Shown here piece after piece: positions 1-44,733 of a stretch of DNA of 44,733 nt (positions are counted from its first letter, which is position 1; each line of letters opens with the position of its first letter). The DNA lies in the NCBI GenBank assembly GCA_902771225.1, contig CACXWH010000010.1, positions 1 through 44,733 on the forward strand, read 5' to 3'. Source of the DNA: an uncultured Methanobrevibacter sp. (GTDB taxonomy: Archaea; Methanobacteriota; Methanobacteria; Methanobacteriales; Methanobacteriaceae). The notes beneath the pieces were generated by a model. That model did no database searches. It was not told the DNA's origin and saw only the letters and a program-made list of their open reading frames with translations. Both the position numbers and the translations under genes were made by a program.

Positions 1-255
1 GCTGAAATTAATAAACTTAATGAAGAAAAAAATATTGAAATAAATAATTTATCAAACTTAAATGAAGAATTAAATAATAATTTAAATGAAAAAGAGAAAA
101 AAAATAAAACTTTAATTGATGAAAATAATGTTATTCAAGATAATGTCAATGAAAAAGACAACTTAATTAATTCTCTTAACGAAGAAATAATTATTTTAAA
201 ATCTATTATTAAAGAAAAAGATGAAACTATTGATTCAATTATGGGGGGAAGTTAA
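1..255 (+). CDS. C-terminal end of a coiled-coil protein (partial)
   Basis: The frame is open from the window edge to the TAA at 253-255, giving the last 84 residues of a protein whose start lies outside. The residues are almost all N, E, K, I and L, with no Cys, Pro or Trp, and Leu/Ile recur at heptad-like spacing, so this is a long coiled coil. In methanobacteria such segments often sit inside or at the end of surface-glycan glycosyltransferases, and the next gene also has one, so that is a plausible but unproven parent. The stop comes just after a run of six G at 243-248, where a one-base slip would change the tail. Confidence 0.6.
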   Translation, partial: AEINKLNEEKNIEINNLSNLNEELNNNLNEKEKKNKTLIDENNVIQDNVNEKDNLINSLNEEIIILKSIIKEKDETIDSIMGGS

Positions 256-414
256 ATGCAAAATTTTCATGATATGAATATTCCCATAATATTTTGTCTC
301 TTCCACCAGATACTCTATCAGAAATGGATTTATTGAAAATAAAGTGTTAAACAAAAAATATTTAAATACAAACACTAAAAAGTTATTAAATATATATATT
401 ATTTGACTGATTTT

Positions 415-1848
415 ATGATATCCATTATAATTTATATTCACAATATGGAAGATTACATCCACACATGTTTGAATAGTTTAATAAAACAATATTATGAAGA
501 TTTTGAAGTAATTTGCATTGATGATGCATCAACTGATTCTACAACTGAAATTTTAGAATATTTTTCTAAAAAAGATTCTAGAATTAAAGTTCATAAAACT
601 AAAACTAAAAAAGGTTTAAATTATTGTAAAAATAAAGGATTAGAAATATCTAATGGGGAAACTACAATATATTTGAAAGGAGATGAATGGCTTAGTTTTA
701 ATACATTAGAATCTATTTCACACAAACATCCTTCCACCATGGAAAAAATTCCATCTAATAAAATTTCAGATTTTAGAAAAGAAATAATTAAAACAACACA
801 TGAAAAAGAAATAGAGCATTATAAAAATATTGTTCAAAAATTAAATAAGGATAAAATAAAATTAAATAAGGATAAAATAAAATTACAAAAGAAATTAGGA
901 AAGTATTCCAAACCAGAAATCCTAAATAAAATTATTAATAATGATTATTCTAATTTAACTATTGCAATTAAATCCCCACACCCAAAGGGAACTGAACATT
1001 GGGGAGATTTATTCTTTTCAATAGCTCTTAAAAAGTCTTTTGAAAAATTAGGATTTAACGTTTTAATTCAAGAAAGGGAACATTGGTATGATGAAAATGA
1101 AATTGATATTGCATTTGTTTTAAGAGGATTAGTTGATTATAATCCAGATTATTCTAATATCAATATTATGTGGAATATTTCACACCCAGACATGATTTCC
1201 ATTGAAGAATATGAAAAATATGATTATATATTTATTTCTTCAGAAAAATATGCTAATAAGATCAAAAATAAAGTAGATACAAATGTATCTTCATTATTAC
1301 AATGTACTGACCCTGAAGTTTTTTATCCAGAATTTGATGAAAGTATTGCTAATGAAATTTTATTTGTTGGTGTTACTAGGGGAGTTTATAGAGAAATTAT
1401 AAAAGATACATTAAAAACTAATCATGATATCTCAATTTATGGAAGAGGATGGGAAGATTATGTCAATGAAAAATATATTAAAGGTTTATTTATTCCAAAT
1501 AATGAATTGCACAAATATTATTCATCTTGTAAAATCCTTTTAAATGACCACTGGGAAGATATGCGAGAAGAAGATTTCCCATCTAATAGATTATTTGATG
1601 CACTAGCCTGTGGAACTTTTGTTATCTCAGATAAAATCTCATCCGCAGATACACTATTTGAAGGTAGTATCGTAACTTATGATACTGTTGGCGATTTAAA
1701 TAAAAAAATTAATTATTATTTAACTCATGAAGATGAAAGAATAAAAATTGCAGAAAAAGGGCGTGAAATTGTTCTTGAAAATCATACATTTGATAAGAGA
1801 GTTAGTGAAATTTTATCCTTTTTAAAAAAAGTTAATTGTAATTTTTAA
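415..1848 (+). CDS. Two-part glycosyltransferase (degenerate GT2 head, CgeB-like GT1 tail)
   Basis: Probably transfers sugars to a surface glycan in the cytoplasm; donor and acceptor are unknown. Residues 1-105 are the start of a family-2 glycosyltransferase fold (MISIIIYIHN..., then CIDDASTD), but the domain stops early and the usual DSDDW metal-binding motif reads KGDEW near residue 88. A lysine-rich coiled coil with an exact 7-residue duplication (LNKDKIK twice, near 143-156) leads to a complete GT1/CgeB-like domain (about 165-477) with the PSNRLFDALACG donor-site signature near 389. I prefer the ATG at 415, where GT2 proteins normally begin, over the TTG at 403. No ribosome binding site is visible, and an AT tract at 389-400 could be a TATA box for a leaderless transcript. 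The GT1 half is probably the active one. Confidence 0.8.
   Translation: MISIIIYIHNMEDYIHTCLNSLIKQYYEDFEVICIDDASTDSTTEILEYFSKKDSRIKVHKTKTKKGLNYCKNKGLEISNGETTIYLKGDEWLSFNTLESISHKHPSTMEKIPSNKISDFRKEIIKTTHEKEIEHYKNIVQKLNKDKIKLNKDKIKLQKKLGKYSKPEILNKIINNDYSNLTIAIKSPHPKGTEHWGDLFFSIALKKSFEKLGFNVLIQEREHWYDENEIDIAFVLRGLVDYNPDYSNINIMWNISHPDMISIEEYEKYDYIFISSEKYANKIKNKVDTNVSSLLQCTDPEVFYPEFDESIANEILFVGVTRGVYREIIKDTLKTNHDISIYGRGWEDYVNEKYIKGLFIPNNELHKYYSSCKILLNDHWEDMREEDFPSNRLFDALACGTFVISDKISSADTLFEGSIVTYDTVGDLNKKINYYLTHEDERIKIAEKGREIVLENHTFDKRVSEILSFLKKVNCNF
841..882 (+). repeat. Two tandem 21-bp direct repeats inside the glycosyltransferase
   Basis: Bases 841-861 and 862-882 are identical and in frame, each encoding LNKDKIK in the coiled-coil linker. 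Loss or gain of a unit would change linker length without breaking the frame. Confidence 0.9.
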
Positions 1849-2313
1849 ACCCTTAACAAAACATCATATATTTGTATTGGAGTATATATAATACATTTTA
1901 ACATTTGGCACTCTTAGAGAATAATTGATGTTAAAACTCCAAATTCTATTCCCACCATATTCTCTAACTCATTATCAGTTTTTATAGAAACACCCACATT
2001 TAGGGACTCTTTTTATACATCCATATTTTTAGCATTTTTAATTAATAAGACTATTATAAAACAAAGAAAGAGAAACTAAACTAACAAGAATAAATAAACG
2101 AAAGTATATCCATACGAAAAGGCCACAAAAAATCAAAAAAAATTAATTTTCAGACCAAGGTATGTTTTAAAGGAATCTACCTCAAAGCTTTAATTTGAAA
2201 TTACAATCAAAAATAGGATTCTAAAAATCAACAAGTTTTTGAAAGAATTACCAAATACCCAATATAAAATTATAAATATTTTTAAAATAAATAATAAATA
2301 AAGGAGGCTACTT
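1849..2313. other. Gene-free AT-rich spacer
   Basis: No credible gene is seen in these 465 bases. Stops are dense in all frames. A TATA-like stretch lies near 2268-2280 and a strong AGGAGG at 2302-2307 serves the next gene. A short stop-free stretch on the minus strand (about 1925-2010) could be a gene relic but resembles nothing I recognise. Confidence 0.5.
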
Positions 2314-2925
2314 ATGCATAAAAATTCACATTTAAAAATGGAATGGTTTAAAAATACTTATTTAAATACTTCTACAAAATTAGATGTTCTTGATGTTGGA
2401 TCATTAGATAATAAAGGTGACTACAATTATTCAGACATATTTGATGAAAAAAATTGGACATATGTCGGTCTTGATATTCAAAAAGGCAATAACGTTGATA
2501 TTATAGTAACTGATATATACAACTGGTTTGAAATTGAAGACAATAGTTATGATGTAATTATTTCTGGGCAATTTTTTGAACATTTAGAATTTTTTTGGCT
2601 CACAATATCTGAAATTGAAAGAGTATTAAAACCTGGAGGCTATGTATGTATTATTACACCCTCATCCGGTCCAAAACATGGAATTAATGTTCTAAATTGT
2701 TATCGTTTCCAGGAAGATGGTTTAAAATCTATGGCTAAATATGTTGATTTAGAAGTTCTCCATACATCAGTTGATGAAAGAAAAGAAGCACAACCATGGA
2801 ATGATGCTTGTTTAGTTGCTTATAAACCAACATTATCAAAAAATAATGAAAATAGAATCTTGGAAAAAAGAATAGATAATTTAGAAAATAAACTAGATGC
2901 CATTTTGCAAGCAATTCAAAAATAG
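2314..2925 (+). CDS. Class I SAM-dependent methyltransferase (type 11)
   Basis: Predicted cytosolic methyltransferase of 203 residues; substrate unknown. The fold is read from VLDVGSLDNKG (motif I region), YVGLDIQKG (end of strand 2 with acidic Asp), an acidic D-I-Y segment, YDVIISGQFFEHLE (motif IV) and ERVLKPGGYVCIITPS (post-II), the usual Methyltransf_11 order. The last 30 residues form a short coiled coil. Motif I is unusual: the glycine-rich GxGxG is reduced to DVGSLDNKG, as in several glycan- or lipid-linked methyltransferases. The start is fixed by AGGAGG seven bases upstream. The adjacent glycosyltransferase suggests modification of a surface sugar, which is inference. Confidence 0.8.
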   Translation: MHKNSHLKMEWFKNTYLNTSTKLDVLDVGSLDNKGDYNYSDIFDEKNWTYVGLDIQKGNNVDIIVTDIYNWFEIEDNSYDVIISGQFFEHLEFFWLTISEIERVLKPGGYVCIITPSSGPKHGINVLNCYRFQEDGLKSMAKYVDLEVLHTSVDERKEAQPWNDACLVAYKPTLSKNNENRILEKRIDNLENKLDAILQAIQK

Positions 2926-3040
2926 AAAACAATGCTAACTTTTTGACAACCATTATATACAACTGTCAATTTGACTGTGGTGAAATGATAAGAAATTAAG
3001 TTTTTCAATTTTTATTTTGTTTTTTGTTTAATGATTGATT

Positions 3041-3082
3041 AATTGTTAATTATAATAATTAACGATTAATTATTATTTTTTT
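3041..3082 (+). terminator. Hairpin plus T-tract terminator
   Basis: AATTGTTAATTA at 3041-3052 pairs with TAATTAACGATT at 3056-3067 (12 pairs, one G-U, loop TAA), followed by a run of eight T. It lies about 115 bases after the methyltransferase stop and just outside the insertion sequence, so it could end the methyltransferase transcript. Confidence 0.5.
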
Positions 3083-3118
3083 AATGGGTAATTTTTTTGT
3101 TTATTTTTTTTATTTTTA

Positions 3119-3135
3119 GGGTGTCCGCCAAAATT
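3119..3135 (+). repeat. Left terminal inverted repeat of the IS
   Basis: GGGTGTCCGCCAAAATT matches the reverse complement of 4764-4780 without mismatch; similarity continues imperfectly inward. Just inside, CCAAAA/TTTTGG forms a small palindrome. Confidence 0.9.
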
Positions 3136-3162
3136 GATTTTGGGATTGGGGCCAAATTTTCA

Positions 3163-4534
3163 TTAAAATATTGTTGCTGTGAGTTGTAATTGGTTTTTAA
3201 TGGATGTACTTTCACAGAAATCTTCTAAATCTTCTGTGGTATTTTCTATTTTGTTGTATAATCGGATTAGATTGTATGCTAGTGCGTCTAAGTTTATTCT
3301 TTCTTCTGTTTTTATCATTCTGATGACTATTTCTTTTTCTAGTTGGAATTGTTCTTTGAATATTCCAAATGGTCCTTCGACGCTTGATCTTTTTGCGTAT
3401 TCGTCTTTATATTCTTGTTTTTCCATTTTGTGGTTCATTGCTTTTTGCATTTCTGATCCGTATTCTGTGATTGTTTTATGTGTTTGTGATGATGCGCAGC
3501 ATTTTGTTCGTGCGTTACAGTTTTTACATGCGTTGTAATTGTTGTATATTCTTTTTATTTTTTCTGGTTTTTCTGGGTCTTTGTGTGGTTCTGTGTATTT
3601 TCCATAGAAGTGTAAATATTGATTTTCGGGGCATTTAAATGCATCTTGTTCATAATCATATTCAAAATGGTCTTTGTGGTATGGATTTTTGTTTAATTTT
3701 CCTATTTTTTCTTTGGATTGTTTTCTTGTTGGTATTAATCCTTCTATTTTTTCATCTGCTAAGTATGATAGTGATATTTGATTTAAATATATTGTATCTG
3801 CGCTTATGTATTTTGGTTTGGTATTTATGTTTTGTATTGCTTTTTTGGCGATTTCTGGTAGTTCGTAATGATCTGTTGGGTTTTGTGTTATGTTTATTGC
3901 GCAGATTAGTTTGGTGTCGTAATCGACTGCATATTGGATATTATAGGCAACCATATAATTTCCTTTCTTTCCTTTCATGAAACGTGCTTCAATATCATTT
4001 ACTGGTATTCTATCTTGTCCTGTGAATGTAAATTGTGTTTCTATACCATATAATAGTTCTAATTTATCTTCATCACCCATGTCTTTCTTTTCCAATATTC
4101 TTTTAGCAGGTTTGTGGAGTTTTTCAAGGCTTTCAGGATTAACTGAATGTCCTTCATAGTAATCGACCAATATTTGTGTTTCTTTTTTAGAGATTGTATT
4201 ATTGTTGGAATTATATGCTTTTTTGATGGTTCCATCAATAGCAACATGATTAAATTCCGTAAAACCTTCATCAAAAGCCTTTTTCAACCATGTCTGCAAT
4301 TATTGATGTTCTATCAATATGTTGAATTTTAGCATAAACAAGCAATTTTAACATAGAATCCACAGGTAAAGAATCACGTCCTTTCTTTTTCTTAGGCTCA
4401 TCAATTTCCAAAAGAGGAAAAACATCCTCAATAAAATCAACAACAAAACGAGAAATATGATCTTCTGGAACATTCCAATCCAAAGTTTTAATACCTAATT
4501 TGCTCTGATTCTTATCAAACTTTCTTTTAACCAT
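3163..4534 (-). pseudogene. IS1182-family transposase, frameshifted by an internal deletion
   Basis: Two overlapping frames make one gene. The upstream frame (4534 down to 4271) encodes the DUF772-like N-terminus and stops after MVEKGF. The downstream frame (to 3163) carries the DDE catalytic core: VAIDGT (first Asp), SADTIY (second Asp) and RSSVEGPFG (Glu), with a CKNCNARTKCC Cys cluster between. IS1182 transposases normally have some 35-45 residues between these two points, including the TIxRFR-type helix, and these are missing. The join falls at TTGAAAAA (minus strand, 4287-4280), which can be read both as the end of VEK and the start of LKK. The ATG at 4534 is preferred because GGTG lies just upstream; the TTG at 4549 overlaps that site. 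Confidence 0.85.
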
Positions 4535-4763
4535 AAATAACAACACCAAAATAACTTATACCCAATATAAAATATGTACAACAAAGTATATAAACTTAAC
4601 TGTTTAAAAAACAGTTAAATTAAAAATAAAAACTTGTTACAAATTAAAAAATGATAAAACAATGAAATAAATCATATAATAAAAATCTAGTGTTATATAG
4701 TTAAAATATTTGAAAAATAGTGAAAAATAAGTCTAAAATTTTTTTCGCCAAACTTCAAAATTT

Positions 4764-4780
4764 AATTTTGGCGGACACCC
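4764..4780 (-). repeat. Right terminal inverted repeat of the IS
   Basis: This is the exact reverse complement of 3119-3135. It marks the end of the element upstream of the transposase start. Confidence 0.9.
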
Positions 4781-4781
4781 C

Positions 4782-4967
4782 TCATTTAAATCTAATAAAT
4801 GTTCGTTCGTTATGAAAATATTTATATATCATTTGGAATAAAAATATCATTGCAATCACGATAATTAAATCATGATTAAAGATTGGGGAAATTAATGGGA
4901 AAAATAATATTATGAGGTTTAATAAATTAATTATTCGTTTTATCAATATTATTTTTTTATTATTCAA
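4782..4967 (-). CDS. Possible small membrane protein; rest of 4781-5143 without other genes
   Basis: A 61-residue frame starting at TTG has two hydrophobic stretches (about 11-30 and 34-50) and a basic tail, and ends two bases from the insertion-sequence border. There is no clear ribosome binding site and no family I recognise, so it may be chance or the end of a gene cut by the insertion. The remaining bases up to 5143 hold AT-rich DNA upstream of modA with TATA-like stretches near 4820-4830 and 5113-5125; no molybdenum-responsive operator is evident. Confidence 0.25.
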   Translation of the reverse strand: MNNKKIILIKRIINLLNLIILFFPLISPIFNHDLIIVIAMIFLFQMIYKYFHNERTFIRFK

Positions 4968-5143
4968 GGTTTATTTCTGTAATTTTGTAATTAGGTATAA
5001 ACAGACTAAAATATTTGAATTGAACCATAATTTATTGATATGCACAATAAACTTATTCGTATGGTCTTTTTTTCAAATCTTTGTTATTGATTTAATATCT
5101 GTGGGTGTTCTTTGTATAATTATATTCAAATGGGAGGATAAAT

Positions 5144-5971
5144 ATGAAATCTATGAAGAAGATGTTAATCATTGCTATTATAGCAATTGTCGCAGTCGTT
5201 TGTGTAAGTTCTGTAGTAAGTGCTGGTTTATTTGATTTCTTGGGCTCATCATCATCATCTGATCAGTTAAAAGGACAAGAAGTTAATTTAGCAGCAGCAG
5301 CAAGTTTAAAAAATGTATATGATGAAAAGTTAATTCCTATGTTTGAAAAAAAATATCCTGGTGTAAAAGTTACTCCAACATATGCTTCAAGTGGGGATTT
5401 ACAATCTCAAATTGAAAACGGTTTAAAAGCGGATGTATTCATGTCTGCTTCCAATAAACAGATGAATAATTTGGCTAAAAAAGATTTGGTTAACAACAGT
5501 ACTAATGTTCAATTTTTAGAAAATAAAGTTGTATTGATTGTACCTAAAAACGCAAGTACTAATATATCCTCATTTGAGGATTTAAACAAGACAAATGGTA
5601 CTATTGCTATTGGTGATCCTGAATCTGTACCTGCAGGCCAATATGCTAAAGAAGTATTAACCAGTCTAGGTATTTGGGATACAGTACAATCTAAACTCTC
5701 TTTAGGTACTGATGTAACTGCTGTATTAAACCAAGTGGCTCAAGGATCTGCTGATTGTGGTATTGTATATGCTACTGATGCTAAATCTAATCCTAATGTT
5801 AAGGTAGTTTGTGAAGCTCCAAATGGAACTTTAAAAACTCCAGTTATTTATCCTGTAGCTGAACTTAAAAACCCAGAACATCCAGAAGCTGCAAAAGCAT
5901 TCATGGAATTCTTAAAAACAAAAGAAGCTAAAGATGTATTTGTTGAATATGGTTTTACTATCCATGAATAG
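5144..5971 (+). CDS. modA: Molybdate/tungstate ABC transporter substrate-binding protein
   Basis: Extracytoplasmic binding protein that captures molybdate or tungstate and delivers it to ModBC; these metals supply formylmethanofuran dehydrogenase, the first enzyme of methanogenesis from CO2. The first 30 residues are a signal/anchor segment (KKM then a long Ile/Val/Ala stretch ending VVSAG). The mature part has ModA landmarks: LAAAASLKNVYDE, PTYASSGDLQSQIENG, ADVFMSASNKQM, IAIGDPESVPAGQYA and GSADCGIVYATDA. The length of 275 residues is typical. The ATG at 5144 follows GGGAGGA by five bases. First gene of modABC; modB starts 54 bases after its stop. Confidence 0.92.
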   Translation: MKSMKKMLIIAIIAIVAVVCVSSVVSAGLFDFLGSSSSSDQLKGQEVNLAAAASLKNVYDEKLIPMFEKKYPGVKVTPTYASSGDLQSQIENGLKADVFMSASNKQMNNLAKKDLVNNSTNVQFLENKVVLIVPKNASTNISSFEDLNKTNGTIAIGDPESVPAGQYAKEVLTSLGIWDTVQSKLSLGTDVTAVLNQVAQGSADCGIVYATDAKSNPNVKVVCEAPNGTLKTPVIYPVAELKNPEHPEAAKAFMEFLKTKEAKDVFVEYGFTIHE

Positions 5972-6025
5972 GTTTGATAGTTTATTATTTTGGTGAATAA
6001 CCAATAATGTTAAAGGAGATAAGAC

Positions 6026-6709
6026 ATGGCGGTAGATTGGTCCCCTATTTTCATTTCAATGAAAACTGCAAGTTTATCAATTCTCATAACCTTTTTCGTA
6101 GGTTTGATTGTTGCTTGGGGCATTGTAAAAATGAAAAATGATACAATAAAAATTGTACTTGATGGTATTTTTACATTACCTATTGTACTTCCCCCTACTG
6201 TAGTAGGATTCTTTTTATTGTATATTTTTGGTGTTAGAGGACCTATAGGTAAGTTCTTTTTAGAATTTTTTGCTGTGAAAATAGCTTTTTCATGGTCTGC
6301 AACAGTTATTGCTGCAGTCGTCATGTCTTTTCCTTTAATGTATCGTTCTGCCCGTGGTGCATTTGAACAAGTGGATGCTAACTTATTGGATGCGGGCCGT
6401 ACATTAGGTATGTCTGAATGGAAAATTTTCTGGAAAATTTTATTTGCAAATGCATTACCTGGTATTATTAGTGGTGGAATTCTTGCTTATGCTAGGGGCT
6501 TAGGTGAATTCGGTGCTACAGCTATGCTTGCAGGTAATATTGCCAGACAAACTAGAACTCTCCCTATGGCAGTTTATTCTGAGGTGGCTGCAGGTAATAT
6601 GGGGGAGGCTTTTAATTATGTGATAGTTATTGTTATAATATCATTTATCGCTATTTTTATTATGGATTATTTTTCTTTACGTAAGGAAAAGCAATGGAGA
6701 AATAATTAA
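6026..6709 (+). CDS. modB: Molybdate/tungstate ABC transporter permease
   Basis: Inner-membrane channel subunit of the Mo/W importer, 227 residues with about five transmembrane helices. The EAA loop that contacts the ATPase reads LLDAGRTLGMSEWKIFWKIL, followed by LPGIISGGILAYARGLGEFGATAMLAG, the ModB signature. The ATG at 6026 follows AAAGGAG. It sits between modA and modC in one operon (gaps of 54 and 59 bases), so the three subunits are presumably co-expressed. The length is standard and nothing is missing. Confidence 0.95.
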   Translation: MAVDWSPIFISMKTASLSILITFFVGLIVAWGIVKMKNDTIKIVLDGIFTLPIVLPPTVVGFFLLYIFGVRGPIGKFFLEFFAVKIAFSWSATVIAAVVMSFPLMYRSARGAFEQVDANLLDAGRTLGMSEWKIFWKILFANALPGIISGGILAYARGLGEFGATAMLAGNIARQTRTLPMAVYSEVAAGNMGEAFNYVIVIVIISFIAIFIMDYFSLRKEKQWRNN

Positions 6710-6768
6710 ATATTCAATGATAATAGAAATATACTTATTATTCTTATGAACAGGTTTAGAGGACAATT

Positions 6769-7806
6769 ATGGATAATAAATTGTTAAAAGTTGATATCCA
6801 AAAAAAACTTAAAGAATTTGACTTGATTGTTGATTTTGAGTTGAAAAAAAAGCGTTTGGGTATTCTCGGCCCTTCTGGCTGTGGAAAAAGTATGACCTTG
6901 AAGTCAATTGCAGGTATTGTAAATCCTGATGAGGGCATTGTAAGTTTAAATACTGGTGAAGAAACTGTTTATTTTGATTCTAGTAAAAAAATTAATTTAA
7001 AACCTCAAAAAAGAAATGTAGGTTACTTATTTCAGAATTATGCTTTATTTCCAAACATGACTGTTGAGGAAAATATTGCTTGTGGATTGCCTAAAAATTA
7101 TGATGAAAAAATCGTATCTGATATGATTAAACGTTTTCATTTGGATGGATTGGAAAAAAGATATCCTCGACAATTATCTGGAGGTCAACAGCAAAGAGTG
7201 GCTTTGGCCCGTATTTTAGCATATAATCCGGATGTTATATTGTTGGATGAACCGTTCAGTGCTATGGATACTTTTTTAAAAGAACAATTGCGTATTGAAC
7301 TTTCCAATTCACTTAACGATTTCGATGGATTTTCCATTATGGTTACTCATGACCGTGACGAAGCATTCCAGTTTTGTGATGAACTTATAGTATTGGATGA
7401 AGGTAAGATTATAGCAAAAGGAGATACTTATGAAATATTTGAAAATCCGGGAAAAGTTCAGGTTGCCAGGCTTACTGGTTGTAAAAACATTTCTAAAGTC
7501 GAAATTATAGATGATTTTCATGTTAAATCCTTAGATTGGGGAGAAATATTTGAAGTTTCTGAAAAAATTTCACCAAACATCACCCATATTGGAATAAGAG
7601 CTCATAATTTTTCTGCTGCTGAAAAAGATGATGTGAATGCATTTAGCACGGAAAATTCAAAAAAATTGGAAATGCCTTTTGAATGGCAGATAACTTTGCC
7701 AAATGGCTTGTGGTGGAAATATGATAAAGCTATCTATGAGCATGAATTTGATATTCCCAAATATTTAAAAGTAAATCCAATTGATATAATATTATTGGAA
7801 GAGTAG
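6769..7806 (+). CDS. modC: Molybdate/tungstate ABC transporter ATPase
   Basis: ATP-hydrolysing subunit of the Mo/W importer, 345 residues. Walker A is GPSGCGKS (near residue 42), the Q-loop is LFQNYALFPNMTV, the ABC signature LSGGQQQRVALAR, Walker B with the catalytic Glu VILLDEPFSAMD, and the switch His lies in MVTHDRDEAF. The last 110 residues occupy the place of the MOP/TOBE regulatory domain; IGIRAHNF is recognisable but the rest is weakly conserved, so oxyanion sensing by this domain is uncertain. The start follows GAGGA. Its stop lies five bases from the stop of the converging tag gene. Confidence 0.93.
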   Translation: MDNKLLKVDIQKKLKEFDLIVDFELKKKRLGILGPSGCGKSMTLKSIAGIVNPDEGIVSLNTGEETVYFDSSKKINLKPQKRNVGYLFQNYALFPNMTVEENIACGLPKNYDEKIVSDMIKRFHLDGLEKRYPRQLSGGQQQRVALARILAYNPDVILLDEPFSAMDTFLKEQLRIELSNSLNDFDGFSIMVTHDRDEAFQFCDELIVLDEGKIIAKGDTYEIFENPGKVQVARLTGCKNISKVEIIDDFHVKSLDWGEIFEVSEKISPNITHIGIRAHNFSAAEKDDVNAFSTENSKKLEMPFEWQITLPNGLWWKYDKAIYEHEFDIPKYLKVNPIDIILLEE

Positions 7807-7811
7807 TCTAA

Positions 7812-8348
7812 TTAATATTTAAAGCAGTCTTTTTCGTGATTATCAATAATGCCTATAGCTTCTAAATAGGAATATATTGTAGTCGAACCAACAAATTTCA
7901 TACCTTTTTTCTTCAAATCTTTTGCAATTTTATCTGATAATTCAGATTTTGTTTTATATTCTGATTTAATGATTTTACCATCAGTAAAGCCCCAAATGTA
8001 GTTTGAAAAACTGCCATATTCTTTCTGAATTACTTTAAACACTTTTGCATTATTGATTGTTGCTCTGATTTTTCCTTCATGTCGAATTATCTTTTCATTT
8101 TCAAGTAGTTGTCTAACTTTATCATCATCATAATTAATGATTTTGTCTAAATTGAAATCATCAAATGCTGTTTTAAATGATTTTCTCTTTTTTAATATGG
8201 TAATCCAGGATAGACCTGCCTGAAATGATTCCAAAACTAGCATTTCAAATAGAATATCATCATCATATTTGGCAATGCCCCATTCCTCATCATGATATCT
8301 GAGGTATATTTCTTCTTTTCCTTCAACCCATGAGCATCTTTTAATCAT
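7812..8348 (-). CDS. tag: DNA-3-methyladenine glycosylase I
   Basis: Base-excision repair enzyme removing 3-methyladenine from alkylated DNA. The 178 residues match the TAG family throughout: RCSWVEGKEEIYLRYHDEEWG at the N-terminus, QAGLSWITILKKR, IIRHEGKIRATINNA, GMKFVGSTTIYSYLEAIGIIDNHEKDC at the end. The zinc-binding set is present (Cys5, His19, His171, Cys175). It runs towards modC and away from the aldo/keto reductase gene, so it is a separate transcription unit. Bacterial-type tag genes are common in gut methanogens and may have come by transfer; codon use looks like its neighbours. Confidence 0.93.
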   Translation of the reverse strand: MIKRCSWVEGKEEIYLRYHDEEWGIAKYDDDILFEMLVLESFQAGLSWITILKKRKSFKTAFDDFNLDKIINYDDDKVRQLLENEKIIRHEGKIRATINNAKVFKVIQKEYGSFSNYIWGFTDGKIIKSEYKTKSELSDKIAKDLKKKGMKFVGSTTIYSYLEAIGIIDNHEKDCFKY

Positions 8349-8401
8349 AATTATTAATTATTTAAAAGAATAATAAATAGTATTAACTGTTTTGTGGGGA
8401 T

Positions 8402-9559
8402 ATGATGAAATACAGAACTTTGGGAAATACTGGATTAAGGGTAAGTGAAATTGCTTTTGGCTCTGAATGGTATGTTGAAAGGCCTTACGAAGATGTTGAA
8501 GAGATTGTAAGGCATTGTGAAGCAAATGGAATTAACTTTCTTGATTGTTGGATGAGTGAACCTACAGTCAGGACTAATTTGGGTAAGGCAATTAAGGATA
8601 CTCGTGACAAATGGATTATTCAAGGCCATATTGGTCCAATCTGGCAGAATAATCAATATGTAAGAACTCGTGAAATTGATAAGGTAAAGGAAGCTTTTGA
8701 AGATTTCATGGAAAGGTTTCAAATTGACGTGCTGGATTTTGGTATGATTCATTATGTTGATACTTTTGAAGACTATGACGAAATCATGTCTGGGGAATTC
8801 ATTCAATACGTTCGTGATTTAAAACAAAAGGGTATAATTAAACATATTGGCTTAAGTACCCATAATACGAATATTGCCTTTTTGGCAGCGAAAAATCCGG
8901 AAATTGAATTACTGATGTTTAGCATTAATCCTGCCTATGACATGTTTCCCCCAACGAGTGATTTGGAAGATTACCGTGATGATGATGAGTATGTGGGTTT
9001 GGCAGGACTGGATCCAAAAAGAGCTGAGCTTTATCAGTTATGTGAGGAAAACGGCACTCCAATAACTGTAATGAAAGGTTATGCAAGTGGGAGATTATTT
9101 GATGAAAATGATTCTCCATTCGGTCTTGCATTAACTCCTGTCCAATGTATTCATTATGCTTTAGAGCAAAAAGGGGTATCCAGTATTTTCGTCGGCATAA
9201 GCAATACTCAGGAATTGGATGCTGCACTTGAATATGAAAATGCATCTGAAAGTGAAAAGGAGTATCGTGATATTTTATCCAGTGCACCTAATCATTCATT
9301 TGAAGGAAAATGTATGTATTGTGGGCATTGTTCACCATGCAGTTCGGGAATTGATATTGGAGGACTTATCAAACTGTATGATTTGGCTGTTGTTCATGAT
9401 GAGGTACCGCAAAGTGTTCGGGAGCATTACAACAACTTAACTTATGATGCTGCAGAATGCATTGCATGTGGTGAGTGTGAAGACAGATGCCCCTTTAATG
9501 TTAAAATTGTTGATATAATGTTGGATGCTCAGGACTTGTTTAATCTAGTGAAATATTAA
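8402..9559 (+). CDS. Aldo/keto reductase-like protein with ferredoxin tail, catalytic Tyr and Lys lost
   Basis: A 385-residue fusion: an AKR (TIM-barrel) domain, about 1-290, and a C-terminal [4Fe-4S] region with CxxCxxCxxC at 304-313 and CxxCxxCxxxCP at 353-363. The barrel starts typically (KYRTLGNTGLRVSEIAFG) and keeps the active-site Asp48 and an IHYVD His. The Tyr that should lie five residues after the Asp is Glu53, and the strand that should supply the Lys reads WIIQGHIG. Standard NADPH-dependent carbonyl reduction is therefore doubtful; electron transfer through the clusters is a possible alternative. The start may be 8402 or 8405 (ATGATG) behind GTGGGGA. A related gene with an intact tetrad lies 170 bases downstream. 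Confidence 0.85.
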   Translation: MMKYRTLGNTGLRVSEIAFGSEWYVERPYEDVEEIVRHCEANGINFLDCWMSEPTVRTNLGKAIKDTRDKWIIQGHIGPIWQNNQYVRTREIDKVKEAFEDFMERFQIDVLDFGMIHYVDTFEDYDEIMSGEFIQYVRDLKQKGIIKHIGLSTHNTNIAFLAAKNPEIELLMFSINPAYDMFPPTSDLEDYRDDDEYVGLAGLDPKRAELYQLCEENGTPITVMKGYASGRLFDENDSPFGLALTPVQCIHYALEQKGVSSIFVGISNTQELDAALEYENASESEKEYRDILSSAPNHSFEGKCMYCGHCSPCSSGIDIGGLIKLYDLAVVHDEVPQSVREHYNNLTYDAAECIACGECEDRCPFNVKIVDIMLDAQDLFNLVKY

Positions 9560-9730
9560 TCTGTGAAATATATTCATGAGTTTTCAGATGATTTAAAATG
9601 GTAAATATAATGGATAATGAAGAAGACATGCAACAGTAATGAAATATAAAGATACTGTTATAATACTACATAAAATATGTTAAAAAGTTATTTAACCGTG
9701 AAAATCAATTAATTAATTAGAGGGATTAAT

Positions 9731-10876
9731 ATGAAAAAATTAGCTTTTGGAATGATGAGGCTGCCTTTGATTGATGAAAATGATGAGGCCAGTGTTGACT
9801 ATAATCAAGTAAATGATATGGCAGATTTATTCATGGAAAGAGGTTTCACCTTTTTTGACACGGCTTATCCTTATCATGAGGGTAATTGTGAAGTGGCTTT
9901 TAGAAAAGCTGTTGTTGAGAGATATCCGAGAGATTCTTATATAATTGCAGATAAATTACCATTATTTTCAATCAAATCTGAAGACCAGCTTGAACCGATA
10001 TTTGCTGAACAGTTGGAACGCACAGGTGTTGAATATTTCGATTATTATTTAATGCATAATGTGAGCGGTTTTTCAGAACCTGGCTTTTTGGATGTTGATT
10101 CATTTGCATTTGCAAATAAGAAAAAAGAAGAGGGTAAAATCAAACATTTGGGTTTATCTACCCATGCAAATGCAGAATATCTGGATAGCATTTTAACAAT
10201 GCATCCTGAAATGGAATTTGTTTTGCTTCAAATCAATTATCTTGACTGGGAAAATGAAGGAGTCGAATCAAGAAAATGTTATGAAGTAGCTTGTAAACAC
10301 AATAAGCCGGTAATGGTCATGGAACCTTTAAAAGGAGGATTTTTAGCTGATATTCCTCCGGAAGCTGAAAAATTGATGAAGGATTATAATCCTGATGCTT
10401 CTGTAATTTCTTGGGCACTAAGGTTTGTGGCCAGTTTGGATAATGTATGTATGGTTTTAACTGGAGCAAGTAGTTTAGAACAATTAAAAGAAAATATTGA
10501 AGACTTTGAAAACTTTAAACCGTTAAATGATGAAGAATATGAAATTCTTAATAAGGTAGCTGATATTATTCAGTCTAATATTACTGTTGACTGTACAAAA
10601 TGTAAATATTGTCTGGATGCATGCACTGAAGAAATTAATATACCAAAAGTATTTGATTTGTATAATAGTGAAAAAATACTGGATCCTGCCCCTTGGACGC
10701 CTATTGGTAATGCGTATCTTAATTATTCTAAATTATCTGGTGTCGGCATTGCATCTGATTGCAGTGAATGTGGGATGTGTGTTGAGGAATGTCCACAGCA
10801 TATTGATATTCCCGAAGTTATGAAAGATGTTGCTAAAACATTCGAAACTGAATATTATGGTTTTGTGGATAAATAA
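9731..10876 (+). CDS. Aldo/keto reductase with C-terminal [4Fe-4S] clusters
   Basis: Predicted cytosolic oxidoreductase of 381 residues; substrate unknown. The AKR domain has FFDTAYPYHEG (catalytic Asp43 and Tyr48), IIADK (Lys75), YLMHN (His) and the GxSTHANAEYL and MEPLKGG strands of the predicted oxidoreductase group. The tail carries CxxCxxCxxxC at 288-298 and CxxCxxCxxxCP at 344-354, enough for two [4Fe-4S] clusters. The ribosome binding site is AGAGGG. Unlike the neighbour at 8402 the tetrad is intact, so this is the likely active member. Such fusions are common in methanogens and clostridia and are thought to link barrel chemistry to ferredoxin. Confidence 0.9.
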   Translation: MKKLAFGMMRLPLIDENDEASVDYNQVNDMADLFMERGFTFFDTAYPYHEGNCEVAFRKAVVERYPRDSYIIADKLPLFSIKSEDQLEPIFAEQLERTGVEYFDYYLMHNVSGFSEPGFLDVDSFAFANKKKEEGKIKHLGLSTHANAEYLDSILTMHPEMEFVLLQINYLDWENEGVESRKCYEVACKHNKPVMVMEPLKGGFLADIPPEAEKLMKDYNPDASVISWALRFVASLDNVCMVLTGASSLEQLKENIEDFENFKPLNDEEYEILNKVADIIQSNITVDCTKCKYCLDACTEEINIPKVFDLYNSEKILDPAPWTPIGNAYLNYSKLSGVGIASDCSECGMCVEECPQHIDIPEVMKDVAKTFETEYYGFVDK

Positions 10877-10988
10877 AGTTTTTTTTATCCATTTTCTTTT
10901 TTAAATATATATTATTTTTATTAGCAACTTTTAATAATATTAAATAATATATTTATAAATAATTAGATAATTTTTTGAGGATATTATT

Positions 10989-11339
10989 ATGATACCAGGC
11001 ATGAATAAAAAACAAATGAAACAAATGGAAAGACAAATGAAAAAAATGGGAATGAAAATGGAAGACCTTAATGGAGTAACTGAAGTCATCATTCGTTTTG
11101 AAGATAAGGAATTGATTATTGATGAACCTTCTGTTAGTCGAATGGATGTAATGGGTCAAGAAACTTATCAGATTGAAGGTCAATCCCGTGAAGTAGAACT
11201 TGAATATGAAGTTGAAATTCCTGATGAAGATGTTGAAATGGTAGCTAATCAGGCTAATGTGTCTGAAGATACTGCTAGAAAAGCTTTAGAAGAATGTAAA
11301 GGAGATCTTGCTGAAGCCATCATGAAATTAAACGGATGA
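10989..11339 (+). CDS. nac: Nascent polypeptide-associated complex protein (archaeal NAC)
   Basis: Ribosome-bound chaperone that meets emerging polypeptides; the archaeal form is a homodimer. The 116 residues contain a Met/Lys-rich, ribosome-facing N-terminus (MNKKQMKQMERQMKKMGM), the NAC beta-barrel (VIIRFEDKELIIDEPSV, MGQETYQIEG) and a C-terminal UBA helix bundle (VSEDTARKALEECKGDLAEAIMKL). The length is standard. The start follows TTTGAGGA. Its stop overlaps the next gene region (ATGA at 11336), so nac heads a run of co-directional genes. A T-rich stretch separates it from the reductase upstream. Confidence 0.95.
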   Translation: MIPGMNKKQMKQMERQMKKMGMKMEDLNGVTEVIIRFEDKELIIDEPSVSRMDVMGQETYQIEGQSREVELEYEVEIPDEDVEMVANQANVSEDTARKALEECKGDLAEAIMKLNG

Positions 11340-11344
11340 TTATT

Positions 11345-12085
11345 ATGACAGTTATTGTGCATATTTCAGATTTGCATATAAGTGATGATGCTTTTGAAGA
11401 AGAAGTTTTCCTGCAGGCTGTAAATGAAATTAATAAATTGCATCCTGATATGATAATTTTAACTGGAGATATTACAAATAACGGTTATTATAAACAATAT
11501 GTGCGTGCTATGAAATATTTGGAGATGTTTGAAGCACCATTATTTGCAGTTCCAGGAAACCATGATGCACGTAATTTAGGTTATCAAACTTTTGAAGAAT
11601 TAGTCGGTGAAAGAAGTTGGAAACTGACAAAAGATGGTGATTTCACTGTTATTGGCCTTGATAGTAGTTCTGCTGATGATAATAAGGGACATATTGGTAT
11701 TCCACAACATTTATGGATGGAACGTCAATTAGATGAATGTGTTGTGGATGGAGGTTTTTCCATTATTGCTCTTCACCACCACATTATTTCAATACCTCAA
11801 ACCGGCCGTGAACGTAATGTTTTATCAGATGCAGGGGATATTTTAAAAACAATAACTACTCATGAAGTTGATTTAGTGTTATCCGGACACAAACATGTTC
11901 CGAATATTTGGAAAATTAATGAAACTCTTATTGTTAATACCGGTTCACTTTGTTCAAATAAATTAAGAGGTAAAATCGCTAATTCTTATATTGTGTATAA
12001 TATTAGTGATGACACAATCGAAGTATTTTTAAATAATGTTGGTGGAGAAAGATTTTTGTTTGGCAAGTATCGAAGAAAATATTAA
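11345..12085 (+). CDS. CpdA-like metallophosphoesterase
   Basis: Calcineurin-type phosphoesterase of 246 residues, resembling bacterial cAMP phosphodiesterase CpdA. All metal-binding blocks are present: DLHISDD (site I), LTGDITNNG, VPGNHDAR, ALHHHII and SGHKHVPN. The substrate cannot be told from sequence; members cleave cyclic nucleotides, phospholipid head groups or nucleotides. I choose ATG 11345 (MTVIVHISDLH), since GGATGA just ahead is a good binding site; ATG 11336 in the same frame overlaps the nac stop. It lies in the same strand run as a nuclease and a cyclase-like protein, which raises the possibility of a shared nucleotide-signalling role. Confidence 0.85.
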   Translation: MTVIVHISDLHISDDAFEEEVFLQAVNEINKLHPDMIILTGDITNNGYYKQYVRAMKYLEMFEAPLFAVPGNHDARNLGYQTFEELVGERSWKLTKDGDFTVIGLDSSSADDNKGHIGIPQHLWMERQLDECVVDGGFSIIALHHHIISIPQTGRERNVLSDAGDILKTITTHEVDLVLSGHKHVPNIWKINETLIVNTGSLCSNKLRGKIANSYIVYNISDDTIEVFLNNVGGERFLFGKYRRKY

Positions 12086-12143
12086 ATATTTATAATAGTA
12101 ATAATAATAAATGTTTAAACAGATTAATTTTAATGGTGATATA

Positions 12144-13169
12144 ATGAAAGTGGTTGTAGATGCTTCTAATGTTGCACATCATGTAAAAAATGAAGATTCA
12201 CAGCCTCAAATGGCTAATATTTTAGCTGCGGTTAAAGCATTAGAGGAAAGTGAAGATGAATTTGTTATTATAGCGGATGCATCACTTCGTCATGAAATTG
12301 ATAACAAAGAGGCTTTTTTAAAACTGTTGGAAAGTGATAACGTAGAAGAAGTTCCGGCAGGTAATGATGCTGATCATTTTATTTTAGAAATTGCTTATAG
12401 TGAAAAAGCAAAAATTCTATCCAATGATAAATTCAGAGATTATTCTGCTGAATTTAAAAATATTAATTCATTCAGAATTCCTTTTGTCATAAAAGACGGT
12501 AGATTAACTTTTGGAAGGCCAAAAAAACCTAAACATGATAAAAATATATTGCAAAAGATTTCTGATGAAATTATTAAACAATTAAACTTCAAAAAATGGG
12601 AAGTTTACACAGGTAAAGAGGGATTGGAAATTTCTCCTTTAAATATAGCTAAACAAGCTATTATTCGCATTGATGATGATACTAATATTAATTCAAAAGT
12701 TGAAAATATATTCTCAAAAATTCCAATGTTTAATAAGATTGTAGATATGGTTGATGATGTCGAAATAGCAGCTCCTTATGTTATTTTTGTACTTGTCCAT
12801 CCTAAAGACTATAAATTAGCGGTAAAAAATGCAGGTAATATTTCTGTTACTGTAGCTGATAGGTTAGGTCTTGAGAAAAAACCATTGATTGCTGTTCGTA
12901 ATGACTTATTTACTAAGCCAGGTACTTTTGAATTAAATATTATGTTGGCTGATGAAGTTACTGAAAATGCACCATATAACGTATTGGTTCGTGTAAGTAA
13001 TCATGATGAGGTTTTCATTAAGAAAAATTCAAGAAATATTGCAAGTACTATTGCGGGTAGGCTTGGATCATGGAAATTCCCATTCGTTTCTGTTAAGCCG
13101 GATGTATTATTGCAACGTCCTGGTGAATTTGAAATAGAATTGGAAAAAGGAGGAAACTTAGATGGTTAA
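12144..13169 (+). CDS. NYN/PIN-like (Zc3h12a-type) ribonuclease with a duplicated C-terminal module
   Basis: Likely endoribonuclease of 341 residues. Residues 1-130 form a PIN-fold/NYN domain: VVVDASNVAHH (first acidic site, Asp5), EFVIIADASLRHEI, a central NDADHFIL and ILSNDKFRDY, as in Zc3h12a-like nucleases. The C-terminal half holds two related modules of about 54 residues (near 209 and 278), each with xVLVxVxxxD, a central T(V/I)A(D/G)RLG and a PFVSV/PLIAV strand ending in a P-G-x-F/E-E-x-x-I motif; their function is unknown to me. ATG 12144 follows GGTGAT by three bases, the spacing typical here, and is preferred over ATG 12111. It overlaps the next gene by eight bases. Confidence 0.75.
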   Translation: MKVVVDASNVAHHVKNEDSQPQMANILAAVKALEESEDEFVIIADASLRHEIDNKEAFLKLLESDNVEEVPAGNDADHFILEIAYSEKAKILSNDKFRDYSAEFKNINSFRIPFVIKDGRLTFGRPKKPKHDKNILQKISDEIIKQLNFKKWEVYTGKEGLEISPLNIAKQAIIRIDDDTNINSKVENIFSKIPMFNKIVDMVDDVEIAAPYVIFVLVHPKDYKLAVKNAGNISVTVADRLGLEKKPLIAVRNDLFTKPGTFELNIMLADEVTENAPYNVLVRVSNHDEVFIKKNSRNIASTIAGRLGSWKFPFVSVKPDVLLQRPGEFEIELEKGGNLDG

Positions 13170-14364
13170 TACCTTATCCAAGGCAATAATTAAACTAACC
13201 ACTGGCCTTACTCCGATTAGTGTAGGTACTAAATTTTTTCCAACAGATTCAGTTCAAAATGAATATGTTGAATTGTTTAATTATACTCAAACTATCTTAT
13301 TTGAATTAGAAAAAGCAGAAATAAGTGGTGATAGTATTGAAAGTAATCTTATAAGGGATATTGGTGCTGAAAATATTCCTACAGATTATAAGTTTTATGA
13401 AATTAAACCTGCACAAAATCAGATTGAGGAATATGCTCTTGTAAGTAATATTGTCATGGGTAGTGACCGTTATTTTTATGTTGAACTCCCAAATCCATCT
13501 AATCTAATTAATATCTTTGTAAAAATTATTGAAAATGAAAAAGGAGAAATTGTTGAAAAAAGTTCTACAGAACTTGTTGCTAAAATGCTGAGTAAAAATG
13601 ATGCAATCAGAGTAGCTATTGAATTAATTGGAATTGGCCTTGAAAGAGGTGTTGATGTAATGTCTGCAGTTGGAATGACTGGTGCTGCTTCAATTGAGCG
13701 ATCAATTAATTACAGACAAAATTTAGGTAATTTCCCTGGTGTAGCATTCACAAAACTGGGTGGGGAATATGCCCTGGTTTTTGAAGGCCCATTCAAATTA
13801 TCACAATCAAAACCTTCAGAGTTTCAAAATTATTTATTCGTCGATTTAATCGATTCAACTGCTTATACAAGTAAACATGGTAAAACACAATTGGTTGATT
13901 TAATGACGAATATTAAACATTTCATTGAAACTGAATGTGGTGGAGAACTGGAAGGCTACAGGGAAGGAGGAGATGATTTTATTGCTCGTTTTCCATCAAA
14001 AGATTTAGCTATTCGTGCAGGGTTAGATGCTGCATGGTTTGCACTTGATAACGATGCTAAAATTAGAGCAGGTGTGGGCAGAAGTCGAAGAGAGGCAGGT
14101 GAGAGAGCCCAATTGGTAGATAATTTAGGTTCTAATTCTCCATTATCATTAGTAGTTTTTGAACTTGCTAATGGTTTATATGCATATAATGTGCCTTCCG
14201 AGTTTATAAGAACTTTAATTAATTTATTTGAAAATGAAAAACCTAAGTTAATAGGGGTTTTTGCTTTTGTTTTTATAATTACTTATTTATTATGTGTACT
14301 CGGATTGGGAGCATTTAGTTTTATTACAATTATTATAGCAGTAGTATATGCTGTTATTAGTTAA
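13162..14364 (+). CDS. Membrane-anchored nucleotidyl-cyclase-like protein
   Basis: A 400-residue protein with three parts. About 1-210 is an uncharacterised sensor-like region. About 225-320 reads like a class III nucleotidyl cyclase/GGDEF-fold domain: YLFVDLIDSTAYTSKHG (first metal Asp and the S/T-A-x-T pattern near 228), CGGELEGYREGGDDF (second acidic pair in the hairpin, near 268) and IRAGVG. The last 45 residues contain two membrane helices. The acidic residues that would bind metal are present, so catalysis is possible, but product and family assignment are uncertain. It begins inside the nuclease gene (ATGGTTAA overlap) with GGAGG upstream, so the two are translationally linked. Confidence 0.6.
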   Translation: MVNTLSKAIIKLTTGLTPISVGTKFFPTDSVQNEYVELFNYTQTILFELEKAEISGDSIESNLIRDIGAENIPTDYKFYEIKPAQNQIEEYALVSNIVMGSDRYFYVELPNPSNLINIFVKIIENEKGEIVEKSSTELVAKMLSKNDAIRVAIELIGIGLERGVDVMSAVGMTGAASIERSINYRQNLGNFPGVAFTKLGGEYALVFEGPFKLSQSKPSEFQNYLFVDLIDSTAYTSKHGKTQLVDLMTNIKHFIETECGGELEGYREGGDDFIARFPSKDLAIRAGLDAAWFALDNDAKIRAGVGRSRREAGERAQLVDNLGSNSPLSLVVFELANGLYAYNVPSEFIRTLINLFENEKPKLIGVFAFVFIITYLLCVLGLGAFSFITIIIAVVYAVIS

Positions 14365-14388
14365 ATTTGAAAAATAAAGGGAATTATT

Positions 14389-14649
14389 ATGGCTCGCAGA
14401 AATGAAGGAATTATGGCTCTATTGATGATATTGATATTAATTGCATTCGTCATTGGTTCAGCTATTGGAATCTTTATAAGCATTAATGAGCATGATAATC
14501 AGACTAATGAAAAAAATAATAATACTTCTCATGTTGAGAATGTGACTGTTGAGATGACATCAAAGGTTCATAAGGATAAAGTTGTTTTCGATTATGATGC
14601 GGATTTAAAGAATTATAGTGAGAATAATACAAAAACATATATTGATTAG
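14389..14649 (+). CDS. Small single-pass membrane protein, unknown function
   Basis: Eighty-six residues: a short basic start (MARRNEG), one strong transmembrane helix (about 9-31, Leu/Ile/Ala-rich) and a hydrophilic Asn/Lys/Asp-rich outer part with several N-x-S/T sites. The orientation implied by the basic N-terminus puts the tail outside. I do not recognise a family. It lies 24 bases after the cyclase-like gene and 23 bases before argJ, on the same strand, so it is probably co-transcribed. Confidence 0.7.
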   Translation: MARRNEGIMALLMILILIAFVIGSAIGIFISINEHDNQTNEKNNNTSHVENVTVEMTSKVHKDKVVFDYDADLKNYSENNTKTYID

Positions 14650-14672
14650 TCATATTAATTTTTGGTGATAGT

Positions 14673-15896
14673 ATGGATTTTATTCGGGATGTTGGTGGAG
14701 GATTTTCCATCATTGATAATATTAAAGTATCTGGCGCACGTGAAGGAAAATATGGTGTAACTGTAATATTGGCACCTAATAGTACTGCCTCTGCAGTTTT
14801 TACAACCAATAAAGTTGTTGCTGCATCAGTGACTTATACGAAAAATGTTGTTAAAAATGGTATTGTTTCTGCTGTTGTTGTTAATAGTGGGAATGCAAAT
14901 TGTTTTACAGGAGAAAAAGGAATTGAGGATTGTCAGGAATTGGTAAATCTTGTTTCAAAAGATTTGAATATTCCTAATGACGAAATTGCTATTTGTTCAA
15001 CAGGAGTTATAGGTCGGGAAATGCCTATGGATATAATATCTAAAGTTGCTTATGAATCTATTTCCAAATTAGGCAGTAATCCTGAAAATTCTCTTGCAGC
15101 TGCAAAAGCAATAATGACTACAGATACTTTCCCAAAAGAGGAAGCTGTTGAAATTACATTAACTAATGGCGAAATTGTTAAAATTGCAGGTATTACAAAA
15201 GGCAGTGGTATGATTGCTCCGGATATGGCAACCATGCTTTCTTTTATTGTAACTGATGCAGTTATTTCTAAAAATGCTATTAAAAAAGCATTGAAGACAG
15301 CTGCTGAGTTAAGTTTTAACATGATTGTCGTTGATGGGGATGAAAGTACAAACGATACTTGTTTAATGATGGCCAATGGTGCATCCGGTGTTAATGTGGA
15401 AAGTGATGATGGAATTGATACTAATTTCCAAGAAGGCCTTAATCATTTATGTATTAATTTAGCTAAAAAAATGGCTCGTGATGGTGAAGGAGCATCTAAG
15501 TTCATTGAAGCTAACGTGTGTGGAGCTAAATCTTTTGAAGATGCAAAACTTGCAGCGAAATCAATTGTAACTTCTCCATTATTCAAATCTGCTGTTTTTG
15601 GTGGTGACCCTAATTGGGGCAGGATTGTTTCAGCGATTGGTTATTCTGGATGTGATTTGAATCCGGATATTGTAACAATTGCTATTGCTGATGATAATGA
15701 CGAGGTGGATCTTGTCCGTAAAGGTGAAATCCTAGCTTTTGAAAATACTACCTATTTGGAGCGTGCAGAAAAGATAATGCAATCAAAAAGCATTGCCGTT
15801 AACATTGACATGTTTTTGGGTGATGGTGAGGCAACTGCATGGGGCTGTGATTTAACCTATGATTATGTTAAAATCAATGCAGAATATACCACTTAA
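14673..15896 (+). CDS. argJ: Glutamate N-acetyltransferase / ornithine acetyltransferase
   Basis: Recycles the acetyl group from N-acetylornithine to glutamate in arginine biosynthesis; the bifunctional form can also use acetyl-CoA, and sequence alone does not say which this is. The 407 residues match ArgJ: SGAREGKYGV, VVNSGNANCFTG, ICSTGVIG, and the self-cleavage site KGSGMIAPDMATMLSF, where the Thr of MATML becomes the nucleophile of the beta chain. GDPNWGRI, another ArgJ signature, is near 311. The start follows GGTGAT by three bases. argB, the next pathway step, is separate at 25284. Confidence 0.95.
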   Translation: MDFIRDVGGGFSIIDNIKVSGAREGKYGVTVILAPNSTASAVFTTNKVVAASVTYTKNVVKNGIVSAVVVNSGNANCFTGEKGIEDCQELVNLVSKDLNIPNDEIAICSTGVIGREMPMDIISKVAYESISKLGSNPENSLAAAKAIMTTDTFPKEEAVEITLTNGEIVKIAGITKGSGMIAPDMATMLSFIVTDAVISKNAIKKALKTAAELSFNMIVVDGDESTNDTCLMMANGASGVNVESDDGIDTNFQEGLNHLCINLAKKMARDGEGASKFIEANVCGAKSFEDAKLAAKSIVTSPLFKSAVFGGDPNWGRIVSAIGYSGCDLNPDIVTIAIADDNDEVDLVRKGEILAFENTTYLERAEKIMQSKSIAVNIDMFLGDGEATAWGCDLTYDYVKINAEYTT

Positions 15897-15983
15897 GAAA
15901 ACATATAAATACTTTAAAAACAAATATCTTTATGTTATAAAATAATTCTAATGTTTTATTAAAAATTTAAAGGAGGGTAAGAT

Positions 15984-16088
15984 ATGGCAAAAGTAAAAGG
16001 TACTAACAGAAGAACCAGACAAAAAAGAAGTTATACTAAACCTGGTAGTAAAAGAGGAAGAGGAGTTAAACAAACTTGGAAAAAATAA
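15984..16088 (+). CDS. Tiny, very basic protein (34 residues)
   Basis: A short gene with one of the strongest ribosome binding sites in the window (AGGAGGG, 15971-15977) ahead of ATG 15984. The product has 8 Lys and 6 Arg, no acidic residue, one Trp (TWKK at the end) and no hydrophobic core (begins MAKVKGTNRRTRQKR). Such composition fits a ribosome- or nucleic-acid-binding peptide, similar in style to the smallest ribosomal proteins, but I recognise no family. A T-tract (TTCTTTTTTT, about 16103) follows, so it is probably its own transcript after argJ. Confidence 0.6.
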   Translation: MAKVKGTNRRTRQKRSYTKPGSKRGRGVKQTWKK

Positions 16089-16265
16089 ATCCTCTTGACA
16101 CTTCTTTTTTTAACCATAACCAAATATCATTTTTCAATGCAAATTTACCTGTCATTTAATTGATGGTGGGTATTATTATTTGGCATAGTTTTTTATAAAC
16201 TCTTTTTTTAATACATATTACTTTTAATTAAATTAATTTTATTCTTAAAAAAATAATTTAATAAT

Positions 16266-16319
16266 CTTTTCATGTAGGTTTACCTGCTAAATTAATGGAA
16301 TCTCCATCGAAATGAAAAG
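16266..16319 (+). ncRNA. Candidate three-way-junction structured RNA (leader of 16372)
   Basis: Bases 16266-16273 (CTTTTCAT) pair perfectly with 16312-16319 (ATGAAAAG). Inside are two further hairpins: GTAGG/CCTGC at 16274-16287 with loop TTTA (one G-U pair), and ATGGA/TCCAT at 16295-16307 with loop ATC. Together they make a compact 54-nt three-way junction, followed directly by five T. It lies 52 bases before the methyltransferase gene at 16372. It could be a riboswitch-like leader or a small RNA; I recognise no known class. The rest of 16089-16371 is AT-rich with TTTATAAA near 16192. Confidence 0.4.
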
Positions 16320-16371
16320 TTTTTCACTAATGTTAAATAGTATTTTTTAAAGATTTATTATTGGTGATAAA

Positions 16372-16974
16372 ATGATGATGTCAGCAAATGGTCATAGAGC
16401 ACATGGATTTTCAAGTGAATTTTTCTTGGATTCAAATGAAATAATAGATGAATTAAATTTAAACGGTTCAGAGGCAATCATGGATGCCGGATGTGGAGAT
16501 GGACATATCGCAATCAAGCTTCTCGATGAGTATATAACTTCAGGTAAAGTTTATGCAGTAGATATTTATGATGCATCAATTGAAGATATGGAAAAATATA
16601 AATCAGAAAACAATGTAGATAATTTAATTAATATTGAAGCAGATATTACTGGAGGCATTTCTGAAATTGATGATGAAACGTTAGATGTAATATTGATGGT
16701 TAATGTTTTCCATGGATTCACTGCTTCAAGAAAAGTCGATGAAGCAATAAGTGAATTTGCCCGTTTAATTAAAAATGATGGTAAAATAGCAATTATGGAT
16801 TACAAAAAATGGGATGTTCCTAAAGGCCCTCCAACTCAAGTAAGAAGCTCTCCCGAAGAACTTGAGGAAGCATTTGCAAAACATAATCTTAAGATGACTT
16901 ACTTGAATGAAGAGATTGGGGAGGATATTCCTGAAGGAAAATCACATTACTTCATCGTTTTTGAAAAGGAGTAA
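16372..16974 (+). CDS. Class I SAM-dependent methyltransferase
   Basis: Cytosolic methyltransferase of 200 residues, substrate unknown. Motif I is MDAGCGDGHIAI, motif II VYAVDIYDASIE, motif III IEADITGG, motif IV TLDVILMVNVFHGF, and IKNDGKIAIMDYKKWD follows; the last resembles arsenite/ubiquinone-type Methyltransf_11 and _25 members. GGTGAT at 16363-16368 lies three bases before the first of three consecutive ATG codons (16372, 16375, 16378); the first fits the spacing seen elsewhere here. Only six bases separate its stop from tarI, so it is probably co-transcribed with the CDP-ribitol genes and might modify the same product. A candidate structured leader precedes it. Confidence 0.82.
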   Translation: MMMSANGHRAHGFSSEFFLDSNEIIDELNLNGSEAIMDAGCGDGHIAIKLLDEYITSGKVYAVDIYDASIEDMEKYKSENNVDNLINIEADITGGISEIDDETLDVILMVNVFHGFTASRKVDEAISEFARLIKNDGKIAIMDYKKWDVPKGPPTQVRSSPEELEEAFAKHNLKMTYLNEEIGEDIPEGKSHYFIVFEKE

Positions 16975-16980
16975 AATAAA

Positions 16981-17682
16981 ATGATTTTTGCAGCTATATT
17001 GGCAGGTGGAGTTGGATCAAGAATGGGTGGAACAGACACTCCCAAACAATTTTTAACTTTGGGTGATAAACCAGTAATCATCCATACAATTGAAAAATTT
17101 GTTATCAATTCAAAATTTGATAAAATTCTTGTTTTATCACCGCCAAACTTTATTAATCATACCAATAATTTGATTAATGAATATTTTGGTGAAGATAATA
17201 ATATTGTTGTTTTAAAAGGTGGAAATACAAGAAATGACACCATAATCAATTCGATTAATTATATTAAAGAAAATTTTGACATTGATGATGATTCAATTAT
17301 CGTTACTCATGATTCTGTACGTCCATTTGTTACTCATAGGATAATTGAGGATAATATTAATGCTGCAATAGAATTTGGGGCTTGTGATACTGTTGTTCCT
17401 GCAACAGATACAATTGTTGAAAGTGTTGATGGTGAAATAATTAAAGATATACCATTAAGGGACAATTTTTATCAGGGTCAGACCCCGCAAAGTTTTAAAA
17501 TAAATAAATTGTATGAATTAATTAACTCTTTAAGTGATAATGAAACTAATATATTAACGGATGCATGTAAAATATTTGTTCTTAAGGGTGAGGACGTTCA
17601 TCTTGTTGAAGGGGAAATAACAAATATTAAGATTACATATCCCTATGATTTGAAACTAGCCAATACAATCTTAAAGGAATAA
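16981..17682 (+). CDS. tarI: Ribitol-5-phosphate cytidylyltransferase (TarI/IspD family)
   Basis: Predicted to make CDP-ribitol from CTP and ribitol 5-phosphate. The 233 residues show the IspD/TarI fold: FAAILAGGVGSRMGG with PKQFL (CTP loop), GGNTRNDTI, VTHDSVRPFVTHRII (metal Asp), DTVVPATDTIVES, and YQGQTPQSFK near the end. Archaea make isoprenoids by the mevalonate route and have no use for IspD. The wording THRII...GACDTVVPATDTI and the tarJ-like gene four bases downstream both favour TarI. AAGGAG precedes the ATG. The end user of CDP-ribitol is not in this window. Confidence 0.85.
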   Translation: MIFAAILAGGVGSRMGGTDTPKQFLTLGDKPVIIHTIEKFVINSKFDKILVLSPPNFINHTNNLINEYFGEDNNIVVLKGGNTRNDTIINSINYIKENFDIDDDSIIVTHDSVRPFVTHRIIEDNINAAIEFGACDTVVPATDTIVESVDGEIIKDIPLRDNFYQGQTPQSFKINKLYELINSLSDNETNILTDACKIFVLKGEDVHLVEGEITNIKITYPYDLKLANTILKE

Positions 17683-17686
17683 AATC

Positions 17687-18703
17687 ATGATTAATATTGT
17701 TTATAGATTAAAATCTCCAAAATTCTTTGAAGAAGCTATTGATAACATTGAATTAAAAGATGTTGTTGTAAGGCCTACTTATCTGTCAATATGTCAGGCA
17801 GATCAAAGATATTATCAGGGTTCAAGGCCTTCTGATGTTCTATTGGAGAAATTGCCTATGGCCTTAATTCATGAAGCTGTGGGTGAGGTCATTTTTGACA
17901 GTAAAAATGTTTTTAAGCCTGGAGATAAAGTGGTGATGATTCCCAACACTCCTTTTGGCAGGGATGAATTTCGTCCAAACTATTCAAAATTATCTAAATT
18001 CAGAGGCAGCGGTTTTGATGGATTTACAAGTGATTTGGTTTGTTTAAAACATGATAGGTTAGTTAAGTTGCCTTCTGATTTTGATTTAAAAGTGTCTTCA
18101 TTCATTGAATTAATGACTGTAGCTTATCAGGGGATAATGAAGTTTAATGAGTTTAAAAAAGCTTCATGTAACATATTGGGTGTTTGGGGTGATGGAAACC
18201 TCGGTTATATTACCGCATTATTTTTAAAAGAACTATGTCCGGATTCTAAAATAATTGTTTTTGGAAAACATATTGAAAATTTAAACTTATTTTCTTTTGC
18301 TGATGAAACTTATTTAATTCATGATGTTCCTAAAGGTTTGAAGATAGATCATGCGTTCGAATGTGTTGGTTCGGCTGCTTCACAATCAGCTATTGAACAG
18401 ATAATTGATTTAATCAATCCTCAAGGTACAATTAATTTATTTGGTGTAAGTGAATATCCTATTCCAATCAATACTCGTATGGTTTTAGAAAAAGGATTGA
18501 CTCTGCAGGGCAATAGCCGTTCAGAGAGGGAAGATTTTGAAGGGGTTGTTGATATCCTTCAAAAAGATCCTCAGCTTTTTAATTATTTATCTAAATTAGT
18601 TACAAATGTCTGTGAAATTAAATCCCTTGATGATTTAAAAATGTCTTTTGATATGGATTATATTTCGGACTTTGGAAAAACCATATTGAAATGGGAGATT
18701 TAA
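17687..18703 (+). CDS. tarJ: Ribulose-5-phosphate reductase, TarJ-type (NADPH)
   Basis: Zinc-dependent alcohol-dehydrogenase-family enzyme expected to reduce ribulose 5-phosphate to ribitol 5-phosphate, the substrate of TarI. Key blocks: RPTYLSICQADQRYYQGSRP (catalytic-zinc Cys and the TarJ-specific QRYYQGSR), LPMALIHEAVGEV (zinc His-Glu), VVMIPNTPFGRDEF, the Rossmann segment GVWGDGNLGYITALF, and DHAFECVGSAASQSAI. It lacks the four-Cys structural zinc lobe of ordinary ADHs, as TarJ does. The 338 residues match family length. The start lies four bases after the tarI stop. Confidence 0.88.
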   Translation: MINIVYRLKSPKFFEEAIDNIELKDVVVRPTYLSICQADQRYYQGSRPSDVLLEKLPMALIHEAVGEVIFDSKNVFKPGDKVVMIPNTPFGRDEFRPNYSKLSKFRGSGFDGFTSDLVCLKHDRLVKLPSDFDLKVSSFIELMTVAYQGIMKFNEFKKASCNILGVWGDGNLGYITALFLKELCPDSKIIVFGKHIENLNLFSFADETYLIHDVPKGLKIDHAFECVGSAASQSAIEQIIDLINPQGTINLFGVSEYPIPINTRMVLEKGLTLQGNSRSEREDFEGVVDILQKDPQLFNYLSKLVTNVCEIKSLDDLKMSFDMDYISDFGKTILKWEI

Positions 18704-19233
18704 TTTATTTTTTCAGCTTTTTTCAAAAGTTTATAACATTCTATTCTTAGATTGTTTTTTTCTTTTTTTGGCCCCATCATTGGAATCATTAAAAGATTTT
18801 CATAATCTTCCTCATCAATGGGGATATTTTTATCTATTTTTTCTTTGATGTGGTATAGCATATTGTATACAGGATTTCCTTCAAAACAGGCTAATTTTAT
18901 ATTGAAAATTGCAGTTGATTTTATTGGGATTTCAGGTGCTGTAACTTTAATTGTTTTTGGACACAGTATATAGATGGATATGACTACGTTATTTTTTTCA
19001 TAAAGCTCTTCTGCAAGTTCTATGTATTTGACAAGTTCCTCTTCGTCAAAATCTTTCATCTGATATTCTAAATCAATTAACTCACCTTCTTCCGTTATAA
19101 ATATGTCCCCTCCATTATGGCAGTATTCACTTACCTGAATCATTTCTTCGGGTGCATAATCTATTATATTTCTTTTTTCTTGGAATGCTTCTTTTATAAT
19201 TTGTATTTCTGGTCTTATTTTTTCGTTGTTCAT
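18700..19233 (-). CDS. Rpn/PD-(D/E)XK-like family protein, paralog 1
   Basis: One of three related genes in a row. The 177 residues run from an N-terminal helix (IIKEAFQEKRNIIDYAPEE) to a core that looks like PD-(D/E)XK nucleases: GGDIFITEEGELIDLEYQ with Asp43, Glu56 and Gln58 in the D...ExQ spacing, then YIELAEELYEKNNVVISIYIL and a C-terminal block with LLMIPMMGPKKE. The resemblance to Rpn-type recombination-promoting nucleases is by eye only. This copy keeps all three putative catalytic residues. ATG 19233 is chosen because GAGGT lies upstream and it aligns with the paralog starts; ATG 19248 is also in frame. Its stop overlaps the tarJ stop on the other strand. Confidence 0.65.
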   Translation of the reverse strand: MNNEKIRPEIQIIKEAFQEKRNIIDYAPEEMIQVSEYCHNGGDIFITEEGELIDLEYQMKDFDEEELVKYIELAEELYEKNNVVISIYILCPKTIKVTAPEIPIKSTAIFNIKLACFEGNPVYNMLYHIKEKIDKNIPIDEEDYENLLMIPMMGPKKEKNNLRIECYKLLKKAEKIN

Positions 19234-19393
19234 TTTAATATACCTCATTTAAAGTTATTATAATTTCTTATATTGTATTTAATAGATTATAAATTAGTAA
19301 GTTTCTTTTTAAATCAATTTTAATTGGTTATTTGAATATTGGGTGGATAATATAATTTTTATGGTGTGGGGTATTTTTTGTAAATCAGATATA

Positions 19394-19401
19394 TTTATAA
19401 A
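19394..19401. promoter_or_regulatory. TATA box candidate in the 19234-19630 gap
   Basis: TTTATAAA is palindromic and so could serve either strand: the minus-strand gene ending its 5' side at 19233 (long leader) or a plus-strand transcript running into the inverted repeat at 19502-19627. No experimental support. Confidence 0.35.
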
Positions 19402-19501
19402 CAAGTTATACACAATATATTATTACGGATGAATCATGTGGTTGGAGTGAAATTTCGAAAATGATATTTGAATCATATTTTTTATCCTATATAAAACACA
19501 A

Positions 19502-19627
19502 AAAATCATGTTGGAAGAAATCATAATCGTTTTTTTGATTATTGCTGTCCTTTAACTCCTTTTTGCTTAAAAACGGGAAAACACGAGCCAAAAAAAAAAT
19601 AAACCATTTCCATTCCAACATGATTTT
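19502..19627. repeat. 15-bp inverted repeat spanning 126 bases
   Basis: AAAATCATGTTGGAA at 19502-19516 is the exact reverse complement of 19613-19627; weaker pairing continues inward. A partial copy of the left arm (AATCATGTGGTTGGA) lies near 19433. The right arm ends four bases from the stop codon of the shortened paralog at 19631. It may be a miniature mobile element, a 3' hairpin or a small RNA. The gap 19234-19630 holds no credible protein gene. Confidence 0.6.
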
Positions 19628-19630
19628 CTC

Positions 19631-20017
19631 TTATCTTTTTATTTTTGCTTTAAATCGTTTTATTGCGGAATTATTTTGAATTTGCGCTAGTTTTAATTTA
19701 AAATCAGCTTCGGAAGCTATTTCATAAAGTTTTAGATTTATTTTAATTGTGGGGTAGCAATAAATATAAACATTGACTTTCTTTTCATGTTTTTCATATA
19801 ATGCCTCCGCAAATTCAATATAATTTACATGGTCTTCTATATCATAATCTCTTTTTTGAATTTCCAAGTCAATGAACTCACCGTCAACAGTTGTATAAAC
19901 AGATCCTCCCTGATAAAATTTTTTATCCACACTTCTTATTTCGGGAGGAGTTTCCTCTATTATTTCCCTGTTGTCATTAAAGGCTTTTCTTATTAAAGTT
20001 ATTTCATCTTCATTCAT
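19631..20017 (-). CDS. Rpn/PD-(D/E)XK-like family protein, paralog 2, C-terminally short
   Basis: A 128-residue relative of the proteins at 18700 and 20014. It aligns from its start (LIRKAFNDNREIIEETPPE) through GEFIDLEIQKRDYD and YIEFAEALYEKHEKKVNVYIY, but ends KIKR where the others continue for about 50 residues with the IPMMGP block. The Asp expected before the Glu-x-Gln is Ser (GGSVYTTVDGEFIDLEIQ), so a nuclease activity is unlikely. Its start overlaps the end of the 20014-20556 gene (ATGA), so the two are co-translated. Truncation next to an inverted repeat suggests a rearranged, decaying copy. Confidence 0.6.
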   Translation of the reverse strand: MNEDEITLIRKAFNDNREIIEETPPEIRSVDKKFYQGGSVYTTVDGEFIDLEIQKRDYDIEDHVNYIEFAEALYEKHEKKVNVYIYCYPTIKINLKLYEIASEADFKLKLAQIQNNSAIKRFKAKIKR

Positions 20018-20556
20018 TCTATCAGTCCTTTTTTAACTATCTTTTTCCATATCTTCAAGCATTCTATTCTCAATTGTCTTCTATCTTCTGGCGGACCCAT
20101 CATTGGAATCAGCTTTAAAGCATTCAAATCTTGTGAATCTAATTTTTTTCTATTTTCCACTAGATTTTCAATATGTCTTAAGGTATCATATGCAGAAGAA
20201 TAGGGAATCATTGTAAATATTATAATCATTGGAATTTCAGATTCAATTTCTTTAGTTACATTAAATGTTGAGTGCGGTGAACCTAAGATGTAAATGCTTA
20301 TAGGATTTCCATTTTTTTCGTATAAATCTTCACCATATCTTTTGCATTTCTCTATTTCTATATTTCCAAACTGTTTATCTGTCATTCCAAAAGATATCAG
20401 TTCATTATTTTCCGTGATGTATACTTCTGCTGGAATTTCATGCAGTCCTGCTATTGATTGTATTTCATCAGCTGCCTTTCCGGTAATCTTTCTATAGTCT
20501 CCGAAAATGTCTTCTATTAATCTAAGTGTAATTTCATAGTTTTCATTATCACACAT
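20014..20556 (-). CDS. Rpn/PD-(D/E)XK-like family protein, paralog 3, putative active site lost
   Basis: A full-length (180-residue) relative, with the shared YGEDLYEKNGNPISIYIL and the C-terminal LKLIPMMGPPEDRRQLRIECLKIWKK block. At the position of Asp...Glu-x-Gln it reads AEVYITENNELISFGMTDKQ: the acidic and Gln residues are gone, so it may act only as a binding or regulatory protein. GGTGAT lies ahead of ATG 20556, and a TTTATAAA-type box on the minus strand near 20612-20619 fits a promoter. It is the first gene of a minus-strand pair with 19631-20017. Confidence 0.65.
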   Translation of the reverse strand: MCDNENYEITLRLIEDIFGDYRKITGKAADEIQSIAGLHEIPAEVYITENNELISFGMTDKQFGNIEIEKCKRYGEDLYEKNGNPISIYILGSPHSTFNVTKEIESEIPMIIIFTMIPYSSAYDTLRHIENLVENRKKLDSQDLNALKLIPMMGPPEDRRQLRIECLKIWKKIVKKGLIE

Positions 20557-20824
20557 TTAATATCACCATTTCAAATTTATTAATTTTATAATTAGTAATA
20601 TTGGATTTTAAGGTTTATAAATTAATATAGTATAAATTGCTACAATATTCTATCTTTATTCAATAAAATAAGTTCAAATCAATATTTTTATTTGAGTGTA
20701 AATTTTCATGATTTGAGAAACTCCTTTTTTTATCGCAAAATATTTTTAAAATATCTAAGCAAAGTATTAATATTAACTAAAAAAGAAATAATGATTATAT
20801 ACTTAAAAGTAAAAAGGTGTTTAA

Positions 20825-21703
20825 GTGAGTGAACAAAAATTAGAAATTTTTAATGTTTTAAATTTTTTAAATAGTGGTTATGAACTTGATGATATTTTAA
20901 AAGAGGGTAATTTCGGAACTTTTTCATCAGCTGATGAATGTATTGAGTACTTGGTTGAAAATAACTATCTTGAGGCTAAAGGGGGACTTTTCACAAAAGA
21001 ATCATTGGCTAAAAAACATACTGTGGCCCAACTAAAGGAATTGCTTAAAAAACATGGGTTAAAAGTTTCAGGTAAAAAACAAGACCTTGTTGATAGATTG
21101 TTTCCTGTTTTAAATGAAAATTCCGGAGATTATGAATTAACTGAAAAAGCAAAGGAATTCATTAAAGAAAATGAGTGGATAGATTTATATATGTTTGCTC
21201 TTGTCGCCTTTAGATTTGAAGATTATGAAACCTATGTTGAAACATCAACTGAAGACAATGTTCACACGGCTTTAAATTTCTGTGATGAGATAATTTCAAG
21301 ATCATTAATGGCTAATCAATTCCTGGTATTTATCGATGCATTATCTGCAAAAGCACATGTTTATGCATATGACGGGGACTATGAAACATTCCTTGACTAT
21401 GATTTGCAGAGATTTATTATAGGTTTAAATCCAATAATGACGATGGATGCACAGACATATTCCTCATACGATATAGTCAATGCTGCAAACATTATTAATT
21501 TGAAAAATGTTACTGACCGTTTTGATTTCGGCAGTTTAAAGAAAAGGTTTGATAAGATATGGGCAAAATCCCATATTACAACCATAACTGTACCTAAAAA
21601 AGTTTCTTATAAGGTATTGCAGAAAGCACTTTCCGGTGCAGATTTGGATGAATTGAACTTTGATTTGAAAGAAAAATACTTTAATAAAAGATTTGGAATC
21701 TAA
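20825..21703 (+). CDS. SAP-domain protein, probable nucleic-acid binding
   Basis: A 292-residue protein beginning at GTG (GGTG lies six bases upstream, and no better start exists). Residues 65-98 form a SAP motif (HTVAQLKELLKKHGLKVSGKKQDLVDRLF), a helix-extension-helix unit that binds DNA. The first 60 residues look like a winged-helix-style region, and the C-terminal 190 residues are an all-helical domain I cannot name. A TATA-like ATTATATAC sits near 20793-20801, so the transcript probably starts close to the GTG. The following membrane-protein gene starts three bases after its stop and is likely co-transcribed. Confidence 0.75.
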   Translation: MSEQKLEIFNVLNFLNSGYELDDILKEGNFGTFSSADECIEYLVENNYLEAKGGLFTKESLAKKHTVAQLKELLKKHGLKVSGKKQDLVDRLFPVLNENSGDYELTEKAKEFIKENEWIDLYMFALVAFRFEDYETYVETSTEDNVHTALNFCDEIISRSLMANQFLVFIDALSAKAHVYAYDGDYETFLDYDLQRFIIGLNPIMTMDAQTYSSYDIVNAANIINLKNVTDRFDFGSLKKRFDKIWAKSHITTITVPKKVSYKVLQKALSGADLDELNFDLKEKYFNKRFGI

Positions 21704-21705
21704 AA

Positions 21706-22308
21706 ATGAAAGCTAAAGTTGCTGGAATTGTATTTTTATGCGGTAGTTTATACTATTTAATTGCCGAAGCGATTTCTGCAACTTTTTTCAATGATTCCTT
21801 AATCAATACTTATTTATTCCACACCATTTCCGAACTCGGAATTCCAAATGTCAATTCCCCATTGTCCTTTTTAATGAACTCTGCTTTTATTTTAATTGGT
21901 TTGACTTTGCTTTTTGGCAATTTTTATAAATTCAAAGATTTTATAATTAAAAATAAAGTTATATTTTCTATTTTTACATTGATTACATCATGTGGCGTAA
22001 TCATTGTTGGTTTTATTCATGGTGGAAATCCTTTAACTTCAGGCTATCACACGTTAGGGGCAGTTATGGCTATTTTGGGAGGTAACATATTGCTTGTTTT
22101 AATCTCCAAATCCATGGCTGAATTTAAAACCTATCAAAAAATCACTTTAATTTTAGGGCTCATTGGCATTACGGTTTTTTGGATAATGTTTTTTAACATG
22201 AAAAGCATCTATATGCCTGTATTTGAAAGATTGTCTGTTTACACGTTAATTCTATGGTGTTTTATAACAGGTCTATTTTTTCTGACAAAAAATTTAAATA
22301 CTACTTAA
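21706..22308 (+). CDS. DUF998-family membrane protein
   Basis: About six transmembrane helices in 200 residues. The DUF998 pattern is visible: ISELGIPNVNSPLSFLMNSAFILIGL after the first helix, VIIVGFIHGGNPLTSGYHTLGAVMAILGGN in the middle, and an aromatic-rich last helix pair. The family is an uncharacterised set of integral membrane proteins. It starts three bases after the SAP-domain gene with no ribosome binding site of its own, suggesting translational coupling. Confidence 0.8.
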   Translation: MKAKVAGIVFLCGSLYYLIAEAISATFFNDSLINTYLFHTISELGIPNVNSPLSFLMNSAFILIGLTLLFGNFYKFKDFIIKNKVIFSIFTLITSCGVIIVGFIHGGNPLTSGYHTLGAVMAILGGNILLVLISKSMAEFKTYQKITLILGLIGITVFWIMFFNMKSIYMPVFERLSVYTLILWCFITGLFFLTKNLNTT

Positions 22309-22333
22309 ATTAATTAATTTCTAAGGTGATATT

Positions 22334-22582
22334 ATGGCAAACCTTGACAAATCTATAGAAGAGGAAATTTTAGCGATTGTTGAAAAATACCAAAAAGACG
22401 ATACAAAACTTTTAAACTATCTTATTACTGATGATGAAATTACTTTTTTCTCACCAGTATCTAATGGCAGTCAAATTACTGCAGAAGACTTGCAAAAAGT
22501 TGCAGATATTTTAAAAGGTTCCTTTATAGGAATGGAAATTGTAAATCAAGAGTACAGATTCAAATTCAAATGTGGATTATAG
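22334..22582 (+). CDS. Small acidic cytosolic protein, unknown function
   Basis: Eighty-two residues, no membrane helix or Cys motif, with an alpha/beta pattern: an N-terminal helix (IEEEILAIVEKYQ), strands (YLITDDEITFFSPV), a second helix (TAEDLQKVADILK) and terminal strands (MEIVNQEYRFKFKCGL). I do not recognise a family. GGTGAT four to five bases before the ATG supports real translation. A hairpin/T-tract terminator directly follows. Confidence 0.7.
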   Translation: MANLDKSIEEEILAIVEKYQKDDTKLLNYLITDDEITFFSPVSNGSQITAEDLQKVADILKGSFIGMEIVNQEYRFKFKCGL

Positions 22583-22611
22583 GAGTTTTTTCTCCTTAAT
22601 TTACTTTTTTT
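22581..22611 (+). terminator. Hairpin terminator after 22334-22582
   Basis: AGGAG (22581-22585, overlapping the stop codon) pairs with CTCCT (22592-22596) across a loop of six T, and seven T follow at 22605-22611. Confidence 0.5.
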
Positions 22612-22734
22612 GATAATTCAATTCAAAACTCAATTTTCGCAATGTTTTCATATATATCCAAGTCAAAAAATCAAATCCAAATCCATAATCCATGCAGTTA
22701 ATGTCAATGTCTTTTGATTAAATTAAGTATATGA

Positions 22735-23055
22735 TTAGTGACTAGTTAGATTAAGGCCGATTACTCCTGCAATAATTAAAGTGATAAAAAATATTCTTAA
22801 GGCATCTGATGATTCGCCTAGAAAAATCATTCCAAAGATTATTACACCAACAGCTCCAATTGCAGTCCAGCATGCATAAGCTGTTCCCATAGGAATTGAT
22901 TCAAAAGACAATGATAAAAATAATAAACTTAAAATCATGAATATTACAACCAATGTTGTATAAAACACGTTGGAAAAGTTATTTGAAAATTTAAGAGCCA
23001 AAACCCATGCCATTTCAAAAAGTCCTGCAATTAATAATATTATCCATGAATTCAT
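22735..23055 (-). CDS. sugE: SMR-family exporter, Gdx/SugE type (guanidinium)
   Basis: Small four-helix membrane antiporter of 106 residues. The sequence follows SugE/Gdx rather than EmrE: WIILLIAGLFEMAWVLALKFS with the essential Glu14, then PMGTAYACWTAIGAVGVIIFG, FLGESSDALR and IIAGVIGLNL. The bacterial Gdx group exports guanidinium in exchange for protons; substrate here is inferred from that. It stands alone on the minus strand. GGTGAT on the minus strand lies about 20 bases upstream, too far to be a normal binding site, so the mode of initiation is unclear. No guanidine riboswitch signature is seen upstream. Confidence 0.85.
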   Translation of the reverse strand: MNSWIILLIAGLFEMAWVLALKFSNNFSNVFYTTLVVIFMILSLLFLSLSFESIPMGTAYACWTAIGAVGVIIFGMIFLGESSDALRIFFITLIIAGVIGLNLTSH

Positions 23056-23519
23056 TAAATTAATATTTAATCTTAATCACCATAAAAGTTTTCATAAAAT
23101 CAAAATATTTTTTTAAAATTAACTTTCCAATAAAATCAAAAATAAAGCAAAAATATTTGAAACATGGGTGAAAATTATTAAAAATTATTGTAAATGATTT
23201 AAAATCATTGTCGGACTTTAATGTATCTCTGGAAAAGATAATGGATTCAAATGTAAAAAATGTGGAAAGTGAATAAAATCTTCACAAAAAGTGTTCATAA
23301 AAATTAAAATGTTTTTAAAAAAGAGTTAGTTTTATGAAATACCAGTAAATGCATGTATACACTTTTCAAAACCAATCTGTAGATTGTAATTTTATATATT
23401 AATTCTTTTTTTACTTTTATTTTAAATTTAATTTGTTTTTAACTTGTTTTTAATTGTTCACTTTTTAGGAATTATCAATTTGTATTTTCTATATTTTCTT
23501 TCCTAATTTTAGAACTATT
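23056..23519. other. Gene-free spacer with a zinc-ribbon gene relic
   Basis: No intact gene is seen. On the plus strand, 23225-23272 reads ISGKDNGFKCKKCGK then TGA, and a neighbouring frame just before it reads CRTLMYL. With one base corrected this would be the C-terminal zinc ribbon of an archaeal protein (style of TiaS), so a decayed gene end is likely. The rest is AT-rich promoter DNA. Confidence 0.35.
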
Positions 23520-24995
23520 TTGTATAAAATCTTATGGATTTATATACTTCTTTTTTTTATAGTTATATTAGTAATTAGTATAAATTGGATACCTAATGTG
23601 TCTGATTATATGCTGTGTGGGGGAGATTTTATTAGCGATCAGTCACATCCGTATAGGGAAAAAACAGACAGAGCTGTTAAAAAGAGGCCGCCTTGGGTTG
23701 AATATAATTTACACATTGTTGTTTTGGGTTTAGTTATCATTTCTATGTTTATAGGTGTCATTGAAATTGATTTAACTGACAACATTCAAGTAGTTTTATT
23801 GCCTTTATTATATGCATTAATTATGGGTTTGGCTCTTTTTTTGGCAAAACCTATTAAATTTGTAGGTCGTAGGCAGGCTAAAGTAGCTGAAGGTGTAATG
23901 GTTTTATTTATTGGTGTTTTAATTGCTAAATTGGCAATTTCAAGTGGCCAATCTATGGATGATATTTTTAATGTAGGTCCTGCTTTGATTTTGCAACAGT
24001 TGGGTGATTTGGGGACTCTTATAGCATTGCCTGTTGCTTTGTTATTGGGTTTTAGAAGAGAAGTTATTGGTATGACCAGTTCTATTTGTCGTGAACCTAA
24101 TTTAGGAGTTATCATTGACAAATACGGTTTCAAGTCTCCTGAGGCGCGTGGAGTTTTAGCAGTTTTTGTTATCGGATCCATTATCGGAACCGCTTTTATC
24201 AGTTTATTGTCAAGTATCTCTATTTCAGTTTTACCAATTCATCCATATGCTTTTTCAATGGCTTCCGGTATAGGAAGTGCAAGTATGAATGCAGCATCTT
24301 TGGCTTCAATATCTCATGTTCATCCATCTATGGCTACTGAATTTGAAGCTTTTGCCGGTTGCAGTAATTTGCTTTCATTCTGTTTCGGTATTTACATGTG
24401 TATGTTTGTTTCAATACCTATTGCAGAAAAATTGTATGCATGGTTATCTCCTCATATATCGAAGGGTGATGGAGACTCCATTGATGATGAGTATGATATT
24501 CAGGAAGTAAAGCAGGATAAGTATATTACTAAAGAGGAATTAACTTTCGGTAAGGTTAAAAGATGGGGCGCATTGCTTTTGGTCTTTTCAATTATTGTAA
24601 CCGTTGGAAATGTTGTAGGTTATAATTCTCCAGTAATCGATTCCTTTATTGGAATGATGATAATTTCTCTTATTACTCTTATCGGTATGGCACTTGAAAG
24701 ACTTGTTCCATATGACATTCCGTCAATTATCTACATCAGCCTGATTGGTATTATTATAGCTTTTCCAGGTGTTCCAACATCCAGTTTTGTCATGCATTAT
24801 GTTTCACAAATCAATTTGGCCACTATCTGTACTGCATTTTTAGCATATGTTGGAATTGCAATAGGTAATGATTGGGGTGAATTTAAAAAGATTGGCTGGA
24901 AAGGAATTATCATTACTATGATTGTCATTTCTGGAACTTATCTTGGTTCTGCAACTATTGCACACCTGACACTGCTGTTTACGGGAATGATTTGA
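23520..24995 (+). CDS. DUF3100-family membrane protein, probable transporter
   Basis: A 491-residue integral membrane protein. The central part matches DUF3100: LLPLLYALIMGL, VLIAKLAISSG, PALILQQLGDLGTLIALPVALLLGF, REVIGMTSSICREPNLGVIIDKYGF and GIGSASMNAASLASISHVHP. A C-terminal region of about 170 residues adds further helices after an acidic loop. The family is uncharacterised but has transporter character. The start is doubtful: TTG 23520 adds an N-terminal helix and a charged loop but has no ribosome binding site; ATG 23610 is the alternative. A strong hairpin terminator follows. Confidence 0.8.
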   Translation: MYKILWIYILLFFIVILVISINWIPNVSDYMLCGGDFISDQSHPYREKTDRAVKKRPPWVEYNLHIVVLGLVIISMFIGVIEIDLTDNIQVVLLPLLYALIMGLALFLAKPIKFVGRRQAKVAEGVMVLFIGVLIAKLAISSGQSMDDIFNVGPALILQQLGDLGTLIALPVALLLGFRREVIGMTSSICREPNLGVIIDKYGFKSPEARGVLAVFVIGSIIGTAFISLLSSISISVLPIHPYAFSMASGIGSASMNAASLASISHVHPSMATEFEAFAGCSNLLSFCFGIYMCMFVSIPIAEKLYAWLSPHISKGDGDSIDDEYDIQEVKQDKYITKEELTFGKVKRWGALLLVFSIIVTVGNVVGYNSPVIDSFIGMMIISLITLIGMALERLVPYDIPSIIYISLIGIIIAFPGVPTSSFVMHYVSQINLATICTAFLAYVGIAIGNDWGEFKKIGWKGIIITMIVISGTYLGSATIAHLTLLFTGMI

Positions 24996-25024
24996 TTTTT
25001 TTGATTATTTTTTATTACTCTCAT

Positions 25025-25060
25025 AATTAATTCTCATTTTGAGAATTAATTCTATTTTTA
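25025..25060 (+). terminator. Hairpin terminator after the DUF3100 gene
   Basis: AATTAATTCTCA (25025-25036) and TGAGAATTAATT (25040-25051) form a perfect 12-bp stem with a TTT loop, followed by CTATTTTTATT. It lies 30 bases after the stop. Confidence 0.6.
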
Positions 25061-25283
25061 TTAAAAATTAGGACGTACTATTAATAAAATAGAAAATTAC
25101 TTTGGAAATACTCTGAATAAACCCATACTAGAAGAATTTATAGGAGTTATGATGGTATATTTGATTATATTGTAGTAAAAAAATGGATGGATTGAAAATC
25201 AAAAAAAGTCCTAACAAAATTACAGTCCATTTATATGAATATACTTATAAATAATTAAATTCAAAACTATATTTGGTGATTGA

Positions 25284-26153
25284 ATGAAAGATATTGATGT
25301 TTTAATTGAGGCTTTACCATATATTAAAAAGTTTCATGATAAAAAAATTTTAATTAAATATGGCGGGCATGCAATGATAGATAAGGATTCAATGTCTTCA
25401 ACAGCTCGCGATACTGTTTTACTTAAATATGTGGGCATGAGACCGCTTATTGTTCATGGTGGAGGTCCAGAAATCTCTCGATCAATGGATAAATTAGGTA
25501 AAGAGCCTGAATTTATTCAAGGTTTAAGAGTTACTGATGACGAAACAATGGAAATTATTGAAATGGTTCTTGTTGGAAAAATCAGTACTGAAATTGTTTC
25601 TCAGTTATTTAATCATGATGGTAATGCAATTAGTGTATCCGGTAAAGATTCTAGTTTAATTTTCGCTCATAAAAAAGGAGCTCGCAAAATTGAAGGTATA
25701 GAAGAAGAAGTTGATTTGGGTTTAGTTGGAGAAGTTGACTGTGTAAATACTGATTTACTTGATATGTTTGTTGAAAATAATTATATTCCAGTTATATCTC
25801 CTATTGGTATTGCAGATAATGGAACTAGTTTAAATCTTAATGCTGATACTGTAGCAGGTGAAATTTCAGGTGCAGTTGATGCAGAAAAATTAATTATTTT
25901 AACTGATGTTCCTGGTGTTTTAAGAGATCCTTCAGATCCGGATTCTTTAATTTCAAAAATTAAAGTTTCTGAAGTTCCTGGTTTAATTGAAGATGGTGTT
26001 ATTACTGGTGGAATGATTCCAAAAATCGAAACATGTGTTAAAGCCATTAAAGAGGGTGTAAAATCTTGCCATATTATTGATGGACGTAAGAAGCATGCGC
26101 TTTTACTTGAAGTGTTTACCACTGATGGTATTGGAACAATGATTGTGGAATAG
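25284..26153 (+). CDS. argB: Acetylglutamate kinase
   Basis: Phosphorylates N-acetylglutamate, the second step of arginine biosynthesis. The 289 residues are standard: [11 protein letters not shown] (phosphate loop), [39 protein letters not shown], the NAG-binding [24 protein letters not shown] and [14 protein letters not shown]. No N-terminal extension for arginine feedback of the long hexameric type is seen. GGTGATTG precedes the ATG. It works with argJ at 14673 but is not linked to it. A hairpin terminator follows. Confidence 0.96.
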
Positions 26154-26162
26154 AATAATTTA

Positions 26163-26198
26163 TTGATGAGGACAATTTTCTTCATCAACCTTATTTTT
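26163..26198 (+). terminator. Hairpin terminator after argB
   Basis: TTGATGA (26163-26169) pairs with TCATCAA (26182-26188), extended inward by G-U, G-C and A-T pairs, and is followed by TTATTTTTTC. The remainder of the 26154-26456 gap is AT-rich with no gene seen. Confidence 0.55.
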
Positions 26199-26420
26199 TC
26201 TTGATTAATTTCTATCTAATTTAAATATCTTTTAATCTAATATTGTATTGAAGGTTTTATTATCTGTATAAAATCATCCCATTTAATGTTGTATTATGTT
26301 TTTTAAACTCCAAAAAATAAGTTTTTTTCATGATTTTACTTGGATAATTTTTGCCTTCAGGTCATGGCTGAAGAATTTGGATGGTTAAAATCTAATGATA
26401 TATACTAAGTGTAATACAAC

Positions 26421-26454
26421 AAAAAATTTTAAAGTTAGATTAATTTCTAACTTT
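26421..26454 (-). terminator. Hairpin terminator after the acyl-CoA ligase
   Basis: AAAGTTAGA (26431-26439) and TCTAACTTT (26446-26454) form a 9-bp stem. On the minus strand the stem is followed by AAAATTTTTTG. It begins three bases beyond the ligase stop codon. Confidence 0.6.
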
Positions 26455-26456
26455 AA

Positions 26457-27926
26457 TTAATTTTTAAACATTTCTCTCAGTTCCCTTCTAAGCAGTTTCC
26501 AGCCATTTACTCTTGGAAGCTCATCCAAATCATAAATTTTACGTGGAACTTTATAACGTGATAAGTTTTTGCGAGCGTATTTGATTAAACCCTCATGGTC
26601 GGGGGTTTCATTCCAAACAACTGCAGCTACAGGTATTTCTCCTCTATGGCAATCTCCTGTACTGAAGACTGCTATTTCTTTAAGTTTCGGATATTTAATC
26701 AATACTTCTTCAACTTCTGTGGGATAGATTTTCCAACCGCTCATTACAATCATGTCTTTTTTACGGTCAGTAATAAATAAACGATTATCATCATCTAAAT
26801 ATCCTATATCTCCAGTTAAAAACCATCCATCATCTAAAAATGATTCGATTGTTTGTTTTTCTCTTTTCCAATATCCTTTTGCAATTGCAGGTCCTCTTAA
26901 AGCAATTTCGCCTTGTTCATATTTTTCTAATGTTTTTGTTGAGTCTATTTCATCAACGATTTTTACCTCTGAAAAGCATACCGGATGGCCTACACTTTCA
27001 AATCTGTCTGCTTCACGATAATCTTCAGGTCTAATTACTGTTCCGGTTCCAATGACAATACTTTCAGATAATCCGTATGCATTAATGATGGGAATACCAT
27101 AGGTTTCATGAAATTCCTTCCATATCTTTTTGTGAAGAGGTCCTCCTCCGCTTATTATTTCACGGACGGTTTTCAGTTCTTCTGTTTTATCCATTGTTGT
27201 AAGTGAATGGATTACTGGAGGCATTCCTGTTAAGACAGTCACTTCTTCTTTTTCACACAGTTTCAAGTATTCATCCAAATCAAACTGTTCAATTAGAATA
27301 TAATATGCTGCTGCTCTGAGTGCTGCTATTGCCCATGAAAGACCCACATGAGCCATAGGATAAATTCCTAAAAATATATCATCCTGTTTTAATGTTAATA
27401 CATCGCATTCATTATGTATTGCAGTAAAATAATTTCCATGAGTTAACATCGCACCTTTTGGCTTGCCAGTTGTACCTGAAGTATATTGAAGTTGACATAA
27501 ATCATCCCAATTCGTATTGCAGGCATCCAACACTTCACAATTTTTATATTCATTTATATTTTCCGGAATATAGATATCAATATCAACCAAATCTTTAGCT
27601 TCATTATCACTAATCATCAGTTTTGCCTGAGAGTCATGGATAATATATTCTAATTCTGAAGCTGTAAATATCCTATTTGTTGGAATTGCAACAGCACCAA
27701 TTCTCCATATTGCAAAAAGTGAAAACAAGTATTCGCATGAATTGTTCAGATAAATTACAACCCGGTCTCCCTTATTGATATTTTTGGATTTCAATTTGCG
27801 TCCGATTTCAGACACTATAGATAATATTTCTCCGGAAGAGTATTTTTCACCACTTCTGGGGTTATATAATACTTTTTTATCTAATCTTTTTGAGTTCGCA
27901 TCAAGAAATGTAGTAATATTCAACAT
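26457..27926 (-). CDS. AMP-forming acyl-CoA synthetase/ligase
   Basis: Class I adenylate-forming enzyme of 489 residues that would activate a carboxylic acid as acyl-AMP and pass it to CoA. Motifs: LQYTSGTTGKPKGAMLTHGN (A3 phosphate loop), NAYGLSES (A5), GWFLTGDIGYLDDDNRLFITDRKKDMIVMSGWKIYPTEVEE (A7-A8) and LPRVNGWKLLRREL, where the A10 Lys is kept though the usual Gly before it is Trp. The substrate cannot be read from sequence. It starts on the base after the dehydrogenase stop (TAA then ATG), so the two are co-translated. Fatty-acyl ligases are not core archaeal enzymes and the gene may have been acquired. Confidence 0.85.
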   Translation of the reverse strand: MLNITTFLDANSKRLDKKVLYNPRSGEKYSSGEILSIVSEIGRKLKSKNINKGDRVVIYLNNSCEYLFSLFAIWRIGAVAIPTNRIFTASELEYIIHDSQAKLMISDNEAKDLVDIDIYIPENINEYKNCEVLDACNTNWDDLCQLQYTSGTTGKPKGAMLTHGNYFTAIHNECDVLTLKQDDIFLGIYPMAHVGLSWAIAALRAAAYYILIEQFDLDEYLKLCEKEEVTVLTGMPPVIHSLTTMDKTEELKTVREIISGGGPLHKKIWKEFHETYGIPIINAYGLSESIVIGTGTVIRPEDYREADRFESVGHPVCFSEVKIVDEIDSTKTLEKYEQGEIALRGPAIAKGYWKREKQTIESFLDDGWFLTGDIGYLDDDNRLFITDRKKDMIVMSGWKIYPTEVEEVLIKYPKLKEIAVFSTGDCHRGEIPVAAVVWNETPDHEGLIKYARKNLSRYKVPRKIYDLDELPRVNGWKLLRRELREMFKN

Positions 27927-28919
27927 TTAAATCATCTCTTTAACAATGGCTTTTGTCATTTCCATTGTTTTGGATTTACCACCTAAATCCGGTGTTAATA
28001 TTTTTCCTTTTGCAACAACATTTTCAACAGCATTATTTATTTTCAATGCAGTTTCCTTTTCACCGATGTAGTCCAGCATCATGGCTGTTGACAGTATCAT
28101 TGAACATGGATTTGCAATATTTTTACCTGCGATATCTGGTGCTGAACCATGTACTGGCTCAAATAATCCATTATCATCCCCAATATTTCCAGATGGTGCA
28201 AGACCCAATCCTCCGACTAAACCTGCACTTTCATCAGATAAAATGTCTCCAAATAAATTGCTTGATACAATAACATCAAAATTCAGAGGATTGGTAATCA
28301 GATACATTGCCGTTGCATCAACATAAAAATCTTCTGTTGTAATTTGAGGATATTTTTCAGCCACTTTATAGAAGGACTCTTTAAAAACCCCATCAGTCTT
28401 TTTTAATACATTGCTTTTATGGACACAAGTCACTTTATTTTGTTTATTCCTTCTTTTTGATAATTTGAAAGCTATTTCAGATATTTTTTCACTGGCTTTT
28501 CTTGTAATGATTCTCTCAGCAATTATTTTATCATTGTCTTCATATTCTATCTGGCAATACAATCCTTCTGTATTTTCACGTACTATTATAAAGTCAATAT
28601 TGTCTTTTAGGGATTTAATGCCTTGATATGATTTAATAGGTCTTAAGTTTGCATATACATCAAGTTCTTTTCTTAGATTTATGATAGGACTTGGCTGGCC
28701 GGGAGTTGAAGTTGAAGCGCCGAATAGTGTCGCATCGCTAGATTTTGCTATTTTGATTGTTTCTTCGGGTAATGTTGTTCCATTTTTATTGAAACATTCA
28801 AAACCGGCTTCACCATACTTAAAATTAAAATTTATATCTAATTTATCCAGTAAATATTCTGCAGACTCCATTACTTCCAGACCAATTCCGTCTCCACTTA
28901 TTATTGCAATATTATACAT
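27927..28919 (-). CDS. 3-isopropylmalate / homoisocitrate dehydrogenase family
   Basis: NAD-dependent decarboxylating dehydrogenase of 330 residues acting on a beta-hydroxy diacid, either in leucine synthesis (LeuB) or in 2-oxosuberate synthesis for coenzyme B (AksF). Seen: ISGDGIGLEVMESA, YANLRPIKSYQGI, IVRENTEGLYCQIEY, VHKSNVLKKTDGVF, SSNLFGDILSDESAGLVGGLGLAPSGNIGD and FEPVHGSAPDIAGKNIANP. The SPIINLRKELDVYANLRP and VDATAMYLITNP segments look more like AksF, whereas ENTEGLY and YKVAEKY look like LeuB, so I leave the choice open. It is first in a minus-strand pair with an acyl-CoA ligase. Confidence 0.88.
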   Translation of the reverse strand: MYNIAIISGDGIGLEVMESAEYLLDKLDINFNFKYGEAGFECFNKNGTTLPEETIKIAKSSDATLFGASTSTPGQPSPIINLRKELDVYANLRPIKSYQGIKSLKDNIDFIIVRENTEGLYCQIEYEDNDKIIAERIITRKASEKISEIAFKLSKRRNKQNKVTCVHKSNVLKKTDGVFKESFYKVAEKYPQITTEDFYVDATAMYLITNPLNFDVIVSSNLFGDILSDESAGLVGGLGLAPSGNIGDDNGLFEPVHGSAPDIAGKNIANPCSMILSTAMMLDYIGEKETALKINNAVENVVAKGKILTPDLGGKSKTMEMTKAIVKEMI

Positions 28920-28944
28920 TATTTCACTTTTTTTGTTCGCATAT

Positions 28945-29000
28945 TATCAAAATACTTTTATACATATAATTATAAAGATATATTTATTTAATAATTGTTA
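28945..29000. promoter_or_regulatory. Divergent promoter region
   Basis: AT-rich TATA-like stretches lie between the divergent dehydrogenase (start 28919, minus) and HEAT-repeat gene (start 29017, plus): TTTTATACATATAATTATAAAG at about 28956-28976 can be read as a TATA box on either strand, and GATATATTTA at about 28977-28986 on the plus strand. Confidence 0.35.
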
Positions 29001-29016
29001 TATTTGAGGGATTTTG

Positions 29017-29484
29017 ATGTCTGAAATAGATGAATTAATTGAAAAGTTAAATGATAAAGATGATTTTGTCGTCGAAGATGCCGTTGGAGCATTAGAATTA
29101 AAAGGCGAAGAAGCTGTAGATCCGTTAATTTCCGCTTTATCAAGTAGGAAGAAAAATATTCGTTTACATGCTGCAAGCATTTTAGGTGCAATAAATGATA
29201 AAAAAGCTATCAAACCATTGATTTTAACTTTAAGTGATAATAACAAATTAGTCAGAAGAGAAGCTTCAACTTCTTTAAGTCGTATGGGTCCTGATGCAGT
29301 TGATCCTTTAATTGATGTATTGGATGACCCTGATTGGAGAGTTAGGGGAGCAGCAGCTTGGGCTTTAGGTAATTTGAATGATGAAAGAGCTATTCCTGCA
29401 CTTGAAAAATTGCTTGATGATGAAAGCGGTTATGTAAAATCAGGTGCTCAAAGTGCAATAGCTACAATTCAAAGAAAAGCTTAA
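29017..29484 (+). CDS. HEAT-repeat (PBS-lyase type) protein
   Basis: A 155-residue all-helical repeat protein made of about five units of roughly 31 residues, each with a DPLI/KPLI helix followed by D-x-VR/IR-R-x-x-A; examples are AVDPLISALSS, AIKPLILTLSDNNKLVRREA, AVDPLIDVLDDPDWRVRGAAAWALGNL and AIPALEKLLDDESGYVKSGA. Such proteins are scaffolds, and some of this family help attach cofactors; no partner is evident here. ATG 29017 follows GAGGG; a TTG one codon earlier is less likely. Confidence 0.88.
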   Translation: MSEIDELIEKLNDKDDFVVEDAVGALELKGEEAVDPLISALSSRKKNIRLHAASILGAINDKKAIKPLILTLSDNNKLVRREASTSLSRMGPDAVDPLIDVLDDPDWRVRGAAAWALGNLNDERAIPALEKLLDDESGYVKSGAQSAIATIQRKA

Positions 29485-29566
29485 TTCTTTTCTTTTTTCT
29501 CTTTTTCATTTATTTGAACAGTTATAAAAAAATAAGATAGGATTATGTTGAGTATAATCCATAAAT

Positions 29567-30133
29567 TCATGATGTTTCTTCTTTGTTTTTCTCTTTTTTG
29601 TTTGGTACAATTACTAAACATTTGTTTTCTTCATCAACTTCCATTACAATTGGTTCAGCTTCAAATGCACCGCTGTCTTTTTCTACGCATTCGTTAATCT
29701 TTGACTGTATTGTTCCAATATCTTCAGTATCAATTAAATCAACAATCTCCAATTGTTGCTGGAATCTTTCAACTCCTTCGAGAGGAACATTTTCAACAAA
29801 TGGGATTGCACCGGTAGCTCCAATAATCTTTTTCTTGTCGGCATCTGCTCCGTTTTCATGCAGTGCCTTGAAACTTTGACCGGTAATGTGGCCTTGAACT
29901 TCCGCACCAGCTAATATTAAAAATCTTATATTTGGATTTGATATGATGTTCGCTACAACTTTTTCAATACCTAAGTTTTCAGTTTTACATGGTCCTGCAA
30001 TTGCTGCACCGGTTAAATCAGCTTCAATGTGTGAAGCAAGGGTAGTTACTGCAACTGGACTTTCAGGATCACCTACAATATAATCGCCACTAATTACTGG
30101 CCAGCCGTCAGCAGGGGATTTTTTATCAACCAT
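29567..30133 (-). CDS. mtrA: MtrA-like corrinoid protein lacking the membrane anchor
   Basis: In the membrane Mtr complex, MtrA carries the cobamide that passes the methyl group from tetrahydromethanopterin to coenzyme M. This 188-residue protein has the whole soluble domain: [65 protein letters not shown], with the corrinoid-ligating His in VQGHITG, and [10 protein letters not shown]. It stops at a Lys/Glu-rich tail ([11 protein letters not shown]) where true MtrA continues to a transmembrane helix. No other mtr gene is near. It is therefore probably a soluble paralog for another methyl transfer or a carrier. ATG 30133 aligns with family starts; ATG 30139 is close to GGAGG too. Confidence 0.88.
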
Positions 30134-30194
30134 TTTCATGTGCCTCCATTATACTTTATAATTATTTATTTTTACTTTAATTATTTAAATATTT

Positions 30195-30923
30195 TCATGG
30201 ATTGCAAATCTTACATGGCGCATAACCTTGGTTAATTGCTTCGTCTCTTGATGAAAAGGTTATTTTATTCTTTTCAGAGATTTTTACACCGTATTTGCAT
30301 GACGGATGATGAAATTTATGTGAATTTGTGTTTCCTATGTATGTGCCGGCATCGTTTGTTGGGCTGGATGATGTATTTTTGCTTGCTGATGTTTGGCTTG
30401 CTACATGAGTGTTGTCTCCCGCCCAGTCATATGGATAAAATTCACTTGGAGGCATATACATTATTTCTGCAAGTCCTTCTTTTAGAAGCATTTCATTTAA
30501 ATTCTTTCCATCAACTATTACAACAGCTAATGTTCTTCCATATTTGTCAGTATGCTTAGAATCGTCGATGTCCAGACTAACTTCTCTATTTAAGCATAAT
30601 TTTTTTGTAAAAAATGTAGATGCATCTGATCCTGAAACACCTTTTTCGGGCGTGTTGACTCCAACTAAACGAACTTTTCCAACACCTTCCACGGTAATGG
30701 TATCTCCATCAGCCACGTGTGTACATAATCCTTTAGCTTCTGGTTTGCAGTTGGTGTCACTGTATTTGCTTAAAATATCATTTAATGATAATGAATCATA
30801 ATCGGATATGCGTTTATCATGTGAAAAACCGGTTCCCGTGTATGCAGCTGCACAACCCATTACTCCAACTAAAAGCAATATTATAAAAATAATAAATATG
30901 TGATGTTTATTTAGTTTTAACAT
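30195..30923 (-). CDS. Secreted thermonuclease-like protein with a Cys/His metal-binding tail
   Basis: Predicted extracellular nuclease of 242 residues. The N-terminus is a membrane segment with a lipobox-like VGVMGC (Cys24), so it may be lipid-anchored. The SNase domain has CTHVADGDTITVEGVGKVRLVGVNTPEKG (Ca-binding Asp, catalytic Arg and Glu region), FFTKKLCLNREVSLDID, and DKYGRTLAVVIVDG with the second Arg. A Ser/Thr-rich linker leads to a C-terminal module FHHPSCKYGV...INQGYAPCKICNP of the type found after SNase and in Ada-like metal-binding tails. Role: degradation of environmental DNA/RNA is likely but not shown. Confidence 0.85.
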   Translation of the reverse strand: MLKLNKHHIFIIFIILLLVGVMGCAAAYTGTGFSHDKRISDYDSLSLNDILSKYSDTNCKPEAKGLCTHVADGDTITVEGVGKVRLVGVNTPEKGVSGSDASTFFTKKLCLNREVSLDIDDSKHTDKYGRTLAVVIVDGKNLNEMLLKEGLAEIMYMPPSEFYPYDWAGDNTHVASQTSASKNTSSSPTNDAGTYIGNTNSHKFHHPSCKYGVKISEKNKITFSSRDEAINQGYAPCKICNP

Positions 30924-30949
30924 ATTATATTGTTAGTATCATGTTATTA

Positions 30950-31501
30950 TTAAATATTTGGTGTCTGCTCAGCCAGACATAAATGGCATATTGCATTAGG
31001 ATTTTCTTTTTGATTGTCTTTAACCGGACAATAATATGTATTATTTTCTTTAGTTACCTTTAGATTTCCTGGAAATTCACTTCCCACAGGATGAATTGGT
31101 TCTTCTAAAATAAAAGTGGTGTAAAGTGAAGTTATCACATAGATTAATGGAAATTTATCATCATGATTATCACTTATCCTATTCTCATCAAAACTTTTCA
31201 CAAGTAATGGATAGGCCTCATCTAATGTATCAACATCTATTTCATCAGCCATATTCTCCTTATTGTCCGCTACTTCTTTCATGCGCATAATAAAGTATCT
31301 TATATAAATTTCCAGATATTTTTCTCTGTACTGTGATTGGACATATTTTCCATCTTCCCTCATTCTTGCTGTTGCTAACATCAGGTCATATGGTGAAATT
31401 ATGCGAGCATATTTTTTTAGAATTGCCATAACATCATTTTTTGTTATGATGTCGTTTGATAATATTTCCTTTAGCTCAATCAGTATATCTTCACTTTTCA
31501 T
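30950..31501 (-). CDS. DUF2115 (UPF0305) methanogen protein
   Basis: A 183-residue cytosolic protein of a family confined to methanogens and of unknown function. Recognisable parts are IISPYDLMLATARMREDGKYVQSQYREKYLEIYIRYF, the VGSEFPGNLKV strand and the C-terminal YYCPVKDNQKENPNAICHLCLAEQ, whose three Cys may bind metal. It starts next to the divergent gene at 31579 and is 26 bases upstream of the nuclease start on the same strand, so may share its transcript. Confidence 0.85.
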   Translation of the reverse strand: MKSEDILIELKEILSNDIITKNDVMAILKKYARIISPYDLMLATARMREDGKYVQSQYREKYLEIYIRYFIMRMKEVADNKENMADEIDVDTLDEAYPLLVKSFDENRISDNHDDKFPLIYVITSLYTTFILEEPIHPVGSEFPGNLKVTKENNTYYCPVKDNQKENPNAICHLCLAEQTPNI

Positions 31502-31578
31502 ATTTTACTATTATATCCAAACATATATTTAAGTAGTATCAAATTCAGAATGTACAATAATAAACAGATTTGATTTAT

Positions 31579-32055
31579 ATGATTACTATTACTAGAAAAG
31601 AGGAAGTTGTTTTCAATCAGATTAAAATATTTGATGTGGAATATGATGGAATAATTCCGTTGGATGCTTTAAAAAAGGAATTATGCAGTGGAAGTTTCCA
31701 TGAATATGACTTGGTTCAGGTGTTAAATTCTCTTTCAAATAAGAATGTGGTTAAATTTGAAGATTCTAATATTAAATTATTGGTTTCTGATAAAAAAATC
31801 AATACAGTAAATTCTAAAAAGGATTTGGAAGAATTGGAATTGAACATTAAAGAGAAAGAATCTTTTGAATTAATAAAAACTTTAGTCAATGAAAAAAATT
31901 TGGTTTCAAAATATATTTTGGAAGGCAACTTGCTTTATGGAGATTTAAAGTTAACTAATTTTAGAATGTATCATATTATACTATCTTTGGAAAATAAGGG
32001 ACTTTTAAAGCATATCAATAAATCTGACGGTGAATATTACTTATTAGTTGAATAA
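31579..32055 (+). CDS. Winged-helix-like protein, unknown function
   Basis: A 158-residue soluble protein that appears to hold two related winged-helix units: one at about 8-65 (EVVFNQIKIFDVEYDGIIPLDALKKEL...VLNSLSNKNVVKFED) and one at about 95-157 (FELIKTLVNEKNLVSKYILEGNLLYGDLKLTNFRMYHIILSLENKGLLKHI). Both end in a helix followed by a two-stranded wing pattern. This suggests a DNA-binding regulator, but no family is recognised. ATG 31579 is preferred over the TTG at 31570. It is upstream of nikR with its own downstream AT-rich gap. Confidence 0.65.
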   Translation: MITITRKEEVVFNQIKIFDVEYDGIIPLDALKKELCSGSFHEYDLVQVLNSLSNKNVVKFEDSNIKLLVSDKKINTVNSKKDLEELELNIKEKESFELIKTLVNEKNLVSKYILEGNLLYGDLKLTNFRMYHIILSLENKGLLKHINKSDGEYYLLVE

Positions 32056-32113
32056 TATTTTTTATTTAAATTTTATTATTCAAGTATTATTAATTTTTAA
32101 TTTTATCATAATC

Positions 32114-32121
32114 TTTATATA
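32114..32121 (+). promoter_or_regulatory. TATA box of nikR
   Basis: TTTATATA lies 50 bases before the nikR ATG, in an AT-only stretch. No GTATGA-type NikR palindrome is visible around it. Confidence 0.5.
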
Positions 32122-32170
32122 TCTTTAAAATATAATATAATATAATAATTATGAATAAAAGGTTATTTTT

Positions 32171-32620
32171 ATGATGAGAATAAGTATGTCATTACCTAAG
32201 AAATTACTGGCCGATTTTGATGAAGTATTGAAACAAAGAGGATATCAGTCTCGTTCTAAAGGTATTCGTGATGCACTTCAAGACTATATTGTCCGTTACC
32301 AATGGATGAATTCTATGGAAGGAGAAAGAATCGGGATAATAACTATTATTTATGACCACCATTATACTGGAGTAATGGAAAATCTTGCAGAAATCCAACA
32401 TAAATTTAGAAATGAAATTAACACCAGTATGCATATTCACATGACTGATAAATATTGTATGGAAATTGTAGTTGTAAATGGAGATATTGCAGAAATACGT
32501 GATTTAACTGAAAAAATAATGAGACTTAAAGGTGTAGAGCATGTTAAATTAACCAGTACTGCAAATGGAGAGGAATTTAGTGAACCTGATGGACATTCAC
32601 ATGACCATCATCATCACTAA
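32171..32620 (+). CDS. nikR: Nickel-responsive transcriptional regulator NikR
   Basis: Nickel-sensing ribbon-helix-helix repressor of 149 residues. The N-terminal RHH (MRISMSLPKKLLADFDEVLKQRGYQSRSKGIRDALQDYI) binds DNA; the ACT-type metal domain has GIITIIYDHHYTG and SMHIHMTDKYCMEIVVVNGD, supplying the His/His/His/Cys square-planar nickel site, and a closing GVEHVKL strand. The protein ends in an unusual His-rich tail (GHSHDHHHH) that could add metal-buffering capacity. ATG 32171 or 32174. Nickel matters here for hydrogenases and methyl-CoM reductase; a hydrogenase maturation protease is encoded 800 bases downstream. Confidence 0.95.
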   Translation: MMRISMSLPKKLLADFDEVLKQRGYQSRSKGIRDALQDYIVRYQWMNSMEGERIGIITIIYDHHYTGVMENLAEIQHKFRNEINTSMHIHMTDKYCMEIVVVNGDIAEIRDLTEKIMRLKGVEHVKLTSTANGEEFSEPDGHSHDHHHH

Positions 32621-32638
32621 TTAATTTTATTTTTTTTC

Positions 32639-33406
32639 ATGAAATTTCAAACTACGCATTATCATTTGGATTTGTTAAAGGATACTGAAAGAGTGTCTGC
32701 TTTTTTTGAAGCTATTAATCAATATTCGTTAAAAACAGATTTGGCTTATGATTTGGGCTGTGGATCTGGTTTACTTTCTTATTTTTTAAGTGATAAATTT
32801 ATGGATATAATATCTGTAGAAATTGATTCAAAAGCTCATGCTTGCGCTTTAAAAAATTTGGAGAAATTTGATAATATTAAAGTAATAAATGATGATGTGT
32901 TAAAGCATGATTTCGATAAAAAAGCAGATTTGATAGTCTGTGAAATGATGGATACTGCTTTAATTGATGAAGAGGAAGTTCAAGTTTTAAATCATGCCCG
33001 CAAATTCCTTAAGCAAGACGGTCAAATTATTCCTAAAGCAATTGTAAATATTGCCGAACTGGTTAATATGCAAAGGGATTATATACACTGGGATGAGAAT
33101 GCTTCATATGAAATTCTATCCGAACCGGTTAACTATGCCGAAATTATTTTTAAAGATGAAATTAACCCAAATTTTAATAAAAACCTTGAATTTAAAGTTA
33201 ATCGCAATCAAATTGCTAATGGGATAAAAATAACAACAGTTACAATTTTAAATGATAATGTTGTTTGCGGACCGACGCCAATGTTCAATCCGCCATTATT
33301 AATTCCGATTGATGAAATAAATGTTAAATGCAATGATTTAATTAATGTAAAATTAAAATATATAATGGGGCAAGGTATTGAGACAATTGAAACTAAAATA
33401 TTATAA
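32639..33406 (+). CDS. SAM methyltransferase, protein-arginine-methyltransferase-like fold
   Basis: A 255-residue enzyme with a class I domain (about 30-145): AYDLGCGSGLLSYFLSDK (motif I), ISVEIDSKAHACALKNL, VINDDVLKHDF, LIVCEMMDTALIDEEEVQVLNHARKFLKQDGQIIP. The EMMDTALIDEE loop recalls the acidic loop of PRMTs, and a beta-rich C-terminal part (INVKCNDLINVKLKYIMGQG) fits the PRMT barrel. Such archaeal proteins are common and uncharacterised. It starts 18 bases after nikR without a binding site and ends one codon before the hydrogenase-protease leader, so the three genes are probably one transcript. Confidence 0.78.
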   Translation: MKFQTTHYHLDLLKDTERVSAFFEAINQYSLKTDLAYDLGCGSGLLSYFLSDKFMDIISVEIDSKAHACALKNLEKFDNIKVINDDVLKHDFDKKADLIVCEMMDTALIDEEEVQVLNHARKFLKQDGQIIPKAIVNIAELVNMQRDYIHWDENASYEILSEPVNYAEIIFKDEINPNFNKNLEFKVNRNQIANGIKITTVTILNDNVVCGPTPMFNPPLLIPIDEINVKCNDLINVKLKYIMGQGIETIETKIL

Positions 33407-33415
33407 GGTGGTCTT

Positions 33416-33931
33416 ATTTCTTTTGAAGATGAATTAAGGAATTTTCTAAAAGATTATGAAAAATTAATTATTTTGGGTATTGGAAATGAACTAAAGTATG
33501 ATGATGGTGTAGGTCCGTATATTATTTCCAAGTTAAATTTGTTGGATTTAAATGATGATGTTTTACTAATTAATGCCCAAACAGTTCCTGAAAACTTCAC
33601 GGGAAAAATTAGAAAAGAAAATCCTTCACACATTATATTAATCGATGCCTGTTTAATGGGTTTGGATTATGGGGATTATAAAATTGTGGATAAGGAGGAT
33701 TTTGTCAATATTGGCATTTCCACCCATTCAATGTCCTTGTCATATTTTGTAAAGTTTTTAAATCAAGATAATATATTATTTATTGGTATAGAACCTCAAT
33801 TTCTGGAATTAATAGACCAGGATTCGTTAGGTCCTTTGGATGTTGATCTGATGGATTTCAATGGTGAGTTAACTGATAATGTTGAAAAAAGCGCAAATGA
33901 AATTATTGAATTATTTGGAGAGATTTTATGA
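33416..33931 (+). CDS. hycI: Hydrogenase maturation protease (HycI/HyaD type), probable ATT start
   Basis: Endopeptidase that trims the C-terminus of the large subunit of a [NiFe] hydrogenase once nickel is inserted. The nickel-sensing residues are present: GIGNELKYDDGVG, LIDACLMG and STHSMSLSYFV (Asp, Asp, His). The only usual start, TTG 33473, would remove the first beta strand (KLIILGIGN). The frame is open back to TAA 33404, and GGTGGT at 33407-33412 lies three bases before ATT 33416, the same spacing as other genes here, so I take ATT as the start (171 residues). Its end overlaps the next gene by four bases. Confidence 0.8.
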   Translation: MSFEDELRNFLKDYEKLIILGIGNELKYDDGVGPYIISKLNLLDLNDDVLLINAQTVPENFTGKIRKENPSHIILIDACLMGLDYGDYKIVDKEDFVNIGISTHSMSLSYFVKFLNQDNILFIGIEPQFLELIDQDSLGPLDVDLMDFNGELTDNVEKSANEIIELFGEIL

Positions 33932-35019
33932 GGATTTTATTTATAGGTTCACGTTTATATGATGATGTTGACTATTATGTAAGAAGAAAAGGTATAGAAA
34001 GTATTTTGACGGAATCCAATGAAGATGCAATTAACTTGGATTTGCCTGATCAAGTATTTATTGTGCCTAGGGGGATGGATGGTCCAAAACAAATTGCCGT
34101 TACCCAGGATGTTGATGCAGTAGTTCCTCTAATTGGAATTGATCCTCCGCTGATTCAAGTGGCTCAAATGAAAGAAGAACTCGAAGAACAAGGTATTCCG
34201 GTAATTGCCGCTGATGTTCGTGCGGTTGAGTTAACTTCAAATAAAATCAATACAAAACAATTTTACAAAGAAATTGGTGTGGCTACTCCAGATTATCAAA
34301 TTTTAAACAGTCCGGATGATTTGACTCTTGATTTTCCAGTTGTTTTAAAGCAGGGAGAAGGTCAAGGTGGAAAAGACATTAGGATTGCTCTAAATCAGGA
34401 TGATGTGAAAGAATATTTTGAAGAATTTTCTGAGGCTTTATGCGAGAAGTTCATTGAGGGGTCTGAAATTTCTATTGAAGTATTGGGATTCAATGGTGAA
34501 TATATAACTCTTCCTCCAATATATAAAGGTGAAACTACTCTTGAAGGAACCCATCCACTAAATAAAGTTAAGTTAGGGCCTTGTTTGATTGATGGGGTCG
34601 ATAATAATCTTATTCAACACACTGCTTATAAAGTGGCCCGTAATCTTGATTCTGACGGAATATTTGAAATGGATTTTATGTATTCACATAAGGATAATCA
34701 GTTATATGCCATTGAAGTTAATACAAGGCCAAATGGAACAAGATATTTAACCAGTGCAACTTGCGGTATTAATTCATTGTGTGAGTTAATCAATATGGCC
34801 TGTGGAGATTTCAGTTTAAAAGATGTTTTAGATAAAATGGAATATTATTATTCTACTGAAATTCCGATAGGAAATTATGCAGGTCCTGAAATAAATGAAC
34901 CAGTAAAATCATTTGACAATAATGATTTTGTTGTTCATGGGCCGGAAGATTATCAAAGAATCACTATTCGTGCTGAATCTAAAAAGGAACTTGAAAATTT
35001 AATTAATGATTTAACATAA
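33928..35019 (+). CDS. CarB-like ATP-grasp ligase of the pseudomurein cluster
   Basis: A 363-residue ATP-grasp protein resembling half of carbamoyl-phosphate synthase large subunit. The pre-ATP-grasp part is MRILFIGSRLYDDVDYYVRRKG...VDAVVPLIGIDPPLIQ; the ATP-grasp part has FPVVLKQGEGQGGKDIRIA (phosphate loop), LCEKFIEGSEISIEVLG and LYAIEVNTRPNGTRYLT (metal-binding E/N). It lies directly ahead of MraY-like and Mur-ligase genes, a combination described for pseudomurein gene clusters in Methanobacteriales, so a role in forming an amide bond of the cell-wall peptide or precursor is likely; its substrate is not established. The start overlaps the hydrogenase protease stop (ATGA). Confidence 0.82.
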   Translation: MRILFIGSRLYDDVDYYVRRKGIESILTESNEDAINLDLPDQVFIVPRGMDGPKQIAVTQDVDAVVPLIGIDPPLIQVAQMKEELEEQGIPVIAADVRAVELTSNKINTKQFYKEIGVATPDYQILNSPDDLTLDFPVVLKQGEGQGGKDIRIALNQDDVKEYFEEFSEALCEKFIEGSEISIEVLGFNGEYITLPPIYKGETTLEGTHPLNKVKLGPCLIDGVDNNLIQHTAYKVARNLDSDGIFEMDFMYSHKDNQLYAIEVNTRPNGTRYLTSATCGINSLCELINMACGDFSLKDVLDKMEYYYSTEIPIGNYAGPEINEPVKSFDNNDFVVHGPEDYQRITIRAESKKELENLINDLT

Positions 35020-35085
35020 GTTAAAAGTTATATACTATTAATTAAATAGATATAAATAGTTTAAAATATTTTTATAGTGATTCGA

Positions 35086-36156
35086 ATGAATAATGGAGAA
35101 ATGTTAATTCTTTTTTTAATAACATTAATTGCAACCATATTCTTTACATGGTATGTTAAAAGAATATTGCTTAAAGCAAGGATTGCTGATAGTCCTATTG
35201 TTAGTGAACATAGACATAAAAGTGGAACACCCACCATGGGCGGTATTGCATTTTTATTTTCAATATCCTTGATTATTTCTCTTTATTATCGGAATACTGA
35301 AATTTTAATTTTTTCATTTATCATGCTTACCGGAGGTATTGTAGGTATGGTGGATGATTTAATCGGTTTAAAAATTAAAGAAATACAAAAAATTGTTGTT
35401 AATATTTCTAAAGAAGTAATTACCTTGGGCAGGTTGGATGTTCAGCCTCAGGAAGAGGTTAGGGTAGCTACTCCTAAAGCAAAATCTGAAGTTGATGAGC
35501 TTCTAAAAGAAGGTAAGGTTGAGGTAGTTGGTGAAGTTCCAATTAAAACTGAGCCGGGTGAACTTGAAAAAATCATTTGTCAAATTGCAATAGGTTTATT
35601 CTTAGGTTTGACTGGTGCCATTACAACTTTGGGCGGTTTTCAATTAGGTATTTTAGCTATTCCAGTTGTTATTATTGCAGTTATAGGCTGTATTAATTCC
35701 GTTAATCTAATTGATGGTATGGATGGTCTTGCAGCAGGAATTGTGGGCATAGCTTCCATTTCTTGTTGTATTTATGGTTATTTGTTTGGACAAATGAATG
35801 TTATTCCTCCATTTTTAATTTTAGCAGCAATATGCTTAGGATTTTTAGTGTTTAATAAATATCCTGCTTCAATATTTATGGGAGATACTGGATCTTTTGT
35901 ACTGGGTACTGGTTATGCAGCTGCAGTTTTATTAACTGATTTGCCTTACTTTGGTGTTGTTGCATTAGGTGTGCCTATCATATCTGTTGTTGTTAGTTTA
36001 CTTCACAGGGCTCATATTATTAAATTGCCTGTTGAACCTCTGCATCATACTTTAAATCATTATGGCATGTCTGAGGTTAAGATTATTCTAACATACTGGG
36101 GTTCTACAATCATATTCTGTGCAATTGGTATTCTTGCCAAAATGTACTTATTCTAA
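35086..36156 (+). CDS. MraY-like membrane glycosyl-phosphate transferase (pseudomurein)
   Basis: Integral membrane enzyme of 356 residues predicted to move a sugar-phosphate (UDP-linked pseudomurein precursor) onto undecaprenyl-type lipid phosphate. MraY/WecA landmarks: GTPTMGGIAFLF, GMVDDLIGLK (Asp-Asp), NSVNLIDGMDGLAAG, FMGDTGSFVLG and PVEPLHHTLNHYGMSE (His-rich loop). About ten helices. A soluble insertion of about 70 residues near 100-170 (Glu/Lys/Val-rich) interrupts the membrane core, unlike bacterial MraY. ATG 35086 is chosen because the GTGAT at 35077 looks like the binding site rather than the start. Confidence 0.9.
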   Translation: MNNGEMLILFLITLIATIFFTWYVKRILLKARIADSPIVSEHRHKSGTPTMGGIAFLFSISLIISLYYRNTEILIFSFIMLTGGIVGMVDDLIGLKIKEIQKIVVNISKEVITLGRLDVQPQEEVRVATPKAKSEVDELLKEGKVEVVGEVPIKTEPGELEKIICQIAIGLFLGLTGAITTLGGFQLGILAIPVVIIAVIGCINSVNLIDGMDGLAAGIVGIASISCCIYGYLFGQMNVIPPFLILAAICLGFLVFNKYPASIFMGDTGSFVLGTGYAAAVLLTDLPYFGVVALGVPIISVVVSLLHRAHIIKLPVEPLHHTLNHYGMSEVKIILTYWGSTIIFCAIGILAKMYLF

Positions 36157-36180
36157 TTTTTTTATTTTAGGTGATTTAAA

Positions 36181-37602
36181 ATGAAAATTGATGAATTGGC
36201 TGATTCTATTAATGGAAAAATTATTGGAAATAATAATTTCTTTTTAAATCAAGAATTTACTGGCAGATTTACTTTTATTAATGATTCTACAAAAGGAGAT
36301 ATTGTAATAAGGCATTGGATTAATGGAAAAGGAATTGAAATGGCAGCAGGTAAAGAAATTGCATGTTTAATTACTCAAAATCCAAAGGATGGTGCTGTTG
36401 AAAAGGCAAAAGAATTAGATTTTCCATTAATTGTAACGGATAAAATTGAACTGGCCAATGCTTATGCTTTAAAATGGACTGTAGCCAATTTTTCACCAAA
36501 TTCTAAAAATATTGTTATTACAGGTACTAATGGCAAATCAACCACATCCCACTTAATATATCATATTTTAAACAGTGCAGGATATCATGTATTTACAAAT
36601 ACCAATAGCGAATCAGAATTCAATACCTTGATTGATCCTATGGTTTCAAAATTAATTTCTGATGAAATCAATACTAATGGTGAGTTAGATTTTCTGGTTA
36701 TTGAAGTGTCTGAAGTGCAGGGCTGGCTAGGTAACCTGATGAAAAATCACGCATTTTTAATGTCGAATGCACTTAATCCAAAAATCGGAGTCATTACAAA
36801 TATTGCAATGGACCATATAGGTCTTGTAAATTCAATTGATGAAGTTTTTGATGAAATTTCAGCTGTTCCTCAAGCTATTGGTGAGGGAATAACAATTTTA
36901 AATCATGATGATAATTTGGTTAGAAAGTTAGATGCAAAAAATCCATTTTATTGGTCTATGGATGATAAATCTGTTGATTTGTATTTTGACAATGGGATTA
37001 TTTATAATGATGAATTAATTATTGAAAAAGAAGACCTGCCATTTACAAGCAATCATTTTGTACAGAATATTTTATCTGCTGTTGGGGCTTGTATAAGCTT
37101 GGGCATTGATTTGAATGAAATAAAAAATGCTGTTAAATCCTATAGGGCACTTAATAGGCGTTTTGCAAAACTAAATGATGAACCATTAATCATAGATGAT
37201 TTTGCACATAATCCCGATGGAATTAGAAATACAATTAAAGAAAGCATAAAACTTTTGGGTGATGATGAAAAGCTCCATGTGGTGTGCGCTATAAGAGGCT
37301 CTCGCGGTGTTGAAATAAATAAATTGAATGTTGAAGCACTTGTTGAAGTTTTTACAGAGGATATTAATTTATTTTTATCTTCAAGTAACGATGTTGTCAA
37401 TGACTTGAATTATGTTACTTCTGAAGAAAGAGAAGTATTTTTCAACGTTTTGGATAAGAATAATATTAAATATACTCATTTTGATAATTTAATGGACTGT
37501 TTATCTATGGTATATGATGCTTCTGATAAGAAGGATATTATTTTATTAATAGGTGCTCAGGGTATGGACCCTGCCGAATCATTACTCAAAAATTTTCTAT
37601 AA
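36181..37602 (+). CDS. Mur ligase family protein (pseudomurein peptide ligase)
   Basis: ATP-dependent amino-acid ligase of 473 residues expected to extend the pseudomurein peptide. Central domain: IVITGTNGKSTTSHLIYHIL (P-loop near 115), FLVIEVSEVQGWL, VITNIAMDHIGLVNSIDEV (metal/nucleotide site), and C-terminal domain: YRALNRRFAKLNDEPLIIDDFAHNPDGIRNTIKE. The N-terminal domain (1-100) is shorter and unlike bacterial MurC-F. The enzyme resembles the pMurC/pMurE group; which amino acid it adds cannot be read. GGTGATTTAAA precedes the ATG, 24 bases after the MraY-like stop. Confidence 0.88.
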   Translation: MKIDELADSINGKIIGNNNFFLNQEFTGRFTFINDSTKGDIVIRHWINGKGIEMAAGKEIACLITQNPKDGAVEKAKELDFPLIVTDKIELANAYALKWTVANFSPNSKNIVITGTNGKSTTSHLIYHILNSAGYHVFTNTNSESEFNTLIDPMVSKLISDEINTNGELDFLVIEVSEVQGWLGNLMKNHAFLMSNALNPKIGVITNIAMDHIGLVNSIDEVFDEISAVPQAIGEGITILNHDDNLVRKLDAKNPFYWSMDDKSVDLYFDNGIIYNDELIIEKEDLPFTSNHFVQNILSAVGACISLGIDLNEIKNAVKSYRALNRRFAKLNDEPLIIDDFAHNPDGIRNTIKESIKLLGDDEKLHVVCAIRGSRGVEINKLNVEALVEVFTEDINLFLSSSNDVVNDLNYVTSEEREVFFNVLDKNNIKYTHFDNLMDCLSMVYDASDKKDIILLIGAQGMDPAESLLKNFL

Positions 37603-37682
37603 ATTTAAATATAATATTAATTAAAAATAATATTGTATAGATTTTTTTATTCTTATGAATATAAATCTAAGAGGATAAAAAC

Positions 37683-38117
37683 ATGTTTATAAAGATTAGA
37701 AGAGACACATTAATAATTTTATTATTAGCGTTTATTTTGATTCTTTGTGGTCGTTTAATCACATATGTTGCATTCGCTTCATCTAACGAACTTAATGACG
37801 GAGTGCCAATTTCCGGAATCATTGTAAAAGGTAATGATATTGTTCCGGTAGATACAATTAGATTAAATGTTATGCAAGCGGGGTTCCGTGACGGGAGTAT
37901 AATATATGGAGACATATTAAAAACTTCTAAAAGGGAAGTTTCGCTGAAGGATGCGATACAATCGGCCCAGGAATTTGCTAAAGAGTCAACAGTTCCAGGT
38001 ACATCAGTTACTCCTATAACTGCAGCTGATGTTCAGGTAGATAAGAATACTGGAATTGTTACAGTAACTGTTATTGAAGACTTTTCGTCTGTTAAAATAG
38101 ATAATAAAACAAGATAG
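37683..38117 (+). CDS. Membrane-anchored protein with a POTRA-like segment
   Basis: A 144-residue protein with a basic N-terminus, one transmembrane helix (about 9-30) and an external domain. Residues 45-80 (GIIVKGNDIVPVDTIRLNVMQAGFRDGSIIYGDIL) have the pattern of a POTRA unit as in FtsQ/BamA-type proteins (IxVxGNxxVxxxxIxxxxxxxGxxxG). This is a by-eye resemblance only. It is followed 11 bases later by a secreted Zn-ribbon protein gene, and both come after the pseudomurein genes, so an envelope role is likely. Confidence 0.6.
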   Translation: MFIKIRRDTLIILLLAFILILCGRLITYVAFASSNELNDGVPISGIIVKGNDIVPVDTIRLNVMQAGFRDGSIIYGDILKTSKREVSLKDAIQSAQEFAKESTVPGTSVTPITAADVQVDKNTGIVTVTVIEDFSSVKIDNKTR

Positions 38118-38128
38118 AGGGATAAGGT

Positions 38129-39388
38129 TTGAAAAGATTAAAAATACCAATCATTTTTTTTGTTATACTATTATTGGGTATGAGTAGTGTTGCGGCTACT
38201 TGTAATATCATTGTTATTACTGATCCTAGTGGTAAAGACCCTAATGGTGCCGCTGCAGGAAGTATGTCTTTTGCAGAAAACATGTTCCAGTCAACATTTT
38301 TAATGTCTAAAGACCATCATTTTGCAGTTCTATCTGGGGGTTCCGGCGGTTCTGATTCTAGATTAGATTCTATTGTTGAAGCTGTTGCTAATTTAAAAAA
38401 TAATGCATCTGCTGCTTCTGCTGCTTCTATTGCAAGTAGTTATAATGGGGCTCGTTTAGTAGTTGGTGGTCCGTATATGGGTGCTGCAGTTGGTGGGTCA
38501 TTTGATGCTTATGTAATTACTGTAAATGATGCCGATAAATCAATTTCTGTAACTCCATATAGTGGTGGTGTAGCAACATTGCCTCAAGGTCAAAAAGGAG
38601 CTATTATCCACTTGAGAAATTCAAATGGAAATCCTCTTTATGGTACAGCAGATACTGTGCGTAAAGAAACTGCTATGAATATTGGTAAAATGATTAGGGA
38701 CGGATATCCTGCAACTACTATTCTTTCTGAAGCTATGGGTGAAGTTGCTCATGATTCAGGAGAAAAATATGGTGGAGGTGGTGTTAACCTTGTTTCCGGT
38801 TTATCCACTGAAGATATGTTTACTCCTAACCAAATGAATTCTACGGGTTTTCCTATGGATGAGCCATATTCAAAGAGTTGTCAAGATTGTGGTTGGGGTA
38901 TCGGTTATCCATCTGCAGAGAATTATGAGAGATGTCCTGTATGTGGACATGAATTAAAAACTATTAAGGCATATGAAGCTTTAGGTGATTCGCTTACAGT
39001 CAGTCCTGATGCAGTTAGTGTTTCTGTTTACGGTAGTGGTAAAGCAGGTATTGCTCCAACCACCACTGAAATCGTTGAAGCAGCTGTTAAAAAATATGGA
39101 TATGATAGTTCAGCTATTGCAAATTCAATTAATAAAGGTATTAATAATGGTTATTTAATGGGTGTTGAGCATGTTGAACCTAAAGATATTAATGTAAAAC
39201 CAGAATCCAAAGCTGTTGGTGTCTATTATACTGCGCTTCCTGGTGATAGGTCTGCACCTCCTTGGGATTTACCTGTTAATGGAGATATACTGAATATTTT
39301 AGGCAGTATTCAAACTGCGGTAGGTATTGTTTTAATTCTTTTAGTAATATTCAGAAGCAGATTATTAAAATCGTTCCAAAATCGGTGA
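38129..39388 (+). CDS. Secreted, C-terminally anchored protein with a zinc ribbon
   Basis: A 419-residue envelope protein of unknown function; it looks typical of Methanobacteria. A signal peptide (MKRLKIPIIFFVILLLGMSSVAA) is followed by an Ala/Gly/Ser-rich domain (GARLVVGGPYMGAAVGGSFD), a rubredoxin-like zinc knuckle CQDCGWGIGYPSAENYERCPVCGHE near 250-274, a Val/Ser-rich region, and a final membrane helix (LGSIQTAVGIVLILLVIF) with a basic tail. Start is TTG 38129 behind GAGGGATAAGG; no in-frame ATG precedes the signal peptide. Likely co-transcribed with the POTRA-like gene. Confidence 0.7.
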   Translation: MKRLKIPIIFFVILLLGMSSVAATCNIIVITDPSGKDPNGAAAGSMSFAENMFQSTFLMSKDHHFAVLSGGSGGSDSRLDSIVEAVANLKNNASAASAASIASSYNGARLVVGGPYMGAAVGGSFDAYVITVNDADKSISVTPYSGGVATLPQGQKGAIIHLRNSNGNPLYGTADTVRKETAMNIGKMIRDGYPATTILSEAMGEVAHDSGEKYGGGGVNLVSGLSTEDMFTPNQMNSTGFPMDEPYSKSCQDCGWGIGYPSAENYERCPVCGHELKTIKAYEALGDSLTVSPDAVSVSVYGSGKAGIAPTTTEIVEAAVKKYGYDSSAIANSINKGINNGYLMGVEHVEPKDINVKPESKAVGVYYTALPGDRSAPPWDLPVNGDILNILGSIQTAVGIVLILLVIFRSRLLKSFQNR

Positions 39389-39419
39389 CGTTTCACCACC
39401 TATTTTTTTTTATTAGGTG
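39384..39419 (+). promoter_or_regulatory. Overlapping hairpins: terminator and RBS-blocking stem
   Basis: GGTGA (39384-39388) pairs with TCACC (39393-39397), then T-rich DNA follows. CACCTA (39397-39402) also pairs with TAGGTG (39414-39419), which contains the ribosome binding site of the next gene. The two stems share base 39397, so they would compete slightly. Confidence 0.4.
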
Positions 39420-39424
39420 ATATC

Positions 39425-39856
39425 ATGGCATTAATTTTAATAAGAGGCGAAAATAAATCAAAATTATTAAATGCTATTTCTGATATGGAAAGGCATGGTA
39501 ATTTAACTTTAACAACAAAACCAAAAGTCATTAGTGCAGAATTTGCTGATTCTTTAGTAGAACAGATTTTAAAATCAAAACTTAAAACAAAATCCAATGT
39601 AGCTACTGCATTTTTTGTTAAAGAAGATACTACTTTAAGTATTCTAAAGATTAAACAGATTCATCCACCAGCACATATTGTTGTTGTCAGTCCTGAATAT
39701 AGAGGATATGATGAATTAAAAGGTAAATTGGATATTGCTCATAATATGGAGGGCTATCATTCTTATAGAGCTTTTAATGCTGGTAAAATTGATTATTCGG
39801 TTAAAGGTAAAAAAAGATATATTCAAAATAATAAATTAAATAGCTATAGTGAATAG
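39425..39856 (+). CDS. DUF356-like methanogen protein
   Basis: A 143-residue soluble alpha/beta protein (MALILIRGENKSKLLNAISDMERHGNLTLTTKPKVI..., then HPPAHIVVVSPEYRGYDELKGKLD). I believe it belongs to DUF356, a small methanogen family without known function, but this is from memory of sequence style. The second half is basic (KGKKRYIQNNKLN). AGGTGAT precedes the ATG and is part of a hairpin with upstream bases. It converges with aMBF1 on the other strand, leaving five bases between stops. Confidence 0.6.
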   Translation: MALILIRGENKSKLLNAISDMERHGNLTLTTKPKVISAEFADSLVEQILKSKLKTKSNVATAFFVKEDTTLSILKIKQIHPPAHIVVVSPEYRGYDELKGKLDIAHNMEGYHSYRAFNAGKIDYSVKGKKRYIQNNKLNSYSE

Positions 39857-39861
39857 TTATT

Positions 39862-40347
39862 TTATTTTCTTTTAATTTTCATTATGTTTCCAAGTGTTCT
39901 CTCACCAGAGGAATTATTAATGAATTGATTCAAATCAACATCATTGACTTTTTCAAGCAGTGTAATGTTTAAAGCTTTTTCTAATTTTTTTGTTAATTTA
40001 TTGTCCGGTGTCATTTTTCCAGATTCAATTCTATTAATAACAGAAACTCTTTCATTTATTTTTTTCCCTAAATCCTCTCTGGACCAGTTTTTAGCTTCTC
40101 TAGCATTCCTAACAGTAGTATTGTAGTTTTCGATTAATTCTTCTGTAGGTTCATCGTTTCTATAATTCCTTTTAGGTTGTGTTGATTTTTTTCCTTTTTT
40201 ATTTTTTTGGAATTTTGGTTTTGGAGGTGCTTTTTGTATTGTTCCAAGTTTAGCACATTCTTTACATACAACCACAACTGATCCTTCAATTTTTGCTCTT
40301 GTAGGATTTGTTTCGCTTACAGGTTTACCACAAATTTCGCATTCCAT
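39862..40347 (-). CDS. Archaeal multiprotein bridging factor aMBF1
   Basis: Transcription/translation-associated helix-turn-helix protein of 161 residues. The N-terminal zinc ribbon is MECEICGKPV...VVVCKECAKLG (CxxC...CxxC), followed by a Lys/Pro-rich linker (PKFQKNKKGKKSTQPKR) and an HTH_3 domain (YNTTVRNAREAKNWSREDLGKKINERVSVINRIESGKMTPDNKLTKKLEKALNITLLE). This arrangement is diagnostic for archaeal MBF1, which associates with the small ribosomal subunit. ATG 40347 is preferred over TTG 40356. A TTTATATAA box on the minus strand about 20 bases upstream suggests a short or absent leader. Confidence 0.93.
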   Translation of the reverse strand: MECEICGKPVSETNPTRAKIEGSVVVVCKECAKLGTIQKAPPKPKFQKNKKGKKSTQPKRNYRNDEPTEELIENYNTTVRNAREAKNWSREDLGKKINERVSVINRIESGKMTPDNKLTKKLEKALNITLLEKVNDVDLNQFINNSSGERTLGNIMKIKRK

Positions 40348-40525
40348 ATTAATCAATTTTTAAAGTTATTATATAAATTTTTTATTTAACTTTCATAATA
40401 AATTTTGTTTTTTTCATATTAAATTTTTTGTTTCAATGACATAAAATAAATAACTTTAAATATTTATAATTACTAAATGTTATTAAAAGTACTTTGTTGT
40501 AGAAATTTACATGGAGATGATTCAC

Positions 40526-41779
40526 ATGAATGATTTTGATGATTTGGAAAATTCTTCAAAAGAAGAACTGATTGAAAAAATTGAATCTTTGGAAGATGAA
40601 ATAACTGTGATTCGTGAAGAAAAATCCAAAGCCAAAAGTAACTTAATGTGGAAAGTTAGGAAATTAGAGAAAGATAAAGTTCTAATTGAAAATGAAAAAA
40701 TTAGATTAGAAAGAGAAGCTAAATCCTTACGTTCTGAAGTAGAAAGGTTTAGGTCTCCACCTTTAGTTTTGGCTACTATTACTGAAGTTTTAGATGAAAA
40801 TAGGATGACTGTTAAAAGTAGTACTGGTCCTAGTTTTCTTGTTAATTACTCAAAATTCTTAGATGAAAAATTATTAGTCCCTGGTTCAAGGGTTGCTCTA
40901 AATCAACAAACATTTGGTATTGTTGAAGTATTGCCATCAGAAAAAGATGCTAATGTTTCTGGAATGGAAATTGAAGCAAAACCTGATGTAACTTATGACC
41001 AAATTGGAGGTTTGGATGAGCAAATTATTGAAGTAAAAGAAACTGTTGAATTACCTTTAAAAGAACCGGAATTGTTTGAAAAAATAGGAATTGATCCTCC
41101 AAAAGGAATTTTGTTATATGGTCCTCCGGGAACAGGTAAAACATTACTTGCAAAAGCTGTAGCAAATGAAACAAATGCTACATTTATAAAAATAGTAGCT
41201 TCCGAATTTGTTAAAAAATACATTGGAGAAGGTGCAAGACTTGTACGTGAAGTATTTGACTTAGCTAAAGAAAAAGCTCCTGCCATTATTTTCATTGATG
41301 AACTTGATGCTGTTGCAGCTAAAAGGCTTAAAAGTTCAACTAGTGGAGATAGGGAAGTTCAAAGAACTTTAATGCAATTGCTTGCAGAATTAGATGGTTT
41401 TGAATCAAGAGGGGACATTGGTATTATTGGTGCAACAAATAGGCCAGATATTTTAGACCCTGCACTTTTAAGACCAGGTCGTTTTGATAGATTTATAGAA
41501 GTTCCACTTCCTAATGAAGAAGGCAGAAAGGAAATTCTTAAAATTCATACCAAAAGAATGGCATTAGATGAAGCAGCAGACATAAATCTTTTAAGTGATT
41601 TAACTGACGGATTATCTGGTGCTGACTTAAAAGCTGTTTGTACTGAAGCAGGTATGTTTGCTATCCGTGAAAAACGTGATAAAGTATCCGTAACTGATTT
41701 TATGGATGCTGTCGATAAAGTTACTGACTCTGAACATGATGACGAGTTTAAAAAAGAAGCTGGCGTAATGTTTGGTTAG
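40526..41779 (+). CDS. pan: Proteasome-activating nucleotidase
   Basis: Hexameric AAA+ unfoldase that feeds proteins into the archaeal 20S proteasome. The 417 residues show an N-terminal coiled coil (to about 75), an OB domain ([19 protein letters not shown]...), and the AAA+ module with GPPGTGKT (near 200), the pore loop [10 protein letters not shown], Walker [10 protein letters not shown], and [16 protein letters not shown]. The C-terminus is VMFG, giving a hydrophobic-Phe-X variant of the HbYX proteasome-docking motif. ATG 40526 is preferred because GGAGATGA lies ahead; the ATG at 40511 overlaps that site. A C/D box sRNA follows 11 bases after the stop. Confidence 0.95.
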
Positions 41780-41790
41780 TTTCTCTTTAA

Positions 41791-41856
41791 AATAAGCCAA
41801 TGATGAACCCTATGAGCTCTGATTGGTGATGAATGATGGGCGAGCTGAGGCTTATT
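41791..41856 (+). ncRNA. C/D box small RNA with two guides
   Basis: A complete archaeal C/D sRNA: C box ATGATGA (41800-41806), 12-nt guide (41807-41818), D' box CTGA (41819-41822), C' box GTGATGA (41826-41832), 12-nt guide (41833-41844), D box CTGA (41845-41848), closed by a perfect 8-bp terminal stem AATAAGCC (41791-41798)/GGCTTATT (41849-41856). By the N+5 rule the targets are AGCUCAUAGGGU and CUCGCCCAUCAU, with 2'-O-methylation of the fifth base (C) in each. Target RNAs are not identified. It lies in the gap behind pan and may be processed from its 3' end; TTTTTTT follows at about 41864. Confidence 0.9.
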
Positions 41857-41910
41857 TTATGTACTTTTTTTGTAAAACTTTATTAAAAATTAAAATCTTA
41901 TAGTATTATT

Positions 41911-43073
41911 ATGTTTGGAAAAAAGGATAATCAAAGTAATGAAAGAGTTATTTATCAAGCTAAACCTAATTTGATTTTAGGTTGTAAAAAAGCTATTTTA
42001 GCTTTGATTTTATTAATTTTCATTTTATGTATTACTGGCCCAATTATAAAGTTTATTGGTGGTTTACAGGTTTATTTAATATCTCAAATTAAATTGCCAA
42101 TTACTAGGTATACTTCTATCGCACTTTTTGTGGTTATACTTATTATAATTTTATATATGATTTGGCAAATTATCGGATGGAATGCTAAAGAGTATATTTT
42201 AACAGATTCAAAAATCATTGTCAAATCAGGCGTTATCCTTACTCGTAAGAATTATATGCCTTATTCTACAATTCAGGATGTTAATACTTCTCAAAATATT
42301 CTGGAGAGATTGTTTAATGTCGGTTCTGTAAGTGTCTTCAGTGCTTATGATAATAACCAAATATCCATTGAAAATGTTTCCAATCCTTCAGAAGTTGAGG
42401 AGATAATTTTTAATAATATGTCTAGAAATAGTGGTTATTACCAGGCTCCGCCTCCAAATTCAAATAGTGGCTATAGAAATTCTCAGCAAGGTTATTATCA
42501 GGATTCCCAGCAAGGTTATTATCAGGATCCTCAGCAAGGTTATTATCAGGATCCTCAGCAAGGTTATTATCAGGATCCTCAGCAAGGTTATTATCAGGAT
42601 CCTCAGGTTATTATCAGGATCCTCAGCAAGGTTATTATCAGGATCCTCAGCAAGGTTATTATCAGGATTCCCAAAGGAATTATAATTATTCTCAAGGTAA
42701 TGAGGATTACGATGATGTTGTTATTACTCCAATACAACATGAACGTTATCAACCTAGACAATATGACTATTATCCTGAAGATTTAGATTACAATAATGTT
42801 CAAAAACCGAAATATGAATATGAAACTTATGATGAGAATTTGGAACATAATATTAATCGTGCGATGAGTGGCGGTTTTGAATCTTATAATGATTCCCCAA
42901 ATGATTCTTACAATAATGATTATTATAATAAAGAAATTAACAATGATTCTTACAATAATGATTATTATGAGAATGAAAGGCAATCTCCAAAAAAACATGA
43001 TAAAAAAGATTCAAATGAAAAAGATACTAGTGAAAGTGTTATAAAAAGACATTTCGATAAATTTAAAAAATAA
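41911..43073 (+). CDS. bPH2-domain membrane protein, frameshifted in a 24-nt repeat tract
   Basis: Two membrane helices (about 25-50 and 67-90) precede a bacterial-PH domain (EYILTDSKIIVKSGVILTRKNYMPYSTIQDVNTSQNILERLFNVGSVSVFSA), PF03703 type. A low-complexity tail follows, with copies of QQGYYQDP encoded by 42484-42671. One repeat unit (42604-42623) is four bases short, so the current frame shifts and ends at 42786 in an odd hydrophobic tail. Reading the other frame after the short unit gives a natural Tyr/Asn/Asp/Gln-rich tail to TAA 43073. Adding four bases restores a 388-residue protein. It may be phase-variable, a pseudogene or an assembly error. There is no ribosome binding site; the message may be leaderless. 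Confidence 0.75.
42484..42671 (+). repeat. Eight tandem 24-bp repeats, one unit 4 bp short
   Basis: Units start at 42484, 42508, 42532, 42556, 42580, 42604 (20 bp only), 42624 and 42648. Full units encode QQGYYQDP or QQGYYQDS. Unit 6 lacks CAAG after its first CAG, shifting the frame. Confidence 0.95.
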
Positions 43074-43116
43074 TTTTTCTACTTCTTTTAATTTATTTCT
43101 TTTAGGTGGATAAATA

Positions 43117-44151
43117 ATGGAACTTTTATGTATACAATCTCAAGAACATCCAAAATTACCACAAGGTGAACTTAAAGCAGTTATTGAATGTGAGCAAATG
43201 CAGACTAATTTAGAAGTAATAACTGAAGGATTGGTAATTTTAAAGGATATTTCTCCTGAAAATTTGGATGATTATTATCAGATATTAACAAGACGTCTGG
43301 GTTATACTCATGAAGTCCATCAAATATTAAAAACATCAGATATTTCTAATTTAAATGAAGATATTTTATCTATTTCCTGGCAAGATTACATTAATGAAAA
43401 TTTTGCTGTTAGAGTAAAAAGATTCAACTCCCAAATAGATACTGTAGCTTATGAAAGAAAAGCAGGTTCTTTGATTTTGGAAAAATGCGATAATATTAAA
43501 GTAAAGTTAAATAATCCGAATTCATTAGTAAGATTAGTTGCATTTGAAGATGTAATTTATGTTGCAATTGAAAAATATCATTTAGATAAGAAACATTTTG
43601 AAGATATAAAACCCCATAAAAGACCTTTTTTTTACCCGGGGTCAATGAGTCCTAAATTAGCAAGATGTATGGTAAATTTATCTCGTGTTAAAGCAGGGCA
43701 ATTAGTATTGGATCCTTTTTGTGGGACTGGAGGAATATTAATAGAGGCAGGATTAATAGGGTGTAGAGTTGTTGGGTCTGATGTAAATTGGAAAATGAAA
43801 AATGGAACAGCTATTAATTTAGAGCACTGTGGAATAAAAGATTATAGGACATTCCATTTAGATGTTCGTGAACTTAAAATGTATGAAAAAGTAGCTAGTG
43901 TAGTTACAGATCCACCATATGGAATATCCACATCTACTGGAGACATTGATGGTGATGATATTTTCAAGGAATTTTTCCATTCGATATATGATAATATGGC
44001 AGATGATGCATATCTTTGTATGGCAAGTCCACATTATGTAGATTTAACTCCAATGGTTGATGAGGTAGGTTTTGAAATTGTTGAACAGTATGCTATTAAA
44101 ATGCATAGAAGTTTAACAAGAATTATCACGGTTATAAAGAAATCATTATAA
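43117..44151 (+). CDS. tRNA (guanine-10-N2)-dimethyltransferase, Trm-G10
   Basis: Methylates G10 of archaeal tRNAs. The 344 residues have the family layout: an N-terminal ferredoxin-like plus THUMP region (to about 160, with NFAVRVKRFNSQ) and a Rossmann methyltransferase with KRPFFYPGSMSPKLARCMVNLSRVK, motif I VLDPFCGTGGILIEAGLIG (near 195), VVGSDVNWKM and catalytic VTDPPYGISTSTG (DPPY at 265-268). The length is standard. GGTGG precedes the ATG. It lies upstream of the rRNA leader. Confidence 0.93.
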   Translation: MELLCIQSQEHPKLPQGELKAVIECEQMQTNLEVITEGLVILKDISPENLDDYYQILTRRLGYTHEVHQILKTSDISNLNEDILSISWQDYINENFAVRVKRFNSQIDTVAYERKAGSLILEKCDNIKVKLNNPNSLVRLVAFEDVIYVAIEKYHLDKKHFEDIKPHKRPFFYPGSMSPKLARCMVNLSRVKAGQLVLDPFCGTGGILIEAGLIGCRVVGSDVNWKMKNGTAINLEHCGIKDYRTFHLDVRELKMYEKVASVVTDPPYGISTSTGDIDGDDIFKEFFHSIYDNMADDAYLCMASPHYVDLTPMVDEVGFEIVEQYAIKMHRSLTRIITVIKKSL

Positions 44152-44161
44152 AATAGTTAAG

Positions 44162-44169
44162 TTTATATA
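44162..44169 (+). promoter_or_regulatory. TATA box candidate upstream of the rRNA operon
   Basis: TTTATATA lies 10 bases after the Trm-G10 stop and about 520 bases before 16S rRNA. Other AT-rich TATA-like stretches occur at 44340-44375, so which one drives rRNA synthesis is not settled. Confidence 0.35.
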
Positions 44170-44439
44170 CTAGTTATTTTTATTCCATTATTTTTTTATA
44201 TAATTCTTTTTAAAAGTTGATTCTTTTAGAAAATAATAATTTTTTTCCATAATATTTTTTTTATCCGTCTTAAAATTGATTTTTATTAAAAATTTATAAA
44301 ATTTTTATCATATGATTATTAAAATACAATTAACTTATTAATTATATTTATATTTAAATATTATTATATTTATCATTGGTTTTTTTAATAATAAAAAATT
44401 TTTGCAATATATTTTAATTAAATTTGTTAATTAAATATC

Positions 44440-44684
44440 TCTGTTCATTAGATGGCTATGTGTATTATGGCGATGACCTAAGTTAAATTGTATATGACAA
44501 TCATACTATGATGGTTGCATTCCACATGTAGCGATACATTTTATGAGTACTTGAGTTTTTTCAGGTATGATGTTGGTTTTGTAGATGTGGTGAAATATTG
44601 ATACTATCAATATTCAGTGTATTACTCGTCTATATTTTTTAGCGTACTTCATAATTTATTTTTATTATGTCTGTTATGTGTTCA
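44440..44684 (+). other. Pre-16S rRNA leader
   Basis: From about 44440 the base composition becomes less AT-rich and several stems can be drawn: CAATCAT/ATGGTTG near 44500-44520, CCACAT/ATGTGG joining about 44523 to 44589, and a perfect 9-bp hairpin AATATTGAT/ATCAATATT at 44594-44614 (loop ACT). This is what an archaeal 16S leader with processing stems looks like. No protein gene is seen in 44152-44684. Confidence 0.55.
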
Positions 44685-44733
44685 ATTCTGTTTGATCCTG
44701 GCAGATGCTACTGCTATTGGGATTCGATTAAGC
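44685..44733 (+). rRNA. 16S ribosomal RNA, 5' end (partial)
   Basis: ATTCTGTTTGATCCTGGCAG followed by a GCTACTGCTATTGGGATTCG segment and ATTAAGC is the conserved start of methanobacterial 16S rRNA (the TTGATCCTGG universal site). The gene runs off the right edge. The exact first base is uncertain by one or two positions. Confidence 0.95.

Follow-up and report, generated by a model that had tools for sequence, protein, structure and literature searches.

The stretch of DNA analysed here, 44,733 nucleotides from an uncultured Methanobrevibacter sp. (contig CACXWH010000010.1 of assembly GCA_902771225.1; hereafter the window), carries directly behind the pan gene a short sequence resembling a box C/D small RNA (sRNA). 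This locus raises the question of whether it is an RNA gene and, if so, which RNAs its guides would address. In archaeal box C/D ribonucleoproteins (RNPs), L7Ae occupies the two k-turns and is joined by Nop5 and fibrillarin, the latter being the enzyme that methylates the target base at the N+5 position. On its sequence features, the locus is confirmed as a complete box C/D sRNA gene (Table 1). Boxes C (RUGAUGA), D', C' and D (CUGA) follow one another in order, a 12-nt guide (10-12 nt expected) lies directly upstream of each of D' and D, the D'-C' loop measures 3 nt, and a covarying terminal stem would close the k-turn. Both guides are complementary to tRNA or rRNA with a Watson-Crick pair at N+5. 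The initial annotation had proposed such an sRNA behind pan with two readable guides, and the boxes, guides, stem and conservation bear this out; the four boxes and both 12-nt guides are read directly as claimed, and the terminal stem, described there as a perfect helix of 8 bp, is indeed perfect but extends to 10 bp. The pan stop codon occupies 41777-41779 and the sRNA unit begins 9 nt later; because this gap is so short, the sRNA is likely transcribed together with pan. A T-rich stretch lies directly 3' of the sRNA in the window.

Table 1. Positions of the sRNA, its elements and the upstream gene in the window
Feature	Position	Strand	Basis or remark
Box C/D sRNA gene, whole conserved unit (70 nt including terminal stem)	41789..41858	+	
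Terminal stem, 5' arm	41789..41798	+	pairs with 41849-41858; covaries, 63 distinct flank pairs
Box C (ATGATGA)	41800..41806	+	sequence read directly
D' guide ACCCTATGAGCT, 12 nt	41807..41818	+	predicted target pre-tRNA-Met exon-intron junction, N+5 = C34
Box D' (CTGA)	41819..41822	+	sequence read directly
Box C' (GTGATGA)	41826..41832	+	sequence read directly
D guide ATGATGGGCGAG, 12 nt	41833..41844	+	predicted targets 16S C1402 and 23S C2558 (E. coli numbers), both N+5 = C
Box D (CTGA)	41845..41848	+	sequence read directly
Terminal stem, 3' arm	41849..41858	+	pairing, covariation
pan (proteasome-activating AAA ATPase), upstream neighbour	40511..41779	+	Pfam AAA and proteasomal ATPase OB domains

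In the window, no Rfam family scored at or above its gathering threshold. The archaeal C/D models that scored highest came near theirs (RF01152 sR1, 42.7 of 45 bits; RF01139 sR2, 39.6 of 42), with alignments that agree mostly in the boxes and fall short of family membership, and the sRNA is a gene that these thresholds miss. Downstream of it, within an open reading frame at 41911-42786 for a bPH_2-domain protein, window 42482-42668 holds about eight 24-bp repeats (QGYYQDPQ). One repeat unit is 4 bp shorter and changes the frame, a coherent C-terminus continuing in another frame to about 43073; the change reflects either slippage resembling phase variation or an assembly error.

A nucleotide search found the sRNA in 138 of 150 genomes of the order, including 89 of the 90 good ones and 18 of 19 genera; within the genus, it was found in 64 of 67 genomes and in all 37 good ones. 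The 12 order genomes in which the search gave no sRNA match include one that is 95% complete (G074), the sole good-quality genome of the order among them, which is split into about 490 contigs and whose tRNA-Met match is weak (6.1e-5). Two copies each were seen in G043 and G090, which are fragmented and possibly contain mixed strains. Loss of the boxes in related genomes had been named beforehand as grounds for giving up the reading, and the boxes are kept across the order. A looser pattern fixing only TGATGA, TATGAG and CTGA, run on 151 genomes of the phylum, matched the sRNA in 139, including G150, which belongs to the same class and lies outside the order. The background comprised one match with a reversed control pattern and five more with other flanks, which look like chance.

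Conservation of the guides is concentrated in their central positions. In all 139 genomes, TATGAG is preceded by CCC (guide positions 9-11) and then followed by C, at places that the pattern left open, and deviations at position 1 (G106, G123) and at position 12 (G080, G150) of the D' guide occur in two genomes each. Positions 2-11 are nearly invariant, in contrast to the variable positions 1 and 12. The D guide shows the same pattern: its positions 2-11 are invariant in 92 of 92 counted loci with the guide order of the window, a count that excludes L271 (the 93rd, with C at position 2) and L240 (the 94th, cut off); here, too, positions 1 and 12 vary. The pattern of invariant and variable positions agrees with the ceiling of 10 paired nucleotides published for the enzyme (Yang 2016, as cited in PMC7089733). 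A scan for the D' module across 84,980 species, each represented by a single genome, found 110 stretches; since the query fixed the D' core in that set, conservation of the core is taken from the 139-genome pattern count instead. The evolution of guides in archaeal C/D sRNAs has been described as accelerated (PMC7994747); by contrast, this sRNA is nearly invariant across the order, and both guides are kept in a distant lineage.

The terminal stem stays paired despite changes on both sides. Among 67 loci with 63 distinct flank pairs, 490 of 567 cells were paired, compared with a mean of 408 and a maximum of 438 in 500 re-dealt controls that ignore relatedness. The position of the gene is also constant: in all 66 loci examined, which represent 66 of the 138 genomes, a pan alignment on the same strand ended less than 300 nt before box C, and pan is also found upstream of the sRNA in G150.

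The target of the D' guide was sought in the genome of the window itself. There, 45 sites, the sRNA included, depart from the exact guide complement at two positions or fewer, and one alone, besides the sRNA, pairs at all 12 positions. This site, GGCTCATAGGGT on contig C41, comprises the anticodon loop and intron start of a tRNA-Met(CAU) gene with a 37-nt intron, as identified by ARAGORN with introns allowed; without the intron option, the program missed the gene. The duplex consists of 11 Watson-Crick pairs and one G.U pair at guide position 1, spans the 5' splice site with 8 nt of exon 1 and 4 nt of intron, and places C34 at N+5. The guide gene behind pan and the tRNA-Met gene are separate, lying on different contigs. 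A tRNA target had been foreseen for the first guide, and this part of the claim stands, but the D-arm assigned to it does not: the exact complement AGCTCATAGGGT is absent from the genome except opposite the sRNA, and the complement found is the anticodon loop and intron start of pre-tRNA-Met(CAU). A duplex between the tRNA D-arm and the D' box region of the sRNA was considered and dropped, as it needs many wobbles and a variable spacer. Another site with one mismatch, on contig C35, contains no tRNA gene even with introns allowed. Against rRNA, no target with at least nine pairs including N+5 and at most one wobble was found for the D' guide; 9-bp runs exist, with three or more wobbles.

The tRNA side of this pairing is conserved as well. 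Among 50 tRNA-Met loci of the order (the 30 best-scoring and 20 chosen for spread, from 150 genomes), the exon end CTCATA is followed by intron GGG in all 50 and by GGGT in 49, while intron bases 5-14 vary. CTCATA-GGG also occurs in three guide-carrying genomes outside the order, G150 and two others; in the other nine outside-order genomes, no intron-containing tRNA-Met with CTCATA-GGG was present among the matches fetched. A generic intronless CAU loop pairs with the guide at −10.8 kcal/mol, compared with −20.3 kcal/mol for the pre-tRNA-Met target, and this weaker pairing suggests that the guide could avoid the initiator tRNA and tRNA-Ile(CAU) through its intron contact.

The intron carries a further element, the 8-nt GCTCTRAC, complementary to GTTAGAGC of the D-arm, in 48 of the 50 order loci (L127-L176; absent in L157 and L170), the intron of the window genome's own tRNA-Met gene on C41 (L003/L129) among them. 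An intron/D-arm helix of 9-12 bp can be drawn in 26 of 29 distinct order precursors, a level matched by 5% or fewer of shuffled introns, and in neither of two precursors from outside the order. The element could thereby give the precursor another fold, with the guide target exposed. The best pre-tRNA fold lies below the forced cloverleaf energy in 30 of 31 distinct precursors, G150 included, and for this reason the energy comparison is given no weight as evidence.

Candidate targets of the D guide lie in rRNA. Genes for rRNA were found in few genomes of the order (23S in 3 of 150, 16S in 8 of 150), and none turned up in the genome of the window itself; the sites were read in 23S pieces from G117, G120 and G061 and, for 16S, in the complete genes of four members of the genus. 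The 23S site TTCGCCCATTAA (G117 and G120, two genomes of another genus) pairs with positions 2-11, with a wobble at 10, and a G.U pair at position 1 of the guide in the window extends this to 11 contiguous pairs; its N+5 base aligns with E. coli C2558. The 16S site ACCGCCCGTCAC, present in all four genomes of the genus, pairs with positions 3-11 only, with a wobble at 8, and has C1402 at N+5. The duplex energies are nearly equal (−17.0 for 23S and −17.2 for 16S). Weaker rRNA matches, 9-10 pairs long but containing at least two wobbles, were set aside. Among 3000 shuffled D-guide cores, 13 gave two such sites and 243 gave one; as 256 gave at least one, a single site alone is not strong. A separate count gave a 10-bp site with at most one wobble for 22 of 2000 shuffled cores. 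The D-guide core TCGCCCAYYA fits four further places in the window's own genome, three within or opposite frames open for 260-300 codons and a fourth (L181) in or opposite frames of 82 and 78 codons.

The initial annotation had predicted C at N+5 for both guides, which holds for tRNA C34 and for 16S C1402 and 23S C2558 alike, and it had asked for at least 9-10 bp of rRNA or tRNA complement; contiguous pairs number 12 in the tRNA, 9 in 16S and 10-11 in 23S. The exact 12-mers it gave as targets are absent as such, since G.U pairs, one or two per site, occur in every duplex and the rRNA complements are mismatched at their ends.

Whether the D guide serves one of these rRNA sites or both turns on a few bases. 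The two sites differ at position 8 (A in 23S, G in 16S) and position 10 (U in 23S, C in 16S), and U8 and G10 of the guide pair with both; from these bases, the guide looks bispecific for 16S C1402 and 23S C2558. If 23S C2558, in helix 92 beside the A-loop, were the sole target and the 16S match incidental, the longer contiguous pairing would be explained, as would A at position 2, which occurs in 92 of 93 complete forward loci (L271 has C) and fits U of the 23S site and not C of the 16S site; helices 90-93 are also a hotspot of predicted archaeal guide targets (PMC4644070). The invariant G10, which forms G.U with 23S and G-C with 16S, would then lack a reason. In a guide of another lineage (L250), position 8 is C, which makes its 16S pairing perfect (−19.1) and breaks that with 23S (−12.5), the latter calculated with 23S read in other organisms and not with L250's own. 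No report of Cm2558 was found in the literature examined, PMC4644070 included. We consider service to 23S alone rather improbable. The opposite possibility, service to C1402 alone with an incidental 23S match, draws on the same L250 variant, which fits 16S alone, on a duplex energy equal to that of the 23S site, and on the occurrence of ribose methylation at this base: C1402 is m4Cm in E. coli and T. thermophilus and Cm in P. abyssi, yeast and human (PMC7005279, Table 4). In P. abyssi, Cm1376 was modelled in the cryo-EM map, and mass spectrometry saw all modified nucleosides but hm5C (PMC7005279); for H. volcanii, Table 4 of PMC2584109 lists no Cm1402. With ribose methylation of this base known from bacteria, eukaryotes and Pyrococcus, C1402 has the better biological case of the two. 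The conserved A2 and U8, however, are not the choices that would suit 16S best, and an exclusive 16S role appears unlikely, if still worth serious consideration.

Two broader alternatives concern the D' guide and the nature of the locus itself. The match to tRNA-Met might be coincidental, the guide owing its invariance to another RNA or to an mRNA; its 10-nt core does fit one other place of protein-coding length in the same genome, a site on contig C26 that pairs with positions 2-11 only and lies, with no tRNA, inside a 308-codon open frame. This explanation is very improbable: the tRNA-Met site is the genome's only full complement among those within two departures and falls exactly at C34, an intron-containing pre-tRNA is the kind of target known from published systems, and the intron GGG is conserved while later intron bases vary. 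Alternatively, the locus might be no RNA gene, only a 3'-end element of pan or a transcription terminator resembling a C/D sRNA, as its unvarying place behind pan and the T-rich stretch after it would allow. Against this, the four boxes, the two guide spacings and the guide sequences are all kept better than the stem, and the same guides recur, exchanged, in 14 loci that lack an adjacent pan; we give this explanation hardly any credence.

In those 14 loci, identified by script in 12 cases and by eye in two (L255 and L296), the two guides stand in reverse order, the rRNA guide before D' and the tRNA guide before D. The records are titled Hydrothermarchaeota, Pyrohabitans, Hydrothermarchaeum, Euryarchaeota archaeon or archaeon. 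No swapped-guide locus adjoins pan; of the 16 stretches from outside Methanobacteria, one (L233) contains pan, on the opposite strand and not adjacent. In the two loci recognized by eye (L255, 3659, − strand; L296, 6169, − strand), a hairpin-like insert between D' and C' replaces the usual short loop. Separately, an archaeal record (L316, 6565, − strand) has the tRNA-Met guide beside a different partner guide, and a Thermoplasmata record (L220, 1420, + strand), less surely an sRNA, also has a different partner. A permutation is a plausible origin of the exchange: circular forms of C/D RNAs are frequent among hyperthermophilic archaea (PMC3695527, PMC9014305), and M. kandleri sR88 offers a published case of guides rearranged in a circular manner (PMC4644070).

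Taken together, the locus very probably encodes a double-guide C/D sRNA, probably drawn from the pan transcript, that would direct Cm34 formation on pre-tRNA-Met and methylation of 16S C1402 and fits 23S C2558 about equally well. From its anatomy, conservation, covariation and complementarity, we infer that the RNA is expressed, assembles into an RNP and guides methylation. It would probably be cut out of the pan transcript and assemble with L7Ae, Nop5 and fibrillarin. The D' guide would then hold elongator pre-tRNA-Met(CAU) by 8 nt of its first exon and 4 nt of its intron, and fibrillarin would methylate the ribose of the wobble base C34. This step would precede splicing, because 4 of the 12 paired bases belong to the intron, and the intron contact would keep the guide off other CAU tRNAs. 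On helix 44 of 16S rRNA, the D guide would put C1402, a near-universal P-site Cm, at the methylated position; with its wobble elsewhere, it would fit 23S helix 92 about equally well.

A wider proposal, which we regard as speculative and rather unlikely to hold as a whole, is that one ancient sRNA serves AUG decoding through Cm34 together with 16S Cm1402 and 23S Cm2558, the latter two via the bispecific guide with U8 and G10. The guides would have stayed together, with places exchanged, in Methanobacteria and Hydrothermarchaeota-type archaea, and in Methanobacteriales, the 8-nt intron element could make the anticodon loop and the splice site accessible to the guide before freeing it so that splicing can follow. 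For this methanogen lineage, the analysis yields predictions at single-base resolution, namely Cm34 in tRNA-Met, Cm1402 in 16S and possibly Cm2558 in 23S, and the union of tRNA and rRNA targets in one RNA with exchanged guide places offers a handle on why guides stay together.

Given that Cm34 guides were described in 2008 (PMC2584109) and that sR-tMet is established in Haloferax, the function of the D' guide is of a known kind, to which this sRNA adds a new member at most. Separate sRNAs that guide Cm34 of intron-containing pre-tRNA-Met, with the intron in the pairing, comprise sR49 of Pyrococcus and 18 archaeal candidates, which may include one from this order (Grosjean et al. 2008, PMC2584109); the main text of that paper names neither Methanobrevibacter nor Methanosphaera. 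A search of the open-access literature by title, abstract and selected passages, covering this lineage, this function and archaeal C1402 methylation with its guides, returned no report of this RNA or of its paired targets. Less expected are the co-occurrence of both guides, with their places swapped, in one RNA of Hydrothermarchaeota-type archaea and an rRNA guide that looks bispecific.

The closest counterpart is sR49, which resembles the present sRNA in being a stand-alone gene and in what is predicted here for the latter, namely pairing with the anticodon loop and intron, methylation of C34 and action before splicing (PMC2584109); by contrast, its Rfam model RF01303 matches here with 14.1 of 50 bits, below gathering, a score that shows no kinship at the sequence level. 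In Haloferax volcanii, the sR-tMet C/D RNP makes Cm34 of elongator pre-tRNA-Met (Joardar et al. 2011, via PMC4033218 and PMC6601510), a likeness at the level of predicted function. Human SNORD97 and SCARNA97 are alike in target, their C/D RNPs methylating C34 of elongator tRNA-Met, but there two RNAs cooperate (PMC6601510). For the other guide, the C/D snoRNA AtU43 of Arabidopsis directs the 18S Cm equivalent to E. coli C1402 (PMC11542601); this is RNA-guided methylation of the same P-site cytidine in a eukaryote, and the likeness is again one of target. The Pyrobaculum sRNAs (Lui 2018, via PMC7994747) are likewise C/D sRNAs aimed at tRNA, but their second guide is said to have no target (PMC7994747), whereas the second guide of the sRNA described here fits rRNA.
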